Shown one piece after another: positions 1 to 58,518 of a DNA stretch of 58,518 nt. The DNA comes from Alphaproteobacteria bacterium (lineage in GTDB: Bacteria; Pseudomonadota; Alphaproteobacteria; SP197): the NCBI GenBank assembly GCA_028277285.1, contig JANQGO010000458.1, forward strand, positions 1-58,518, read 5' to 3'. Both the position numbers and the translations under genes were made by a program. The notes under the pieces are model-generated. The model made no database searches, was not told the DNA's origin, and worked only from the letters and a program-made list of their open reading frames with translations. How positions within the stretch are numbered: the first letter of the stretch is position 1; the number at the start of each line of letters is the position of its first letter.

Positions 1-617
1 AGATCCTGTTCTTCGACGAGCCGCTCTCGGCGCTCGACTATCGCCTGCGCAAGAAGCTGGAGAAGGAACTGAAGGACCTTCACGCGCGCACCGGCAAGAC
101 GTTCGTCTACATCACCCACTCGCTTGAAGAAGCCATGGTGATGTCCGACCGCATCGCGATCATGAACCGTGGTCAGTTCGAGCAGATTGCCGTCGCCGAG
201 GAGATCTATGACCGCCCGAACAGCCGCTTCGTCGCGGAGTTCATGGGCGAGGTCAACCTGTTCGATGTCGAAGGCACCGCAAGTGGCGGCCTGCACGGCC
301 ATGGCGTCGAGATCCACGTCAACGGCGAAGCCTCCGACTTCGGCATGACGCTGGAGCCGGGCAAACGCGGCGCGCTGATGGTGCGCCCGGAATACATCCG
401 CTTCCAGCCGCCGGGCCAGACCAGCGACTTCATCGTGCGCGGCATCCTGCGCGGCGAATATGCGCTGGGATCGCGCATCCAGTACGAGGTCGAGACCGCC
501 GACGGCACGCGTCTGACCGTCGAGAAACTGCGGGAGGACCGTTTCTCGGGTGCCCTGGGCGAGGAAGTCGTGCTCGGCTGGGACCTCGAACACTCGCACA
601 TGATCCGCGAGGGCTGA
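1..617 (+). CDS. ABC transporter ATP-binding subunit, PotA-like, 5' truncated by window edge
   Basis: The frame is open from base 3, upstream of the ATG at 135 in the ORF track. The visible part begins with ILFFDEPLSALD (Walker B plus D-loop) and continues to the H-switch in YITHSLEEAM. It ends in a C-terminal region typical of the TOBE-type domain of spermidine/putrescine-class ATPases. Walker A and the signature motif lie outside the window, so about 205 codons are present where roughly 350-370 are usual. It would energise import by the two permeases immediately downstream (3-bp gap, then a 1-bp overlap). The substrate cannot be read from the ATPase. The link to the microcompartment enzymes downstream suggests an amino alcohol or a related small amine. 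Confidence 0.9.
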   Translation, partial: ILFFDEPLSALDYRLRKKLEKELKDLHARTGKTFVYITHSLEEAMVMSDRIAIMNRGQFEQIAVAEEIYDRPNSRFVAEFMGEVNLFDVEGTASGGLHGHGVEIHVNGEASDFGMTLEPGKRGALMVRPEYIRFQPPGQTSDFIVRGILRGEYALGSRIQYEVETADGTRLTVEKLREDRFSGALGEEVVLGWDLEHSHMIREG

Positions 618-620
618 GCG

Positions 621-1475
621 GTGGAACGGGCCGAACGCCGGCAAGGATTCTTAAGCGCGCTGCCGCTGACCATCGTGCTGGCGGTCAGTTTCCTGGCGCC
701 GCTTCTGGTCGTCGCTGCGTTTTCGACCATGCCAACCAGGGTCTTCGACCTCGGTCATGTGCCCGACTTTTCCGCCTACATCACGTTGCTCGAGCTGGGC
801 TACTACCGGTCGCTGCTGTGGTCGCTTGGCATGGCGTTCGCGGCCACGGCGATCCTCTTCATCATCTGCTGGCCGCTCGCCTTCGCGATGGCGAAGGTGT
901 TCGGCAAGTTCGCGATCGTCATCACCATCGGCGTCGTCATGACGTTGTTTGTCTCCGAGAACATCCGCCTGTTCGGCTGGGTCCTGACCTTGATGAAGGG
1001 CGGCCTGATCGAGGGCCATCTGCGCGCCTGGTTCGGCGTCAGCTTCGAAAACGCGCTCTACAACGTGCCGGTCATCATCTTCGGCCTGGTCTATGTCTAC
1101 GTCCCCTTCATGCTGTTCCCGCTGGCCCAGGGCATCGCCATGGTGCCCGACGACGCGCGCCAGGCCGCGGCGGATCTCGGCGCGAGCCGCTGGCAGATCC
1201 TGCGGGAGATCGACCTGCCGTTGTCGGCGCCGGGCATCGTTGTCGGCTCGCTTCTGTGCTTCGTGCTGTCCGCCGGCGCGATTGTGGAATCCAAGTTGCT
1301 CGGCGGTCAGACGGTGATTGTCATCGCCGACGAGGTCGAGACGGCGTTTACCTATTCCCAAAACTGGCCGCTCGGCTCCAGCCTCGCCATGGTGCTGATC
1401 CTGATCGTCGGCACGCTTGCCGTCGTCGGCATCGGCAAGGTCAACCTTGACGCGATCATGGGGCGCAGGCGCTGA
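621..1475 (+). CDS. ABC transporter permease, PotB-like
   Basis: This 284-residue inner-membrane permease of the binding-protein-dependent type has about six hydrophobic segments. Its cytoplasmic EAA loop reads QAAADLGASRWQILREIDLP (about residues 180-200), which docks on the ATPase. The start is GTG three bases after the ATPase stop, with GAGGG seven bases upstream. The next permease gene overlaps its stop by one base, which implies translational coupling. It most resembles the first permease of spermidine/putrescine-family importers. No periplasmic binding protein gene is present downstream, so it is presumably to the left of the window. Confidence 0.9.
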   Translation: MERAERRQGFLSALPLTIVLAVSFLAPLLVVAAFSTMPTRVFDLGHVPDFSAYITLLELGYYRSLLWSLGMAFAATAILFIICWPLAFAMAKVFGKFAIVITIGVVMTLFVSENIRLFGWVLTLMKGGLIEGHLRAWFGVSFENALYNVPVIIFGLVYVYVPFMLFPLAQGIAMVPDDARQAAADLGASRWQILREIDLPLSAPGIVVGSLLCFVLSAGAIVESKLLGGQTVIVIADEVETAFTYSQNWPLGSSLAMVLILIVGTLAVVGIGKVNLDAIMGRRR

Positions 1476-2290
1476 TGAAACCGACCCCGCTCACGCGCTC
1501 GGCGCTTTTCGTTTATGGCATCCTGGCGCTGGTCTTCCTTTATCTGCCGATCATCGCGGTCGGTTTCGCGTCGGTCTCCAAAGCGCGCTACCTGACCTTC
1601 CCGATCAAGAAGTATTCGTTCGACTGGTACGGCAAGGCGCTGGAAAGCTCGACCGTCTACGATCTCGTCGCGTCGTCTCTCAAGGTCGCTTGTATCGTCA
1701 CCATCGTCTCGATGATCGTCGGCTTTTTCGGCGCGCTCGCCTTCGCGCGCTATCACTGGCGTTTTCGTGGGCTGTTCCAGAAGTTGATCTTGCTGCCGAT
1801 CTTCTTTCCCCAGACCGTCCTGGGCCTGGCGCTGCTGATCTGGTTCAACTCGATCGGCATCATCCCGACCTGGCACACCGCCGTCGTCGCCCATCTGGTC
1901 TGGATCGCGCCGATCGCCACGCTCATCATCGCGATCCGTGCCTACAGCTTCGACCCGGCGCTGGAGGAGGCCGCCCGCGACATGGGCGCCTCGACCTGGA
2001 CGGTGCTGAAGGAGGTGACGGTGCCGCTCCTGATGCCCGGCGTCATCTCCGCCGGCCTCTTCGCGTTCCTGTTGAGCTGGGGCAACTTCCCGCTGTCGCT
2101 GTTCACGACCGGCGCGGATTCGACCCTGCCCGAATGGCTCTACGCCAAGATGGTCTCGGGCTATTCGCCGCTGGTGCCGACGGTCGGCATCCTGTCGATC
2201 GCGGTCTCGGTCGTCATCCTGATCCTGGCCTACATCATTTTCTGCATCGTGCGCGCGGTTCAGCAAAACCGATTGAGAGCCAGCGCGTAA
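1475..2290 (+). CDS. ABC transporter permease, PotC-like
   Basis: This second permease of the importer has 271 residues and about six transmembrane segments. The EAA loop reads EEAARDMGASTWTVLKEVTV near residues 165-185, giving the usual heterodimer with the preceding permease. Its ATG overlaps the previous stop in TGATG, a classic coupled arrangement. Only 17 bases separate its stop from the SDR gene, and those contain ACCGGAGG as a ribosome binding site. Transport and catabolic genes are therefore probably co-transcribed. Confidence 0.9.
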   Translation: MKPTPLTRSALFVYGILALVFLYLPIIAVGFASVSKARYLTFPIKKYSFDWYGKALESSTVYDLVASSLKVACIVTIVSMIVGFFGALAFARYHWRFRGLFQKLILLPIFFPQTVLGLALLIWFNSIGIIPTWHTAVVAHLVWIAPIATLIIAIRAYSFDPALEEAARDMGASTWTVLKEVTVPLLMPGVISAGLFAFLLSWGNFPLSLFTTGADSTLPEWLYAKMVSGYSPLVPTVGILSIAVSVVILILAYIIFCIVRAVQQNRLRASA

Positions 2291-2307
2291 CAACACCGGA
2301 GGACACC

Positions 2308-3087
2308 ATGCTTACATCGATCAAAGACCGTAGCGTCATCGTCACCGGCGCCTCGAAAGGTATCGGCAAGGGCATCGCCAAGGTGTTTGCCGCCCAGGGC
2401 GCCAAGGTCATGCTCGCCGCGCGAGGCGAAGCCGATCTGAAGGCCACGACCGATGAACTCAACGCGGCCGGCGGTACGTGCGAGTGCCGCACATGCGACG
2501 TGTCGGATTGGGAGTCCGTCCAGGCGCTCGTCAACGACACCGCCGAGACCTTCGGCGGCCTCGACGTCATGTGCGCCAATGCCGGCATCTTCCCGCAGAC
2601 CAAGATGGTCAGCATGGACCCGTCGGAGTGGGATCACGTGATGTCGGTGAACCTGAAAAGCGCCTTCCTGTGCGTTAAGGCGACCATTCCGCATTTCGAG
2701 AAAGCCGGCAAAGGCCGCATCGTCCTGACCTCATCGATCACCGGACCGATGACCGGTTTCCCCGGCTGGACCCATTACGGCGCGTCGAAAGCGGGCCAGC
2801 TCGGCTTCCTCAAGACCGCCGCCATGGAGATGAGCCGCTACAACACGACGGTCAACGCCGTCATGCCCGGCAACATCGCGACCGAGGGCCTGCACGACCT
2901 GGGCCAGGACTATGTCGACGCGATGATCGCGGCGATCCCGATCAAACGCCTGGGCGAGGTCGCCGATATCGGCAACGCCGCCCTGTTCCTGGCCTCCGAC
3001 GAGGCCGGTTTCATCACCGGCCAGACCATCGTCGTCGATGGCGGGCAGACGATCCCCGAATCCGTCGAAGCGATCGCGGACATCTAA
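2308..3087 (+). CDS. Short-chain dehydrogenase/reductase, candidate amino-alcohol dehydrogenase of an RMM-type BMC locus
   Basis: The protein has 259 residues, the classical SDR length. The nucleotide motif TGASKGIGKG is at residues 12-21, NAG follows beta-strand 4, SVNLKSA follows that, a catalytic Ser lies in LTSS, and YGASK supplies the active-site Tyr and Lys. The long ORF in the track starts far upstream inside the permease gene. I chose the ATG at 2308 because it has GGAGG about seven bases upstream and gives a normal N-terminus just before the Rossmann fold. SDRs in mycobacterial RMM loci have been characterised as 1-amino-2-propanol dehydrogenases, so the same role is inferred here. 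Generic 3-oxoacyl-ACP-reductase-like activity is the alternative. Confidence 0.9.
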   Translation: MLTSIKDRSVIVTGASKGIGKGIAKVFAAQGAKVMLAARGEADLKATTDELNAAGGTCECRTCDVSDWESVQALVNDTAETFGGLDVMCANAGIFPQTKMVSMDPSEWDHVMSVNLKSAFLCVKATIPHFEKAGKGRIVLTSSITGPMTGFPGWTHYGASKAGQLGFLKTAAMEMSRYNTTVNAVMPGNIATEGLHDLGQDYVDAMIAAIPIKRLGEVADIGNAALFLASDEAGFITGQTIVVDGGQTIPESVEAIADI

Positions 3088-3110
3088 CATCAAGTGGAAG
3101 GGAGGCCGCG

Positions 3111-4115
3111 ATGGACGACGCGGCGTTATCGCACGACACCCTGGTTGAACGGCTGCACGCACTGGCCAACGCGTCGCTCCATCTGTGGGACGTGCCGGAA
3201 GGCGCGACGGCGCGGCTGATCAACCTGTCGGAAAACGCGACCTATATGGTCGAAGGCCCGAACGGCTATCGCTCGGTCCTGCGCGTTCACCGCGAGGACT
3301 ATCACACCGTCAACGCGATCGGCTGCGAGCTCGCCTGGATGGCCGCGCTGAAGAGCGAAGGCGGCGTCGATACGCCGCCCGCCATCCCCGGCCGCGACGG
3401 CGAGCTGATCCAGACAGCCGGTGTCGAGGGCCTGCCCCGCCCGCGCCAGATGGTCATGTTCCAGTTTGTCGAGGGCGTGGAGCCCGACGAGACCGCCGAT
3501 CTGGTCGGCCCGTTCGAAGAGCTGGGCGAGATCGCCGCGCGCACCCATGTGCACGTCGCCAACTGGCAAAAACCCGCATCGTTCGAGCGCTTGATCTGGG
3601 ACTACGAGCACACCCTGGGCTCGACGCCCAACTGGGGTGACTGGCGCGCGGCACCGGCCATGGACGCAGCCGCCCTGGCGGTTCTGGAACGCCAGCAGGA
3701 GGTCATTCGCCGCCGCCTGGAGGCGTTCGGCATGGGGCCTGAACGCTACGGCCTGATTCACGCCGATATGCGGTTGGCGAACCTGTTGATCCACGAAGGC
3801 GCGACGCGCCTGATCGATTTCGACGACTGCGGGCTCGGCTGGCACATGTACGACTTCGCCGCCGGCGTGAGTTTCATCGAGGACAGTCCGCAGATCCCGG
3901 CCCTGAAGGATGCCTGGGTCAAGGGCTACCGCAAGGTGATCGACCTGCCGGCCGAAGACGAGCACGAAATCGATACCTTCGTCATGCTGCGCCGCATGGT
4001 ACTGCTGGCCTGGATCGGCTCGCATATCGAGACCGATCTGGCCCAGGAGATGGGCAAGACATTTACCAAGGTTTCGGTCGATCTGGCCGAGGATTACCTC
4101 TCCCGCTTCGCCTAG
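3111..4115 (+). CDS. APH/choline-kinase-fold phosphotransferase, candidate amino-alcohol kinase
   Basis: The protein has 334 residues and the aminoglycoside-phosphotransferase fold. The catalytic loop is LIHADMRLANLL (HxDxxxxN) near residue 220 and the metal-binding DFD is in LIDFDDCG about 20 residues later. Family members phosphorylate small alcohols such as choline, ethanolamine, homoserine or aminopropanol. It lies between an SDR and a class III PLP enzyme and upstream of BMC shell genes. This matches the kinase of RMM loci, which makes aminopropanol O-phosphate for a phospho-lyase. The start at 3111 follows GGAAGGGAGG with a suitable spacing. Antibiotic resistance is unlikely in this context. 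Confidence 0.85.
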   Translation: MDDAALSHDTLVERLHALANASLHLWDVPEGATARLINLSENATYMVEGPNGYRSVLRVHREDYHTVNAIGCELAWMAALKSEGGVDTPPAIPGRDGELIQTAGVEGLPRPRQMVMFQFVEGVEPDETADLVGPFEELGEIAARTHVHVANWQKPASFERLIWDYEHTLGSTPNWGDWRAAPAMDAAALAVLERQQEVIRRRLEAFGMGPERYGLIHADMRLANLLIHEGATRLIDFDDCGLGWHMYDFAAGVSFIEDSPQIPALKDAWVKGYRKVIDLPAEDEHEIDTFVMLRRMVLLAWIGSHIETDLAQEMGKTFTKVSVDLAEDYLSRFA

Positions 4116-4159
4116 CGTGTTCCCCGCTCACGTGGAATCGATGCCGGTCATTACCCTCC

Positions 4160-4275
4160 CCTCGCACCGGGCTTGACCCGGTGCCCAAGCACACGGACCC
4201 ATAAACACAGGGGGCCGGGTATGCCGGGTAACGTGTTCATGGATGCCGGATCTGCGCTGCGCTTGTCCGGCATGC
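4160..4275. repeat. Intergenic palindromic (REP-like) element within a 311-bp gap
   Basis: The gap 4116-4426 has no convincing gene. It contains two palindromes. CACCGGG-CTTGA-CCCGGTG occupies 4165-4183. ATGCCGGA...TCCGGCAT occupies 4243-4273 and encloses a TGCGCTGCGC core. Short arms around GGGCTTGACCC and GCCGGA...TCCGGC are common in dispersed alphaproteobacterial REP-type sequences, as I recall them. ORFs 4173-4430 and 4237-4485 are explained by this repeat DNA. The rest of the gap, to the aminotransferase ATG, shows no clear promoter. Confidence 0.6.
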
Positions 4276-4426
4276 GAGGACTGGATGGGCGCGAGACCGG
4301 TGCCACGTACCGCAAGTCTGCTCTACAGCAACCCGGCACCATCGCCCGCCTGTCAACCCGAACGGGGTCGCTGTCAAGCGGCCCCGGGCCTCCGGTTCTA
4401 CCGTTCTTCCATCGCGAGGAGCCGCT

Positions 4427-5695
4427 ATGAGCCAGGAAAAGCTCGAATTTCTCGAGAGGTCGCGGACCTTCTGGAACCCGCGCAAGACGCAGGACTGGCA
4501 GGATATGGGCGTCGATCTGGTGATCGATCGGCGCGAGGGCTATTACCTCTACGATATGGACGGACGCCGGCTGATCGACGTCCACCTGAACGGCGGCACC
4601 TACAACCTGGGCCACCGCCATCCCGAGCTCGTCGAGGTGTTGAAGGCCGGCACCGCCCGCTTCGACATGGGCAACCACCACTTCCCGGCGCTCGCCAGGA
4701 CGGCGCTGGCCGAAGCGCTCGCACTCTGCACGCCCGGCGACCTCAAGTACACGATGTACGGCGCCGGCGGTGCGGAAGCCATTGAACTCGCGATCAAGTC
4801 CGCGCGCCACGCCGCCCAGAAACGCAAGATCGTCTCGATCATCAACGCCTACCACGGCCATAGCGGTCTTTCGGTCAAGGCCGGCGCCGAACGGTTCACG
4901 AAAATCTTCTTGTCAGAGGATACCGAGGGCGAGTTCGTCCAGGTGCCCTTCAACGACCTCGACGCCATGGAAGACGCGCTGAAGGGCCGCGACGTCGCCG
5001 CCGTTTTGATGGAGACGATCCCGGCGACCTACGGCTTTCCCATGCCGCACGAAGGGTATCTGCCGGGCGTGAAGCAGCTCTGCGAACGCTACGACGCCTT
5101 CTATATCGCCGACGAGGTGCAGACCGGCCTGATGCGCACCGGCGACATGTGGGGCATCACCCGCTATGGCGTCGAGCCCGACATCCTGGTGACCGGCAAG
5201 GGTATCACCGGCGGTCTCTACCCGATCTCCTGCTGCATCGCGTCGGAGCGCTGCGCCGGCTGGCTCAAGGTCGACGGCTTCGCCCATATGTCGACGGCGG
5301 GCGGTGCGGAACTCGGCTGCATTGTCGCCATGAAGACGCTGGAGATCCTGCAGCGGCCCGAGGTCCGGACGATGGTGCGTTATGTCTCCGACTACATGCG
5401 CCAGGGTCTCAACCAGATCCAGGATCTTTATCCCGATTTCTTCGTCGGCATCCGCCAACATGGCGTCGTCATGGGCCTTGAGTTCAACCACGAACAGGGC
5501 GCCAAGCCGGTGATGAAGCACCTCTACGAAAACGGCGTCTGGGCGATCTTCTCGACGCTCGACCCACGCGTTCTGCAGTTCAAGCCGGGCATCCTGATGA
5601 CCCAGGCCGAATGCGAAGACCTGCTGCGCCGGTGCGAGATCGCCATCGGTCTTGCCCGCCAGGAGGTCATGGGTGGCCAGCGGAGGATTGCCTAG
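4427..5695 (+). CDS. Class III PLP-dependent aminotransferase / phospho-lyase of the BMC locus
   Basis: The protein has 422 residues and fold-type I features. GAGGAEAIELAIK (about residues 107-119) binds the PLP phosphate, YHGHSG and DEVQTGLMRTG follow, and the Schiff-base lysine is in VTGKGITGG near residue 256. Class III includes both aminotransferases and amino-alcohol-phosphate phospho-lyases (AptA, ethanolamine-phosphate phospho-lyase). The latter role fits a kinase upstream and an acylating aldehyde dehydrogenase downstream, since phospho-elimination yields the aldehyde plus ammonia and phosphate. GAGGAGCC precedes the ATG. An omega-aminotransferase such as taurine:pyruvate transaminase is the main alternative, but it would leave the kinase unexplained. 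Confidence 0.9.
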   Translation: MSQEKLEFLERSRTFWNPRKTQDWQDMGVDLVIDRREGYYLYDMDGRRLIDVHLNGGTYNLGHRHPELVEVLKAGTARFDMGNHHFPALARTALAEALALCTPGDLKYTMYGAGGAEAIELAIKSARHAAQKRKIVSIINAYHGHSGLSVKAGAERFTKIFLSEDTEGEFVQVPFNDLDAMEDALKGRDVAAVLMETIPATYGFPMPHEGYLPGVKQLCERYDAFYIADEVQTGLMRTGDMWGITRYGVEPDILVTGKGITGGLYPISCCIASERCAGWLKVDGFAHMSTAGGAELGCIVAMKTLEILQRPEVRTMVRYVSDYMRQGLNQIQDLYPDFFVGIRQHGVVMGLEFNHEQGAKPVMKHLYENGVWAIFSTLDPRVLQFKPGILMTQAECEDLLRRCEIAIGLARQEVMGGQRRIA

Positions 5696-7263
5696 TGGAG
5701 GCGCAGGTGCGCACGCTGGTCGACATCTCCGGCAGCAAGGCGGCAATGACCGGCCGCGCCAACCTGATGCTGGAACGCGCCGGCTGGGCCTCCCAGGTCT
5801 TCCTGCGTTACGACCGCGACGCCACCATGAAGATCGTCGACGCGGTCGCCGACGCCGCCTTCGCCAATGCCGGACGCTTCGCCGAGATGGCGGTCGAGGA
5901 GACCGGCTTCGGCGTTGCCGCCCACAAGAAGCTCAAGAACGAGATGACGTCCCACGCCCTCGTCGACTTCTACCGCGACCAGGACTATGTCAGCCCGCGC
6001 ATCGACGAGGCGCGCAAGATCGTCGAGATCCCGCGGCCTGCCGGCGTCGTCTTCGCGCTGGCGCCCTCAACCAACCCGATCGCGACGCTGAACTTCAAGA
6101 CCATCATGGCGCTGATGACGCGCAACGCCATCGTCTTCAGCCCGCACCCGGCGGCACGCAAGTCGTGCGTCGAGGCGTGCCGGATCCTGGAGGACGCGGC
6201 GGTTGCCGCCGGCGCGCCGGACGGCGTCATCCAGATCATCGAAGATCCGACCGTGCCGCTGATCGAGGAGTTCATGGCCTCGCCCAAAACCGACGTCATC
6301 CTGGCGACCGGCGGCACGGCCATGGTGCGTGCGGCCTATTCCTCGTCCAACCCGGCGATCGGCGTCGGACCGGGCAACGCGCCGGTCTATGTCGATTCAA
6401 GCGCCGATCTGGACAAGGCGGCCAAGCGCATCGTTGCCTCCAAGAGTTTCGACAACTCGGTTCTCTGCACCAACGAGTCGACGCTGATCACGCTGGACGA
6501 GGTCGACCAGCGCCTGCGCCGCGCCCTGCAGCAGGCGGGCGCCCATATCTGTTCCAACGACGATGTCGACCGGCTGCGCACCTATCTCTTCCACGACCGC
6601 GGCTTCAACATCGAGGCCATTGGGCGCGACGCCACCTGGATCGCGGGCGAGTGTGGCATCAAGGTGCCGGGCAAGACCAAGATCCTGGTCGCGCCGATCA
6701 CCCAGATCGGCATCGAGGAGCCGCTGTCAAAGGAAAAACTCTGCCCGGTGCTGGCCTATCACGTGGCCTCCAGCCGCAGCCAGGCGCTGGCCCAGGCGCG
6801 CGCCCTGCTTCGCCTGACCGGCGCCGGTCACTCCGCCGCGATCCACGCCAACGATCCGGCAGTGACCCTTGCCTATGCCTCGGCGGTCGAAAGCTACCGC
6901 GTCGTCGTCAACGCGCCGTGCAGCCAGGGCGCGGCCGGTTTCGACACCAATCTGGCGCCCACCTTCACCATCGGCACCGGCTTTTTCGGCAGGAGCTCGA
7001 TCGGCGAGAACATCGGCCCGCACCATCTGGTCCACTGGACGCGGCTCGCCCACAACACGGCGGCCGACGAGGTCATGGGCGACTATCACGGCCTCCGGCA
7101 ACAGCTCGACGGGCCGTTGCAGCAGGCGCCGTCCGACGGCGTGCCCGGCCTCTCCATGACGCCACGCACGCAGCAGCCCGCCGCGGCGGCGATCGATGCC
7201 GGCATGCGCGAGGAGCTGCGCCGGCTGATCGCCGAAGAACTGCGCGCGGCGCTCAAGACGTAG
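5695..7263 (+). CDS. CoA-acylating aldehyde dehydrogenase with C-terminal encapsulation-peptide-like helix
   Basis: The protein has 522 residues and is related to EutE/PduP/SauS-type acylating dehydrogenases, which convert an aldehyde, CoA and NAD+ into acyl-CoA. The catalytic Cys is in FDNSVLCTNES. The GTG start shares one base with the aminotransferase stop (TAGTG) and has GGAGG eight bases upstream, so the 28 extra N-terminal residues in the track are not used. The catalytic core ends near residue 470. A Pro/Ala-rich linker (TPRTQQPAAAAID) then leads to the amphipathic helix MREELRRLIAEELRAALKT. That layout is typical of peptides targeting cargo to a BMC lumen. Propanal or acetaldehyde is the likely substrate. 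Confidence 0.92.
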   Translation: MEAQVRTLVDISGSKAAMTGRANLMLERAGWASQVFLRYDRDATMKIVDAVADAAFANAGRFAEMAVEETGFGVAAHKKLKNEMTSHALVDFYRDQDYVSPRIDEARKIVEIPRPAGVVFALAPSTNPIATLNFKTIMALMTRNAIVFSPHPAARKSCVEACRILEDAAVAAGAPDGVIQIIEDPTVPLIEEFMASPKTDVILATGGTAMVRAAYSSSNPAIGVGPGNAPVYVDSSADLDKAAKRIVASKSFDNSVLCTNESTLITLDEVDQRLRRALQQAGAHICSNDDVDRLRTYLFHDRGFNIEAIGRDATWIAGECGIKVPGKTKILVAPITQIGIEEPLSKEKLCPVLAYHVASSRSQALAQARALLRLTGAGHSAAIHANDPAVTLAYASAVESYRVVVNAPCSQGAAGFDTNLAPTFTIGTGFFGRSSIGENIGPHHLVHWTRLAHNTAADEVMGDYHGLRQQLDGPLQQAPSDGVPGLSMTPRTQQPAAAAIDAGMREELRRLIAEELRAALKT

Positions 7264-7269
7264 ACCGTC

Positions 7270-7881
7270 ATGGCCGATCTCCGATCCTTCATCTTCATCG
7301 ACCAGCTGCAGCCCCAGACGCTCGCCTATATCGCGACCTGGATGCGCGGCCACCTGCCGCGCCGCAACATGGCGGCCCAGATCATCGAGATCGCGCCGGG
7401 CCTGGATATCGAAGCACTGACCGACGTCGCCTTGAAGGGTGCCGATGTGAAGGCGGGTATCCTGGTGGTCGAACGCCAGTTCGGTTACCTGGAGTTCCAC
7501 GCCAAGTCGCCCGCCGAAGTCCGGGCCGGCGCACAGGCTGTGCTCGACGCGCTGGAAGCGCGGCCCGAGGACGCGACGCCGCCGAAGATCCTGGGCTCCA
7601 GCATCGTGTCGCGGGTCGACCGGCAGCACGCCTTCCTGATCAACCGCAATAAGCTGGGGTCGATGATCCTGGGCGGCGATTCGCTCTTCCTGCTCGAATG
7701 CCAGCCGGCGTCCTACGCGATCCTCGCCTGCAACGAGGCGGAGAAGGAAGCCAACATCAAGGTCATCGACTACCGCATGATCGGCGCCAACGGCCGCCTT
7801 TATCTGGCCGGCCGCGAAGCGGAGATCCGCGCCGCCCATGAGGCTGCGACCCGTGCGCTCGAACTCCAGGGCGCGGCTTAG
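7270..7881 (+). CDS. BMC-T shell protein (tandem BMC domains), first copy
   Basis: This 203-residue protein consists of two fused BMC domains, which form trimers that look like hexagons and tile into the microcompartment facet. The first domain carries the N-terminal DQLQPQTLAYIATWMRG and the conserved GILVVERQFGYLEFHA. The second carries HAFLINRNKLGSMILGGD followed by SLFLLECQPASYAILACNEAEK. It begins seven bases after the aldehyde dehydrogenase stop. Its paralogue at 9016-9645 shares the same signature phrases. I infer that both form facets, with pores that may pass metabolites or cofactors. Confidence 0.88.
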   Translation: MADLRSFIFIDQLQPQTLAYIATWMRGHLPRRNMAAQIIEIAPGLDIEALTDVALKGADVKAGILVVERQFGYLEFHAKSPAEVRAGAQAVLDALEARPEDATPPKILGSSIVSRVDRQHAFLINRNKLGSMILGGDSLFLLECQPASYAILACNEAEKEANIKVIDYRMIGANGRLYLAGREAEIRAAHEAATRALELQGAA

Positions 7882-7892
7882 GGAGCGGGGCG

Positions 7893-8342
7893 TTGGTCGA
7901 GGAACTCAGAGGCGTCATCCGCGAACTCCTGGCCGAGGAACTGGCCAAGGTGCGCGCCGAAATTGGCGGCAAACCGGCCGCCCCGGGGGTGCACGAAGAA
8001 GCAGTGACGATCGCGTCCGACCAGGACCTTGAGACTTTCGTCAAACGCCTGATGGCGCTTGCGAGCGATCCCAAGGCGCGCGGCGAGATCGAAGCCGGGC
8101 GCCACCGGTTTCGCCTGAGCGGGAACACACAAGCCGCTGAGTCGGCCGCCGCGCGCACCGCACCAAGTCAGGCGGGCGGCGCCACACCGCATTTCGACCG
8201 GGGCGTCGTCACCGAGCGTGACGTCGGCAAGCTGCCGCCCGGTCTTACAACGGTCCGGGTGAGCAAGCGCGTGCGCTTCACGCCGCTCGCCAAGGACGAA
8301 CTACGCCGACGCGGCGTCACCATCGAAAGGACATCGTCATGA
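7893..8342 (+). CDS. BMC-associated protein of unknown function with N-terminal encapsulation-like helix
   Basis: This 149-residue protein starts at a TTG 11 bases after the BMC-T stop and ends overlapping the BMC-P ATG (ATGA). The N-terminus VEELRGVIRELLAEELAKV is strongly amphipathic and resembles the dehydrogenase C-terminal tail. The middle is charged (DLETFVKRLMALASDPKARG). A low-complexity Ala/Thr linker leads to a C-terminal module, VTERDVGKLPPG...RFTPLAKDELRRRG. From memory, that module resembles the short 'TP-x-A+-E/D' segment at the N-terminus of EutT and in other Eut proteins. No catalytic motif is visible. A cargo scaffold or a shell-cargo linker is a reasonable hypothesis. Confidence 0.75.
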   Translation: MVEELRGVIRELLAEELAKVRAEIGGKPAAPGVHEEAVTIASDQDLETFVKRLMALASDPKARGEIEAGRHRFRLSGNTQAAESAAARTAPSQAGGATPHFDRGVVTERDVGKLPPGLTTVRVSKRVRFTPLAKDELRRRGVTIERTSS

Positions 8343-8584
8343 TCCGTGGTCGCGTGAAGGGCCGGGTCTGGTCCTCCAAACATATCGAGACACTGCCCAA
8401 TGGCGGCCTGCTGGAGGTCGAGACTGAAGGCGGCGGCACGCTGGTCGCCTTCGATCCGCTCGGCTGCGCCGACGGCGAGGCAGTGCTGGTCACGCAAGGC
8501 TCCGTCGCCGCCGGATACTTCACCGGCACCAAGGCGCCGGTCGACGCGCTGATCATCGGCTCGATCGACGAAGAAGGCGGCTAA
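8339..8584 (+). CDS. BMC-P pentameric vertex protein (EutN/CcmL family)
   Basis: The protein has 81 residues, typical of EutN/CcmL (about 80-100). The family pattern is clear: an N-terminal [11 protein letters not shown] strand, [24 protein letters not shown], and the terminal [12 protein letters not shown]. Pentamers cap the vertices of the icosahedral shell, so one such gene is required for a closed compartment. The ATG overlaps the preceding stop in ATGA, which couples its low-copy synthesis to the 149-residue protein. Basic residues cluster near the N-terminus. No extension is present. Confidence 0.92.
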
Positions 8585-8670
8585 GGCCATGGCCCGCATC
8601 GCCACCCGCAAACGTTCACCCGCCGGCGTCACGCCCAAGCGGGCATCATCCGGCCGCAAGGCCGCACCTC

Positions 8671-8680
8671 GGAAGGAAGG
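8671..8680 (+). promoter_or_regulatory. Strong ribosome binding site deciding the BMC-H start
   Basis: GGAAGGAAGG lies seven bases upstream of the ATG at 8688. It favours this internal ATG over the in-frame ATG at 8589, which would add 33 mostly basic residues and has only a weak AAGG upstream. Confidence 0.7.
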
Positions 8681-8687
8681 AAATCCC

Positions 8688-8969
8688 ATGTCGAACCAGG
8701 CGATTGGAATGATCGAAACCAAAGGCTTCGTTGCGGCGCTCGCCGCGGCGGACGCCATGGTCAAGGCGGCGAACGTCACCATCGTGGCGCGCGAAGAAGT
8801 CGGCGACGGCCTTGTCGCGGTTGTCATCAAAGGCGATGTCGGCGCCGTCAAAGCGGCGACCGAAGCCGGCGCCGAGACCGCCAACCAGGTTGGCGAGATG
8901 GTCTCCGTCCACGTCATTCCGCGGCCCCACGCCGACCTCGGCAAGTACTTCGACTCCACCGGTAAGTGA
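8688..8969 (+). CDS. BMC-H hexameric shell protein (PduA/EutM family) with an Asp in the pore position
   Basis: From the ATG at 8688 the product has 93 residues, the canonical single-BMC-domain length. The sequence follows PduA/EutM closely: [14 protein letters not shown] at the N-terminus, KAANVTIV, the pore loop [24 protein letters not shown], and VHVIPRPH near the C-terminus. Six subunits form a hexagonal tile with a central pore lined by the loop. The usual IGSG or IGGG is here VGDG, putting Asp40 at the narrowest point. The 126-residue ORF in the track adds a basic N-terminal extension ([18 protein letters not shown]) that is probably untranslated leader, though a minor extended form cannot be excluded. 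Confidence 0.92.
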
Positions 8970-9015
8970 CGCCGCGCTCCCCGTCCCCGTCACTGTCAGA
9001 TTGGGCGAGGCGTCG

Positions 9016-9645
9016 ATGACCGAGCTACGAGTCTATCTGCCGATCCACGATCTGCAGCCACAGTTCGCGGCTTACCTGAGCTCGCCGACACGCGCGCGCG
9101 GCTACCCGCCGTTCGAGCACGAACACAGTCTGATCATCGAGGTCTCGCCGGCGCTGTCGATCCACCGGATCATCGATCTGGCGCTAAAGGCAGCGCCCGA
9201 CATGGAACCGGGCATCCTGTTCACCGAACGGCAGTTCGGTCTCCTGGAACTGCATGCCGAAGACGAGGCGGCGCTGGCCGATGCCGGTCAGGCCATCCTG
9301 GACGGCATCGGTGCCAAGGCGTCGGACCAACTGGCGCCGACGATTTTGTTCCACGACATCATCGAGGATATCGCCGACCAGCACGCGATCATCCTGAACC
9401 GGACCCGAGACGCCTCGATCCTGGTCCCCGGCACCTCACTGCTGGTCTACGAAATGGCGCCCGCCCTCTTCGCCTGCGTCGCGGCGAACGAGGCCGAACG
9501 CGCCGCGCCCGAAGCCACCATCAACGACGTCCAGATGATGGGCGCGTCCGGCCGCATCTTCATGTCCGGCAGCACCGACGACATGATCCGCGCCCGCGAT
9601 ACCATCACCGAAACCCTCGAGGCCATCGAGGGCCGTAAGGGCTGA
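9016..9645 (+). CDS. BMC-T shell protein (tandem BMC domains), second copy
   Basis: This 209-residue protein is paralogous to the product of 7270-7881. It shares HDLQPQFAAYL near the N-terminus, GILFTERQFGLLELHAE in the first domain, and QHAIILNRTRDASILVPG in the second. The ORF starts earlier in the track, but that segment is BMC-H read in another frame. The ATG at 9016 follows GGCGAGG. It closes the BMC operon and is followed by an inverted-repeat element. Two divergent BMC-T copies in one small locus suggest stacked or heteromeric facets, or two pores with different gating. Confidence 0.87.
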   Translation: MTELRVYLPIHDLQPQFAAYLSSPTRARGYPPFEHEHSLIIEVSPALSIHRIIDLALKAAPDMEPGILFTERQFGLLELHAEDEAALADAGQAILDGIGAKASDQLAPTILFHDIIEDIADQHAIILNRTRDASILVPGTSLLVYEMAPALFACVAANEAERAAPEATINDVQMMGASGRIFMSGSTDDMIRARDTITETLEAIEGRKG

Positions 9646-9658
9646 CGCACCGCCAACC

Positions 9659-9815
9659 CCCTCACCCAGCTTCGGCTATGGCGCTTCGCGCCCAAGCCTG
9701 CGCAACCCTCTCCCCCATTGACATGGGGGCGAGGGGACGTGGCGTTGGCCATACTTCCCCTCGCCCGCTTGCGGGAGAGGGAGGGACCCGACGCGAAGCG
9801 TTGGGAGGGTGAGGG
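9659..9815. repeat. 157-bp inverted-repeat element between convergent operons, probable bidirectional terminator
   Basis: The element is bounded by CCCTCACCC (9659-9667) and its complement GGGTGAGGG (9807-9815). Nested inside are CCCCCAT/ATGGGGG (9712-9729) and CCCTCGCCCGC-TT-GCGGGAGAGGG (9758-9781). It fills nearly the whole gap between the second BMC-T gene (+) and liuC (-). As I recall, intergenic elements starting CCCTCACCC with GC-rich internal hairpins are dispersed in many alphaproteobacterial genomes. In this position it could stop transcription from both sides. Confidence 0.65.
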
Positions 9816-10619
9816 TCAGGCGCCGCTCCGATCACGCGACCACGACGGTTTCTCGCCGTCGAAGAAACAGCGGATGCCTTCCTGAGCCTCCTCGGTTTCC
9901 CAGCGGTCCGCCAGGCTCTCCGACGTAAAGCCGTGCTGGTCGTCGATCCGATCGCGTGACAAGGCCAGGCACAGCGCCTTGGCGTCGGCAATCGCGCCGG
10001 GCGCGCAGTCCAGGAACCAGCCAACTTCCGCTTCGACCGCGTCATCCAGAGCATCGGCGTCGACGACCTCGCTGACCAGGCCGAGCTCGCGCGCAGCGGC
10101 GGCGTCGAACCGTTTGCCGTTCATGAAGATGCGGCGCGTGTTCCCCTCGCCCAGCCGCCGCACGACATAGGGGCCAATGTTGGCCGGGATGACGCCGAGC
10201 CGCGTTTCGGTGAGCGCGAACTTCGCATGGGAAGCGGCAATCACGATATCGCAGACCGCCATCATGCCGATGCCGCCGCCGAACGCCTGGCCGTGCACCC
10301 TGCCGATCAGCGGTTTCGGCAGGCTGTCGAGGTCGCTCAGCATGCGTGCCAGTTCCAGCGATTCAGCGATCTTGCCGGCACGGTCGCGGTCGAACTGCGC
10401 GCGCATCCAGGTGAGATCCGCACCAGCCGAGAAACTCTTGCCTTCACCCGCCAGCACGACGACGCGCACGGATGCGTCACCGGCAAGCTGTGCAGCGGCC
10501 GCGCGTAGCTCGTTGATCATTTGGGTGTTGAGCGCGTTGTGCTTGTCCGGACGGGCCAGCCAGAGAAACGCGACGCCGCGCGCGTCGGTTTCAACACGAA
10601 TGGTCTCGAATGGGGCCAT
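9816..10619 (-). CDS. liuC: Enoyl-CoA hydratase family, probable 3-methylglutaconyl-CoA hydratase
   Basis: This 267-residue crotonase-fold enzyme has an oxyanion-hole segment GEGKSFSAGADLTWM and a second HGQAFGGGIGMMAVCD. Position in a liu operon, between the HMG-CoA lyase gene and the operon end, makes it the hydratase that turns 3-methylglutaconyl-CoA into HMG-CoA. Its ATG is two bases from the lyase stop. The stop codon abuts the 9659-9815 repeat. Substrate specificity is inferred from the operon, because crotonases are hard to tell apart by sequence. Confidence 0.9.
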   Translation of the reverse strand: MAPFETIRVETDARGVAFLWLARPDKHNALNTQMINELRAAAAQLAGDASVRVVVLAGEGKSFSAGADLTWMRAQFDRDRAGKIAESLELARMLSDLDSLPKPLIGRVHGQAFGGGIGMMAVCDIVIAASHAKFALTETRLGVIPANIGPYVVRRLGEGNTRRIFMNGKRFDAAAARELGLVSEVVDADALDDAVEAEVGWFLDCAPGAIADAKALCLALSRDRIDDQHGFTSESLADRWETEEAQEGIRCFFDGEKPSWSRDRSGA

Positions 10620-10621
10620 GA

Positions 10622-11509
10622 CTAGTTCGCCTCTTTTCGATCGCCCGTCGCGGCCGATCGCCAGGGTTGTTCGGTAAGAAATCGCTCGACATCCGACAGC
10701 CGCGCCCGGTCGATGCCGGTCTCAAAGCCCAGCGACGCAAGCCTTTCGACCACCGGTCCGGTCGCGACGTTGCCCTTGGCGCCGGGCGCATAGGGACAGC
10801 CGCCGAGCCCGCCGACCGCCGCGTCGAACGTACGCAGGCCCTTGTCGAGGCTCACCTCGATGTTTTCGAGCGCCCGGCCGCCGGTGTCATGATAGTGGCC
10901 CGCAAGCCGTTCGGCGGGGACGATGGCGAGCACCGAGTCCAGCATGGCGGCAATTGTTTCCGGCGTGCCCCTGCCGATGGTGTCGCCCAGCGATACCTCA
11001 TAGCAGCCCATGGCAATCAGGCGCGCCGCGATATCGGCCACCTGATTGGGCGGCGTCGGGCCGTCATAGGGGCAATCGGTGACGCAGGAGACGTAGCCGC
11101 GCACGGCCACGCCATCGTCCTTGGCCGCGGCAAGCACCGGCTCGAACCGTTCGAGGGCCTCGGCGATCGAGCAGTTGATGTTCTTCTGGCTGAACCCCTC
11201 CGATGCCGAGCCGAAGATCGCGACCTCATCGGCCCGTGCCGCCTTGGCGCCGTCATAACCCCGCATGTTCGGCGTCAACACCGCATAGGTCACGCCGGGC
11301 TTGCGCGCGATGCCGGCCATGACGTCGGCCGCGTCGGCCATCTGGGGCACCCATTTGGGGCTGACGAAACTGGTCACCTCGATCTTCGAGAACCCGCAGC
11401 CGGACAGCATGTCGACCAGACGGATCTTGTCGGCGGTCGGCACGAACGTTTTCTCGTTCTGCAGACCGTCGCGCGGACCCATTTCAAAGATGGTCACGTG
11501 TTCGCTCAT
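10622..11509 (-). CDS. liuE: Hydroxymethylglutaryl-CoA lyase
   Basis: This 295-residue TIM-barrel enzyme of the HMGL-like family cleaves HMG-CoA to acetoacetate and acetyl-CoA, the last step of leucine breakdown. MGPRDGLQNE at the N-terminus holds the active-site Arg and Asp. GDTIGRGTPETI, the metal-binding HYHDTGG, and the catalytic Cys in GGLGGCPYAPGAKGN are all intact. It lies seven bases downstream of the liuD stop. The length is normal for bacterial enzymes (about 295-300). Confidence 0.95.
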   Translation of the reverse strand: MSEHVTIFEMGPRDGLQNEKTFVPTADKIRLVDMLSGCGFSKIEVTSFVSPKWVPQMADAADVMAGIARKPGVTYAVLTPNMRGYDGAKAARADEVAIFGSASEGFSQKNINCSIAEALERFEPVLAAAKDDGVAVRGYVSCVTDCPYDGPTPPNQVADIAARLIAMGCYEVSLGDTIGRGTPETIAAMLDSVLAIVPAERLAGHYHDTGGRALENIEVSLDKGLRTFDAAVGGLGGCPYAPGAKGNVATGPVVERLASLGFETGIDRARLSDVERFLTEQPWRSAATGDRKEAN

Positions 11510-11516
11510 CGCGGCC

Positions 11517-13502
11517 TCATGGGTCCTGGGTTTCCATGACCAGCAACAGCCGGTCGGCGGCGACCTGCTCGCCTTCGCCGACCAGCACCTCGGCCACGGT
11601 CCCGTCGAACGGCGCGCGCAAGGTGTGTTCCATCTTCATGGCCTCCATGACGACCAGCGGCTCGCCCCGGCGCACGCAGGCACCGGGCGCGACGGGCACC
11701 AGTTTGATCAGACCGGGCATCGGCGCAAGCACCCGGTCGTCGCCCGCCATGACTTGCTCGCCCCCGTCAAGCGGATCGGGGCGTGTGAAGACGTGGGCCG
11801 CACCACCGAGAAAGACGGTGATGTTGCGCCCATGACGGACCACGCGGGCGCCGACCTCCTTGCCGTCAAGCACGATGACGGTGTGGACACCGTCGACCTG
11901 CCGCACCTCGACAGCATGAGCGATCCCTGCGTGTTCAAAGCTGAGTTTGCTGTCACTGTCGCATGTCACCGGAATCGCCTCGGTCACGCCGTTGTGGCTA
12001 AGGTCGATTGTCTGTCTCTCGCGCGACCACTGCCGCCAACCCGTCAAGGTCACCCAGGGATCGGCCCTGTTGTGCGGCTCGAAGCAGCCGAGCGCCGCCA
12101 TCACGGCGAGGGCATAGGCCGCCGTCGGCGCTTCCGGCGTTTGAACTAGGCGATCCAAGTTGCGCTCGATCAGTCCGGTGTCGACCTGGCCCGACGCGAA
12201 CGCATCATCGGCACACAAGGCCGCGAGAAACGCCACATTGGCTACCGTGCCCGCGACGAAGCTCTGCGACAGCGCCGTGCGCATGGCGTTGAGCGCTTCC
12301 GTCCGGCTGTCGCCGTGCACAATGATCTTGGCGATCATCGGATCGTAGAACGGCGCGATCACATCGCCTTGCCGTACGCCGCTGTCGACCCGCGCGATGT
12401 CTTCCGGCAGGGAGAGATAGTCCAGCCGTCCGGTCGTTGGCAGGAACCCCTTTCCCGCGTCCTCCGCATAGACCCGCGCCTCGAACGCCCAGCCATTCAA
12501 CGGCACGTCCTCTTGGCTCAACGGCAAGGGCTCGCCCGCCGCGATGCGAAGCTGCCATTCGACGAGGTCAAGGCCGGTGATCATCTCGGTCACCGGGTGC
12601 TCGACCTGAAGGCGCGTGTTCATTTCCATGAACCAGAAACGGTCGGGCCTCAGGCCGTCGCTGGCGTCGACGATGAACTCCACCGTGGCCGCGCCCTGGT
12701 AGCCGACTGCTTCAGCCCCCTTCACCGCCGCGTCACCCATGGCCTGGCGCATCGCCGCCGTCATGCCGGGCGCGGGCGCTTCCTCGATCACCTTTTGATG
12801 GCGGCGCTGCAGGGAACAGTCGCGCTCGAAGAGATGGATCACGTTGCGGTCGGCGTCGCCGAAGACCTGCATCTCGATATGGCGCGGCGTCGCGATCCAC
12901 TTTTCGATCAGGCAGCGGCCATCGCCAAAACTCGACTCGGCCTCGCGGCGCGCGCTCTCCAGGGCATCAGCGAAGTCATCGGGGTTATCGACCCGGCGCA
13001 TGCCCTTGCCGCCGCCGCCCGCGCGGGCCTTGATCAGGACGGGGTAGCCGATGTCGTTTGCCTGGGCTGCCATGACCTCCGGCGTTTGGTCATCACCCAG
13101 ATAGCCGGGCACCACGGGCACGCCGGCTTCGGCCATCAGGGCCTTGGCGCGGTCCTTCAAACCCATGGCGCGGATCGCATCGGCCGACGGCCCGACGAAG
13201 ATAAGGCCCGCTTCTGTCACCGCCTCGGCGAAGTCCGGGTTTTCCGACAGGAAGCCGTAACCAGGATGAACGGCGTCCGCCGCCATCGCCTGCGCCGCCT
13301 CGATGATCAGGTCGCCTCTCAGGTAACTCTCTGTGGCGGGCGGCGGGCCGAGACGAACGGCATCGTCGGCCATGGCGACATGCAGGGCGTTCGCATCGGC
13401 ATCGGAATAGACGGCGACTGTCTCGATAGCCATTCGCCGGCATGTCCTGATGATCCGGCAGGCGATCTCGCCGCGATTGGCGATCAGGACGCGTTTCAGC
13501 AT
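11517..13502 (-). CDS. liuD: 3-methylcrotonyl-CoA carboxylase, biotin-containing alpha subunit
   Basis: The protein has 661 residues. The N-terminal biotin carboxylase begins MLKRVLIANRGEIACRI, with the ATP-grasp glycine loop KARAGGGGKGMR and EMNTRLQVEHPVTE. A C-terminal biotinyl domain carries the lysine in VVMEAMKMEHTL near residue 622. It carboxylates 3-methylcrotonyl-CoA together with liuB, whose gene ends ten bases upstream. Acetyl-, propionyl- and geranyl-CoA carboxylases have similar alpha subunits. The flanking IVD and HMG-CoA lyase genes decide for the leucine pathway. Confidence 0.94.
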   Translation of the reverse strand: MLKRVLIANRGEIACRIIRTCRRMAIETVAVYSDADANALHVAMADDAVRLGPPPATESYLRGDLIIEAAQAMAADAVHPGYGFLSENPDFAEAVTEAGLIFVGPSADAIRAMGLKDRAKALMAEAGVPVVPGYLGDDQTPEVMAAQANDIGYPVLIKARAGGGGKGMRRVDNPDDFADALESARREAESSFGDGRCLIEKWIATPRHIEMQVFGDADRNVIHLFERDCSLQRRHQKVIEEAPAPGMTAAMRQAMGDAAVKGAEAVGYQGAATVEFIVDASDGLRPDRFWFMEMNTRLQVEHPVTEMITGLDLVEWQLRIAAGEPLPLSQEDVPLNGWAFEARVYAEDAGKGFLPTTGRLDYLSLPEDIARVDSGVRQGDVIAPFYDPMIAKIIVHGDSRTEALNAMRTALSQSFVAGTVANVAFLAALCADDAFASGQVDTGLIERNLDRLVQTPEAPTAAYALAVMAALGCFEPHNRADPWVTLTGWRQWSRERQTIDLSHNGVTEAIPVTCDSDSKLSFEHAGIAHAVEVRQVDGVHTVIVLDGKEVGARVVRHGRNITVFLGGAAHVFTRPDPLDGGEQVMAGDDRVLAPMPGLIKLVPVAPGACVRRGEPLVVMEAMKMEHTLRAPFDGTVAEVLVGEGEQVAADRLLLVMETQDP

Positions 13503-13512
13503 CGCGTGGGTG

Positions 13513-15120
13513 TCACATCCGGAAGAGGCCGAACCGGGTTTCCGGGATCGGCGCGTTCAACGCCGCCGACAACGACAGGCCGAGCACGTCGCGCGTCTTC
13601 GCCGGATCGATGATGCCGTCATCCCACAAGCGCGCGGCGGCATAGAGCGGATGGCTCTGTTCGGCGAACTGATCGATGATCGGTTGTTTGAAAGCGGCCT
13701 CGTCCTCCGCCGACCAGGTCTCGCCCTTGCGCTCGATGGCATCGCGGCGCACGACGGCGAGCACGCTCGCGGCCTGTTCGCCGCCCATGACGGAAATCCG
13801 GCTGTTGGGCCAGGTCCACAGGAACCGCGGGCCAAAGGCGCGACCGCACATGCCGTAATTGCCGGCGCCGAACGAACCACCGACCAGCACCGTCACCTTG
13901 GGGACCGCCGACGTCGCCACCGCCGTCACCAGCTTGGCGCCGTGTTTGGCGATGCCCTCGGCCTCGTATTTCTGGCCGACGATGAAGCCGGTGATGTTCT
14001 GCAGGAAGACCAGGGGAATGCGTCGCTGGGAACACAGCTCGACGAAGTGAGCGCCCTTCAACGCGCTCTCGGAGAAGAGAATACCGTTGTTGGCGAGAAT
14101 GCCGACCGGAAGCCCATGGATATGGGCGAACCCACAGACCAGCGTCTCGCCGAAGCGCGCCTTGAATTCGTCCAGCCTGGACCCGTCGACCAGACGCGCG
14201 ATGACCTCGCGGATGTCGTAGCTCGTCGACAAGGAGGCGGGCACAATGCCGTAGATCTCTGCGGGGTCGTAGAGCGGCTCCTCCGGCGCTTGCAGTTGCA
14301 TTTCGGCAGGTTTGACCCGGTTCAGGTTGGCGACCGAGCGGCGCGCCAGGGCGAGCGCATGGTCGTCGTCGCGGGCCAGATGATCGGCGACGCCGGAGAG
14401 GCGCGTGTGCACGTCGCCGCCACCAAGCTCCTCGGCGCTCACCACCTCGCCGGTCGCCGCCTTCACCAGCGGCGGGCCGGCCAGAAAGATCGTTCCCTGC
14501 TCGCCGACGATGATTGTCTCGTCGGACATGGCGGGCACATAGGCGCCGCCTGCCGTGCACGAGCCCATGACAACGGCGATCTGCGCGATGCCGTCGGCGG
14601 ACATGCGCGCCTGGTTATAGAAGATCCGCCCGAAGTGGTCGCGGTCGGGAAACACCTCGTCCTGATTCGGCAGGTTGGCGCCGCCGGAATCCACCAGATA
14701 GACGCACGGCAACCGGTTCTCCTGGGCGATCTCCTGGGCGCGCAGATGCTTCTTGACCGTCACCGGGCAATAGGTGCCGCCCTTCACCGTTGCGTCGTTG
14801 GCGACGACCATGACCTCCTGGCCCTCGACACGGCCGACGCCGGCGATCAGGCCGGCGGAAGGACTGGCGCCGTCATAAAGGCCGTGGGCCGCCGTGACGC
14901 CGATCTCCAGAAACGGCGCGCCGGGATCGAGTAGCCGCGAGACCCGTTCGCGCGGCAGCAGTTTGCCGCGGCCGGTATGACGCGTCTGCGCCGCTTCGCC
15001 GCCGCCTGCCATGGCGATGGCGACGGCGTCGTCGACCTCCGCGATGGCCGCGCGCATGGCGGCTTCGTTCCCCGTGAACTCGTCGCTCGTGGTCTGCACG
15101 GCGGACTTGATGACGGCCAT
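13513..15120 (-). CDS. liuB: 3-methylcrotonyl-CoA carboxylase, carboxyltransferase beta subunit
   Basis: The protein has 535 residues and the two crotonase-like halves of a carboxyltransferase. Features include [21 protein letters not shown] in the N-terminal part, [16 protein letters not shown], and [20 protein letters not shown] in the C-terminal half. It transfers CO2 from biotin to methylcrotonyl-CoA. Its ATG shares one base with the liuA stop (TGATG on the minus strand), so the two are translationally coupled. Length and context match LiuB/MCCB. Confidence 0.94.
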
Positions 15121-16283
15121 CAGGCGGTTTCCTTCATCAACTCACGCCCGATCAGCATACGGCGGATCTCCGACGTGCCTGCGCCGATCTCCATCAGCTT
15201 GGCGTCGCGCAACAGGCGCCCGGTCGGATAGTCGTTGATGTAGCCGTTGCCGCCCAGGGCCTGGATCGCCTGCAAGGCTTGTTGCGTCGCCTGCTCGGAC
15301 GCATAGAGACAGCACGCCGCCGCGTCCTGGCGCGTGACTTCGCCGCGATCGCACGCGGCGGCGACCGCATAGACATAGGCGCGGGCCGAATTCATGGCCG
15401 TGTACATGTCGGCGATCTTGGCCTGCATCAGCTGAAACTCGCCGATCGGCCGGCCGAACTGCCTGCGTTCGTGCAGATAGGGCATCACCACGTCCAGGCA
15501 CGCATGCATGATACCGACGCCGATGCCGGCCAGTACGACCCGTTCGAAGTCGAGGCCCGACATCAACACCTTCACGCCTTCGCCTTCAGCACCCAGCACA
15601 TTGTCGAACGGGACCTCGCAATTCTCGAACACAAGCTCGGCGGTGTTCGAGCCGCGCATGCCCAACTTGTCGAGCTTTTGTGCCGGCGTAAAACCGCTGA
15701 AGCCGCTCTCGATCAGAAACGCCGTGATGCCCTTGGCGCCGGCGTCCGGGTCGGTCTTGGCATAGACGACCAGCGTCTCGGCATCGGGCCCGTTGGTGAT
15801 CCACATCTTGTTGCCGTTCAGGACATAACGGTCGTTGCGTTTCTCCGCGCGCAGGGTCATCGAGACCACATCGGACCCCGCACCCGGCTCGGACATGGCG
15901 AGCGCGCCGACATGCTCGCCCGAGCACAGCTTCGGCAGATAGGCCGCCTTCTGCTCGGGCGTGCCGTTGCGGTTGATCTGGTTGACGCAGAGATTGGAGT
16001 GGGCCCCGTAGCTCAGCGCGATCGACGCGGACGCGCGCGCGATTTCCTCCATGGCGACCACATGGGCCAGATAGCTCATGCCCGAGCCGCCATGCTCGGG
16101 ATCGGCGGTGATCCCCAAGAGGCCGAGCGCGCCCAGTTCGGGCCAGAGATCGCGGGCGAAGGTGTTGGTCGCGTCGATCTCGGCGGCGCGCGGCGCGAGC
16201 TTGTCCTGGGCCCAGCGGTGGACGACATCGCGCAGGGCCTCGACCTCCTCACCCAACGCGAATCCCATGGAGGCGCGGAACAC
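15120..16283 (-). CDS. liuA: Isovaleryl-CoA dehydrogenase
   Basis: This acyl-CoA dehydrogenase oxidises isovaleryl-CoA to 3-methylcrotonyl-CoA. It shows [45 protein letters not shown] and, at the C-terminus, [20 protein letters not shown]. The track ORF begins at 16346 and runs into the upstream repeat. I place the start at the GTG at 16283, which has AGGGAGG about six bases upstream and gives 387 residues, the usual bacterial length. An ATG at 16268 is the alternative. It heads the core liu genes. Confidence 0.92.
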
Positions 16284-16305
16284 GTCAGCCCTCCCTGCCA
16301 GACCT

Positions 16306-16366
16306 AGAGCGGATCGCAGTTTGGTGGAACCGTCGAACGGTTCCACAAACTGCGTGAATCCGCTCT
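16306..16366. repeat. Imperfect long hairpin upstream of liuA
   Basis: AGAGCGGAT...ATCCGCTCT arms enclose CAGTTTG...CAAACTG and a perfect inner stem, TGGAACCGT-CGA-ACGGTTCCA. On RNA this would be a hairpin of roughly 25 bp with small bulges. It lies 23 bp upstream of the proposed liuA start. It could be a REP/RIME-like mobile palindrome, a terminator for the upstream ligase gene, or an mRNA stabiliser. Confidence 0.7.
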
Positions 16367-16378
16367 CTATCTATGAGG

Positions 16379-16440
16379 AGAGCAGATTCACCTGCATTGA
16401 CGGAATCGCGAAGCGATCCCATCAAAACAGGATCTGCTCT
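16379..16440. repeat. Second palindromic element, arms AGAGCAGAT/ATCTGCTCT
   Basis: AGAGCAGATTC (16379-16389) and ATCTGCTCT (16432-16440) bracket about 42 bp containing the small palindrome AATCGCGAAGCGATC. It abuts the ligase stop codon at 16439-16441. Its outer arms resemble those of the neighbouring element (AGAGCGGAT), so the two are probably related copies inserted side by side. Confidence 0.65.
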
Positions 16441-18136
16441 AGGCGGTTTCTTCTTCAACGAGACCGAGCTCCTGGATCATCGTCTCGCGCATGACGAACT
16501 TTTGCGGCTTGCCGGTTACGGTCATCGGCAGTGTGTCGACGAAGCGTATGATCCTGGGGATCTTGAAGTGAGCGATCTGGTCGCGGCAAAACGCGCGGAT
16601 GTCGTCTTCCGTCGCGGTCTCGTCGGGCAGCAGAATGATCCAGGCACACACCTCCTCGCCGAGTTTGTGGTCGGGCACGCCAAAGACCTGGACCTGCTGT
16701 ATCTTGGGGTGGCGATAGAGAAACTCCTCGATCTCGCGCGGGTAGATGTTCTCGCCGCCGCGGATGATCATGTCCTTCACCCGCCCAACGATGTTGCAAT
16801 AGCCCTCGTCGTCGACCGTCGCCAGGTCCCCGGTACGCATCCAGCCATCCTCGACGACGGCTTCGCGGGTGCGTTCCTCATCGTCCCAATAGCCTTTCAT
16901 GACGGAATAGCCGTGCACCCATAGTTCGCCGGGCTGGTTGAGCGGCAATGTCGCGCCGGCCTCATCGACCACCTTGACCGTGACGTGCGGGTGGGGGCGC
17001 CCCACGGTCGAGACGCGCTTCTCGATCGGATCGTCCGTCGCGCTCTGCAGCGACACCGGGCTGGTCTCGGTCATGCCGTAGGCAATCGTCACTTCGCTCA
17101 TGTGCATGTCGGAAACGACCTTCTTCATCACCTCGATCGGACAGGGCGAACCCGCCATGATGCCGGTCCTGAGCGATGACAGATCGAGGTCGGAGAAACC
17201 CGGCGACTCCAGCATGGCGACGAACATGGTGGGGACACCGTAGAGCCCGGTGCATCGCTCCTCGGCGATCGTCGCCAGCGTCGACACCGGCTCGAACGCT
17301 TCAGCCGGAAACACCATGCACGCGCCCTTGGTGACGCAGCCCAGCGTGCCCATGACCATGCCGAAGCAGTGATAGAGCGGTACCGGAATGCACAACCGGT
17401 CGGCTTCGCTAAACTTGATCGCGCGCACCGTGAAGTGGGCGTTGTTAAGGATGTTGAAGTGGGTCAGTGTGGCGCCCTTCGGCATGCCGGTCGTGCCGCT
17501 GGTGAACTGGATGTTGATGGGATCGTCCGGCTTCAAGGTGGCGGAGATCGCGTCCAGATCGCTTTTGTCGGCATCGCGCCCACGCGCCACCACGTCATCG
17601 AAGTTCAGCATGCCGGGCGACGTCTCGTCGCCCATGCGAATGATGATCTTGAGCGCCGGCAGCTTCGCCGCGTTCAGCGCCCCGCGCTCGGCGTCGGCGA
17701 GTTCCGGCGCCAATTGGTTCAGCATGCCCAGATAGTCCGACGACTTGAAGAGGGCCGCCGTCACCAGCGCCTTGCAGCCGACCTTGTTGAGCGCGAACTC
17801 CAACTCCGAAAGCCGGTAGGCCGGGTTGATGTTGACCAGGATCAGACCGGCGCGCGCCGTCGCGAACTGTGTCAGCAGCCACTCGTAGCGGTTGGGCGAC
17901 CAGATGCCGATGCGGTCGCCTTTCTTCAGACCCAGCGCGAGAAGACCGGCAGCCAGATAATCGATCTCTTGGGAGAGCTGATCATAGGTGAGCCGCTTGT
18001 CCTGCTCGCGAAAGACGGCGGCCTCGCGGTCGCCAAACCGCGCGACCGTGTCGGCGAACGCTTCGGGGATTGTCGCATCGCGAAGCGGTTCGCTCGTATC
18101 GCCGGCAACGCACGACATTCCGTCAAGCGGCATCAT
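16439..18136 (-). CDS. AMP-dependent acyl-CoA synthetase (fatty/isovaleryl-type acyl-CoA ligase)
   Basis: This ANL-superfamily ligase of about 565 residues has the P-loop [63 protein letters not shown], and the catalytic Lys in TVTGKPQKF. It makes acyl-CoA from a free acid, ATP and CoA. Next to liuA a branched short-chain acid such as isovalerate is plausible. I start it at the ATG at 18136 (GGGAGG upstream) rather than 18208, because the extra N-terminal residues do not look conserved. An ATG at 18160 is possible. The 155-bp gap to liuA is filled by two palindromes. Confidence 0.9.
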
Positions 18137-18261
18137 GCCTCTATCGACCTCCCAGCCCATGTCGCCCCGATCCCGCCAAGTATATAGGCCCGCCCGGCCA
18201 TAAACCATCGCTCCGCCGGGTTCACAATCCCGTGGCGGATGGCCGTCACGTCCAGCCCTCC

Positions 18262-18750
18262 TCAGGCCTCGCGGTATTGCTTGGGCCGCCGCTTGACCGG
18301 GTCCAGCAGAGACCAGTCGCCTTGCGGGACGTCATAGCCTTGCGGGAAAGGCGGCCGCCCTTCGATGCCGAGGGCGTCCATCACACGTTCGTCGCTGTAG
18401 TAACTCGTTTCCGTGACGGCGGTGATGACGTCGACGGCGGGCGAGCCGGATGCGGCGAACGCGGCCGCGACACCGGCTCTGTCTTTGTCGTCGAGGGCGC
18501 TGAAGGCTGAGCCGTGGGTGGTTTCCGCCATCTGGTCGAGAACTGTCAGGGCGTATGCGACACGCTCTTCGTCAGCCGCCACCGCCGCCACAGCCGCCTC
18601 AATGCGTTCGAAAACGGCTGGGTCGTCCGCGCCGGGAACGCCATAGGCGTCGCTGGCCGGGATCATCCGGCCGACGAGCAGACGAAGCGTCGTGGATTGT
18701 TGCTCCGTCAGGCTGCTGCCGCGTTGCCGCGCCTTCGTGCTCTCCGTCAT
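18262..18750 (-). CDS. Gluconate 2-dehydrogenase subunit 3-like small subunit
   Basis: The protein has 162 residues. The pattern [30 protein letters not shown] followed by a helical body and [16 protein letters not shown] near the end is typical of the gluconate-2-dehydrogenase subunit 3 family. These small subunits partner a GMC flavoprotein in membrane sugar/alcohol dehydrogenases. Many members carry a Tat signal, but none is visible here, so this one may be cytoplasmic or exported as a complex. The only GMC gene nearby is at 22208-23809 on the same strand, separated by two transport genes. The family call is from pattern recognition. Confidence 0.75.
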
Positions 18751-18828
18751 GCTCCAGCCTCTACCCTTTCAACGGCGTGCCTCTCAAACGCGCTAACTCT
18801 AGCAGTTTCAGGAGACCGTGAAACGACA

Positions 18829-18857
18829 ATGGCCAGGGCGCTGCTAACCCTGGCCAT
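18829..18857 (-). terminator. Hairpin downstream of the BCCT gene
   Basis: A perfect inverted repeat ATGGCCAGGG-9 nt-CCCTGGCCAT lies 75 bp past the BCCT stop. On the minus strand it is followed by TGTCGTTTC, only weakly T-rich. It may terminate or attenuate transcription before the subunit-3 gene, or stabilise the 3' end. Confidence 0.5.
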
Positions 18858-18932
18858 CGCCCACTTACGGGTCGACGTGAGCCGGTCCGCACCCAGGAGG
18901 AATGAACCGGCCCACGCCCGACAAACGCAGTA

Positions 18933-20570
18933 CTAGCGTTTCAAGAACTCCAACTCCCGCTTGTCTTCCACGTCCGGCGACGGGAAGTCGTGCTGGAGCG
19001 TGTGGAAGACACCCCAACCCATCATAAGCAGGATCACCGCAATCGGCAGACCGGCGACGATGGACGCCGTCTGAAGCGCGCCCAGGCCACCTGCCAACAA
19101 CAGGACACCGGCGACGACGCCGGACGTGATGCCCCAGAACAGACGGAACTTGATCGGCGGATGTTCGTCGCCCATGGACAGCATGGTGCACATGACCAGC
19201 GTGCCGGAGTCCGACGACGTCACGAACCACGATATCAGCAGCACCGTCGTCAGGATGGTGATCGGGACGACAAGGCTCGAAACGCCAAAGCCTTCGATGG
19301 TCTTGAACACGCCACTTGCGTAGTCCGCATTGACCGCGTCGACGACGCCGGCGTTGTTGAACAGGTCGACGCCATAAGCCGCGCCACCGAACACGCCCAT
19401 CCACAACACGACGACCGAGGTCGGCACCAGCAGAACACAGAAGCAGAACTGCCGGACCGTGCGGCCCTTCGAGATACGCGCGATGAACAAGCCGACAAAC
19501 GGACACCAGGCGATCCACCAACCCCAATAGAAGATGGTCCACCAGCTCTGCCACTGACGGTCTTGTTCGTTGTCGATCCAGAAGCCCATCGGGATGACGT
19601 TCCACAAGTAGTCGCCGGCGCCTGAGATCACCATGCCCAGAATGAACGCGGTCGGGCCTAAGATCAGGAACAACAGCAACAGCACCAGGCTTGCCCACAC
19701 GTTGATCTCGCTGAGGATGCGCACGCCCTTACCGACGCCGGAGACGGCCGAGGCCGTTCCCATGATCGTAATCGCGGCGATCAAGATAAGATGGTTGGTT
19801 GTCGTGTTCGACATCCAGCCCAGGTCCGCCAGGCCGGCGGCAATCGGCGCGACGCCAAGGCCCAGCGAGGTCGCCAGACCGAAGATCGTGCCGAACACGC
19901 CGATCAGGTCGACCACGTGGCCCCACGGACCATAGACCCGGTGTTTCAGCACCGGATAAAGGGCCGCCCGAAGCGAGAGCGGCAGGCCCTTGCGATACGA
20001 GAAGTAGGCCAGGGACAAGCCGACCAGCACGTAAAGCGCCCAGCCGTGCAAACCCCAGTGGAAGTTGGTGATGCGGATGGCAACGCCGGCCGCCTCCACA
20101 GTGCCCGGCTCGATGCCTTCGCGGGTCAGGAACGGGTTGCCCTGGACGTGGTACATCGGCTCAGCGACGCCCCAGTAGATAAGACCGGACCCGAGGCCCG
20201 CACTGAACAGCATGCAGATCCACGAAAACGTCGAGAAGTCCGGTTCATCGTCGTCCTTGCCCAGCTTGACCGAACCGAACCGGCTCATAAGCAGGTAAAG
20301 AATGAACAGAAGCGTCAGCGTCACGACCAGCACGTAGAACCAGTCCAGCGTGCCGATGATGAAGTCCTTGGCTTCGGCGAACAGGGCGCCGGAATAATCG
20401 ACGTCCCAGATGGTAAACACGACGAACGCGATGATCATGACCATCGATGCGACCGCCATGACGGCGTTCGATCCGGCAAAGAAACCGGACTTCGCAACCA
20501 GGCCTTCCGGCGGCAGATGGACGTCGTCGTCCATCGGCGCTTGCGGCGGTGCGCCAGTTCCATCACTCAT
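18933..20570 (-). CDS. BCCT-family secondary transporter (betaine/choline/carnitine type)
   Basis: The protein has 545 residues with twelve predicted membrane segments. Family signatures are visible: FHWGLHGWALYVLVGLSLAY, ISEINVWASLVLLL, and WTIFYWGWWIAWCPFVGLFI, which contains the Trp-rich substrate site of the fourth helix bundle. BCCT carriers move quaternary or amine compounds by Na+ or H+ symport or by antiport. The gene lies 33 bp downstream of the PotD-like gene, with AGGGGGAG before its ATG. The short hydrophilic N- and C-tails suggest a transporter without an elaborate osmosensor. The exact substrate is not readable. Confidence 0.92.
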   Translation of the reverse strand: MSDGTGAPPQAPMDDDVHLPPEGLVAKSGFFAGSNAVMAVASMVMIIAFVVFTIWDVDYSGALFAEAKDFIIGTLDWFYVLVVTLTLLFILYLLMSRFGSVKLGKDDDEPDFSTFSWICMLFSAGLGSGLIYWGVAEPMYHVQGNPFLTREGIEPGTVEAAGVAIRITNFHWGLHGWALYVLVGLSLAYFSYRKGLPLSLRAALYPVLKHRVYGPWGHVVDLIGVFGTIFGLATSLGLGVAPIAAGLADLGWMSNTTTNHLILIAAITIMGTASAVSGVGKGVRILSEINVWASLVLLLLFLILGPTAFILGMVISGAGDYLWNVIPMGFWIDNEQDRQWQSWWTIFYWGWWIAWCPFVGLFIARISKGRTVRQFCFCVLLVPTSVVVLWMGVFGGAAYGVDLFNNAGVVDAVNADYASGVFKTIEGFGVSSLVVPITILTTVLLISWFVTSSDSGTLVMCTMLSMGDEHPPIKFRLFWGITSGVVAGVLLLAGGLGALQTASIVAGLPIAVILLMMGWGVFHTLQHDFPSPDVEDKRELEFLKR

Positions 20571-20603
20571 TGTTTCTACTCCCCCTAAAAGTCCCCATGT
20601 TGC

Positions 20604-21800
20604 TTAGCGCACCGTTCCGGAAGCGCCTTCCCTGACCGATCCTGCGATCCACGCGTCGAACGCCTCTTCCAAGACCTGCTCGTGCTCGGCCCACCATTCG
20701 GCGTCCGACATGATCGAGACCTTTTCTTCATAGGCAGGCCCGTTCGGCAGTTGCGCCAATATCTCGTCTGACAGCAGCGTCAGCGACGACTTGCGCGTCG
20801 GCCCGTTGGGCAGATAGCTCACCATGTTGGCCAGCGACTGCGAGCTGCTGGCAAAACGAATGAAGTCGATGGCTTCTTCCTTGTAACGGCTGCCCTTCGG
20901 GATTCCGAAAAGATCGAGCTCGATAACCCGTCCGTCCCACTCGACGGTGAAGTTGGCGCCTTCTTCTCGTGACGCGGTGGCGCCCGTCGTCGCCCAGACC
21001 GACGACATGACGACCTCGCCGGCATTCAACAGGCGCACGGGCTCCAACCCGTCCTCCCACAGCATGAGACCGGGCTTGATCGCATCCATCTTGGCGAGCG
21101 CGCGGTCGATGCCTTCTTGTGTCGCCAGGACGCTATAGACGTCTTCTTCAGCGACACCGTCGGCGATCAGCGCCCATTCCATCACAACAGTCGGATCGTT
21201 GCGGATCGCACGGCGGCCTGGATAGGTATCGACGTCGAAGAAATCCTGCACAGAGCTCGGCGGATCATCGCCGAAAGCCTCGTTGCTGTAGGCGTAGACC
21301 GTTGCCCAGATGATGACGCCGATACCGCAGCGGTTCAGCGCGCCTTCGACGAAGTCATCGCGAAAGTTCGTGCCGTCGACGCCATCGGGAAGATCGACAT
21401 CGGAAAGATCTTCCAACAGACCTTCGTTGCATGCGCGCAGCGAGTCGGCCTGCGTCAGATCGACCACATCCCAGACGACATTAGCCGATTCGACCTGATC
21501 GCGGATTTCTTCGAGGTCACCGGCATAGTGCTCGACATTGACCCGCCCGCCGATCATCTCCTCATAGGGCCGAACAAAGCCGAGCATCTGGCTTCGCATG
21601 TAAGGGCCGGTCCACGTCGTGAAGGTGATCTCGTTTCGTGGATTGCCCGGCGACGCCGCCGCGTCGTGCAGTTGCTCCGAGAACTCGGCATCGGGGTTCT
21701 CGTCATCCTGTGCGAACGCTCCGGCGCCCAGCAGCGCCGAGCCCAGGAAAACGGCTGCGGCGAACCTGCCGCATGCGTTTCTCAGTCGGTTTTTGTGCAT
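20604..21800 (-). CDS. Periplasmic solute-binding protein, PotD-like, without an adjacent ABC partner
   Basis: From the ATG at 21800 (AGGGGAG eight bases upstream) the product is 398 residues. It starts with a signal peptide, HKNRLRNACGRFAAAVFLGS, with predicted cleavage after AFA. The track ORF adds 24 unlikely residues. The mature part has TFTTWTGPYMRSQMLGFVRPYE, VVDLTQADSLRACNEGLLE and a C-terminal WWAEHEQVLEEAFDAWI, typical of extracellular solute-binding proteins for polyamines and related amines. No ATPase or permease is adjacent; the next gene is a BCCT carrier. It could serve the PotABC-type system at the left edge or another set elsewhere. Confidence 0.87.
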   Translation of the reverse strand: MHKNRLRNACGRFAAAVFLGSALLGAGAFAQDDENPDAEFSEQLHDAAASPGNPRNEITFTTWTGPYMRSQMLGFVRPYEEMIGGRVNVEHYAGDLEEIRDQVESANVVWDVVDLTQADSLRACNEGLLEDLSDVDLPDGVDGTNFRDDFVEGALNRCGIGVIIWATVYAYSNEAFGDDPPSSVQDFFDVDTYPGRRAIRNDPTVVMEWALIADGVAEEDVYSVLATQEGIDRALAKMDAIKPGLMLWEDGLEPVRLLNAGEVVMSSVWATTGATASREEGANFTVEWDGRVIELDLFGIPKGSRYKEEAIDFIRFASSSQSLANMVSYLPNGPTRKSSLTLLSDEILAQLPNGPAYEEKVSIMSDAEWWAEHEQVLEEAFDAWIAGSVREGASGTVR

Positions 21801-22207
21801 CTTGTGCTCCCCTGTCACGTCCCATGCGGAGAAGCCCAGCCGACATCCACCCAAGGGATGCGCCATCACCAAACCTGTGTGCTCCCAATACCGACGAATC
21901 CGCGGAACCAGCGGGTTTGAGAGCTATCTATGGCGATGTTTCGGTGCCCGCGCCCTTGTTGAGCGTTCGTTTGGCCGCCTTCCCCACACTCAGCACGTAC
22001 AACATTGCACCCTCTCGAACTTCTTTGAAACACCCGGATTCCGTTCAAGAAAACGACATGCGATCCCCGCCGTTCTCGTCGCGGGACGGGTGAAGGTGCC
22101 ATGAAGGCCCAGGGAAACTGCGCCTTTGAGACGACGCCGGCCGCCTGGCGGGGCGTCGGGCTTGTCGAATCATTGTGATCGTCATAGGGCGCGGTGATGG
22201 ACGCGCG
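21801..22207. other. 407-bp intergenic region without a supported gene
   Basis: Several ORF-track entries cross this stretch, but none has a ribosome binding site or recognisable protein features. A stem GACGCC...GGCGTC (22133-22157) lies 50-75 bp beyond the GMC stop on the minus strand and might terminate that gene. The remainder probably holds the promoter of the binding-protein gene; I see no confident -35/-10 pair. Confidence 0.5.
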
Positions 22208-23809
22208 TCAATCGAACAGGGTCGCCAATCGTTGCTTCACCGCATCGGCGATATAGAGCGCCAGGGCCTGGATCGTGCGTGTCGGATTGACGCCGGCCGA
22301 GGTGACAAAAATGCTGCCATCGATGATGAAGAGGTTCTTGACGTCGTGGCACCGGCCCCATTCGTTGACCACCGATGTGGCGGGGTCCGCGCCCATGCGC
22401 GCGGTTCCCATCAGATGCCAGCCGGCATAGGCGATCGGTGATTCGCAGATGATGTCCGTGGCACCGGCGGCGCGCAGCGCGTCACTGGCGCGCGCCATCG
22501 CGAAGTCCAGCATCTTCGTGCTGTTGTCGCTGAGCGTGTAGGAGATCTTGGGCGCGGGGATACCGTTCGAGTCGGTGAGGTCCGGATCAAGCGTGACGGT
22601 GTTGTGTTCTTCGGGAAGATCCTCGCAGATCGCGTAGATCGGCAGGAGGCGGTTGAAGAGTTCGCGATAGGCGCGGTGGTGATCCTCGCCCCAAGGAATA
22701 CGCCCTGCCCCCATGCCGGTCAGCGCCGTGCTGATGGGCGTGACGCCGCGGCAGCATTCAAACGTGAAACCGCGGACAAAGCCCCGGTCCCGGTCGGTCT
22801 CGTAGAACTCCTGGCTCAGGACACAATTGTGCGGACCTTTGTAACCGTCGAACGGTTCGTCGAAGACACCCTGGATCAACGCGTAGGGATGGAACATGAA
22901 GTTCTTGCCGACCAGGCCGCTGCTGTTGGCAAGGCCGTCGGGGAACTGCGCGGACGTCGAGTGCAACAGGATGCGGGGCGTGCCGACACCGTTGCAGGCC
23001 ATCACGACGACTTCCGCCTTCTGCTCGTGCTCGACACCGTCGGCGTCGTAATAGATGACGCCGGTTGCCATGCCCTCGTCGTTCACCGTGACCTCGCGCA
23101 CGCGCGCGCGGGTTCTGACCTCGACCCTGCCGCGTATGGCGTCCGGCCAATAGGTGATGTCCGTGCTTGCCTTGGCGCCTTGCGCGCAGCCGCTGCCGCA
23201 CGCGCCGAGGTTCACGCACTTGTCGCGGCCGTTATAGGGCTGGCTGGCAACGGCGCTGTCGGACGGCCACCAGTGCCAGTCCATGGCATTGAACCCGCGC
23301 GCCAGCACCTCGCCCGACTTGCCCAGCGGCAAGGGCGGCATGACCGGGAACTTGTCGGGATTGGCGGGGTCGCCGGCCAGACCCGAGACGCCCGTCATGC
23401 GCTCGTCGACCTCGTAGAACGGCTCAAGCGTCGCGTAGTCGATCGGCCAGTCGTCGGCCACGCCGTCGAGCGTCCTGACCCGGAAGTCGGAGGGATGGAA
23501 GCGCGGGAAGTGGCCGGAATAAAGGATCGTCCCGCCGCCGACGCCGTTGAAGTTGGCCACGGCAATGGGCGAATCCTGGCCGTTGATGGGATAGTCGGTC
23601 TCCCGCCTGCGCACGTTGGGATCGATGCTGAAATCGCCGTTCGCGCGCGCTTCCCAGTCACGGCCCGTGCTGGGGTAGGCGCCGGAGTTCATCCAGTCGC
23701 CCTGCTCCAGGCAGACGATGCGCATGCGCGTTTCAACGAGGCTCCAGGCAAACGCCGCGGCCGACGCGCCCGCGCCAACGATCAACACATCCACGATATC
23801 GTCTGCCAT
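22208..23809 (-). CDS. GMC-family FAD oxidoreductase (alcohol/sugar dehydrogenase type)
   Basis: The protein has 533 residues. The N-terminal FAD-binding motif is VLIVGAGASAAAFAWSLVE and a second flavin contact lies around GVGGGTILYSGHFPRF. The C-terminal GMC domain includes YAGWHLMGTARMG with the catalytic His, then FIIDGSIFVTSAGVNPTRTI. It resembles the large subunit of gluconate 2-dehydrogenase and sorbosone/fructose dehydrogenase-type complexes. Its likely small partner is the subunit-3-like product of 18262-18750. A cytochrome subunit is not visible. The cysteine-rich stretch CVNLGACGSGCAQG is characteristic of this GMC branch. Confidence 0.88.
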   Translation of the reverse strand: MADDIVDVLIVGAGASAAAFAWSLVETRMRIVCLEQGDWMNSGAYPSTGRDWEARANGDFSIDPNVRRRETDYPINGQDSPIAVANFNGVGGGTILYSGHFPRFHPSDFRVRTLDGVADDWPIDYATLEPFYEVDERMTGVSGLAGDPANPDKFPVMPPLPLGKSGEVLARGFNAMDWHWWPSDSAVASQPYNGRDKCVNLGACGSGCAQGAKASTDITYWPDAIRGRVEVRTRARVREVTVNDEGMATGVIYYDADGVEHEQKAEVVVMACNGVGTPRILLHSTSAQFPDGLANSSGLVGKNFMFHPYALIQGVFDEPFDGYKGPHNCVLSQEFYETDRDRGFVRGFTFECCRGVTPISTALTGMGAGRIPWGEDHHRAYRELFNRLLPIYAICEDLPEEHNTVTLDPDLTDSNGIPAPKISYTLSDNSTKMLDFAMARASDALRAAGATDIICESPIAYAGWHLMGTARMGADPATSVVNEWGRCHDVKNLFIIDGSIFVTSAGVNPTRTIQALALYIADAVKQRLATLFD

Positions 23810-23946
23810 CGATTCTCCCGTCTCACCCTGGGGCCCGCGCGCAGTCTAACCAACCGCCATCTAATCGCCATCCTGCAGCGCTAGTTTCCACACAAGCTGC
23901 ATCTCAGGGAACCTGGTCCCATCGCGTCGGCCCGCATCGCTGGCGC

Positions 23947-24687
23947 GTGGGCCGCCGTTCTGCGCGGGGTGATGGCGTGCGTTTCCGAAGCGAGTGGCTC
24001 AAAACGGGCAACCCGGTCTGGGGCCTCGGTGAGCCGCGCATAAGGCTGCAGGCCATGGCCTGGGCCCTTCTTGCCACCCTCCTTGCCGCCTGTTCGGAAC
24101 TGCGCGAAAGCGAGCCCGGCCGCACGGCAACCGAACAGCTCATGTTCTCGACCGCGATCGAGCGCGTGTTCGACAATCTGGCGATCCAGATCCCGGCGGA
24201 GACGAAAGTTTTTGTCGATGCCCGCTACGTCCAAGGTACCGACAGTCTGTATCTGGTGGCGACGCTGCGCGACCGGATCCTGCGGCAAGGCGGTTATCTG
24301 GTCACGACCCGCAGCGAGGCGGATCTGGTCTTCGAGCCGCGCGTGGGCGCGCTTTCCATCGATCGTCGGACAACCCTGGTCGGCATTCCCAGCTTCCCGA
24401 TACCGATCCCGCTGACCGGCGAGTTTCAGTTTCCCGAACTCGCGCTCTTCAAGGAGGATCGGCAGCAGGGCGTCGTGAAACTGGCGCTGACCAGCTACGA
24501 TGCGCGAACCGGCGAACTCCACAGTTCGCTCGCGCCCGCCTACGGGTTCTCGCAGAGCACCGACTGGGTCCTGCTGTTGCTGATCGACTGGCATGACAAC
24601 GATCTCATGCCATCGCCTCAGAACGACGAGTGGGTCGGAGAAAGCTCCTTCGAGGAGACGATCTCAGACTTCGAAATCGCTCCCTAG
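23947..24687 (+). CDS. Putative outer-membrane lipoprotein, DUF6655-like
   Basis: The ORF has 246 codons. The segment WALLATLLAACSE gives a lipobox (LAAC), and the protein then runs ESEPGRTATEQLMFSTAIERVFDN. The body (AETKVFVDARYVQGTD, GALSIDRRTTLVGIPSFPIP, PELALFKEDRQQGVVK, YGFSQSTDWVLLLLIDWHDND) resembles alphaproteobacterial lipoproteins I recall as DUF6655. The function is unknown. The start is uncertain: GTG at 23977 and ATG at 24055 are alternatives, and the latter would leave an unusually short signal peptide. Its stop TAG overlaps that of narI in the palindrome CTAG. Confidence 0.7.
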   Translation: MGRRSARGDGVRFRSEWLKTGNPVWGLGEPRIRLQAMAWALLATLLAACSELRESEPGRTATEQLMFSTAIERVFDNLAIQIPAETKVFVDARYVQGTDSLYLVATLRDRILRQGGYLVTTRSEADLVFEPRVGALSIDRRTTLVGIPSFPIPIPLTGEFQFPELALFKEDRQQGVVKLALTSYDARTGELHSSLAPAYGFSQSTDWVLLLLIDWHDNDLMPSPQNDEWVGESSFEETISDFEIAP

Positions 24688-25376
24688 GCCGCCCGCCGGC
24701 TGCGCACGATCTGGTAACCCGGGCGCCAGACATAGCGCAGCGGCGCGCTCAGCATGTGCACCAGACGCGTGAACGGGAACACCAGCATGATCGTCAGCCC
24801 CAAGAACAGGTGCAGCTTGAACAGCGGATGGACATCCGCGACATAACTCGCCGCATCAGCCTGGAACGTGAAGATACCCTGGGCCCAGGTCATGAAATTG
24901 ATCATCTCCTGCCCGTCCAGATGCTGCAGCGAGATAAAGATTGTCGCCAGGCCGATCAGAAGCTGCACATAGAGCAGCAAGAGGATGACAATGTCACCGA
25001 AGGTCGATGTGCGCCGGATGCGTGCATCGAACAGGCGCCGATGGATCAGAAGGGCGCCACCGACCAGCATGACAAGGCCGGCAAGGCCGCCGATGACGAT
25101 GGCCATCATCTGCTTGAAGCTCTTGCTGATACCCATCAGATCGAACAGCCCCTCCGGCACCAGGAGTCCGATCAGGTGGCCAAAGAAGAGGACGAGGATG
25201 CCGATGTGGAACAGCACCGAGCCCCACATCAACTGGCGCCGGCGCAAGAGCTGGCTGGAGCCCGACCGCCACGTATAGGGTTCGCGTTCGTAGCGCACGA
25301 TGCAGCCGATGATCAGCACCGACAGCGCGATATAGGGATAAATGCCGAAAAGAAGGGTGTTGAGGGTGTCGGTCAT
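24684..25376 (-). CDS. narI: Respiratory nitrate reductase gamma subunit (cytochrome b)
   Basis: The protein has 230 residues and five membrane helices. It oxidises quinol on the periplasmic side and passes electrons through two b hemes to NarH. Haem-ligand histidines are visible in VLFHIGILVLFFGHLIG and in KLHLFLGLTIMLVFPFTRLVHMLSAPLRY. It is the last gene of narKGHJI, four bases after narJ. The convergent lipoprotein gene overlaps its stop by four bases, so any terminator would have to lie within that coding sequence. Confidence 0.96.
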   Translation of the reverse strand: MTDTLNTLLFGIYPYIALSVLIIGCIVRYEREPYTWRSGSSQLLRRRQLMWGSVLFHIGILVLFFGHLIGLLVPEGLFDLMGISKSFKQMMAIVIGGLAGLVMLVGGALLIHRRLFDARIRRTSTFGDIVILLLLYVQLLIGLATIFISLQHLDGQEMINFMTWAQGIFTFQADAASYVADVHPLFKLHLFLGLTIMLVFPFTRLVHMLSAPLRYVWRPGYQIVRSRRAA

Positions 25377-25380
25377 CGCC

Positions 25381-26085
25381 TTACGCTCCTTCCGTCGGGT
25401 CGAGTGCCGGGCGATTGGCCGCCCTTATGCGTGTTCTCAGCCGGTCGGGGCCGCAACCGCCATCGTCGCCGCCACCAAAGGTCACGGCCTCCTCCTCCCA
25501 GATACGATCGAGATCCTCTAAGTCGTTGGGGTCGTGTTCCGGCTGGGCCATCAACGCGGCGACCTCGTCGGCTTCCGGTTCGCGCTTGGCAATGTCCTCC
25601 AACGCGCGAAACACGCCGGCATAGGCGGATTGGCGTTTGGCCAGCCGTTTACCGATGGCGACGATGATGTGGAGCGGCTGGCGCAGAACATCCCTGGCGT
25701 CATCAAGCGGCATCGTGCTCAAGAACTCCAGGAACAGCGGCAGGAAGTCCGGCAGTTCGCGGGCGTCGATCTTCAGACCGTGTTCCTCGTACATCGCCAT
25801 CAAGTCGACCATGGCTTGCCCGCGGTCGCGGCTTTCGCCGTGGACGTGTTCGAAGAGATGCAGCGACAGCGTCCGCGTGCGGTCGAACAACAGGACGTAC
25901 CGTTCCTGCATGTCATAGAGATCGCCGCCGGCGAGTTCGTCGATCAGGTCGTTGACAACGCGGATCTCACGGCGTCCCAACAACGCCTCGTCGGCCAAAA
26001 CCGCCTTCATATCGCCGGCAGCTTCGCGGATCTCGCGCGTCGGATAGGTCAACACCAGCGACAGCACCTTGAAAGTCTGGGTCAT
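25381..26085 (-). CDS. narJ: Nitrate reductase molybdenum-cofactor assembly chaperone
   Basis: This 234-residue helical TorD/NarJ-family chaperone inserts the Mo cofactor into NarG but is not part of the final enzyme. Characteristic parts are QTFKVLSLVLTYPTREI at the N-terminus and DLMAMYEEHGL followed by ELPDFLPLFLEFL. The track ORF starts at 26181, but the ATG at 26085 overlaps the narH stop (ATGA) and gives the family length. The C-terminus is a Gly/Asp-rich tail (TFGGGDDGGCGPD). Confidence 0.95.
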   Translation of the reverse strand: MTQTFKVLSLVLTYPTREIREAAGDMKAVLADEALLGRREIRVVNDLIDELAGGDLYDMQERYVLLFDRTRTLSLHLFEHVHGESRDRGQAMVDLMAMYEEHGLKIDARELPDFLPLFLEFLSTMPLDDARDVLRQPLHIIVAIGKRLAKRQSAYAGVFRALEDIAKREPEADEVAALMAQPEHDPNDLEDLDRIWEEEAVTFGGGDDGGCGPDRLRTRIRAANRPALDPTEGA

Positions 26086-27626
26086 GACCGGCCTCCCCCG
26101 GCAAACGCATCTGTCGGCGTTGCCACCGTCTTCTTGCGTTTGGCGCCGAACAGATCGAAGTCCGTCGACCCGAGGGAACAACCATTGCCGAACGAGAAAC
26201 CGCAGGAGCCTCTCACGTCATAGGCGTCCTCGCCGACCTCGCGGTGGCTGCTCGGGATGACGAACCGGTCCTCGAAATTGGCGATCGCCATGACGTGGTA
26301 CATGTCGTCGATCTGCTGGCCGGTCAGCCCGACCCGTTCGGCGATCGTGTTGTCGGTGACGCCGTCGATGGTCTTGGCGCGCATGTAGCCGCGCATCGCG
26401 AGCATACGTTCCAGCGCCAGCACGACCGGTGCCTCCTTGCCGGCCGTCAGCAGATTAGCCAGGTATTTCACCGGGATACGCAGCGAGCGCACGTCCGGCA
26501 TCGCGCCGTCGACCCCGATCATGCCGGACTCCGCCGCCGACTGGATCGGCGAGAGCGGCGGCACGTACCACACCATGGGCAGGGTGCGGTATTCGGGATG
26601 CAGCGGGAAAGCGACCTTCCAATCGAACGCCATCTTCCAGACCGGCGAGTGCTTGGCCGCCTCAAGCCAGGCATCCGGCACGCCGTCCTTCTTGGCCCGG
26701 GCGATGACCTCGGGATCGTTGGGATCGAGGAAGACGGAGAGCTGGGCTTCGTAGAGGTCTTCCTCTTCCGCCGTCGCTGCCGCTTCTTCGATACGGTCGG
26801 CGTCATAGAGCACAACGCCCAGATAACGGATGCGCCCGACGCAGGTTTCCGAACACACCGTCGGCTGGCCTGCCTCGATGCGCGGGTAGCAGAAGATGCA
26901 CTTCTCCGACTTGCCGGTCTGCCAGTTGTAATAGATCTTCTTGTACGGGCAACCGGAGACGCACATGCGCCAACCCCGGCACTTTTCCTGATCGATCAGG
27001 ACGATGCCGTCCTCCTCGCGCTTGTAGATGGCGCCCGAGGGACAGGCCGCGACGCAGGTCGGGTTCAGGCAGTGTTCGCAGAGCCTGGGCAGGTACATCA
27101 TGAAGGTGTTTTCGAATTCGCCGTAAATCTCCTTCTCAACGTCCTCGAAGTTGTAGTCCGCCGACCGCTTTTCGAACTCGCCGCCCAGGATCTCTTCCCA
27201 GTTCGGCCCGCCTTCGACTTTTTCCATCTGCAGGCCGGTGATGAGCGAGCGCGGCCGCGCCGTCGGCGAAGCCTCCAGCTCCGGTGCCGTCTGCAAGTGC
27301 TCGTAGTCGAAGGTGAAGGGTTCGTAATAGTCGTCGATCTCCGGCAGGTCCGGGTTGGCGAAGAGCTTGGCCAGGATGAAGGGTTTCGACCCCATCTTCG
27401 GCCGGATCTTGCCGTTCTTGCTGCGCTGCCAGCCGCCGTTCCAGCGGTCCTGGTTTTCCCAGTCGTTGGGATAGCCGGTGCCCGGCTTGGTCTCGACGTT
27501 GTTGAACCACGCGTATTCCATGCCCTCGCGGTTGGTCCACACGTTCTTGCAGGTGACCGAACAGGTGTGACAGCCGATGCACTTGTCCAGGTTCAGCACC
27601 ATGCCGATTTGCGCGCGGATGTTCAT
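26082..27626 (-). CDS. narH: Respiratory nitrate reductase beta subunit (iron-sulfur)
   Basis: The protein has 514 residues, close to the E. coli length. Four cysteine groups bind one [3Fe-4S] and three [4Fe-4S] clusters: CIGCHTCSVTCKNVW, CEHCLNPTCVAACPSGA, CRGWRMCVSGCPYK (the Trp replaces a Cys, as expected for the 3Fe cluster), and CIFCYPRI...CSETCVGR. It wires NarI haem to NarG. Start and stop overlap narG and narJ by four bases each, which couples translation through the operon. Confidence 0.97.
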   Translation of the reverse strand: MNIRAQIGMVLNLDKCIGCHTCSVTCKNVWTNREGMEYAWFNNVETKPGTGYPNDWENQDRWNGGWQRSKNGKIRPKMGSKPFILAKLFANPDLPEIDDYYEPFTFDYEHLQTAPELEASPTARPRSLITGLQMEKVEGGPNWEEILGGEFEKRSADYNFEDVEKEIYGEFENTFMMYLPRLCEHCLNPTCVAACPSGAIYKREEDGIVLIDQEKCRGWRMCVSGCPYKKIYYNWQTGKSEKCIFCYPRIEAGQPTVCSETCVGRIRYLGVVLYDADRIEEAAATAEEEDLYEAQLSVFLDPNDPEVIARAKKDGVPDAWLEAAKHSPVWKMAFDWKVAFPLHPEYRTLPMVWYVPPLSPIQSAAESGMIGVDGAMPDVRSLRIPVKYLANLLTAGKEAPVVLALERMLAMRGYMRAKTIDGVTDNTIAERVGLTGQQIDDMYHVMAIANFEDRFVIPSSHREVGEDAYDVRGSCGFSFGNGCSLGSTDFDLFGAKRKKTVATPTDAFAGGGRS

Positions 27627-30600
27627 TCGGCCGCCTCCATCGTGTGGGTGGGTTGCGCGTCACGGGCCGGCCGGTCGAGCCAGTCGACCTTTTGCATCTT
27701 GCGCACGATGACAAACTCGTCGCGGTTCGAGCCCACGGTGCCGTAGTAGTTGAAGCCGTAAGACTGTTGCGCGTAGCCGCCGATCATGTGGGTCGGCTTG
27801 ACGATGGCGCGGGTGACGGAGTTGTGGATCCCGCCGCGTTGACCGGTTGTCTCCGCGCCCGGCACGTTCACGATCTTCTCCTGGGCGTGGTACATGTAGA
27901 TCGTGCCTTCCTTGATGCGTTGCGACACGACCGCGCGCGCCACCAGCGCGCCGTTGGCGTTGTAGGCTTCGACCCAGTCGTTATCGACGATGCCTGCCTT
28001 CCGCGCGTCGATCTCCGAAATCCAGACGATCGGACCGCCGCGTGACAGCGTCAGCATCAGCAGGTTGTCGGTATAGGTCGAGTGAATACCCCACTTCTGA
28101 TGCGGGGTGATGAAGTTGAGGATGACCTGCTTGTAGCCCTCCGACTTCGCTTCGATCATCGGCGTGATGGACTTGGTGTCGATCGGTGGCCGATAGAGGC
28201 AGAGCGCCTCACCGAAGGCGCGCATCCACAGATGATCCTGGTAGAGCTGCTGACGTCCCGTCAGCGTGCGCCAAGGAATCAGCTCGTGCACATTGGTGTA
28301 ACCGGCGTTGTAGCAGACCTTTTCGGACTCAAGCCCCGACCAGGTCGGCGACGAGATGATCTTGCGCGGCTGCGCCACCACATCGTGAAAGCGGATCTTC
28401 TCGTCCTCTTTGGGTACCGCCAGGTGCCGGTGCTCGCGCCCGGTGTTCTTCGATAGGGCATCCCAGGCCTTGACCGCGACCTCGCCGTTGGTCTCCGGCG
28501 CCAGCATCAAGATGACCTCGGACGCATCGATATCGGTTTCGATGCGGGCCATGCCTTTCGTCGGCCCGTCTTCGGTCACCGCGCCATTCAACCGCTTGAG
28601 GTTCTCGACCTCATGATCGGTGTTCCAGGTAATGCCTTTGCCGCCGTTGCCCGCTTTCTCCATCAGCGGACCCAACGCGGTGAACCGTTTGTAGAGGTTC
28701 GGATAGTCGCGCTCGACGACCGCCACCTGGGGCATGGTCTTGCCCGGGATGGCGTCGGTCTCGCCCTTCTTCCACTCCTTCACATCCAGCGCCTGCGCGA
28801 TCTCGGCCGGCGTGTCGTGCAGGATCGGCACCAGCACGACGTCCTTTTCGACGCCCAGCACCTCGGGCGCGACATCGGAAAACGCCTTGGCGATGCCTTT
28901 ATAGATCTCCCAGTCCGAACGTGCTTCCCAGGCCGGGTCCGCCGCGCTGGTCAGCGGGTGGATGAACGGATGCATGTCCGACGTGTTGAGGTCGTTCTTC
29001 TCGTACCAGGTCGCCGTCGGCAACACGATGTCGGAGTAGACACAGGTCGTCGACATGCGGAAGTCGAGGGTGACCAGCAGGTCCAGCTTGCCCTCCGGCG
29101 CGTCGTCATGCCACGCGACCTCGGTCGGCTTCTGGCCGCCGTCCTCGCCCAGGTCCTTGCCCTGCACGCCGTGGCTGGTGCCCAGCAGGTGTTTCAGGAA
29201 GTATTCGTGTCCCTTGCTCGACGAACCCAGCAGATTGGAGCGCCAGACAAACAGATTGCGTGGCCAGTTCGCCGGGTTGTCCGGATCCTCGCACGACATC
29301 TTGAGCGTGCCCGACTTCAGGTTGTCGGCGACATAGTCCTTGGCCTCGACACCAGCCTCAGTAAAGGCACGGCCGACCTCCAGCGGGTTGGTCTGAAGCT
29401 GTGGCGCCGACGGCAGCCAACCCATGCGTTCGGCGCGCACGTTATAGTCGATCAGCGAACCGTCCCACGGGCCGGCGGGCGCGGTCGGCGAGAGGATCTC
29501 GTCGATCGACAAGGTTTCGTAGCGCCACTGGTCCGTATGGGCATACCAGAACGAGGTCGAGTTCATGTGGCGCGGCGGCCGTCCCCAATCCAGGGCAAAC
29601 GCCAGGGGCAGCCAGCCAGTCTGGGGTCTGAGCTTCTCCTGCCCCACATAATGCGACCAGCCGCCGCCCGACTGCCCGACGCAGCCGCACATGACCAGGA
29701 GATTGATGATCCCCCGGTAGTTCATGTCCATGTGGTACCAGTGATTCAGGCCGGCGCCCAAGATCACCATCGACTTGCCATGCGTCTTCTCCGCGTTGGC
29801 GGCGAACTCGCGCGCGACGGTGATGATGTGACTGGCCGGCACGCCGGTGATGGCCTCCGCCCAGGCCGGCGTATAGGGCACGTTCTCGTCAAAGCTTGAC
29901 GCGACATGGTCGCCGCCCAAACCGCGGTCCAAACCATAGTTGGCGACGAACAAGTCAAAGACGGTCGCGACCAGCGCCTCGCCGTCGGCCAGCCTGACGG
30001 TCTTCGCCGGCACCCGGCGTACCAGGACGTCGGGATGATCGGTGCCTTCGAAGTGGTCGTGCTGGCGGTTGCCGAAATAGGGGAAACCGACCTCGGCGAC
30101 CTCGTCGTGGACGTCGTCCATGATGAAGCTCATCTCGAGCTCGACGTCGCGGCCCCGGCCGTCCTTGGACTCCAGGTTCCATTTGCCTTCCTCGCCCCAT
30201 CGGTGACCGACGGAGCCGAGCGGCGCGACGATCTCGCCCGACAGGCGGTCGACGGCAACCGTCTTCCATTCGGGATTGTTGCTCTCGCCCAGGCCGTCGG
30301 CGAAGTCAGAGGCGCGGACCAGACGGTCGGGCACCAGGTACCCGTCCTTTTCGACCAGTCGCACCAGCATCGGCATGTCGGTGTAGCGCCGGCCGTAATC
30401 CTCGAAGTATTCGGCCTGACGGTCCAAATGGAACTCGCGCAGGATGACATGACCCATGGCCATGGCGAGCGCGGAGTCCGTGCCCTGCTTGGGATGCAGC
30501 CAGAGGTCGGAGAACTTGGCGGCCTCGCTGTAGTCGGGCGAGACGACGACCGACTTGGCGCCCTTGTAGCGGACCTCCGTATAGAAGTGGGCGTCGGGCG

Positions 30601-31384
30601 TACGCGTCTGCGGCACGTTCGACCCCCACAGGATCAGGAAGCCGGAGTTGTACCAGTCGGCGGATTCCGGCACGTCGGTCTGCTCGCCCCAGGTCTGCGG
30701 CGAGGCCGGCGGCAGGTCGCAGTACCAGTCATAGAACGACATGCAGACGCCGCCCATGAGCGACAGGTAACGCGAACCCGCCGCATAGGAGACCATGGAC
30801 ATGGCGGGGATCGGCGAAAAGCCGATGACCCGGTCGGGCCCATAGGTCTTGGCGGTGTACGCGTTAGCCGAGGCGATGATCTCGCTGATCTCGTCCCAGC
30901 CGGCGCGGACAAAACCGCCCAGGCCACGCTTCTTGACGTAGGACGCCCGCGTATCCGGCGTCTCGACGATCGACGCCCAGGCGGCGACCGGCGTCATGGT
31001 CGCGCGCGCCGACCGCCACGCCTTCAGGAGGCGAGAACGGATCAGCGGATGCTTCAAGCGATTGCCTGAATACATGTACCAGCTGTAGCTGGCGCCGCGG
31101 GAGCAGCCGCGCGGTTCGTGGTTCGGCAGATCCGGCCGGGTGCGTGGATAGTCGGTGTGCTGGGTTTCCCAGGTGACGATCCCGCCCTTCACATAGATCT
31201 TCCAGGAACACGAGCCCGTGCAGTTCGCGCCGTGGGTCGAACGCACGACCTTGTCGTGCTGCCACCGCTTACGGTAGCCGTCTTCCCAAGCCCGGTTCTC
31301 CGACGTCACGACGCCGTGGCCGTCGGAGAACTCGCCGATGGTCCTCGCCCGGAAGAAATTGAGCCGATCAATCAGGTGGCTCAT
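27623..31384 (-). CDS. narG: Respiratory nitrate reductase alpha subunit (Mo-bisMGD catalytic)
   Basis: The protein has 1253 residues. The N-terminal HGANCTGSCSWKIY plus a later CSRG provides the His/Cys ligands of the FS0 [4Fe-4S] cluster. LILWGSNVPQTRTPDAH contains the Asp expected to coordinate molybdenum. There is no twin-arginine export signal of the periplasmic Nap type, so the active site faces the cytoplasm. It reduces nitrate to nitrite for proton-motive respiration. The ATG overlaps the narK stop by four bases. All key residues I can check are intact. Confidence 0.97.
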   Translation of the reverse strand: MSHLIDRLNFFRARTIGEFSDGHGVVTSENRAWEDGYRKRWQHDKVVRSTHGANCTGSCSWKIYVKGGIVTWETQHTDYPRTRPDLPNHEPRGCSRGASYSWYMYSGNRLKHPLIRSRLLKAWRSARATMTPVAAWASIVETPDTRASYVKKRGLGGFVRAGWDEISEIIASANAYTAKTYGPDRVIGFSPIPAMSMVSYAAGSRYLSLMGGVCMSFYDWYCDLPPASPQTWGEQTDVPESADWYNSGFLILWGSNVPQTRTPDAHFYTEVRYKGAKSVVVSPDYSEAAKFSDLWLHPKQGTDSALAMAMGHVILREFHLDRQAEYFEDYGRRYTDMPMLVRLVEKDGYLVPDRLVRASDFADGLGESNNPEWKTVAVDRLSGEIVAPLGSVGHRWGEEGKWNLESKDGRGRDVELEMSFIMDDVHDEVAEVGFPYFGNRQHDHFEGTDHPDVLVRRVPAKTVRLADGEALVATVFDLFVANYGLDRGLGGDHVASSFDENVPYTPAWAEAITGVPASHIITVAREFAANAEKTHGKSMVILGAGLNHWYHMDMNYRGIINLLVMCGCVGQSGGGWSHYVGQEKLRPQTGWLPLAFALDWGRPPRHMNSTSFWYAHTDQWRYETLSIDEILSPTAPAGPWDGSLIDYNVRAERMGWLPSAPQLQTNPLEVGRAFTEAGVEAKDYVADNLKSGTLKMSCEDPDNPANWPRNLFVWRSNLLGSSSKGHEYFLKHLLGTSHGVQGKDLGEDGGQKPTEVAWHDDAPEGKLDLLVTLDFRMSTTCVYSDIVLPTATWYEKNDLNTSDMHPFIHPLTSAADPAWEARSDWEIYKGIAKAFSDVAPEVLGVEKDVVLVPILHDTPAEIAQALDVKEWKKGETDAIPGKTMPQVAVVERDYPNLYKRFTALGPLMEKAGNGGKGITWNTDHEVENLKRLNGAVTEDGPTKGMARIETDIDASEVILMLAPETNGEVAVKAWDALSKNTGREHRHLAVPKEDEKIRFHDVVAQPRKIISSPTWSGLESEKVCYNAGYTNVHELIPWRTLTGRQQLYQDHLWMRAFGEALCLYRPPIDTKSITPMIEAKSEGYKQVILNFITPHQKWGIHSTYTDNLLMLTLSRGGPIVWISEIDARKAGIVDNDWVEAYNANGALVARAVVSQRIKEGTIYMYHAQEKIVNVPGAETTGQRGGIHNSVTRAIVKPTHMIGGYAQQSYGFNYYGTVGSNRDEFVIVRKMQKVDWLDRPARDAQPTHTMEAAE

Positions 31385-34143
31385 GCCGCACCTCCCTTGT
31401 GCGCGGCCGCTGTGCCGGCTGCATCCGCCGTCGTGCGTCCGCGTTCGATGTCATGGAGCAGACCGCCGCGCCGCGTGTAGACCCACCAGGTCACCAGCGC
31501 GCAGGTGACGTAGAAGATCATGAAACCCCACAGCGCCGCCGACGGACCGCCGGTCAGGACGATCGAGGTGCCGTAGGATTTCGGGATCGCGAACGCGCCA
31601 TAGGCGGCGATGGCGGAGGTGAAGCCGATAATGGCGGCGGCCTCCTTCTCGCCCTGGCGCACCTGCTCGGCCGGGCTCAACTGCGGCATCAGCCGGCCGA
31701 CCTCGCTGCGCATGATCACGGGGATCATCTGGAAGGTCGACGCGTTGCCCACGCCCGTTGCGAAGAACAGGATCATGAACATGGCGAAGAAACCCCAGAA
31801 CGCACCCGGCTGGTCCTTCGTGGCGAGGAAATAGAGCACGCCGCCGACCGCCGCGATCATCACGACGAAAGTCCAGAACGTGACGCGCCCGCCGCCATAC
31901 TTGTCGGACATCCAGCCCGTCGCCGCCCGTGACAGCGCGCCGACAAGGGGTCCTAAGAAGACGTACTGGAGTGAGTTGACGTCCGGGAACTGGGTCTTGG
32001 CCAGTAGCGGGAAGCCCGCGGAATAGCCGATGAACGAGCCGAAGGTCCCGATATAGAGCCAGCACATGATCCAGTTGTGCTTGCGGCTGAAGATGACCGA
32101 TTGCTCCTTCAGCGACGCCTTGGCGGTCGCCAGATCGTTCATGCCGAACCAGGCGGCAATCGCCGAAATGATCAGGAACGGCACCCAGATGAAGCCGGCG
32201 TTCTGCAGCCAGAGCTGCGTGTTGTCGCTGGTCGTCTGAGGTTCGCCACCCATGACACCGAAGACCCCTGCCGTGATCACCAGCGGCACGACAAACTGCA
32301 TGACGCTGACGCCGGCGTTGCCGAGCCCGGCATTGAGCGCCAGCGCGTGACCCTTCTGCCGCTTCGGGAAGAAGAAGCTGATGTTGGCCATGGAGGAGGC
32401 GAAGTTGCCGCCACCCAAACCGCACAGCAGCGCCAGGACCAGGAAGATCAGATAGGGCGTGTCCGGGTTCTGTACCGCGTAACCGATGCCGAAGGCCGGC
32501 AGCAGCAGCGACGCTGTCGTCATCGTGGTCCATAGACGCCCGCCGAAGATCGGGATCATGAACGAATAGAAGATGCGCAAGGTCGCGCCCGACAGCCCCG
32601 GTAAGGCGGCGAGCCAGAACAGCTCATCGACCGAATAGTCGAAACCGATCGACGGCAGCTTGGCGACGACCACGCTCCAGACCAGCCAGACCGAGAAGGC
32701 CAAGAGCAGACAGGGGATCGAGATCCACAGATTGCGGTTGGCGATCTTTCGCCCCTTCTCTTGCCAGAACTGCTCATCGTCCGGGCGCCAGTCCTCGATG
32801 GCGTGACTCTTAGTCATAACCTTGGCTTCCTCTTTGCCGTGGATCGGTTGCATTTCGGGCAGTTCCGGCAGAGCACCGAGCTCTTCCTTGAGCGCGGCCT
32901 GCTCCATGCGCCTGACGGCGAAGTGCATCCACACCAGCGCGACGGCGACGATGCCGAACAGCAGCATGAAGCAGCTGGTCCAGACACCGGTCAGATCGTT
33001 CATGACGCCGAAGGTGATCGGCAGCACGAACCCGCCCAATCCGCCGATCATGCCGACCAGACCGCCGACCGCGCCGACATGGGTCGGGTAATAGACGGGG
33101 ATGTGCTTGTAGACCGCCGCCTTGCCGAGCGACATGAAGAAACCGAGGATGAAGATCAGAACGACAAAGGGGACCAGGCTCATGCTTGTGGTGAACGTGA
33201 TCGGCCCCTCGATGCCCTGGATGATGTATTGCGTGTTGGGATAGGACAGCATGAAGCAGCAGATCGCCGACACGCCGAAGGTCCAGTACATGACCTTGCG
33301 GGCACCATAGCGGTCGGAGAGGTAACCGCCATAGGCACGGAACAGGCTGGCCGGCACCGCGTAGAAGGCCGCCAGGATACCGGCGGTCTCGATGCTGAGC
33401 CCATAGACGCCGATCAGGTAGCGCGGCAGCCACAGCGCCAGCGCGACAAACGCGCCGAAGACGAAGAAATAGTAGAGCGAGAAACGCCAGACCTGGATGT
33501 TGCGCAGCGGCGCCAGCTCCATCAGCGTGCTGCGCGCCTTTTCGCCGCGCGCCCGGCGCGCGACGGTGGCCGGGTCGTCCTTGGTCAACAGATAGAAACC
33601 GATCGCGACGATCAGCAGAACGACCGCATAGACCTGCGCCGTCTGCTCCCAACCGAACGCCACCAAGAGGAACGGCGCGCCGAAGTTCGTAACGGCCGCG
33701 CCGACATTGCCGACGCCGAAGATGCCGAGCGCGGTGCCCTGTTTCTCACGCGGATACCAGCGCGAGATATAGGCGATACCGACCGCGAACGAACCGCCGG
33801 CCAGGCCGACGCCCAGCGCTGCGACCAGGAACATGACGTAGGTCTCGACGGTCGACAGCAGATAGGTTGCGATCGCCGAGAAGATCATGACCAGCGTATA
33901 GACAAGACGCCCGCCGTACTGGTCGGTCCAGATGCCGAGGAAGATGCGGCTGACCGAACCGGTCAGGATCGGTGTCGCCACCAGCAGGCCGAACTCCGTA
34001 TCGTTCAGGCCAAGATCGGCTTTGATCTTGACGCCGATGATCGAAAAGATCGTCCACGCCGCGAAACACACGGCGAAGGCAAACGTGCTTAAGCCCAGGA
34101 CGTTGGTTTGCTGGCGCTTCGTGACACCGTCCAGATGGTCCAT
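31381..34143 (-). CDS. narK: Fused NarK1-NarK2 nitrate/nitrite transporter
   Basis: The protein has 920 residues, twice a single NarK, with two twelve-helix MFS units. The first half starts QTNVLGLSTFAFAVCFAAWT and resembles the nitrate/proton symporter type. The second starts near residue 443 with MTKSHAIEDWRPDDEQFWQE and resembles E. coli NarK, a nitrate/nitrite antiporter. Such fusions are known in Paracoccus and other denitrifiers. The linker (about residues 415-445) is hydrophilic. Translation begins at 34143 after GGGGGAG. An FNR-type box sits about 90 bp upstream of the start. Confidence 0.95.
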   Translation of the reverse strand: MDHLDGVTKRQQTNVLGLSTFAFAVCFAAWTIFSIIGVKIKADLGLNDTEFGLLVATPILTGSVSRIFLGIWTDQYGGRLVYTLVMIFSAIATYLLSTVETYVMFLVAALGVGLAGGSFAVGIAYISRWYPREKQGTALGIFGVGNVGAAVTNFGAPFLLVAFGWEQTAQVYAVVLLIVAIGFYLLTKDDPATVARRARGEKARSTLMELAPLRNIQVWRFSLYYFFVFGAFVALALWLPRYLIGVYGLSIETAGILAAFYAVPASLFRAYGGYLSDRYGARKVMYWTFGVSAICCFMLSYPNTQYIIQGIEGPITFTTSMSLVPFVVLIFILGFFMSLGKAAVYKHIPVYYPTHVGAVGGLVGMIGGLGGFVLPITFGVMNDLTGVWTSCFMLLFGIVAVALVWMHFAVRRMEQAALKEELGALPELPEMQPIHGKEEAKVMTKSHAIEDWRPDDEQFWQEKGRKIANRNLWISIPCLLLAFSVWLVWSVVVAKLPSIGFDYSVDELFWLAALPGLSGATLRIFYSFMIPIFGGRLWTTMTTASLLLPAFGIGYAVQNPDTPYLIFLVLALLCGLGGGNFASSMANISFFFPKRQKGHALALNAGLGNAGVSVMQFVVPLVITAGVFGVMGGEPQTTSDNTQLWLQNAGFIWVPFLIISAIAAWFGMNDLATAKASLKEQSVIFSRKHNWIMCWLYIGTFGSFIGYSAGFPLLAKTQFPDVNSLQYVFLGPLVGALSRAATGWMSDKYGGGRVTFWTFVVMIAAVGGVLYFLATKDQPGAFWGFFAMFMILFFATGVGNASTFQMIPVIMRSEVGRLMPQLSPAEQVRQGEKEAAAIIGFTSAIAAYGAFAIPKSYGTSIVLTGGPSAALWGFMIFYVTCALVTWWVYTRRGGLLHDIERGRTTADAAGTAAAHKGGAA

Positions 34144-34232
34144 GACCGATCTCCCCCTTCTTCACGTGCGTGACGCCGCCGATTGAGGCTGACGTCACAA
34201 GGGAAGCATTCGCGGACGCGACGCGGGCCCAC

Positions 34233-34246
34233 TTGACCCAGATCAA
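34233..34246. promoter_or_regulatory. FNR/DNR-type box, TTGACCCAGATCAA
   Basis: TTGAC-N4-ATCAA matches the FNR-family consensus TTGAT-N4-ATCAA except for one base. It is centred about 96 bp upstream of the narK ATG, a distance that allows activation from around -41.5 with a leader of about 55 nt. Confidence 0.75.
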
Positions 34247-34348
34247 TGGTGCTGGACCGGGATACTGAAATAAGGCTTGGGGGTACCAACTTCGTTCCAG
34301 CAATTGATCGACACCTTGGTATGGGGTCCGAAGAGCGATCCTTGAGCC

Positions 34349-34362
34349 TTGATCGTGATCAA
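34349..34362. promoter_or_regulatory. Perfect FNR-type box, TTGATCGTGATCAA
   Basis: TTGAT-CGTG-ATCAA is an exact palindromic match to the FNR/Anr/Dnr consensus. It is about 50 bp upstream of the regulator ATG and about 210 bp from narK. Confidence 0.8.
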
Positions 34363-34370
34363 CAGTTGGC

Positions 34371-34384
34371 TTGATAATCATCAA
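34371..34384. promoter_or_regulatory. Perfect FNR-type box, TTGATAATCATCAA
   Basis: TTGAT-AATC-ATCAA is a second exact consensus match, 22 bp centre-to-centre from the previous box. It ends 20 bp before the regulator ATG, so binding there would be expected to block rather than activate the regulator gene (autorepression). Confidence 0.8.
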
Positions 34385-34404
34385 GAGACGTATGAGGAGT
34401 CGCG

Positions 34405-35115
34405 ATGCGCTCTGAGGACCTGCCGGTCATTGGTCAGCTACCGTTGTTCGCCGACATGGACGAGGAGCACTTTGCCGACCTGATGCGCGCGGCCTACTTG
34501 CAGACGTTTCCGCCGCAGGTCGACTTGATCAGCGAAGGCGACCGCGCCGATTTTCTCTATGTCGTCGTCGAGGGGTGCGTCGAACTCTACGCCCGATCGA
34601 ACGGGCGCGAGGCGACCATGTCGCTGGTCCGCCCCGTCTCTACCTTCATTCTGGCGGCCGTTCTGAAGGACGTCCGGTATCTGATGTCGGGCCGCACGAC
34701 GGAGAAGTCGCGTATCCTCTTGATACCGTCGGAGGACATCCGGCGGGCGTTCCGCCAAGACGATGCGTTCGCCCGCGCCATCGTCGTCGAGCTGGCGTCG
34801 CGTTATCGCGCCGTCGTGCGCGACCACAAGAACCAGAAACTGCGCACCGGTGTTGAGCGCCTGGCCAACCGCCTGCTGGTGATTGAACGGGACCAGGGCG
34901 GCAAGGGCCGCCTCACCTTGCCCTATGACAAGCGCACCCTGGCGTCGTTGCTGGGCATGACGCCGGAAAACCTGTCGCGCGCCTTCAACACGTTGAAACC
35001 CTACGGCGTTGAGGTCAGCGGATCGGAGATCAGGCTGACCAAGGCCGGCGACTTGCGAGGCTTGGCAAAACCCAACGAACTGATCGATGACGACACGGAC
35101 GGACCGGTGGGCTGA
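34405..35115 (+). CDS. Crp/FNR-family transcription regulator, NarR/DNR-like (no N-terminal Fe-S cysteines)
   Basis: The protein has 236 residues: a cyclic-nucleotide-binding-like beta-roll (about 15-120), a dimerisation helix (ELASRYRAVVRDHKNQKL), and a winged helix. The recognition helix MTPENLSRAFNTL keeps the E-xx-SR pattern that reads TTGAT half-sites, which agrees with the three boxes upstream. The only Cys in the sensory domain is a single one near residue 58, so no FNR-type [4Fe-4S] cluster is possible. Family knowledge suggests sensing of NO or nitrate/nitrite, as for Dnr or NarR, the latter activating narKGHJI in Paracoccus. The gene is divergent from narK. An RBS, GAGGAG, precedes the ATG. 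Confidence 0.9.
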   Translation: MRSEDLPVIGQLPLFADMDEEHFADLMRAAYLQTFPPQVDLISEGDRADFLYVVVEGCVELYARSNGREATMSLVRPVSTFILAAVLKDVRYLMSGRTTEKSRILLIPSEDIRRAFRQDDAFARAIVVELASRYRAVVRDHKNQKLRTGVERLANRLLVIERDQGGKGRLTLPYDKRTLASLLGMTPENLSRAFNTLKPYGVEVSGSEIRLTKAGDLRGLAKPNELIDDDTDGPVG

Positions 35116-35139
35116 ACCCGGCGCGCCTGTTCCCAGCGT

Positions 35140-35892
35140 ATGAAGCATCCAGACACCCTGACCAAGAGCGATGTCCACGTGTGGCTTGCCGAGCCCGATA
35201 CGCTTCTGGCATCGCTGGAGACGATCGACGAGGCGCTCGACCTCCTCGATGCCGATGAACGGCACCGCTATCGCGCCTTCCGCTTCGACCGCGACCGCCG
35301 CGTTTTCCTGGCCGCCCACCTGCTGCTGCGGACCAGCCTGTCGCGCTACGCGCCGGTCCCGCCAGGGGATTGGGCATTTGAGAAGAACGCCTTCGGACGC
35401 CCCGAGATCGCGGGCCCGCCGGAGGCAGACGCCCTGCGGTTCAGTCTCTCCCACACGGACGGACTGGTTGCCTGTGCCGTCACAAAACAGTCGGACATCG
35501 GTGTCGACGTCGAAATGACGTCGCGCCGGACCCCTGTGCTCGAGCTCGCCGAACGTTTTTTCGCGCCGGAAGAGCACCGCATGCTCCGCGAAGCGCCCGC
35601 CGATCAACACAATGACATGTTTCTTGCCGTCTGGACGCTCAAGGAAGCCTACATCAAGGCTCGCGGCATGGGGCTCTCGCTGGGGTTGGACCGATTTGCC
35701 TTCGTTGTGTCAGGCGGCGGCGGCGCAGACGTCCGTTTCCACGACGACCTTAACGATGATCCGGGCTTATGGCAGTTTCACGTCACGAAAGTTCAACCGG
35801 ACCACACGCTGGCGCTGGCGGTCCATCGGGAAGCTGGCGCGGACAAGACGTTCGTCTTCCAGCCGACGGTCAGGTCTTGCCGTCGCGTTTGA
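35140..35892 (+). CDS. 4'-phosphopantetheinyl transferase, Sfp type
   Basis: The protein has 250 residues with two pseudo-repeated halves. Motifs are RYRAFRFDRDRRVFLAAHLLLR in the N-terminal half, SLSHTDGLVACAV, the Mg2+-binding IGVDVEM, and WTLKEAYIKARGMGLSL with the catalytic Lys. It transfers phosphopantetheine from CoA to the serine of carrier domains. At least four such domains (three PCPs and one ACP) are encoded downstream. It is 24 bp from the regulator stop, so it may share that transcript. Confidence 0.93.
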   Translation: MKHPDTLTKSDVHVWLAEPDTLLASLETIDEALDLLDADERHRYRAFRFDRDRRVFLAAHLLLRTSLSRYAPVPPGDWAFEKNAFGRPEIAGPPEADALRFSLSHTDGLVACAVTKQSDIGVDVEMTSRRTPVLELAERFFAPEEHRMLREAPADQHNDMFLAVWTLKEAYIKARGMGLSLGLDRFAFVVSGGGGADVRFHDDLNDDPGLWQFHVTKVQPDHTLALAVHREAGADKTFVFQPTVRSCRRV

Positions 35893-36102
35893 CTGCCATC
35901 GATGGCGGTCGCGCATGCGCATCGCCAGGGCATAAGGGATACTTGTGAACAGGATCGACACCGTAGAGTAAAACTGTCGCAGAACCGGTGTACATTTCAC
36001 CGGTGGAATCAATCTTGTCTTGTCGACTCTGTTCAACCGCTAGTTTTATGGGGATAAGTGCCATTACACGCCGTAATCCCGGCGAACGTGACGGAAGTCA
36101 CA

Positions 36103-36132
36103 TTGACGAGATGACCCATATTGGACTAAGAC
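36103..36132 (+). promoter_or_regulatory. Weak candidate sigma-70-like promoter for the ABM-like gene
   Basis: The 288-bp gap 35893-36180 is less GC-rich than its surroundings and has no gene. TTGACG (36103-36108) is followed after 18 bp by TAAGAC. The -10 match is poor, but the position suits the gene at 36181. A CACCGGTG-like repeat near 35984-36004 might be an operator. Confidence 0.3.
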
Positions 36133-36180
36133 ATCGATAGTTTGGGTGCAGTTCTCAACTGCTTTGAAGGGGAGGCTTTT

Positions 36181-36507
36181 ATGGCCGGAATGTTTATGAC
36201 GATGTCTCGTTGTCACGTGAAAGCTGGCAGTGAGAAGGAGGCTCGCGCGCTGCTCGAAGATCAGCTGCTTCCAGGTGACGGCTCAAAGCCTGGCGATCAC
36301 GTCGACGGTTTGATTGGGTTCGGGCTCATGAAGTCTAAGACCGACCCGTCAATGTACGGCATCGTCTCCGTTTGGGAGAGCGAGGCTGCACTTGAGAAGA
36401 TGGGTGCTAATCCCGCGGCGAAAGACGGCGGCGGTTTGGTCCAGAAGCTTCAGAAGCTCTGCGACGGCGACATCAAGGGTGAAGGCTTCTACATCGAAAG
36501 CCTCTGA
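36181..36507 (+). CDS. Small ABM-like (dimeric alpha/beta barrel) protein
   Basis: The protein has 108 residues from the ATG at 36181, which has AAGGGGAGG at ideal spacing. The track ORF uses a TTG 13 codons earlier. The pattern MFMTMSRCHVKAGSEKEARALL, then GLIGFGLMKSKTDPSMYGIVSVWESEAALEKM resembles the ferredoxin-like fold of antibiotic-biosynthesis-monooxygenase-type proteins: a strand with 'V+pG', a long helix, and a 'W.S..A...' strand. The function is unknown. Its own promoter and terminator, and a location next to PPTase and NRPS genes, suggest an accessory or stress role. Codon use is less GC-rich than in its neighbours. Confidence 0.8.
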   Translation: MAGMFMTMSRCHVKAGSEKEARALLEDQLLPGDGSKPGDHVDGLIGFGLMKSKTDPSMYGIVSVWESEAALEKMGANPAAKDGGGLVQKLQKLCDGDIKGEGFYIESL

Positions 36508-36528
36508 TCGTTCGGCGGTGAGCACATG

Positions 36529-36556
36529 TCGATAGCCGGCGGGCGTCGGCTATCGA
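36529..36556 (+). terminator. Perfect 10-bp hairpin after the ABM-like gene
   Basis: TCGATAGCCG-8 nt-CGGCTATCGA lies 21 bp after the stop. No U-tract follows directly. A second stem, GGGTGA-TCGTT-TCACCC (36558-36574), comes next. Together they could form a 3'-end processing or termination structure. Confidence 0.55.
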
Positions 36557-36618
36557 GGGGTGATCGTTTCACCCATGTGCAAAAGAGGCCGCATTTTGTA
36601 ACGATTTGATGAGATTAG

Positions 36619-36660
36619 GGCGTAGACCCGGGATAACCCTGGGTCTGCGCCTTTGTCTTT
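36619..36660 (+). terminator. Probable Rho-independent terminator
   Basis: GGCGTAGACCC and GGGTCTGCGCC pair as 11 bp with one G-T, around an 11-nt loop, followed by TTTGTCTTT. It isolates the ABM-like gene from the NRPS genes. The rest of the gap up to 36906 must hold the NRPS promoter, but I cannot place it. ORF 36606-36887 is not supported. Confidence 0.65.
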
Positions 36661-36906
36661 CTGGCGATCTCTGCGCTACCTTCGTCGCCCGGCTGGTATG
36701 GCGATATCAGGCATTCTCGATTAATCTATGGTGCAGCAGAGCTACCGTGGGCGCGGCAATCGGGGTTGACGTTCCCATGACTGGATTTCTTCCGGCGCCA
36801 GCGTTCAAACATCGGGCACATCCGGCGGCACGCCTGGCATGTGGCGGGCCTGACGTTTCATTCAGCGTCGCCAGCACATTCGTTTGACCACCTTTGGCAA
36901 CACGTC

Positions 36907-39900
36907 ATGCATGACCATTCTAGCCCTGCTAACGCCCAGTCTGCCGAGCAACCCGCGTCTAAGGCGCAAGGGCCGATTGAGGATATCTATCCGCTGACGG
37001 ACATGCAGAACGCCCTGCTGGTGCGCTGCGTGACCTATCCCGACCAACCGGTTTACATGGGCCAGTGGTGGGCCGAGATCGAAGGCCCCATCGACGGCGA
37101 AGCGTTCGGCGCGGCATGGCGTTCGGTCGTCCAGCGCCACAGCGCATTGCGCTCGGCATTTCACTGGGAGTTAAAGGACCAACCCTTTCAGGTTGTACAC
37201 CGCGAACCGGATTTCGCGGTCGAGAACCTGGATTGGTCCGGTGACACGGCGTGGCGCGACCGGCTGAGCACGTATCTTGAAGAGGACAGGCAGCGGCCCT
37301 TCGATCTGAAGCGCCCGCCGCTGATGCGTGTCAGGCTGATCAAGATCGGCGAAGACCGCCACCTGATCGTGTGGACGCGCCATCACCTGGTCGTCGACGG
37401 CTGGTCGCTTGGCGTTCTTCTCGATGAAGTCTTCACGGTTTATCGATCAATTGCCAACGATGAACCGGTATCGTTGAAGCCCGCCACACCCTTTAGGTCC
37501 TATGTCGATTGGCACCGCGGCCGCGATAGCGCCGTCGCGCGGGCGCATTGGAAGCGTGTATTGGCTGAGCTGGAGGCACCGCCGGCACCCGGCGCCCCGC
37601 TCGGCTCCGCGATCGACCTCGGTGAACGCGTCGAGACGCTGGACGCAGCGACGACCAGCCGGATCGCCGACGCCGCGCGCCAGGCCCGCTTGACGCCAAA
37701 CACCCTGGTACAGGCCGCGTGGGCGCTCGTCCTGTCCCGGATTTCGGGTATGGACGAGGTCTTGTACGGCGCGGTCGAGACGCTGCGTCCCGCCCACCTG
37801 CTCGATGACGCGTCGGGACCGCTGGTCGGGCCGCAGATCGCTATTCTACCGGTTCGCGCGCGGATTGACTCGACCCCGCTGGGCGATTGGCTGCATCGAC
37901 TGCAGGCCGACATGATCGCTGGACGCGAGGCCGGCGCGGTCGGGTTGGACGTGATACGCGACCTCATCGGGGGACCGCGCCATGCCTTGCCCTTTGACAG
38001 CATGGTGGGCTTCCAGAACTACCCCCTCGACGAGCGCGGTCCGGTGATGCAGGCCGGGCTCATCGTGCGCGACGGTGCCGACATCTCGCTTCCCGACATG
38101 CCGCTCAACATGATGGTCGAGACGGGCGACACGATGACGTTGCGGCTGATGTACGACCGCCGCTACAAGGCCGATGGCGAGGCCGATCAGATCCTCGCCA
38201 TGCTCGCCAACACCCTCGGCGCCATGCCCGGCCAGTTCGATACGCCGGTCGAGACCATCGACGTGCTGCCGCCCGCACTGGCCCGTCGCCTGCTCAATGT
38301 GTTTTCCGGATTCGGGCCGATAGCGGTCGCCGATCCGACGGTGCCGGAGCTCATACTTCGCCACGCCGAAGACAATCCAGACACGATCGCGCTGCGGTTC
38401 GCCGGCAAGGACACGTCCTATCGCGAACTCGTCACCGCCGCCTCGCACATCGCCGAGCAGATCCTGCGCCATGACGACAGCAAGCAAAAGCGCATCGGCG
38501 TTTTGCTGGAACGTTCGCCCCAGGCTTTCGCCGCCATGATCGGTGTCATGCTGGCGGGCGCAGCCTACGTGCCACTGGATCCCAACACGGCCCCCAACCG
38601 CCGTGAACGCATCCTGCAGACCGCCGGTGTCCGGACCGTGGTGACATCGTCGGCACATACGGGAGACGTTGGCGACCGGCATGTCATCGTGGCCGACGAG
38701 CTGGCACTCGAGGCGCGACCCGCCCTGACCCATGCCTTGCCCTCGCCGGATGACGAGGCTTACGTCATCTTCACATCGGGATCGACCGGCCAGCCCAAAG
38801 GCGTGGTCGTCGATCACAGCAATCTTCGTTATCACATCGCCGCCCGCAAGGCCGTCTACCCCGACAACCCGATTGATACGTTTCTTCTCAACCTGCCGCT
38901 CCACTTCGACGGTTCGATCACCGTCGTGTTCTGCACGCTGGCAACCGGCGGTACGCTGGTCCTGGCCGAGAAGGACGAGGCCATGGACCCTGACCGCCTG
39001 GCCGCGTTGATTGGGTCCGCCGGCGTGACGCAGACCGCGATGGCGCCGTCTCTGTGGCGGATGATTTTGGAGGCGGCCAGCCCCGAGCAGTTGAAGACGA
39101 TGCAACTGACGATCGTCGCGATCGAGGCCTGTTCGGTCGATCTGGTGCGCGACCACTACGAGAAACTGCCGAACGCGCCGCTCTACAACGAATACGGCGC
39201 GACGGAGACGACCGTCTGGGTGACGGCGCATCGTTGCGGCGAGGACTTTGGCGAGCCGATCGAACCGCTCGGCCGGCCGGTCGCCGGCACGCGCGCCTAT
39301 GTCGTCGACCGCCACAACAGACTTTGCCCGCCCGGCACGATGGGCGAGCTGATCTTTGCCGGGCCCGCCATCGCGCGCGGCTATATCGGCCTGGACGAGC
39401 AAGCCGTGTCCGGCTTCGAGCGCAACCGCTTCGACGACGACCCATGGTTCGCGCCGGCCTATCGCACCGGTGACCTCGCGCGGTTCGATCTGGGCGGGCG
39501 CTTGTGGTTTCATGGCCGTGCCGACCGTCAGGTGAAACTGAACGGCAACCGTATCGAACTCGGTGAGATCGAGGCCTGCCTCGCGTCCCACCCGGCGATC
39601 AAGGAAGCCATCGTCGTCATCCTGGAGGCTGACAGTGGGCCCGCGCGCCTGGTCGCGCATATCGTCGCCGCCGAACCGCTGGAGCAGGCCGATATCCGCC
39701 ACTTCCTGGGCCTGCACCTGCCGGCCTACATGATCCCCCAGGCCGTCTTGCAGCATGAGTCGCTGCCGCGCACGTCGACCGGCAAGATCGTGCTTTCCAA
39801 GCTTCCAGTGCCTGAGGTCAGGACCTCATCGGAACCGCCCGAAGGCGAGCGGGAGAACGCGCTCGCGACAATCTGGCGCGAGGCGCTGGGCCGCGAAGAG

Positions 39901-40143
39901 ATCGGCCGCCATGAAGACTTCTTCGACCTCGGCGGCGATTCATTGACTGCGATGCTCGTGGTCTCGCGCATTCGCCGCGACATGAAGCTGGGTGCCGAAC
40001 TGCTCGACCTCTTCGAGGCGCCTGAGATCGCCGAACTGGCGACACGTCTGGCCGCCAGGGACGGGGCGGAGTCACAGACCACCGCTACCCTGGTTCCGCG
40101 GCAGCGTGCTCGTGTCGAATTGCCGATAGGACAATCGAACTGA
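36907..40143 (+). CDS. NRPS, one module: C-A-PCP
   Basis: The protein has 1078 residues from the ATG at 36907; a GTG at 36841 is the track start, and neither has a strong RBS. The condensation domain (about 20-450) has an intact HHLVVDGWSL. The adenylation domain (about 470-970) has FTSGSTGQPKG, NEYGATETTVW, YRTGDLARF and the terminal Lys in TSTGKI. The carrier domain carries FFDLGGDSLTAML near residue 1005. An N-terminal C domain without a preceding module implies an incoming acyl chain, perhaps from the FAAL/PKS downstream. The specificity residues (FDGS...T) do not match a code I know. The stop overlaps the next NRPS start (TGATG). Confidence 0.95.
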   Translation: MHDHSSPANAQSAEQPASKAQGPIEDIYPLTDMQNALLVRCVTYPDQPVYMGQWWAEIEGPIDGEAFGAAWRSVVQRHSALRSAFHWELKDQPFQVVHREPDFAVENLDWSGDTAWRDRLSTYLEEDRQRPFDLKRPPLMRVRLIKIGEDRHLIVWTRHHLVVDGWSLGVLLDEVFTVYRSIANDEPVSLKPATPFRSYVDWHRGRDSAVARAHWKRVLAELEAPPAPGAPLGSAIDLGERVETLDAATTSRIADAARQARLTPNTLVQAAWALVLSRISGMDEVLYGAVETLRPAHLLDDASGPLVGPQIAILPVRARIDSTPLGDWLHRLQADMIAGREAGAVGLDVIRDLIGGPRHALPFDSMVGFQNYPLDERGPVMQAGLIVRDGADISLPDMPLNMMVETGDTMTLRLMYDRRYKADGEADQILAMLANTLGAMPGQFDTPVETIDVLPPALARRLLNVFSGFGPIAVADPTVPELILRHAEDNPDTIALRFAGKDTSYRELVTAASHIAEQILRHDDSKQKRIGVLLERSPQAFAAMIGVMLAGAAYVPLDPNTAPNRRERILQTAGVRTVVTSSAHTGDVGDRHVIVADELALEARPALTHALPSPDDEAYVIFTSGSTGQPKGVVVDHSNLRYHIAARKAVYPDNPIDTFLLNLPLHFDGSITVVFCTLATGGTLVLAEKDEAMDPDRLAALIGSAGVTQTAMAPSLWRMILEAASPEQLKTMQLTIVAIEACSVDLVRDHYEKLPNAPLYNEYGATETTVWVTAHRCGEDFGEPIEPLGRPVAGTRAYVVDRHNRLCPPGTMGELIFAGPAIARGYIGLDEQAVSGFERNRFDDDPWFAPAYRTGDLARFDLGGRLWFHGRADRQVKLNGNRIELGEIEACLASHPAIKEAIVVILEADSGPARLVAHIVAAEPLEQADIRHFLGLHLPAYMIPQAVLQHESLPRTSTGKIVLSKLPVPEVRTSSEPPEGERENALATIWREALGREEIGRHEDFFDLGGDSLTAMLVVSRIRRDMKLGAELLDLFEAPEIAELATRLAARDGAESQTTATLVPRQRARVELPIGQSN

Positions 40144-43100
40144 TGAGCAGTGGCTATCTGGCAACGCTTTCGTTCGGACAGCGCCAGATCAGATTTCTCG
40201 AACTGCTGCGGCCTGGCCAGTCGAGCTTCGCCATGCCGCTTATCATCGATATCGAAGGCCCGTGCGACGAGCGTGCGCTACAACAGGCACTGCAGTCGGT
40301 GATCGACCGACACGACGTCCTGCGCGCATCGTTCCCCCTTGTCGACGGGTCGCCGGTTCAGGCGGTGCGCGATAGTCTGATCCTTGCGATGCCGCAAGTC
40401 GACGTCGAAACGTCGGTGTCCGAAAGCTGGCGTGACCACCTGCTGACGACAGCCGACGAACTGGCCGCGCAAGCCTTCGACCTCGCGGCAGGGCCGCTGA
40501 TAAGGGCCAGGCTGCTGCGCGCATCCGATCAACGCCGTGGCATCGTCATCGTGGTGCACCACATCCTCGCCGACGCCGCGTCGCTCGACATTCTGGCGCG
40601 CGATCTGGTCAGCACCTATGCCGCCGCCCAGGCTGACCACGCCGCACAGACGGGCGACCTGCCGCTTCAGTTCACAGATTTTGCGGATTGGGAACAGGAG
40701 AGCTTCGGCCAAGCCGACACGCCGGAACTTGATGCCGCGATAGCCTATTGGCGCACGCAACTGCGTAACGCCCCACCCTTGCTTGATCTGCCCTTCGACC
40801 GCGCGCGCAGGACGGATGGCGAGACCGCCAGTGCGCACCGGAGCCTGACGCTTCGGGGACCGATTGCTGAGAACCTGACGGCCGTCGCGCGGCAGTCGGG
40901 CGCGACGCCGCTGATGGCCTTCCTGGCCGTATGGATCGCGGTGTTGCGCCGTTGGAGCGGGCTCGACGACATGGTCGTGACCATCCCCATATCGAAGCGA
41001 ACCCGTCCGGAGCTGACCGACTTGATCGGCCTGTTTGTCGATACCCTGCCGATCCGCACATTCATCGACAGCGAAACGACCTTTGCCGATCTGCTCGGAC
41101 AGGTACGCCAGGCGGTCCTTGAGGCAATGGAACATCGCGACCTGCCCTTCGAGCGCATCGTTCAAGCGATCGGCATCGAGCGGCGCAGCGATGTCATTCC
41201 ACTGATGCAGGTCCTGTTCGGCGCCCATCAGGGCCAGATCGACCTGCCGGAAACCGCCGATGGGTGCCGTTTCGACGTGCTGAGCGACAGCGTGGAACAG
41301 GCGGCAAAAGCCGACTTGTCCATGGTCTACAGCCCCGCGCCCGACGCGCTGGAGCTTTGGTGCCGCTATGACGCGATGCTGTTCGATGCGTCCACGGTCG
41401 AGGCCTTGCTGCACTGGTACGGCAGGATCGCGACGGCCGTCGGCGATCAGCCCGATATCGCCGTCGATGCCATCCCGCTGGTCGACAAGGCTGAGGGCAA
41501 GGACCTTGTCGCGCGTTTCAACGCGACACAGCGGCCCTATCCGCGCGACCGCTCGGCCATCGATCTGTTCTTTGAGGTCGCCGCCGCGTCACCCGACGCG
41601 ATCGCCATACGGGAAGATGGTGTCCGCTTGAGCTATGGCGACACGGCGATAGAGGTGCGCAGGCTGGCCGCCGTTCTGGCAAGCGAAGGCGTCGGCAAGG
41701 GCGACCCTGTGATCCTCGCCATGACGCTCTCGGCATCCTGCATCCAGTTGATGCTCGCTGTCCTGACGCTTGGCGCCGTTTTCGCGCCGATCGATCCGCA
41801 CTATCCGAAAGCCCGCCGCGACGAATTGGCACGGAGTATCGAGGCGCGTTTTGCCATCGTCCATGCCGATGGCCTCGATCTCGCCGCCGATACCGTGCTG
41901 CTGGTCGAGGATGTGCAGGCGCGCGCGGCATCGGCCAAGCCGCACGGCGGATCGCCGGTCGACGCCACCGACCCCGCCTACATCATGTTCACGTCCGGCT
42001 CGACGGGCGTGCCCAAAGGCGTCGCCGTGCCGCACCGGGCCATCGTCCGCCTGGTGCGCAATACCGACTTCTGCGATTTCGGCCCACAGACACGCGGCGC
42101 CGCCTACTCCAACCCCTCCTTCGACGCGTCGACGCTTGAGGTGTGGGCGCCGCTTCTCAACGGCGGCACGGTCGTGCCCGTGGACCGCACGGTCGTCATG
42201 GACGCCCGTTCGTTGGGCGACTTTTTGTCGGCCAACGACATCAATCTGATCTGGATGACGGCGGGTCTGTTCCAGCAGATCGTCGCGGTCGACCCCGCGG
42301 TGTTCGCCGGCGACCGCACGCTTATCGCCGGCGGCGACGTGGTCAGCCCGGCCGCCGCAAGGGCCGTGCTCGAGGCCGGCGAAGGCACCGGCTTCCGGCT
42401 GTTGAACGGCTACGGCCCGACGGAGAACACCGTCTTCAGCACGGTCTATGACATCGGTGCGTTGGAGGAAACGGCGACGACCATCCCGATCGGCAGACCG
42501 ATCGCCAACAGCACGGCCTATGTTCTGGACGCCAGCGGTCAGCCCGCACCGGTTGGCGTGGTCGGCGAAGTCTATGTCGGCGGCGATGGCGTGGCGCTCG
42601 GCTATATCGGCGATCCCGAGCGAACCGCGTCCAGTTTTCCACTGGACCCGTTCTCGACCGAGCCGGGGGCGCGGATGTACCGCACCGGCGACCTCGGACG
42701 CTGGCGCAGCGACGGCGTGATCCAGTTCTTTGGGCGCGCCGACAACCAGGTCAAGGTCCGCGGCTTCCGTATCGAGCTGAACGAGATTGCCACTGCCCTG
42801 TCACGCCACGCCGACATCGGTGCGGCAACGGTCACGGCGCCGCGCATGGCGTCCGGAGCGCGTCAGCTTGTCGCTTACGTTGTCGCCAAGAACGGCCATG
42901 CGCTGGACCAAACCGCGCTACGCGGCTATCTGCAGACGCAGCTTCCGCCGCACATGCTGCCGCATGCCTATGTCGTGATGGATGCGCTGCCGCTGACCAT
43001 CAACGGCAAGATCGACGTCAAGGCGCTGCCGCCGGTCGAGCAGCAGCACTTCGACCGCGCCGACACGGTGACGGCGCCGCGCACCCATGAAGAGCAACGC

Positions 43101-46100
43101 CTCAGCGCCATCTGGCAGGATCTGCTCGGCCAAACCGGGATCGGCGTGCACGACAATTTCTTCCAGGTCGGTGGCGATTCGATCCTGGCCATCCGCATGG
43201 TGGCCCGCGCCTTCGATGCCGGCATGTCGATCAGCCTGAAGGACGTCTTCGAACATCAGACAATCGAAAGCCTTGCTGCCGCCGCCGTATCGCAACGCCA
43301 GCAAAGCGCCCCGCGCGGCGGTGATCAGTTCTTTGCCATGGACCTGCTGCCGCAAGCCGGTGACGAGACGGTCCCGTTCGCCCTGGCCAGTGTGGTGCTG
43401 GATCACGCGATCGGCTCCGTCGAGCTGGGTTATGCCGTTCAGCGCCTGGCGGAACGCCATGAAGGGCTACGCCTGCGCGTCGTCGCGGACGGCGTGACGC
43501 GGCGGCTGACCGTCGATGATTTCCTGCCCATCATCCCGGTGCGCGTGGTCGACGTGCCGGGTCTGGAAGACGGCAACATCGGCGCGTGGATCGACGACCA
43601 TCGCGAGCGTTTGGGGCGCGGTTTGGATCTGACGGCGGGCGTCACGATTACGGCGACACTGGTCAACCGCCCGCCTAACCTGGGACCCGTCGTGGCGATT
43701 GCCCTGCATGACGCCGTTGCCGACGATCGCGCGCTTGCCGTGCTGGCGGCCGAGCTGGAGGCGGAGTTGCAAAGCGGTCTGGCGCCACGCATGAAGCCGG
43801 GAGAAAGCCCGACACTCAAAGACTGGCTCAACTGGCTGCGCGGCCATGCCGCCAGTAAAGCCGTTCGCGACAGCGCCACCGCCGTGGAATCGTGGTCCGG
43901 CGACCTGGGCGCGCCCGCATTCTTGGACAGTCACGACGTCGGCGACGTTCGCGCCGAGATCTGGCTGAACCCGTCGCTGACCCGCGCGTTGACCAGCACG
44001 ATGCCCGCCCGCTTGGACATCTCCCCGCTGGATCCGATCCTGGCAAGCCTGGGCGCCGCTCTCGGTGGTGACGAGCGCGGCAATGGGTTGGTGATCGAGA
44101 TGATTGACGGCGGCCGCGCGCTGCCGCCCGACGCGCCGCGGCCGGAGAACATGCTCGGCAATCTGGAGACAGTCCTGCCGATCCGGCTGGGACCGTCGCC
44201 TGAAGACGAAGCCGAACGTTTGATTGCCGCCAAGGCAGCACGCCAAGCCGTCCAGCCGATGGGTCCGGTCTACCGGGGCGTTCGTTCGACATTCGATCTG
44301 CCCGCGGCACCCATCGGTTTGGCATGGCGTCCGCCGCAACGCGCCGAGGGACCGCTGCGGCTGCACCAGATGCCCGGATTCTCCGCCTCCGTGCGCGGCG
44401 CCTTGATCGCGGGGATTGTCGATGGCCGGTTGCGGCTTCAATGGACCGGCGCCCGGGTTTCCCAGGATGCCCAACGGCTCTTGCAACAGATCGCCGACGA
44501 CTTGGCGGCGTTCGCCGCATGGGCGGGCGAGGCCCGCGCCGCGCTTCGGACACCCTTCGACTTCCCGCTTGCCCGGATCGACGCCGACACGCTTCAACGG
44601 CTGATCGACCGTGAATCCGATTTCCAGGACATCTATCAGCTGTCGCCGATGCAGGAGGCGATGCTGGTCCATTCGCTGTCGGCGACCGGGTCGGAGGTGA
44701 ACTTCGAGCAAAGCTGCACGCGTTTCACGGGCAACCTCGACATCGCGGCTTTTCAGCGGGCCTGGACCTACGTGTTCGATCGCCACCCGGTCCTGCGCAC
44801 GACGTTTCGCTGGCGCGGCCTCGATCGGCCGCTGCAGATCGTGCGCGGCCATGTTCCCGCGCCCTTGACGATCGAACATTGGGACAGTTTCAGCGAGACG
44901 TCGCTTGAGGCCAGGCTGGCCGACGACCGCGCCACCGGCTTCGATCTGGAAGCCGGTCCGCTGGCGCGCATGACCCTGATCGTCACGGCGTCCGACGACG
45001 CCTATCTGATGGCAAGTTTCCATCACCTTCTGGTCGACGGATGGTGTCTCTCCCAGTTGGAATGGGAGGTCCGCGCCGCCTATGAGGCGTTTCGCCGCGG
45101 CACCCCGCCCATGCTTGAAGCGGTGGCGCCCTACCGCGACTACATCGCCTGGCTGGCCCAGGTGGATCGCGGCGCGATGCGCCGCTACTTCGCCGGCAGC
45201 CTGAACCATGCCCCGGATCAGCCGCCGATCCGTCAGGTCGAACCGCGCCGGGGTTTCGTCACGGCCAGGCGCGTTCTCGACCGCGCGACAAGCCAATCGC
45301 TCAACGGGCTGGCACGCCGGCGCGGCGTGACGATCGGGGCGATGACCCATCTGGCATGGGGCCTTTGGTCGGCGGCGCGCCGCGGTCAATCGGACACGGT
45401 CTTCTGCACGACGGTCTCCGGACGGCCGCCCACCATCGCCGGCGTCGAGCAGATGGTCGGCCTGTTCATCAACAACCTGCCGCTTCGGCTGCGCTTCGGC
45501 GACCACACGCCGCTCAGCGACCTTGCCGCCGGCATCCAGCAGCAACTGGGCGACTTGCAAAGCCACGCCTACATTTCGCCGCTTGAGGTCTTGGACGCCG
45601 CCGGTGCCACCGACCGGGCCGCGGGCCTGTTCGATACGCTGATGGTTGTCGAGAACGTGCCGTCGGGCACCAGCGCATGGGCGGGCGCGCCGGATCTGAC
45701 GGTCGAGTCGATCCACGGCACCCTGAAGACGGCGTATGCCTTGACCTTTGTCGTCGTTCCCGGCGAGGAGATTGCGCTTTCCCTGGTGCTGCCGGACGCC
45801 GACGGCGGCGCCGGCGAGGAAGGCGACGCCATCCTTGAGGGCATCGCGGCCATCCTTACGGCCTTGCCACAGACGTTTGACGGCGTCGTTGCGGATCTGC
45901 CGCTGCCGGCGCCCGGCCACGCCGAGGTCGCTTCGACGGCGCATGCCGGGCGGGTTTCGGGCTCGCTGGTGGAGCGCCCGCGCAGCACGCTTGAGGCCCT
46001 GGTGGCAGAAGCGGTTGCCGCCATGGTCGACGGCAGCATCCGTCTTGATGACGATTTCGCATCGCTCGGTCTGACGTCTCTCGGCATCGCCAGCCTGGCG

Positions 46101-47075
46101 GCGCGTCTATCGGCGCGGCTGGGGCATCCGGTGCCCGTCACACTGATGCTCGAACACCGGACCGTCGCGGCCTTGGCGGCGGCTTTGAACAAGGGGCAGA
46201 CCTGGGACGCGGTCGTTCCGATGTCGGGCGGAAAGGGCGAGCCGTTTGTCTGCGTTCACCCGATCGCGGGCGAGGTCAGCGCCTTTATGGACCTGGCGCG
46301 CGCCATGCCGGGCGAGATACCCCTATGGGCCCTTCAGGCGCCGGGTCTGGAGGAAGGACAGGTTCCCATCGATACGGTCGAAGGCTTGGCATCGGCAAAC
46401 CTTGAAGCGTTGTCGAGACGGGACCTGCCTTCGCCCCGGTGGTTGGGCGGCTATTCGTTCGGCGGCATCGTCGCCTTCGAAATGGCCCGTCAGTTGACGG
46501 CGGCGGGCCGTGATCCCGGCCAGGTCATCATCATCGACACGCCCGCACCGCTCGACCACAAGTCCATCCTGAGCGACGACGAGAACCGCGCCCACGCGGA
46601 GTGGCTGCTGCGCATGGCCGATGTCAGGGCGCGTTACCACGGCACCGACGTGCCCTTCGACCTGGACGACCTGTTAGGGCGCGATCAGGCCGGGCGTCTG
46701 TCGTTCGCGGCGGAACGTCTGCAAGGGAGCGGTCTGCTGCCCCAGGATGCCGACACAGGCTGGCTGACGCGCGCGCACGCGACCGGCTTGACCCTCTATC
46801 GCGCGTTCCTGGATTATGCGCCGGATCGCAGCGTGGCGCGCGACGTGGCGGTCTTGCTCATCAAAGCATCGCATCAGGCGGACGGCGATCTCGACGACGT
46901 CGATGTCCGCTGGCGCGACGACCCGACCCTGGGCTGGTCTCAGTTCATCGACGCGGCCATCGACATTACGATCGTTGAGGGCGACCACGTTTCGATCCTG
47001 GCCGGCGATAAGGCGGCAGCGGTGGCGCAGGCTATCGCGGCGTCAATTGTCGGCACGCACGCCGCCGCGCAATGA
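40143..47075 (+). CDS. NRPS: C-A-PCP-(degenerate E)-C-PCP-TE
   Basis: The protein has 2310 residues. Domains in order: C with HHILADAASL (about 140); A with FTSGSTGVPKG (about 613), NGYGPTENTVF, YRTGDLGRW and NGKIDVKAL (about 955); PCP with GGDSILAI (about 1010); an epimerisation-like domain with the His motif decayed to LHDAVADDRAL (about 1189); C with intact HHLLVDGW (about 1627); PCP with LGLTSLGI (about 1970); and a type I thioesterase with GGYSFGG (about 2102) and GDHVSIL. No A domain is present in the last module. My reading of the A code is roughly DALWIGGVF(K), near valine-type codes. The TE releases the product by hydrolysis or cyclisation. Confidence 0.95.
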   Translation: MSSGYLATLSFGQRQIRFLELLRPGQSSFAMPLIIDIEGPCDERALQQALQSVIDRHDVLRASFPLVDGSPVQAVRDSLILAMPQVDVETSVSESWRDHLLTTADELAAQAFDLAAGPLIRARLLRASDQRRGIVIVVHHILADAASLDILARDLVSTYAAAQADHAAQTGDLPLQFTDFADWEQESFGQADTPELDAAIAYWRTQLRNAPPLLDLPFDRARRTDGETASAHRSLTLRGPIAENLTAVARQSGATPLMAFLAVWIAVLRRWSGLDDMVVTIPISKRTRPELTDLIGLFVDTLPIRTFIDSETTFADLLGQVRQAVLEAMEHRDLPFERIVQAIGIERRSDVIPLMQVLFGAHQGQIDLPETADGCRFDVLSDSVEQAAKADLSMVYSPAPDALELWCRYDAMLFDASTVEALLHWYGRIATAVGDQPDIAVDAIPLVDKAEGKDLVARFNATQRPYPRDRSAIDLFFEVAAASPDAIAIREDGVRLSYGDTAIEVRRLAAVLASEGVGKGDPVILAMTLSASCIQLMLAVLTLGAVFAPIDPHYPKARRDELARSIEARFAIVHADGLDLAADTVLLVEDVQARAASAKPHGGSPVDATDPAYIMFTSGSTGVPKGVAVPHRAIVRLVRNTDFCDFGPQTRGAAYSNPSFDASTLEVWAPLLNGGTVVPVDRTVVMDARSLGDFLSANDINLIWMTAGLFQQIVAVDPAVFAGDRTLIAGGDVVSPAAARAVLEAGEGTGFRLLNGYGPTENTVFSTVYDIGALEETATTIPIGRPIANSTAYVLDASGQPAPVGVVGEVYVGGDGVALGYIGDPERTASSFPLDPFSTEPGARMYRTGDLGRWRSDGVIQFFGRADNQVKVRGFRIELNEIATALSRHADIGAATVTAPRMASGARQLVAYVVAKNGHALDQTALRGYLQTQLPPHMLPHAYVVMDALPLTINGKIDVKALPPVEQQHFDRADTVTAPRTHEEQRLSAIWQDLLGQTGIGVHDNFFQVGGDSILAIRMVARAFDAGMSISLKDVFEHQTIESLAAAAVSQRQQSAPRGGDQFFAMDLLPQAGDETVPFALASVVLDHAIGSVELGYAVQRLAERHEGLRLRVVADGVTRRLTVDDFLPIIPVRVVDVPGLEDGNIGAWIDDHRERLGRGLDLTAGVTITATLVNRPPNLGPVVAIALHDAVADDRALAVLAAELEAELQSGLAPRMKPGESPTLKDWLNWLRGHAASKAVRDSATAVESWSGDLGAPAFLDSHDVGDVRAEIWLNPSLTRALTSTMPARLDISPLDPILASLGAALGGDERGNGLVIEMIDGGRALPPDAPRPENMLGNLETVLPIRLGPSPEDEAERLIAAKAARQAVQPMGPVYRGVRSTFDLPAAPIGLAWRPPQRAEGPLRLHQMPGFSASVRGALIAGIVDGRLRLQWTGARVSQDAQRLLQQIADDLAAFAAWAGEARAALRTPFDFPLARIDADTLQRLIDRESDFQDIYQLSPMQEAMLVHSLSATGSEVNFEQSCTRFTGNLDIAAFQRAWTYVFDRHPVLRTTFRWRGLDRPLQIVRGHVPAPLTIEHWDSFSETSLEARLADDRATGFDLEAGPLARMTLIVTASDDAYLMASFHHLLVDGWCLSQLEWEVRAAYEAFRRGTPPMLEAVAPYRDYIAWLAQVDRGAMRRYFAGSLNHAPDQPPIRQVEPRRGFVTARRVLDRATSQSLNGLARRRGVTIGAMTHLAWGLWSAARRGQSDTVFCTTVSGRPPTIAGVEQMVGLFINNLPLRLRFGDHTPLSDLAAGIQQQLGDLQSHAYISPLEVLDAAGATDRAAGLFDTLMVVENVPSGTSAWAGAPDLTVESIHGTLKTAYALTFVVVPGEEIALSLVLPDADGGAGEEGDAILEGIAAILTALPQTFDGVVADLPLPAPGHAEVASTAHAGRVSGSLVERPRSTLEALVAEAVAAMVDGSIRLDDDFASLGLTSLGIASLAARLSARLGHPVPVTLMLEHRTVAALAAALNKGQTWDAVVPMSGGKGEPFVCVHPIAGEVSAFMDLARAMPGEIPLWALQAPGLEEGQVPIDTVEGLASANLEALSRRDLPSPRWLGGYSFGGIVAFEMARQLTAAGRDPGQVIIIDTPAPLDHKSILSDDENRAHAEWLLRMADVRARYHGTDVPFDLDDLLGRDQAGRLSFAAERLQGSGLLPQDADTGWLTRAHATGLTLYRAFLDYAPDRSVARDVAVLLIKASHQADGDLDDVDVRWRDDPTLGWSQFIDAAIDITIVEGDHVSILAGDKAAAVAQAIAASIVGTHAAAQ

Positions 47076-48013
47076 CATCACCGGAACCGGCCGCGCCGCC
47101 TTCGATCCCAAGGTCTCGCCATGCCCCTGACCCGTCACAACCCAACACAACGGATCTCGTTATGGATTCTGAACACCTGGTCGCTTTGACCGCGAACTAC
47201 GAGCTGTTTCGCCGAAGGATGGCCGAGCGGACGCCGGACAACCCTGCGCTCCATGGCGCCAAGTACTATTCGCAAAACGACGAAGACGGCGTCATCGAGC
47301 ACATTTTCGATGTCGTCGGTGTCGACCGCGGGACCTTTGTAGAAATCGGCTGCGGTCATGGCATCGAGAACATGACGGCTTACCTATGCCTCAAAGGCTG
47401 GTCCGGCGTTTGGGTCGACGCCAACAAGGAGTTCGTTGATTTCATCCGCCGCCAATGCGCGGATTTCGCGGACGAGGCCGCCTTATACGACAGGCCGGGT
47501 CATGTCGCGGTCATCGAGAAGTTCGTCACCCCCGACTCCGTGGCGTCGACGGCCAAAGCTGGATTGGCGGCGCTCTCCAGCACGCAGTTTGATTTCTTGT
47601 CGATCGATATCGACGGCAACGATCTGGCATGCGGCCAAGCGATTCTGGAGCACTACCAACCAAGCGTCATCTGCATGGAGTACAACTCCATTCTTGGTGC
47701 GCGCTCGGATTTCGTGTTCCGCACCGATGGCGGCTATCGGTGGCAGCGTGACGACTACATGGGATGTTCGTTGCGGGGGCTGACCAACGGACTGGCGCCT
47801 TTCGGCTATCACCTTGTCGCCTGCAACATGACCGGCACCAACGCCTTCTTCGTCGCAGAGCGTTATCGGGAACGTTTTACGCCTTACGAAATCGACGAAC
47901 TTTTTGTGCCCGCGCGCTACTACGAGATCCCCATGCACTTTCACCAAGCGGGCCACCCGCGCACGCTCAAGAACCAACTGGCGTGTGCGACGTTCGAGTT
48001 TCTCGATACGTAG
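47072..48013 (+). CDS. FkbM-like SAM-dependent methyltransferase-fold protein
   Basis: The protein has 313 residues. YYSQNDEDGVIEHIF followed by GTFVEIGCGHGIENMTAYL and WSGVWVDANKEF forms the SAM-binding Rossmann core, and DFLSIDIDGNDL matches the acidic post-motif of FkbM-type O-methyltransferases. The ATG overlaps the NRPS stop (ATGA), so it is coupled to the assembly line and probably tailors the peptide or a sugar. An ATG at 47162 is an alternative start, since the first 30 residues are Pro-rich and unstructured. The substrate is unknown. Confidence 0.82.
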   Translation: MTSPEPAAPPSIPRSRHAPDPSQPNTTDLVMDSEHLVALTANYELFRRRMAERTPDNPALHGAKYYSQNDEDGVIEHIFDVVGVDRGTFVEIGCGHGIENMTAYLCLKGWSGVWVDANKEFVDFIRRQCADFADEAALYDRPGHVAVIEKFVTPDSVASTAKAGLAALSSTQFDFLSIDIDGNDLACGQAILEHYQPSVICMEYNSILGARSDFVFRTDGGYRWQRDDYMGCSLRGLTNGLAPFGYHLVACNMTGTNAFFVAERYRERFTPYEIDELFVPARYYEIPMHFHQAGHPRTLKNQLACATFEFLDT

Positions 48014-48045
48014 GCTTGTCGATACCGATCCGCTCTCTAACTGCT

Positions 48046-48936
48046 CTATGGCAGAAGCGGGAACATGTCGCCGCGAATGGGATCGCCCGGTCCGATCGGC
48101 ATATCGAAACCCATCGCGCGCAGACTGGCGACGACTTCTCCGCCATGGGGCGCCAGAACGGCCGACGAGCCGACCCACCGCGTCACAAACCGCCGGGCCT
48201 CCGTGGGGTTCGGATTTCCCGGCGCGCCGTGCAGCGTCAGCGCGTGAAAGATCAGGCAGTCGCCGGGCGCCATGTCCCACGACAGGATGTCGTATTGGTC
48301 GCGCGTCCCCTCGATATCGGGGATCAGTTCAAGTTCAAAACGCCCCTGCTCACCGTGTTCCTTGATCGACGCGATGCGATTGTGGGCGTTGTAGTACGTT
48401 TCGGCCTTCTCTAGCGCCTTATCGCCGCCGTCCTCCTGTTCGAAATACTGGGCCGGCATGAAGTAGCGGTTCCACGTGTGAGAGCCGCGCACGAACTCAA
48501 GCGAGCATTCCTTGGGGATCGCATCAAGCGCGACCCAGATCGACAGGAACGGGCCAAGCACGATGTTGTCGTGATGCCAGGGCGTGCGTTCGACGGTGCC
48601 GGGCCGTTTGACGAACCACGTGTCCTGCATCAGCCGAACATGCGGTTCGCCGAGGCAGCTTGCCGCCATCGCCGCAATGTTGGATTCATGAACGAAGTCG
48701 TCGAACTCCAGGATCCGGTCGCGCGTCCACGTATCGAGGTAGAAACCGCCGGGCTGATCATCGCCGCTCAACTTGCCGAACAAGGGACCGGGTTCCTTAA
48801 GGCCGCGCTCGACGCCGGCGCGAAGCGCTTCGACCCAGTTCTCGGAAATCGCATTGCGAACGCGAACCGCGCCATCGGCGTTCAGGGCCTCAAGATCGTC
48901 CGGCCTTACCGCCGACCCGACATCGCTTGCCGTCAT
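48046..48936 (-). CDS. Phytanoyl-CoA dioxygenase (PhyH) family Fe(II)/2-oxoglutarate oxygenase, copy 1
   Basis: This 296-residue double-stranded beta-helix oxygenase has a facial triad visible as H121-x-D123 in TPWHHDN and a distal His in LTLHGAPGN, with the 2-oxoglutarate Arg in EARRFVTRW. The Asp is kept, so hydroxylation rather than halogenation is expected. PhyH enzymes in NRPS clusters often hydroxylate amino acids. It is encoded opposite to the NRPS genes and paired with a paralogue 33 bp upstream. Confidence 0.9.
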   Translation of the reverse strand: MTASDVGSAVRPDDLEALNADGAVRVRNAISENWVEALRAGVERGLKEPGPLFGKLSGDDQPGGFYLDTWTRDRILEFDDFVHESNIAAMAASCLGEPHVRLMQDTWFVKRPGTVERTPWHHDNIVLGPFLSIWVALDAIPKECSLEFVRGSHTWNRYFMPAQYFEQEDGGDKALEKAETYYNAHNRIASIKEHGEQGRFELELIPDIEGTRDQYDILSWDMAPGDCLIFHALTLHGAPGNPNPTEARRFVTRWVGSSAVLAPHGGEVVASLRAMGFDMPIGPGDPIRGDMFPLLP

Positions 48937-48969
48937 CTCACGGCACCGCCTGGATCGGGCACGATCCGC

Positions 48970-49839
48970 TCATGCGGCCTTCTCGGGCAGCAGAGGGAAC
49001 ATCTCACCGCCAAACGCCGTGCCCAGCTCAAGCGGCACGTCGTGACCGGTCGCTTCGACGGCACCCTTCAGCACGTCGCCGTGGGGACCGACAACCGCCG
49101 TGGGTTCTGCCCAACGCGACACAAAGCGCCGCGCGTCGGCGCTGCTCGGGTTGCCGGACGAACTGTGCAGCATCATGCCGTGAAACACGATGCAATCGCC
49201 GGGCTCGACAGCCCACGACAGGATCTCGTAATCGCCGCGCGCGTTCTCAATGTCCGGAATCTGCTTGAACGTCAGACGCCCGGCGGCATCGCTCTGGGCC
49301 TCGCCCCTGCCGTGATAGGCCCGGCAGGCCTCCTGCATCTCGCGCAGGGTCTCAGCGCCTTTCTCCGTCGTGAAGTACTGCTCGAACATGAAACAGGAAT
49401 CCCAAAGGTGAGACCCCTTCACCAGCTCAAGCGACTCCGTCTTCGGAATCGGATCGAGCGCGACCCAGAACGAGTAATAGGTCCCCAAGATGCCGATATC
49501 CTGATGCCAGGGCGTACGCTCCACCGTGCCGGCGGGCTTGGAGAACCAGGCATCCAGCATCAATCGGGCTTGCGGTTCACCCAGACACTGGGCGGCCATG
49601 GCGGCAAGCTCGGATTCATGCAGAAAAGCCTGGAACTCCGGAATGTCCTTGCGCGTCCACATGTCGAACATGTAGCCGCCGGTATCGGCGTCGATGTCGC
49701 CCTTGAACAGCGGCCCGGGATGGCGAATGTTGCGTTCAATTCCCTTAAGCAACTGCTCGACCCAGTAGCCGGAGAATGCGTTCTTGACACGTATCGCGCC
49801 ATCGCTGTGCAACGTGTCGAGTTGTTCCTTGGTGAACAA
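48970..49839 (-). CDS. PhyH-family Fe(II)/2-oxoglutarate oxygenase, copy 2
   Basis: This 289-residue paralogue of copy 1 shares the N-terminal LHSDGAIRVKNAFSGYWVEQL pattern and LELVKGSH. The triad is H112-Q-D114 in TPWHQD plus the His in MMLHSSSGN, with the co-substrate Arg in ARRFVSRW. The two genes probably arose by tandem duplication and may hydroxylate different positions of the product. The promoter presumably lies in the 214-bp divergent gap to the glycosyltransferase gene. Confidence 0.9.
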   Translation of the reverse strand: MFTKEQLDTLHSDGAIRVKNAFSGYWVEQLLKGIERNIRHPGPLFKGDIDADTGGYMFDMWTRKDIPEFQAFLHESELAAMAAQCLGEPQARLMLDAWFSKPAGTVERTPWHQDIGILGTYYSFWVALDPIPKTESLELVKGSHLWDSCFMFEQYFTTEKGAETLREMQEACRAYHGRGEAQSDAAGRLTFKQIPDIENARGDYEILSWAVEPGDCIVFHGMMLHSSSGNPSSADARRFVSRWAEPTAVVGPHGDVLKGAVEATGHDVPLELGTAFGGEMFPLLPEKAA

Positions 49840-50053
49840 ATTCGGTTCCCTTGCGGTTTCTCTTCTATAAGCTGATCAACAAATCCGATGCTCTGAAGAG
49901 CTCTCGCCGCGCATCCCACATTCCACATCGCGACCTGCCCGCTATGATAGTCCATCACCCCGGTCATTGCAGCCGCTTTGCGCGCTACATGCGTGCGGGC
50001 GCAGATCTGATGACCGGTTGCCTTGGCGGGCGGGGTAAACCGACTCCGGTTCG

Positions 50054-51295
50054 ATGAGCAGCAGCAATACCCTGGTTCGATGGCGGCTGGATGACGTGTC
50101 GTGCAATGTCCGGCCCGACGAACACGACACGCCCTGGTGCCTGACTCTGGACCTGTCCCGTGAAGGCACGGGCGAATCGGGCGCCTTCGAGTGGAACGCC
50201 CGCTATCCGGATCTGCTGATCATCGCGCCTCCCGATCGAGTGGCGGGCGACGGCCAGAGACCTCTACTGGTCACGCATCGCCAGGGTATCGGCGATTTCA
50301 TTCAACAGCTGCGCTATCTAAGCGCGCCGCAACTGGCCGGGCGCCGTATCCTGCTGGAGTGCCCGGCCCATCTTCACCAGCTCGTTGAAGCTCAAGACAT
50401 CGACGTCGAACCCGTCGAACCGGGACACCGGCGGAACGATCCGTCTTTGGATGAGATGTCCAACATGCGCCTTGATCAACGGTTCGACGATCCGACCGGG
50501 GCGGGCCCCTACATCAAGGCGTCATCCGCGGGCCTGCGCCGCTCTGCGAAACCTCTGCGTGTCGGCATCAACTGGTCCGGCATGCTGGGAACGGTCAGCG
50601 TTGCCATGAAGTCCGTCGCGTTGCGCGATCTCGAACCTTTGGTCGCGCCGCGGCGCGATATCGAGTGGGTCAGCCTGCAATGGGGCCCCACCGAACGGGA
50701 GCTCGACCGACACGCCTGGGGCGCCGGCGTGACACAACGCGGCAAGTCCATCGAAACGGTGGCCGACCTGGCCAGGGAAATCGCCGCGCTCGATCTGTTC
50801 ATCACGATCGACAGCGCGCCGGCTCATCTCGCCGGCGCGCTGGGCGTTCCGGTATGGACCATGCTCGGTCAGGCGATCGGATGGCGATGGAGGCTGGCCC
50901 ATCCCTCAAGCCATCTTTATCGCAGCATGACCCTGTTCCGCTTCGACCCGGCGCACGGCTGGCCCGGCGTCGTCAGCAGGGTCGGTGAGACCCTCGACAA
51001 GGACGACGTCCGCGCAAACGGCGCGCGACCCGACCAAGTACCGCAAGGCGGTGACAGCATCGCGGTCCGGTTTGCCGACGACCCCATCGGCACGGCACGG
51101 GCGCATGGCGTCATCGTCGAACCGAACGACCACGAGACATTGGCCGGCATGCTTCAACTGCTCGTAAGGTGCTACAAGGGCCTTCCGTGGTCGGTCGTCG
51201 AACCGCGGCCGAGCCCTGACCTGCGGGTGCTCGGCGCATTCGAGGGGCATCGGCTGGTCACCGACATCTTGGCGGCGGCTGACGGTCACGGATGA
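50054..51295 (+). CDS. Glycosyltransferase family 9-like protein (GT-B)
   Basis: The protein has 413 residues. THRQGIGDFIQQLRYLSAP with RILLECPAHL, then VGINWSGMLG and LDLFITIDSAPAHLAGALGV, with PVWTMLG and SMTLFR, match the GT9/heptosyltransferase-like proteins often fused to TPR repeats. Here no TPR is present; the N-terminal 70 residues are distinct. It may glycosylate the peptide or a surface glycan. Its place inside the NRPS cluster favours tailoring, but that is inference. The start at 50054 is an ATG with no strong RBS. Confidence 0.8.
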   Translation: MSSSNTLVRWRLDDVSCNVRPDEHDTPWCLTLDLSREGTGESGAFEWNARYPDLLIIAPPDRVAGDGQRPLLVTHRQGIGDFIQQLRYLSAPQLAGRRILLECPAHLHQLVEAQDIDVEPVEPGHRRNDPSLDEMSNMRLDQRFDDPTGAGPYIKASSAGLRRSAKPLRVGINWSGMLGTVSVAMKSVALRDLEPLVAPRRDIEWVSLQWGPTERELDRHAWGAGVTQRGKSIETVADLAREIAALDLFITIDSAPAHLAGALGVPVWTMLGQAIGWRWRLAHPSSHLYRSMTLFRFDPAHGWPGVVSRVGETLDKDDVRANGARPDQVPQGGDSIAVRFADDPIGTARAHGVIVEPNDHETLAGMLQLLVRCYKGLPWSVVEPRPSPDLRVLGAFEGHRLVTDILAAADGHG

Positions 51296-51368
51296 TCGCG
51301 CCGAACGTTGACGCTTCGCGGCTGTTGCGTTGACAGTGTCACGACGTCAACCATCAGCGACGGCGCGC

Positions 51369-52169
51369 ATGCACCAGCACTCATCCGATCCGGGCATTGC
51401 CAATCCGTGCTGGCTCAACGTCCTGCGTGAAGCCGAGCCCGACAGCCCGATCATCGTCTGCTTTCCGCACGCCGGCGGCAGCGTTCTGTCAGTGGCCAAG
51501 CTGGCGCGGTCGATCCCCGAACGGTTCGGTCTTGTCGCGGTCGCGTTGCCGGGTCGTGAACCGGGCGACCAAGACCAGCCGCCACGTCATGCCGCGACGG
51601 CGGGCCGAAAACTTGGCGGCGATGTCGCCGCGCTCTTCAACCGCCGACGCAGCGGTGAACGTGTCGTGCTTCTGGGCAACAGCTATGGCGCGCTGCTCGC
51701 CTTTGAAACCGCGCGATCGCTCCAGGCCATGTCCGACGGGGCCGGCCCTCCCCTGCCGATCCGACTGATCGTATCCGGCTTTCGATCGCCGTCCCTGCCG
51801 CCGGCCGACGCGCCGATCTTCGGGTTGCCTTCGCAAGATCTGATCGCCGAGCTTTGCCAGCGCTTCGGCTTGCCGGCCGGTGACATGACGATAACCGGCC
51901 TGTTTGACATTGAAGACGCCCTGCGCGCCGATCTGGAGGCTTGCGACACCTACCGCTGCCGGCAAGGCTCCACGCTGGACGCGCGGATCGATGTCTTGGC
52001 GATGGCTCAGGACGCTTCGGTGTCGCGCGCCGAGCTACAGGCGTGGCAGGAGGTCACGACGGCATCTGTCGTCGTGACGGACCTGGATTGTGGTCACTTT
52101 CCGTGGTCCACCCATCCCGAGGCCGTGGCTGACACCATCGTCGCGTTGATCGACGACGGCGCGTCATGA
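51369..52169 (+). CDS. Type II thioesterase (GrsT/SrfAD-like)
   Basis: This alpha/beta hydrolase has about 266 residues. VCFPHAGGSVLSVAKLARSIP is the typical N-terminus, the nucleophile Ser is in LLGNSYGALLAFE, and the catalytic His is in DCGHFPWST. Type II enzymes remove misprimed acyl groups from PCP or ACP domains. I prefer the ATG at 51369 to the upstream TTG. It has a GNSYG instead of the usual GHSxG nucleophile elbow, a small but notable change. Confidence 0.9.
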   Translation: MHQHSSDPGIANPCWLNVLREAEPDSPIIVCFPHAGGSVLSVAKLARSIPERFGLVAVALPGREPGDQDQPPRHAATAGRKLGGDVAALFNRRRSGERVVLLGNSYGALLAFETARSLQAMSDGAGPPLPIRLIVSGFRSPSLPPADAPIFGLPSQDLIAELCQRFGLPAGDMTITGLFDIEDALRADLEACDTYRCRQGSTLDARIDVLAMAQDASVSRAELQAWQEVTTASVVVTDLDCGHFPWSTHPEAVADTIVALIDDGAS

Positions 52170-52508
52170 GTCCTCGTCTTGCCGCTCGATCATCGCATTT
52201 TGCAAACTTCTTTGCGCACGGCAGTTGGACCACCTACCAGTGATCGTCCGGCGCCTTGTCTAGCCGACAGCAAGAAAAGCGCAGTAAAAGGTTATGACAT
52301 TTTCGTTCTACTTTAACCGCACCTATTTCGCGAAGTCATAGATGAGCTTTCCTCTTGCATGGTGGACAAATGATCCATAGCCTGTACTGCGTTCGTGGGA
52401 GTGACGGTGGCTTTCTCCTGGGCAATCGCAACGTAGCTTTTTCGACACAGAGATCTTACCCCGCATGATAGTATCGGGCGGTCTGGTTGGTCGAAGACCG
52501 GTGGTGCT
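52170..52508. other. 339-bp AT-richer intergenic region, presumed promoter of the ABC exporter
   Basis: This stretch is visibly lower in GC than its surroundings and holds no credible ORF; 52323-52553 on the minus strand lacks an RBS and family features. It precedes a monocistronic-looking start of the exporter-FAAL-PKS genes. I cannot define -35/-10 boxes with confidence. Confidence 0.45.
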
Positions 52509-55298
52509 TTGAACCGTTTCGCAATAGGTCATTCGAAGAGTCGCACCAAACAAAAGCTGCAGCAGATCTATGCAACAGCGTGTCGCTGGCTGGATGTCGA
52601 GCCAGATGACGGGTTTGTTGAGACGGTGTTGCAGGATACGTCGATCAGTCGGGATAGCGATCTGGGCAGTCAGTTCGTATCCAGACTGCTCTCCGAAAAG
52701 CTTGGTATGCCGTCAGCGGCGTTCGGCTTGATCGGCACTGGGCTGCTTCACGCAATTCTCGATGCCGACGAGGCGTCAGACACCGCGAAAAAAGACGATA
52801 CCAAAGCATACGGCCGGGTGAGTGTGCCGTCCGAGGAGGCGACCGACCTTAACGGTTTGGCCGCGCGTCTGCTGCTGCCGCAGGTCGATCCGGGGGATGT
52901 CAAGAGGGCGGCAGCTTTTGTCAGCTTTCTGCTGAAGACCCATGGGCCGAAAGCGCTCATCGATTTCGGACGCGCCATGGGGCCCGAAGGATCGGTCGAC
53001 GAGGCGAGCAAGGCGGCGACCGGAAAGTCCACCGCTGTTCTGGAGTTGGAATGGCAGGGTTCCGCGGATGCGCAGCACAAGAAGATGGGACCCTTTCATG
53101 TTCTCGGCTGGGCTGCCAGGTCCGCATGCCGTTTTCCACGATTGCTCACCTACTTCTTCATCGCAAACGCCATCCAAATCTCCTACGGCGTCGTTGTGCC
53201 GGTTTGGCTTCAGCAGCTGTTCGACGAAGGTATCCAGCACAACCATATCGGCGTGATCGAACTCACGCTGACTTATCTTGTTGTTGGTTTCCTGTTCACG
53301 AGCGCAGCGGGTGTCCTGCTCGATTACTGTGTCGCTGCCCTCGGTCCCAGAATGCTGGAGCGCATGCGTTTCCGCATGTTCAACAAGCTCCAGCAGATGT
53401 CGACCCGATCGTTGTCGCGCTACGGCAGCGATGAAGTCGTCTCGAACTTCTCCAACGATTTGACCGTCCTGGAGAAAGCCGTCGTCTGGTCGGTTCCCGG
53501 CCTTTTCGCCAAGAGTCTGATGTTGATCGGATCCGTCGGCATCGCGTTCCATCTGGATTGGCAATTGGCGCTGCCGATGTTGATTGCCATGGCGCTGGCC
53601 TTCTGGCTGCCGCGGCTGATTGCCAAATGGGCCTTGAAGAAAACCCATGAACGCAGCATCGAAGATGCCAAACTGGTTCGGGTGATCAAGGAAAACGCCC
53701 TTCTGCAACGGGTCATTCACGCGTTCGGACTGACCTCGACCCTGGTGGACAGGTTTAGGAGCCAACTTGATGAGCTCTATCGATCAAGTTGGGGGCAGTA
53801 CTTCTCGTCAGGCTTGGTCGGGCGCGCCACCAACTTCGGGATCAGCGGCAGCCAGTTGATCGTGATCGGGCTGGGCGCGGTCCTTTCCGTCGAAGGTGAG
53901 GTGTCGGCCGGCACCATTGTCGCCTTTATCACGCTGCTGCTCAGCATCGGCGGCGCCGCCGGCTTCATCGGTGCGCAATTGCCGATCTTGATACAGGCGG
54001 TCGGTTCGCTCCAGCGTATCGAGACGTTTCTGGCCCAGCCTGTCGAGATCAAGCCGCCCGACACGGTCGAATCGATGGCTCTGCCGCTGAAGGCCGTGAC
54101 GTTCGACAACGTCTCGTTCAGCTATGAAGGCGACAAGGTCAACCTGGACGGCATATCGATACAGATTGATACACCGCAGCGCATCGCGGTCGTCGGGCCT
54201 TCCGGTTCCGGCAAGAGCACCTTCATTGGTCTGATCGAGCATCAGTTTGACCCAACGGAAGGGCACATCTATCTGAACGGCATCGATCTGCGGAAAATCG
54301 GCGACGAGCAGCGCAACGAGCTGATCAATGTCGTGCCGCAGGAACCGCTCTTGTTCCAGACATCCGTGCGCGAAAACATCCGAATGGGCAAACTTGACGC
54401 GACGGACGAGGAGATCGAGGAAGCGGCAAAGAAGGCGGAAATCCACGACTTTATCGTCAGCCTTCCCGATGGATACGATACGGACTCGGGCGAAGCGGGC
54501 CGGAAGTTTTCCGGCGGCCAGCGCCAGCGTATCGCGATCGCCCGCGCCATCATCAACGACCCTGAGATCCTGTTGCTTGACGAGGCAACGTCAGCCCTCG
54601 ACGAAGCCAGCGCCGCCGCCATCAACGAGACCCTGGAACGGGTGACACGGGGCCGCACCGTCTTTGCCATCACCCATCACCTCAACGACTGCGAGCTGAT
54701 GGATCTTGTCCTCGTGCTGAAGGACGGCAAGATCGTCGAGACCGGGACCCACAAGGAACTGGTGTCGCGCGAAGGCGCCTATGCCGACTTGTGGAACGCG
54801 CACACAATCGCCAATGCGACCGATGACCTAACAACAGATGACATCATCAAGATGCTGGGCCGGTTCGCGCTGTTCGAGGACCTGCCGGCAGACACCATGG
54901 AAAAGGCCTTCAAGGCGATGCGGCTTGAGACCGTGCAGGCCGGCACCAGTCTTTTGGAAGAAGGCCAGTCGGCCGAACGCTTCGTCCTCATCGTCAAGGG
55001 TACGGTGGAACGGACCGTGCGTATGCCCAGCGGCGAGATTCACGAGTTGGAGTTGCTCGACGCCGGCGAAGCTCTCGGCGAGTACGCTATTCTTGACGAC
55101 GCGACGAACCCGGCGACCGCAACGACAACAACGACGTGCACGCTGCTGTCGATCCACAAGCTCGACCTGCTGAAACTGTTGGGCGACGATCCTAGAATGC
55201 TGGCCCACATACAAACGATGCTGCGGGCGCGCGAAGACGAGATAAGGGAGCACATCACGTGGAGGAAACTGCACGAGTTGGTTGTTCCAAGTCCTTAG
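52509..55298 (+). CDS. ABC exporter (TMD-NBD) with N-terminal extension and C-terminal cyclic-nucleotide-binding domain
   Basis: The protein has 929 residues from a TTG. Residues 1-200 are soluble; the later part (AAAFVSFLLKTHGPKALIDF ... VLELEWQG) resembles the C-terminal helices of gluzincin (MA-like) peptidases, but no HExxH is visible. An exporter TMD follows (about 215-500). The NBD has Walker A GPSGSGKST (563), signature FSGGQRQR (667), and Walker B ILLLDEATSALD (687). The C-terminal region (about 780-900) is a CAP-like beta-roll, with LFEDLPADTMEKAF and GEALGEYAILDD. It probably exports the cluster's product. The FAAL gene starts inside its 3' end. Confidence 0.9.
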   Translation: MNRFAIGHSKSRTKQKLQQIYATACRWLDVEPDDGFVETVLQDTSISRDSDLGSQFVSRLLSEKLGMPSAAFGLIGTGLLHAILDADEASDTAKKDDTKAYGRVSVPSEEATDLNGLAARLLLPQVDPGDVKRAAAFVSFLLKTHGPKALIDFGRAMGPEGSVDEASKAATGKSTAVLELEWQGSADAQHKKMGPFHVLGWAARSACRFPRLLTYFFIANAIQISYGVVVPVWLQQLFDEGIQHNHIGVIELTLTYLVVGFLFTSAAGVLLDYCVAALGPRMLERMRFRMFNKLQQMSTRSLSRYGSDEVVSNFSNDLTVLEKAVVWSVPGLFAKSLMLIGSVGIAFHLDWQLALPMLIAMALAFWLPRLIAKWALKKTHERSIEDAKLVRVIKENALLQRVIHAFGLTSTLVDRFRSQLDELYRSSWGQYFSSGLVGRATNFGISGSQLIVIGLGAVLSVEGEVSAGTIVAFITLLLSIGGAAGFIGAQLPILIQAVGSLQRIETFLAQPVEIKPPDTVESMALPLKAVTFDNVSFSYEGDKVNLDGISIQIDTPQRIAVVGPSGSGKSTFIGLIEHQFDPTEGHIYLNGIDLRKIGDEQRNELINVVPQEPLLFQTSVRENIRMGKLDATDEEIEEAAKKAEIHDFIVSLPDGYDTDSGEAGRKFSGGQRQRIAIARAIINDPEILLLDEATSALDEASAAAINETLERVTRGRTVFAITHHLNDCELMDLVLVLKDGKIVETGTHKELVSREGAYADLWNAHTIANATDDLTTDDIIKMLGRFALFEDLPADTMEKAFKAMRLETVQAGTSLLEEGQSAERFVLIVKGTVERTVRMPSGEIHELELLDAGEALGEYAILDDATNPATATTTTTCTLLSIHKLDLLKLLGDDPRMLAHIQTMLRAREDEIREHITWRKLHELVVPSP

Positions 55299-57415
55299 CG
55301 CCCGTGCGATCGGGCATCGCGGACGCACTAACGGTCGCACAGATGCTGGCGCACCGCGCCGCCGAACCCGATCTCAACTGGTCAATCCGGTTCCTCGACA
55401 GTGCCGGCCGCGAGGCCGAGACCTGGACGCTGGCCGATCTTGAAGCCAGAACGCGCGCGATCGCCGCGCGATTGCAATCGGCTACCGCGCCCGGCGATCC
55501 GGTTCTTCTGGTGTTCCAACCGGGCCTGGCGTTTCTCGCCGCCTTTCTGGCGTGCCAATGGGCCGGCAGGCTCGCGGTACCGATCAATCCGCCCCGGCGC
55601 AACCGGCTGCTGGGTCGGTTGGAGTCCGTCGTTCGTGACTGTGGTGCCAAGGTCGGCCTGAATGGTCCGGGCCTTATCGACTCCGTAAACCAGTGGCAAT
55701 CCGCCAGTCCGGTGCTCGCCGGCGTCTCATGGCATGACGTTGATCGCATAGACGATGGCGCGGCCGGCTCGCCGCACGACGCGTCATCGGATGACATTGC
55801 CTTCATCCAGTACACGTCCGGCTCCACGTCTCAGCCCAAGGGCGTCAAGGTTACCCATCGCAACCTGCTGGAAGACATGGCGCGCATGGCCGATGCCTGG
55901 GCGATCAAGACCGACAGCGTCATGGTCACCTGGCTGCCCGCCTTCCACGACCTCGGCCTTATCTTTGGCCTGCTCCAGCCGCTCTATGCCGGCTGCCCGG
56001 TGGTTCAACTCGCGCCCAACTCGTTTCTGCAGCGCCCCGGCCTATGGCTTCAGGCGATCACGCGCTATCGCGGCACGCACTCGGCGGCGCCGAGCTTTGC
56101 CTACGACCTCTGCTGCCGCCGTATCCCTGAAGACCAGCGGGCGGGCCTGGATCTCTCAAGCCTTGTCATGACCATGAACGCCGCCGAACCGATCAACCCC
56201 GAGGTGCTCGAACGTTTCGCCGAGACCTTCGCGCCCGCCGGTTTCCGGCGCGATGCGTTTGCGCCGGCCTATGGCTTGGCCGAATCGACTCTGGCCGTCA
56301 CCGCCAGTCCGGTCGGCGAACCACCGGTCATGGTCAGACTGGATACCGCCTCGCTGGAGAACCACACGATCAAGGTGAACTCTGACGACGACCCCGCCGG
56401 CAGGGTATTGGCCGGCTGTGGGGCGCCGCTGCCGGACGTGCCCATCGCCATCGTCGATGCCGACACGAAGCGCCGCGTGGCGCCGGACGCTGTCGGCGAG
56501 ATCTGGGTCGGCGGGCCGACGATCGCGCGCGGGTATTGGCGCCGCGACGACGAGACCGCCGCCACGTTTGGCGTGACGGTCGATGGCGAAACCGACACGA
56601 CGGGTTACCTGCGCACCGGCGACCTGGGTGCCATGATCGACGGCGAACTCGTCGTCACCGGGCGCATCAAGGACCTGATCATCATCAACGGCACCAACCA
56701 CTATCCCCAGGACATCGAGCGCACGGCGCAGGCGGCCCATAACGCGCTGCGCATCGACAACGGTGCGGCGTTTTCCCTTGAGGACGATCACGGCCTCGAA
56801 CACGTCGCCCTGGTACAGGAGGTGGAACGCACACAGCGCAAAGCCGACCCGGCGCCGATCTTCCAGGCGGTCAGTGACGCGGTGTGGCGCGAGCTTGAGC
56901 TGCCGATCGCCCGCATCGTTCTTGTCGAACCCGGCGCCGTTCTGCGCACCTCCAGCGGTAAGATCCAGCGCCTGGCGAACAAACAGGCCTACCTGAACGG
57001 CAAGCTGCCTGTCATCGCCGAGTGGCGCGCCACGTCCGAAACGGCCCACCGCGAACCGGCGTTCGCACAGGAAACGGCCGCGCAGGCCGGGGATCATGCT
57101 GCCCTGACAACGTGGATCGTCGCCTGGCTCGCCAAGCGTCTTGACCTGCCGGTTGGCGAGATCGCCGTCGACCGGGGCTTCGCCGAGCTCGGTCTGGCCT
57201 CCATCGATGCCACGGAGTTCGCGTTTGCGCTCGGCGATCACCTGGGACGCGACCTGCCCGAGACGCTTGCGTTCGACCACCCGACCGTCTCCCGTGTGGT
57301 CGACCATGTGACGGGCGCAGCGGCGGACATGAGAGCGGAAAAGCCGCCGCGGCCCGGCCAGCAGGGGTCGGACCTGGAGGAGCTGCTGTCCGCGATCGAA
57401 CAGAAGAGCCCGTGA
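55259..57415 (+). CDS. Fatty-acyl-AMP ligase fused to an acyl carrier protein (FAAL-ACP)
   Basis: The protein has 718 residues. The adenylation part has QYTSGSTSQPKGVKVTH (about 183), WLPAFHDLGLIFGLL and the FAAL-type GRIKDLIIINGTNHYPQDIE (about 467), with the terminal Lys in TSSGKIQR. A C-terminal ACP carries FAELGLASIDATEF, with the pantetheine Ser near 645. FAALs activate fatty acids as acyl-AMP and load them onto ACP without CoA, starting lipopeptide or polyketide chains. The GTG at 55259 overlaps the exporter gene by 40 bp but has AAGGGAG upstream; a GTG at 55304 is the alternative. The PKS start overlaps its stop. Confidence 0.93.
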   Translation: MEETARVGCSKSLAPVRSGIADALTVAQMLAHRAAEPDLNWSIRFLDSAGREAETWTLADLEARTRAIAARLQSATAPGDPVLLVFQPGLAFLAAFLACQWAGRLAVPINPPRRNRLLGRLESVVRDCGAKVGLNGPGLIDSVNQWQSASPVLAGVSWHDVDRIDDGAAGSPHDASSDDIAFIQYTSGSTSQPKGVKVTHRNLLEDMARMADAWAIKTDSVMVTWLPAFHDLGLIFGLLQPLYAGCPVVQLAPNSFLQRPGLWLQAITRYRGTHSAAPSFAYDLCCRRIPEDQRAGLDLSSLVMTMNAAEPINPEVLERFAETFAPAGFRRDAFAPAYGLAESTLAVTASPVGEPPVMVRLDTASLENHTIKVNSDDDPAGRVLAGCGAPLPDVPIAIVDADTKRRVAPDAVGEIWVGGPTIARGYWRRDDETAATFGVTVDGETDTTGYLRTGDLGAMIDGELVVTGRIKDLIIINGTNHYPQDIERTAQAAHNALRIDNGAAFSLEDDHGLEHVALVQEVERTQRKADPAPIFQAVSDAVWRELELPIARIVLVEPGAVLRTSSGKIQRLANKQAYLNGKLPVIAEWRATSETAHREPAFAQETAAQAGDHAALTTWIVAWLAKRLDLPVGEIAVDRGFAELGLASIDATEFAFALGDHLGRDLPETLAFDHPTVSRVVDHVTGAAADMRAEKPPRPGQQGSDLEELLSAIEQKSP

Positions 57416-58488
57416 CGGCCAAGCCGGCAGCCAAGGACATACTGCGCGAACGTCTCGCGCGGCTCGAGGCCGACCAGATCGCCGACCTCGTGCTGGACCT
57501 GCAGTCGCGCATCGACGGGCTGCGCGCCGAGCTGTCCACCGTCCGCGAGCCGATCGCGATCGTCGGCCAGGCCTGCCGTCTGCCGCATGCCGACGGCATC
57601 GACGACTTCAGGCGGCTGCTGTTCGCCGGCGAGAACGCCGTTGGTTCGCCGCCCGCCAGCCGGCCTGAAGCCGAGAACCTGCCGCCGGCGGGTTACATCG
57701 CCGACATCGACCGCTTCGATGCGGGCTTTTTCGGCTTCCGCGCCAACGAAGCAGCCGCCATGGATCCGCAACAGCGCATGCTGATGGAGCTGACCTGGCA
57801 CGGCCTGGAGGATGCCGGTTATGCCGACCGCAACTGGCGCCCGGCCCATACCGGCCTCTTTGTCGGTATCAGCACCAGCGACTACGAAGAACGGTTTCGC
57901 GGCGATGGTCATCGGGGTTTCACACCGGCGGCCATCACCGGCAACGCACGCAGTATCGCCGCGGGACGTCTGGCCCATTGGCTGGATACGACGGGCCCAG
58001 CCTTGGCGTTGGACACCGCCTGTTCGTCGTCCCTGGTCGCCGTGCACATCGCCTGTCTGTCGCTTCGCTCGGGCGCCTGCGACATGGCGATCGCGGCCGG
58101 CGTCAACGCGCTGCTGGAAGGTGACCTGAGCGACGGTTTCGAAGCCGCCGGCATGCTGAGCGTCGACCACGCCTGCAAGACCTTCGATACCGGCGCCAAC
58201 GGCTATGTCCGCGGCGAAGGCGGCGGGGTCGTGGTGCTCAAACGCCTGTCCGATGCCGAACGCGACGGCGACCTTATCCGCGCGGTCATCAAAGGCGGCG
58301 CCATCAACCATGACGGCCGCGCCAGCGCCTTGACCGCGCCCAACGGCCCGGCCCAGGTCGCGGTCATCCGTGCCGCCCTGGAGAACGCCGGTTTGGGACC
58401 GGGCGACGTGCAGGCCGTGGAATGCCATGGTACAGGCACGCCATTGGGCGACCCGATCAGCAGGTCGCTCGCCCTGGCCGGACCATAG
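57412..58488 (+). CDS. Type I polyketide synthase, ketosynthase domain, interrupted at the window edge
   Basis: The visible product has 358 residues. A coiled-coil-like docking helix (RERLARLEADQIADLVLDLQ) leads into the KS. VREPIAIVGQACRLP is the KS start, DTACSSSLVAVHIA holds the catalytic Cys, and VECHGTGTPLGDP the first His. The open frame then gives SRSLALAGP and a TAG, unlike any KS. The reverse complement of the last bases restores the expected continuation, so the stop is a consequence of a terminal inversion rather than the true gene end. The GTG start overlaps the FAAL-ACP stop (GTGA). It should extend the FAAL-loaded acyl chain; further domains lie outside the window. Confidence 0.9.
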   Translation: MTAKPAAKDILRERLARLEADQIADLVLDLQSRIDGLRAELSTVREPIAIVGQACRLPHADGIDDFRRLLFAGENAVGSPPASRPEAENLPPAGYIADIDRFDAGFFGFRANEAAAMDPQQRMLMELTWHGLEDAGYADRNWRPAHTGLFVGISTSDYEERFRGDGHRGFTPAAITGNARSIAAGRLAHWLDTTGPALALDTACSSSLVAVHIACLSLRSGACDMAIAAGVNALLEGDLSDGFEAAGMLSVDHACKTFDTGANGYVRGEGGGVVVLKRLSDAERDGDLIRAVIKGGAINHDGRASALTAPNGPAQVAVIRAALENAGLGPGDVQAVECHGTGTPLGDPISRSLALAGP

Positions 58489-58518
58489 GCCTCGCCCAGG
58501 GCCTGAACCTCGATCGGG
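58452..58518. repeat. 53-bp inverted segment flanked by a 7-bp inverted repeat CCCGATC/GATCGGG
   Basis: CCCGATC (58452-58458) and GATCGGG (58512-58518) flank 53 bp. Flipping these 53 bp gives an in-frame KS sequence reading IEVQALGEAYGPARASDLLI, exactly what follows HGTGTPLGDP in type I ketosynthases. As printed, the segment encodes a premature stop. The event ends exactly at the last base of the window. Confidence 0.85.

Follow-up and report, generated by a model that had tools for sequence, protein, structure and literature searches.

The attachment of the enzyme core to the shell in metabolosomes is an open question, raised here by a short gene lying among the shell genes of a bacterial microcompartment (BMC) locus. 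The locus belongs to a stretch of 58,518 nucleotides of alphaproteobacterial DNA, the window of this study. The gene (7893..8342, + strand) starts with TTG and encodes a 149-aa protein which is a candidate shell-cargo linker of an RMM microcompartment; we refer to it as the linker gene, after this proposed role. An earlier note on this DNA had presented its product as an unrecognised BMC-locus protein, and indeed Pfam gives no family for it.

The neighbouring genes, all on the + strand, define the type of compartment. Immediately upstream lies a BMC-T gene (7270..7881) whose product has the RMM shell protein MSM0275 of M. smegmatis as best PDB match (5L39, E 4.7e-84). Downstream follow the BMC-P vertex protein of the EutN/CcmL family (8339..8584; PF03319, E 4.4e-18), a BMC-H (8589..8969, with an alternative start at 8688; PF00936, E 7.1e-27) and a second BMC-T (9016..9645) best matched by the RMM shell protein MSM0271 of M. 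smegmatis (5SUH, E 7.2e-85). The enzymes are a short-chain dehydrogenase (SDR; 2308..3087; best PDB matches 6CI8 and 6CI9, E 8e-88), an APH-family kinase (3111..4115; PF01636, E 1.4e-20) and a class III aminotransferase-fold enzyme (4427..5695; PF00202, E 8.8e-73), the latter two being syntenic members of the RMM pathway, and an acylating aldehyde dehydrogenase (ALDH; 5692..7263), the likely cargo, which bears a C-terminal extension. The gene set of RMM loci has been defined and tied to amino-2-propanol (PMC4207490). Both types of BMC-T, the BMC-P and the BMC-H are present in this locus, as are the four enzymes of that definition: SDR, APH-type kinase, class III aminotransferase and ALDH. The locus is an RMM-type (amino-alcohol) microcompartment locus, and the linker gene is a member of it. 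The positional equivalent of this gene in M. smegmatis is expected, from the locus numbering, to be MSM0274. As a side observation, the BMC-H reading frame carries 33 extra residues, basic in character, at its N-terminal end, and a strong GGAAGGAAGG precedes the internal ATG at 8688, where a start would yield a plain BMC-H. No RNA family was found by Rfam in the window.

The linker gene is preceded by a Shine-Dalgarno sequence, GGGAG (7881-7885), seven bases 5' of the TTG. Its homologs keep the reading frame, including that of the nearest relative (locus L007). Compared with this relative, the dN/dS over the whole gene is 0.28, synonymous changes dominate and the last 50 residues show no amino-acid change. 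These data indicate that 7893-8342 is a real gene under selection. Its stop codon overlaps the start of the BMC-P gene in an ATGA (8339..8342, + strand), an overlap present in 8/8 homologous loci examined, in agreement with the translational coupling to the vertex protein put forward previously.

The place of the gene is fixed. In all related loci from two collections the order is ALDH, BMC-T, linker gene, BMC-P, BMC-H, BMC-T, and wherever a related locus was found, that of Rhodococcus RHA1 included, BMC-T and BMC-P flank the linker gene. The RMM-type pair of BMC-T genes occurs in 8 of 289 sampled alphaproteobacterial genomes, and the linker gene in exactly the same 8 (8/8). Taken together, the fixed place and the co-occurrence show that the gene is a fixed part of the shell cassette. 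An apparent ninth homolog (G049, locus L016, E 6e-4) was dropped, being a partial match inside an unrelated 757-aa reading frame. Within the source's own 5.3-Mb genome there is neither a second copy of the gene nor any other significant match to the module profile described below. The Rhodococcus jostii RHA1 homolog, WP_011600239.1, annotated as a 'hypothetical protein', shares 27.8% identity over 95% (E 1e-3); it lies in the same cassette, ALDH-BMC-T-X-BMC-P-BMC-H, but is actinobacterial and diverged. On the RHA1 plasmid pRHL2, the ALDH-linked cassette is followed by a second copy, and both contain the linker gene as a 'hypothetical protein'. The two BMC-T/linker/BMC-P/BMC-H cassettes (L031:5934-12864) carry identical protein accessions; this and the helical tail shared there by the ALDH and the aminotransferase suggest a recent duplication.

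The AlphaFold2 model of the protein, built on 8 homologs, has an overall pLDDT of 64. It opens, as PduM does, with a predicted helix (residues 2-24; 7896..7964, + strand; pLDDT about 65), a candidate cargo-facing or encapsulation-type element. A conserved middle unit of predicted beta-alpha-alpha-beta fold (residues 34-75; 7992..8117, + strand) is kept also in RHA1. There follow a variable linker rich in Ala, Ser, Thr and Pro, (residues 76-99; 8118..8189, + strand; low pLDDT over about 76-103), and a C-terminal module, the predicted shell-docking unit (residues 100-149; 8190..8339, + strand). Modelled alone, the module reaches a pLDDT of 84 with a predicted beta-alpha-beta-beta-alpha-beta topology; its consensus is GVvTE..v..L..g...l.l...V.iTPLArD.a....I.IER. 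The helix-linker-module design read from the sequence in the earlier note is thus reproduced by the model. In two homologs (L014:871-1716 and L015:1495-2979, the latter on the - strand), a SnoaL-like domain (PF12680, E 2e-18) is inserted in the variable linker, after the N-terminal part and ahead of the module, and the middle unit takes a variant form; this SnoaL/NTF2-like domain is possibly an added lumenal enzyme. Foldseek searches of the PDB with the full model and with the module gave nothing below E 0.18, only short overlaps with IF2/eIF5B, ribosomal proteins and Cas1. Several other matches were set aside as chance: Pfam Tim54 (E 0.02), uL24m and pseudoazurin in the PDB (E 0.4-8), PHROG 15267 (E 0.25) and SSXRD, the latter on a relative of the protein. 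No E3-binding (peripheral subunit-binding) domain came up in the PDB searches, so a likeness to this kind of domain finds no support.

The C-terminal module, of about 45 residues, has homologs at the N-termini of EutT and EutQ, at the C-termini of PduM and of the NCBIfam family TIGR02536, and in a C-terminal extension of PduL. In profile-profile comparisons with hhalign, each spanning 48-50 columns (48 for EutQ), the scores were 30.2 for PduM, 28.6 for EutQ, 25.7 for the 'mini' family, 23.0 for EutT and 18.1 for TIGR02536, whereas 300 column shuffles of the query per family reached at most 13.6 and none of the 300 attained the real score. The resemblance to EutT and other Eut proteins suspected earlier is therefore genuine. 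PduM sequences were in all comparisons taken from annotated records. The NCBIfam models gave sub-threshold matches pointing the same way, each at the end of the model: TIGR02536 on homolog L010 (E 1.8e-4) and TIGR04493 (PduM) on the linker protein and its homologs (E 0.01-0.05). Pfam does not recognise the module in the linker protein, and in EutQ and EutT it falls outside the regions that Pfam matches (85-232, PF06249, and 95-246, PF01923, respectively); neither Pfam nor NCBIfam defines it as a domain of its own. In the literature accessible without subscription, we found no statement of a module shared by PduM, EutQ and EutT.

A profile built from RMM sequences only (A4) was searched over whole records. 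In the plasmid records of Salmonella (E 6e-4) and Klebsiella (E 0.05), PduM was its top match. Only two matches came from an Acetoanaerobium record of 2.6 Mb: the C-terminus of a PduL (E 0.004) and a small EutQ-N-like protein (E 0.008) lying in the eut locus. All of these fell within BMC loci. In R. oxybenzonivorans, the only match (E 4e-6) was a small protein adjoining a BMC-T. The single RMM profile did not find EutQ in genomes, and the link to E. coli EutQ and EutT needs the profile-profile comparison. A combined profile gave 12 matches in 7 of 399 Pseudomonadota genomes, all of them (12/12) in BMC loci. Two of these are RMM matches, eight are EutQ or EutT, one is PduM, and the last is a divergent RMM-like locus (L094) with the same plan. 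Because this search was seeded with these very families, its value lies in the lack of matches elsewhere and in the new locus.

These searches also yielded proteins worth recording in their own right. The Acetoanaerobium PduL-type phosphotransacylase (L041:3598-4500) comprises an N-terminal helix, a PTAC domain (45-216) and a C-terminal copy of the module, and hence combines the two types of targeting element in one enzyme. Small eut-locus proteins of 88-115 aa (L041:4536-4805, L042:4633-4899 and L040:4549-4896) resemble a free-standing EutQ N-terminus, i.e., module plus helices; in these loci the cupin is encoded separately, by a gene whose product begins with a helix, as in a split EutQ. In the small R. 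oxybenzonivorans protein (L034:6621-7007), encoded after a BMC-T in a BMC locus, the N-terminus comprises most of the module and the tail is rich in Pro. E. coli EutQ (L017:8303-9004, - strand) aligns over its first 92 residues with the beginning of PRK10719, the NCBIfam model for EutA (E 1.6e-9); the module may hence occur in some EutA proteins as well.

A role for the module comes from EutQ, whose residues 1-99 are an experimentally demonstrated shell-cargo linker (PMC12487888). EutQ lacking residues 9-41, a segment that falls inside the aligned module, stays with the cargo, whereas the variant without 62-99 follows the shell (PMC12487888); binding of EutQ to EutM had been reported earlier (PMC4827028). 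The earlier note had imagined a scaffold nucleating cargo, in a role for which it could name no family. Such roles have in fact been demonstrated, for PduM (PMC9132943, PMC12108088) as for the EutQ N-terminus (PMC12487888), and the nucleating part finds no support. In that reading the helix would condense the enzymes and the module would bind cargo. The likeness of the N-helix to the ALDH tail (see below) would permit a helix-helix association with cargo, but the EutQ counterpart of the module binds the shell, cargo peptides bind a different segment of EutQ (residues 63-99; PMC12487888), and when pduM is mutated the enzymes of the cargo remain grouped with one another, away from the shell (PMC9132943). 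We regard a cargo-nucleating scaffold as extremely improbable. Since the module is that by which EutQ grips the shell and the gene is present in every related locus, the protein is probably a linker of enzymes to the shell. The order of parts is reversed in EutQ, which begins with the module (residues 1-49) and continues with H3/H4 and the cupin PF06249 (85-232); E. coli EutQ matches this Pfam family, and the linker protein does not.

PduM (TIGR04493/PF15953) has the same order as the linker protein, helix - middle - C-terminal module, and its gene likewise lies directly upstream of that of BMC-P, but in a different type of locus. It is a minor structural protein whose loss partly separates core from shell and whose residues 1-23 target the core (PMC9132943, PMC12108088). 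Without these residues PduM loses most of its MCP association, and PduM alone does not follow the shell (PMC9132943), so the PduM module is only a putative shell binder. A nearly full-length hhalign comparison of the linker protein with PduM (137 columns) scored 34.4; as the gain over the module alone (30.2) is small, we do not claim homology of the middle part. A 2025 paper described PduM as having no known sequence homology outside Pdu (PMC12108088); the present comparison supplies such a homology. TIGR02536, annotated 'ethanolamine utilization protein' and found in EUT2 loci, also reads helix - middle - C-terminal module and, in Cetobacterium, is encoded directly upstream of BMC-P as the linker is; at about 200 aa, it has a longer middle part. 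By curated definitions the linker protein is not a PduM, EutQ, EutT or TIGR02536: it scores 15.5 bits against a PduM cut-off of 50, over model positions 111-153 only, leaves PF15953 unmatched, and scores 14.3 bits against 152.6 for TIGR02536.

The gene order itself might suggest a vertex or closure factor, in which the module would dock on the BMC-P pentamer and control vertex insertion and shell size rather than link cargo. The linker gene is coupled to BMC-P and always adjoins it, the PduM and TIGR02536 genes do likewise, and PduM mutants form oversized compartments (PMC12108088). The shell partners measured for EutQ, though, are EutM and EutL, not EutN (PMC12487888), and in E. coli neither eutQ nor eutT adjoins eutN; we consider such a factor very unlikely.

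EutT shares the module (residues 1-50) but continues into an adenosyltransferase, and the linker protein has no Pfam match to its cobalamin adenosyltransferase domain PF01923. The profile match to a catalytic family that the earlier note set against its own reading did not turn up; the only link to an enzyme is to this N-terminal appendage of EutT, which lies outside the catalytic Pfam region (95-246). No enzyme-family profile matches the linker protein, in line with the structural, non-enzymatic role already supposed. Neither EutT nor PduL, which have the module, is a known linker, and the module may be an address tag only, bringing such proteins into or onto the compartment; the real job of the linker protein would then lie elsewhere, in the middle unit (for example ALDH stabilisation, size regulation or part in a second reaction). 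That the module is fused to enzymes (EutT, the EutQ cupin, PduL), that two RMM linker homologs contain an inserted SnoaL domain and that the middle unit is conserved would all suit such a tag. The lack of an enzyme family for the linker protein speaks against it, as do the EutQ segment, which is needed for shell-cargo linking beyond the recruitment of the cupin (PMC12487888), and the Acetoanaerobium PduL, whose possession of both N-terminal helix and module indicates that the two are not redundant. On balance, a mere address tag seems unlikely.

The other end of the protein was compared with the cargo. The ALDH ends in a helical tail, MREELRRLIAEELRAALKT (7204..7260, + strand), a candidate encapsulation peptide conserved in the homologous loci and in RHA1. 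The tail lies beyond the region conserved among other ALDHs, the plasmid homologs aligning only to about residue 453-463 of 523. The profile of the N-terminal helix scored 19.4 against this tail, and 1 of 300 shuffles was as good. Of the lumen-targeting helix proposed earlier, the helix itself is thus predicted and resembles the ALDH tail, but in hydrophobic moment this sequence does not exceed its shuffles (p 0.38-0.45). The helix is probably the cargo-facing one; as a targeting peptide it is plausible, with only moderate support. On pRHL2 (L031), the ALDH and the aminotransferase share the same helical end tail.

We therefore favour, as the likely reading, a shell-cargo linker of the PduM/EutQ-N type for the RMM microcompartment, whose C-terminal module docks on the shell and whose N-terminal helix joins the core, the gene being coupled through the ATGA. 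By analogy with EutQ-N and PduM, the module of about 45 residues would dock on the inside of the shell, with BMC-H or BMC-T as the likeliest partner, and the N-terminal helix would associate with the enzyme core, probably by way of the ALDH's helical tail or as another helix of that kind. The two would be connected by a flexible linker, in the order of PduM and the reverse of EutQ. Coupling through the ATGA may ensure that the linker is made in step with the vertex protein, so that the enzyme core stays joined to the shell as it closes. This would propose a function for a conserved RMM 'hypothetical protein'.

A broader claim, to which we give about an even chance, is that one shell-docking domain of about 45 residues is common to PduM, EutQ, EutT, TIGR02536, some PduL and the RMM linker, proteins with no other kinship, and always binds the same conserved site of BMC-H/BMC-T. 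If so, shell-cargo linking would be one common mechanism across PDU, EUT and RMM compartments instead of separate inventions, and the shared module would turn separate puzzles of core attachment into one testable mechanism. A small, portable shell-docking tag would also be useful for loading engineered compartments.

Elsewhere in the window, two further regions were recognised by eye from their translations. On the minus strand, 25381-34143 carries a Nar nitrate reductase operon with a 920-aa double NarK-like transporter. The region 35140-58488 holds an NRPS/PKS-like cluster in which a ketosynthase gene is cut by the contig end; it also encodes a phosphopantetheinyl transferase, two NRPS genes, an FkbM-type methyltransferase, a thioesterase, an AMP ligase, two phytanoyl-CoA dioxygenase-like genes and an ABC exporter with a cyclic-nucleotide-binding-like end.
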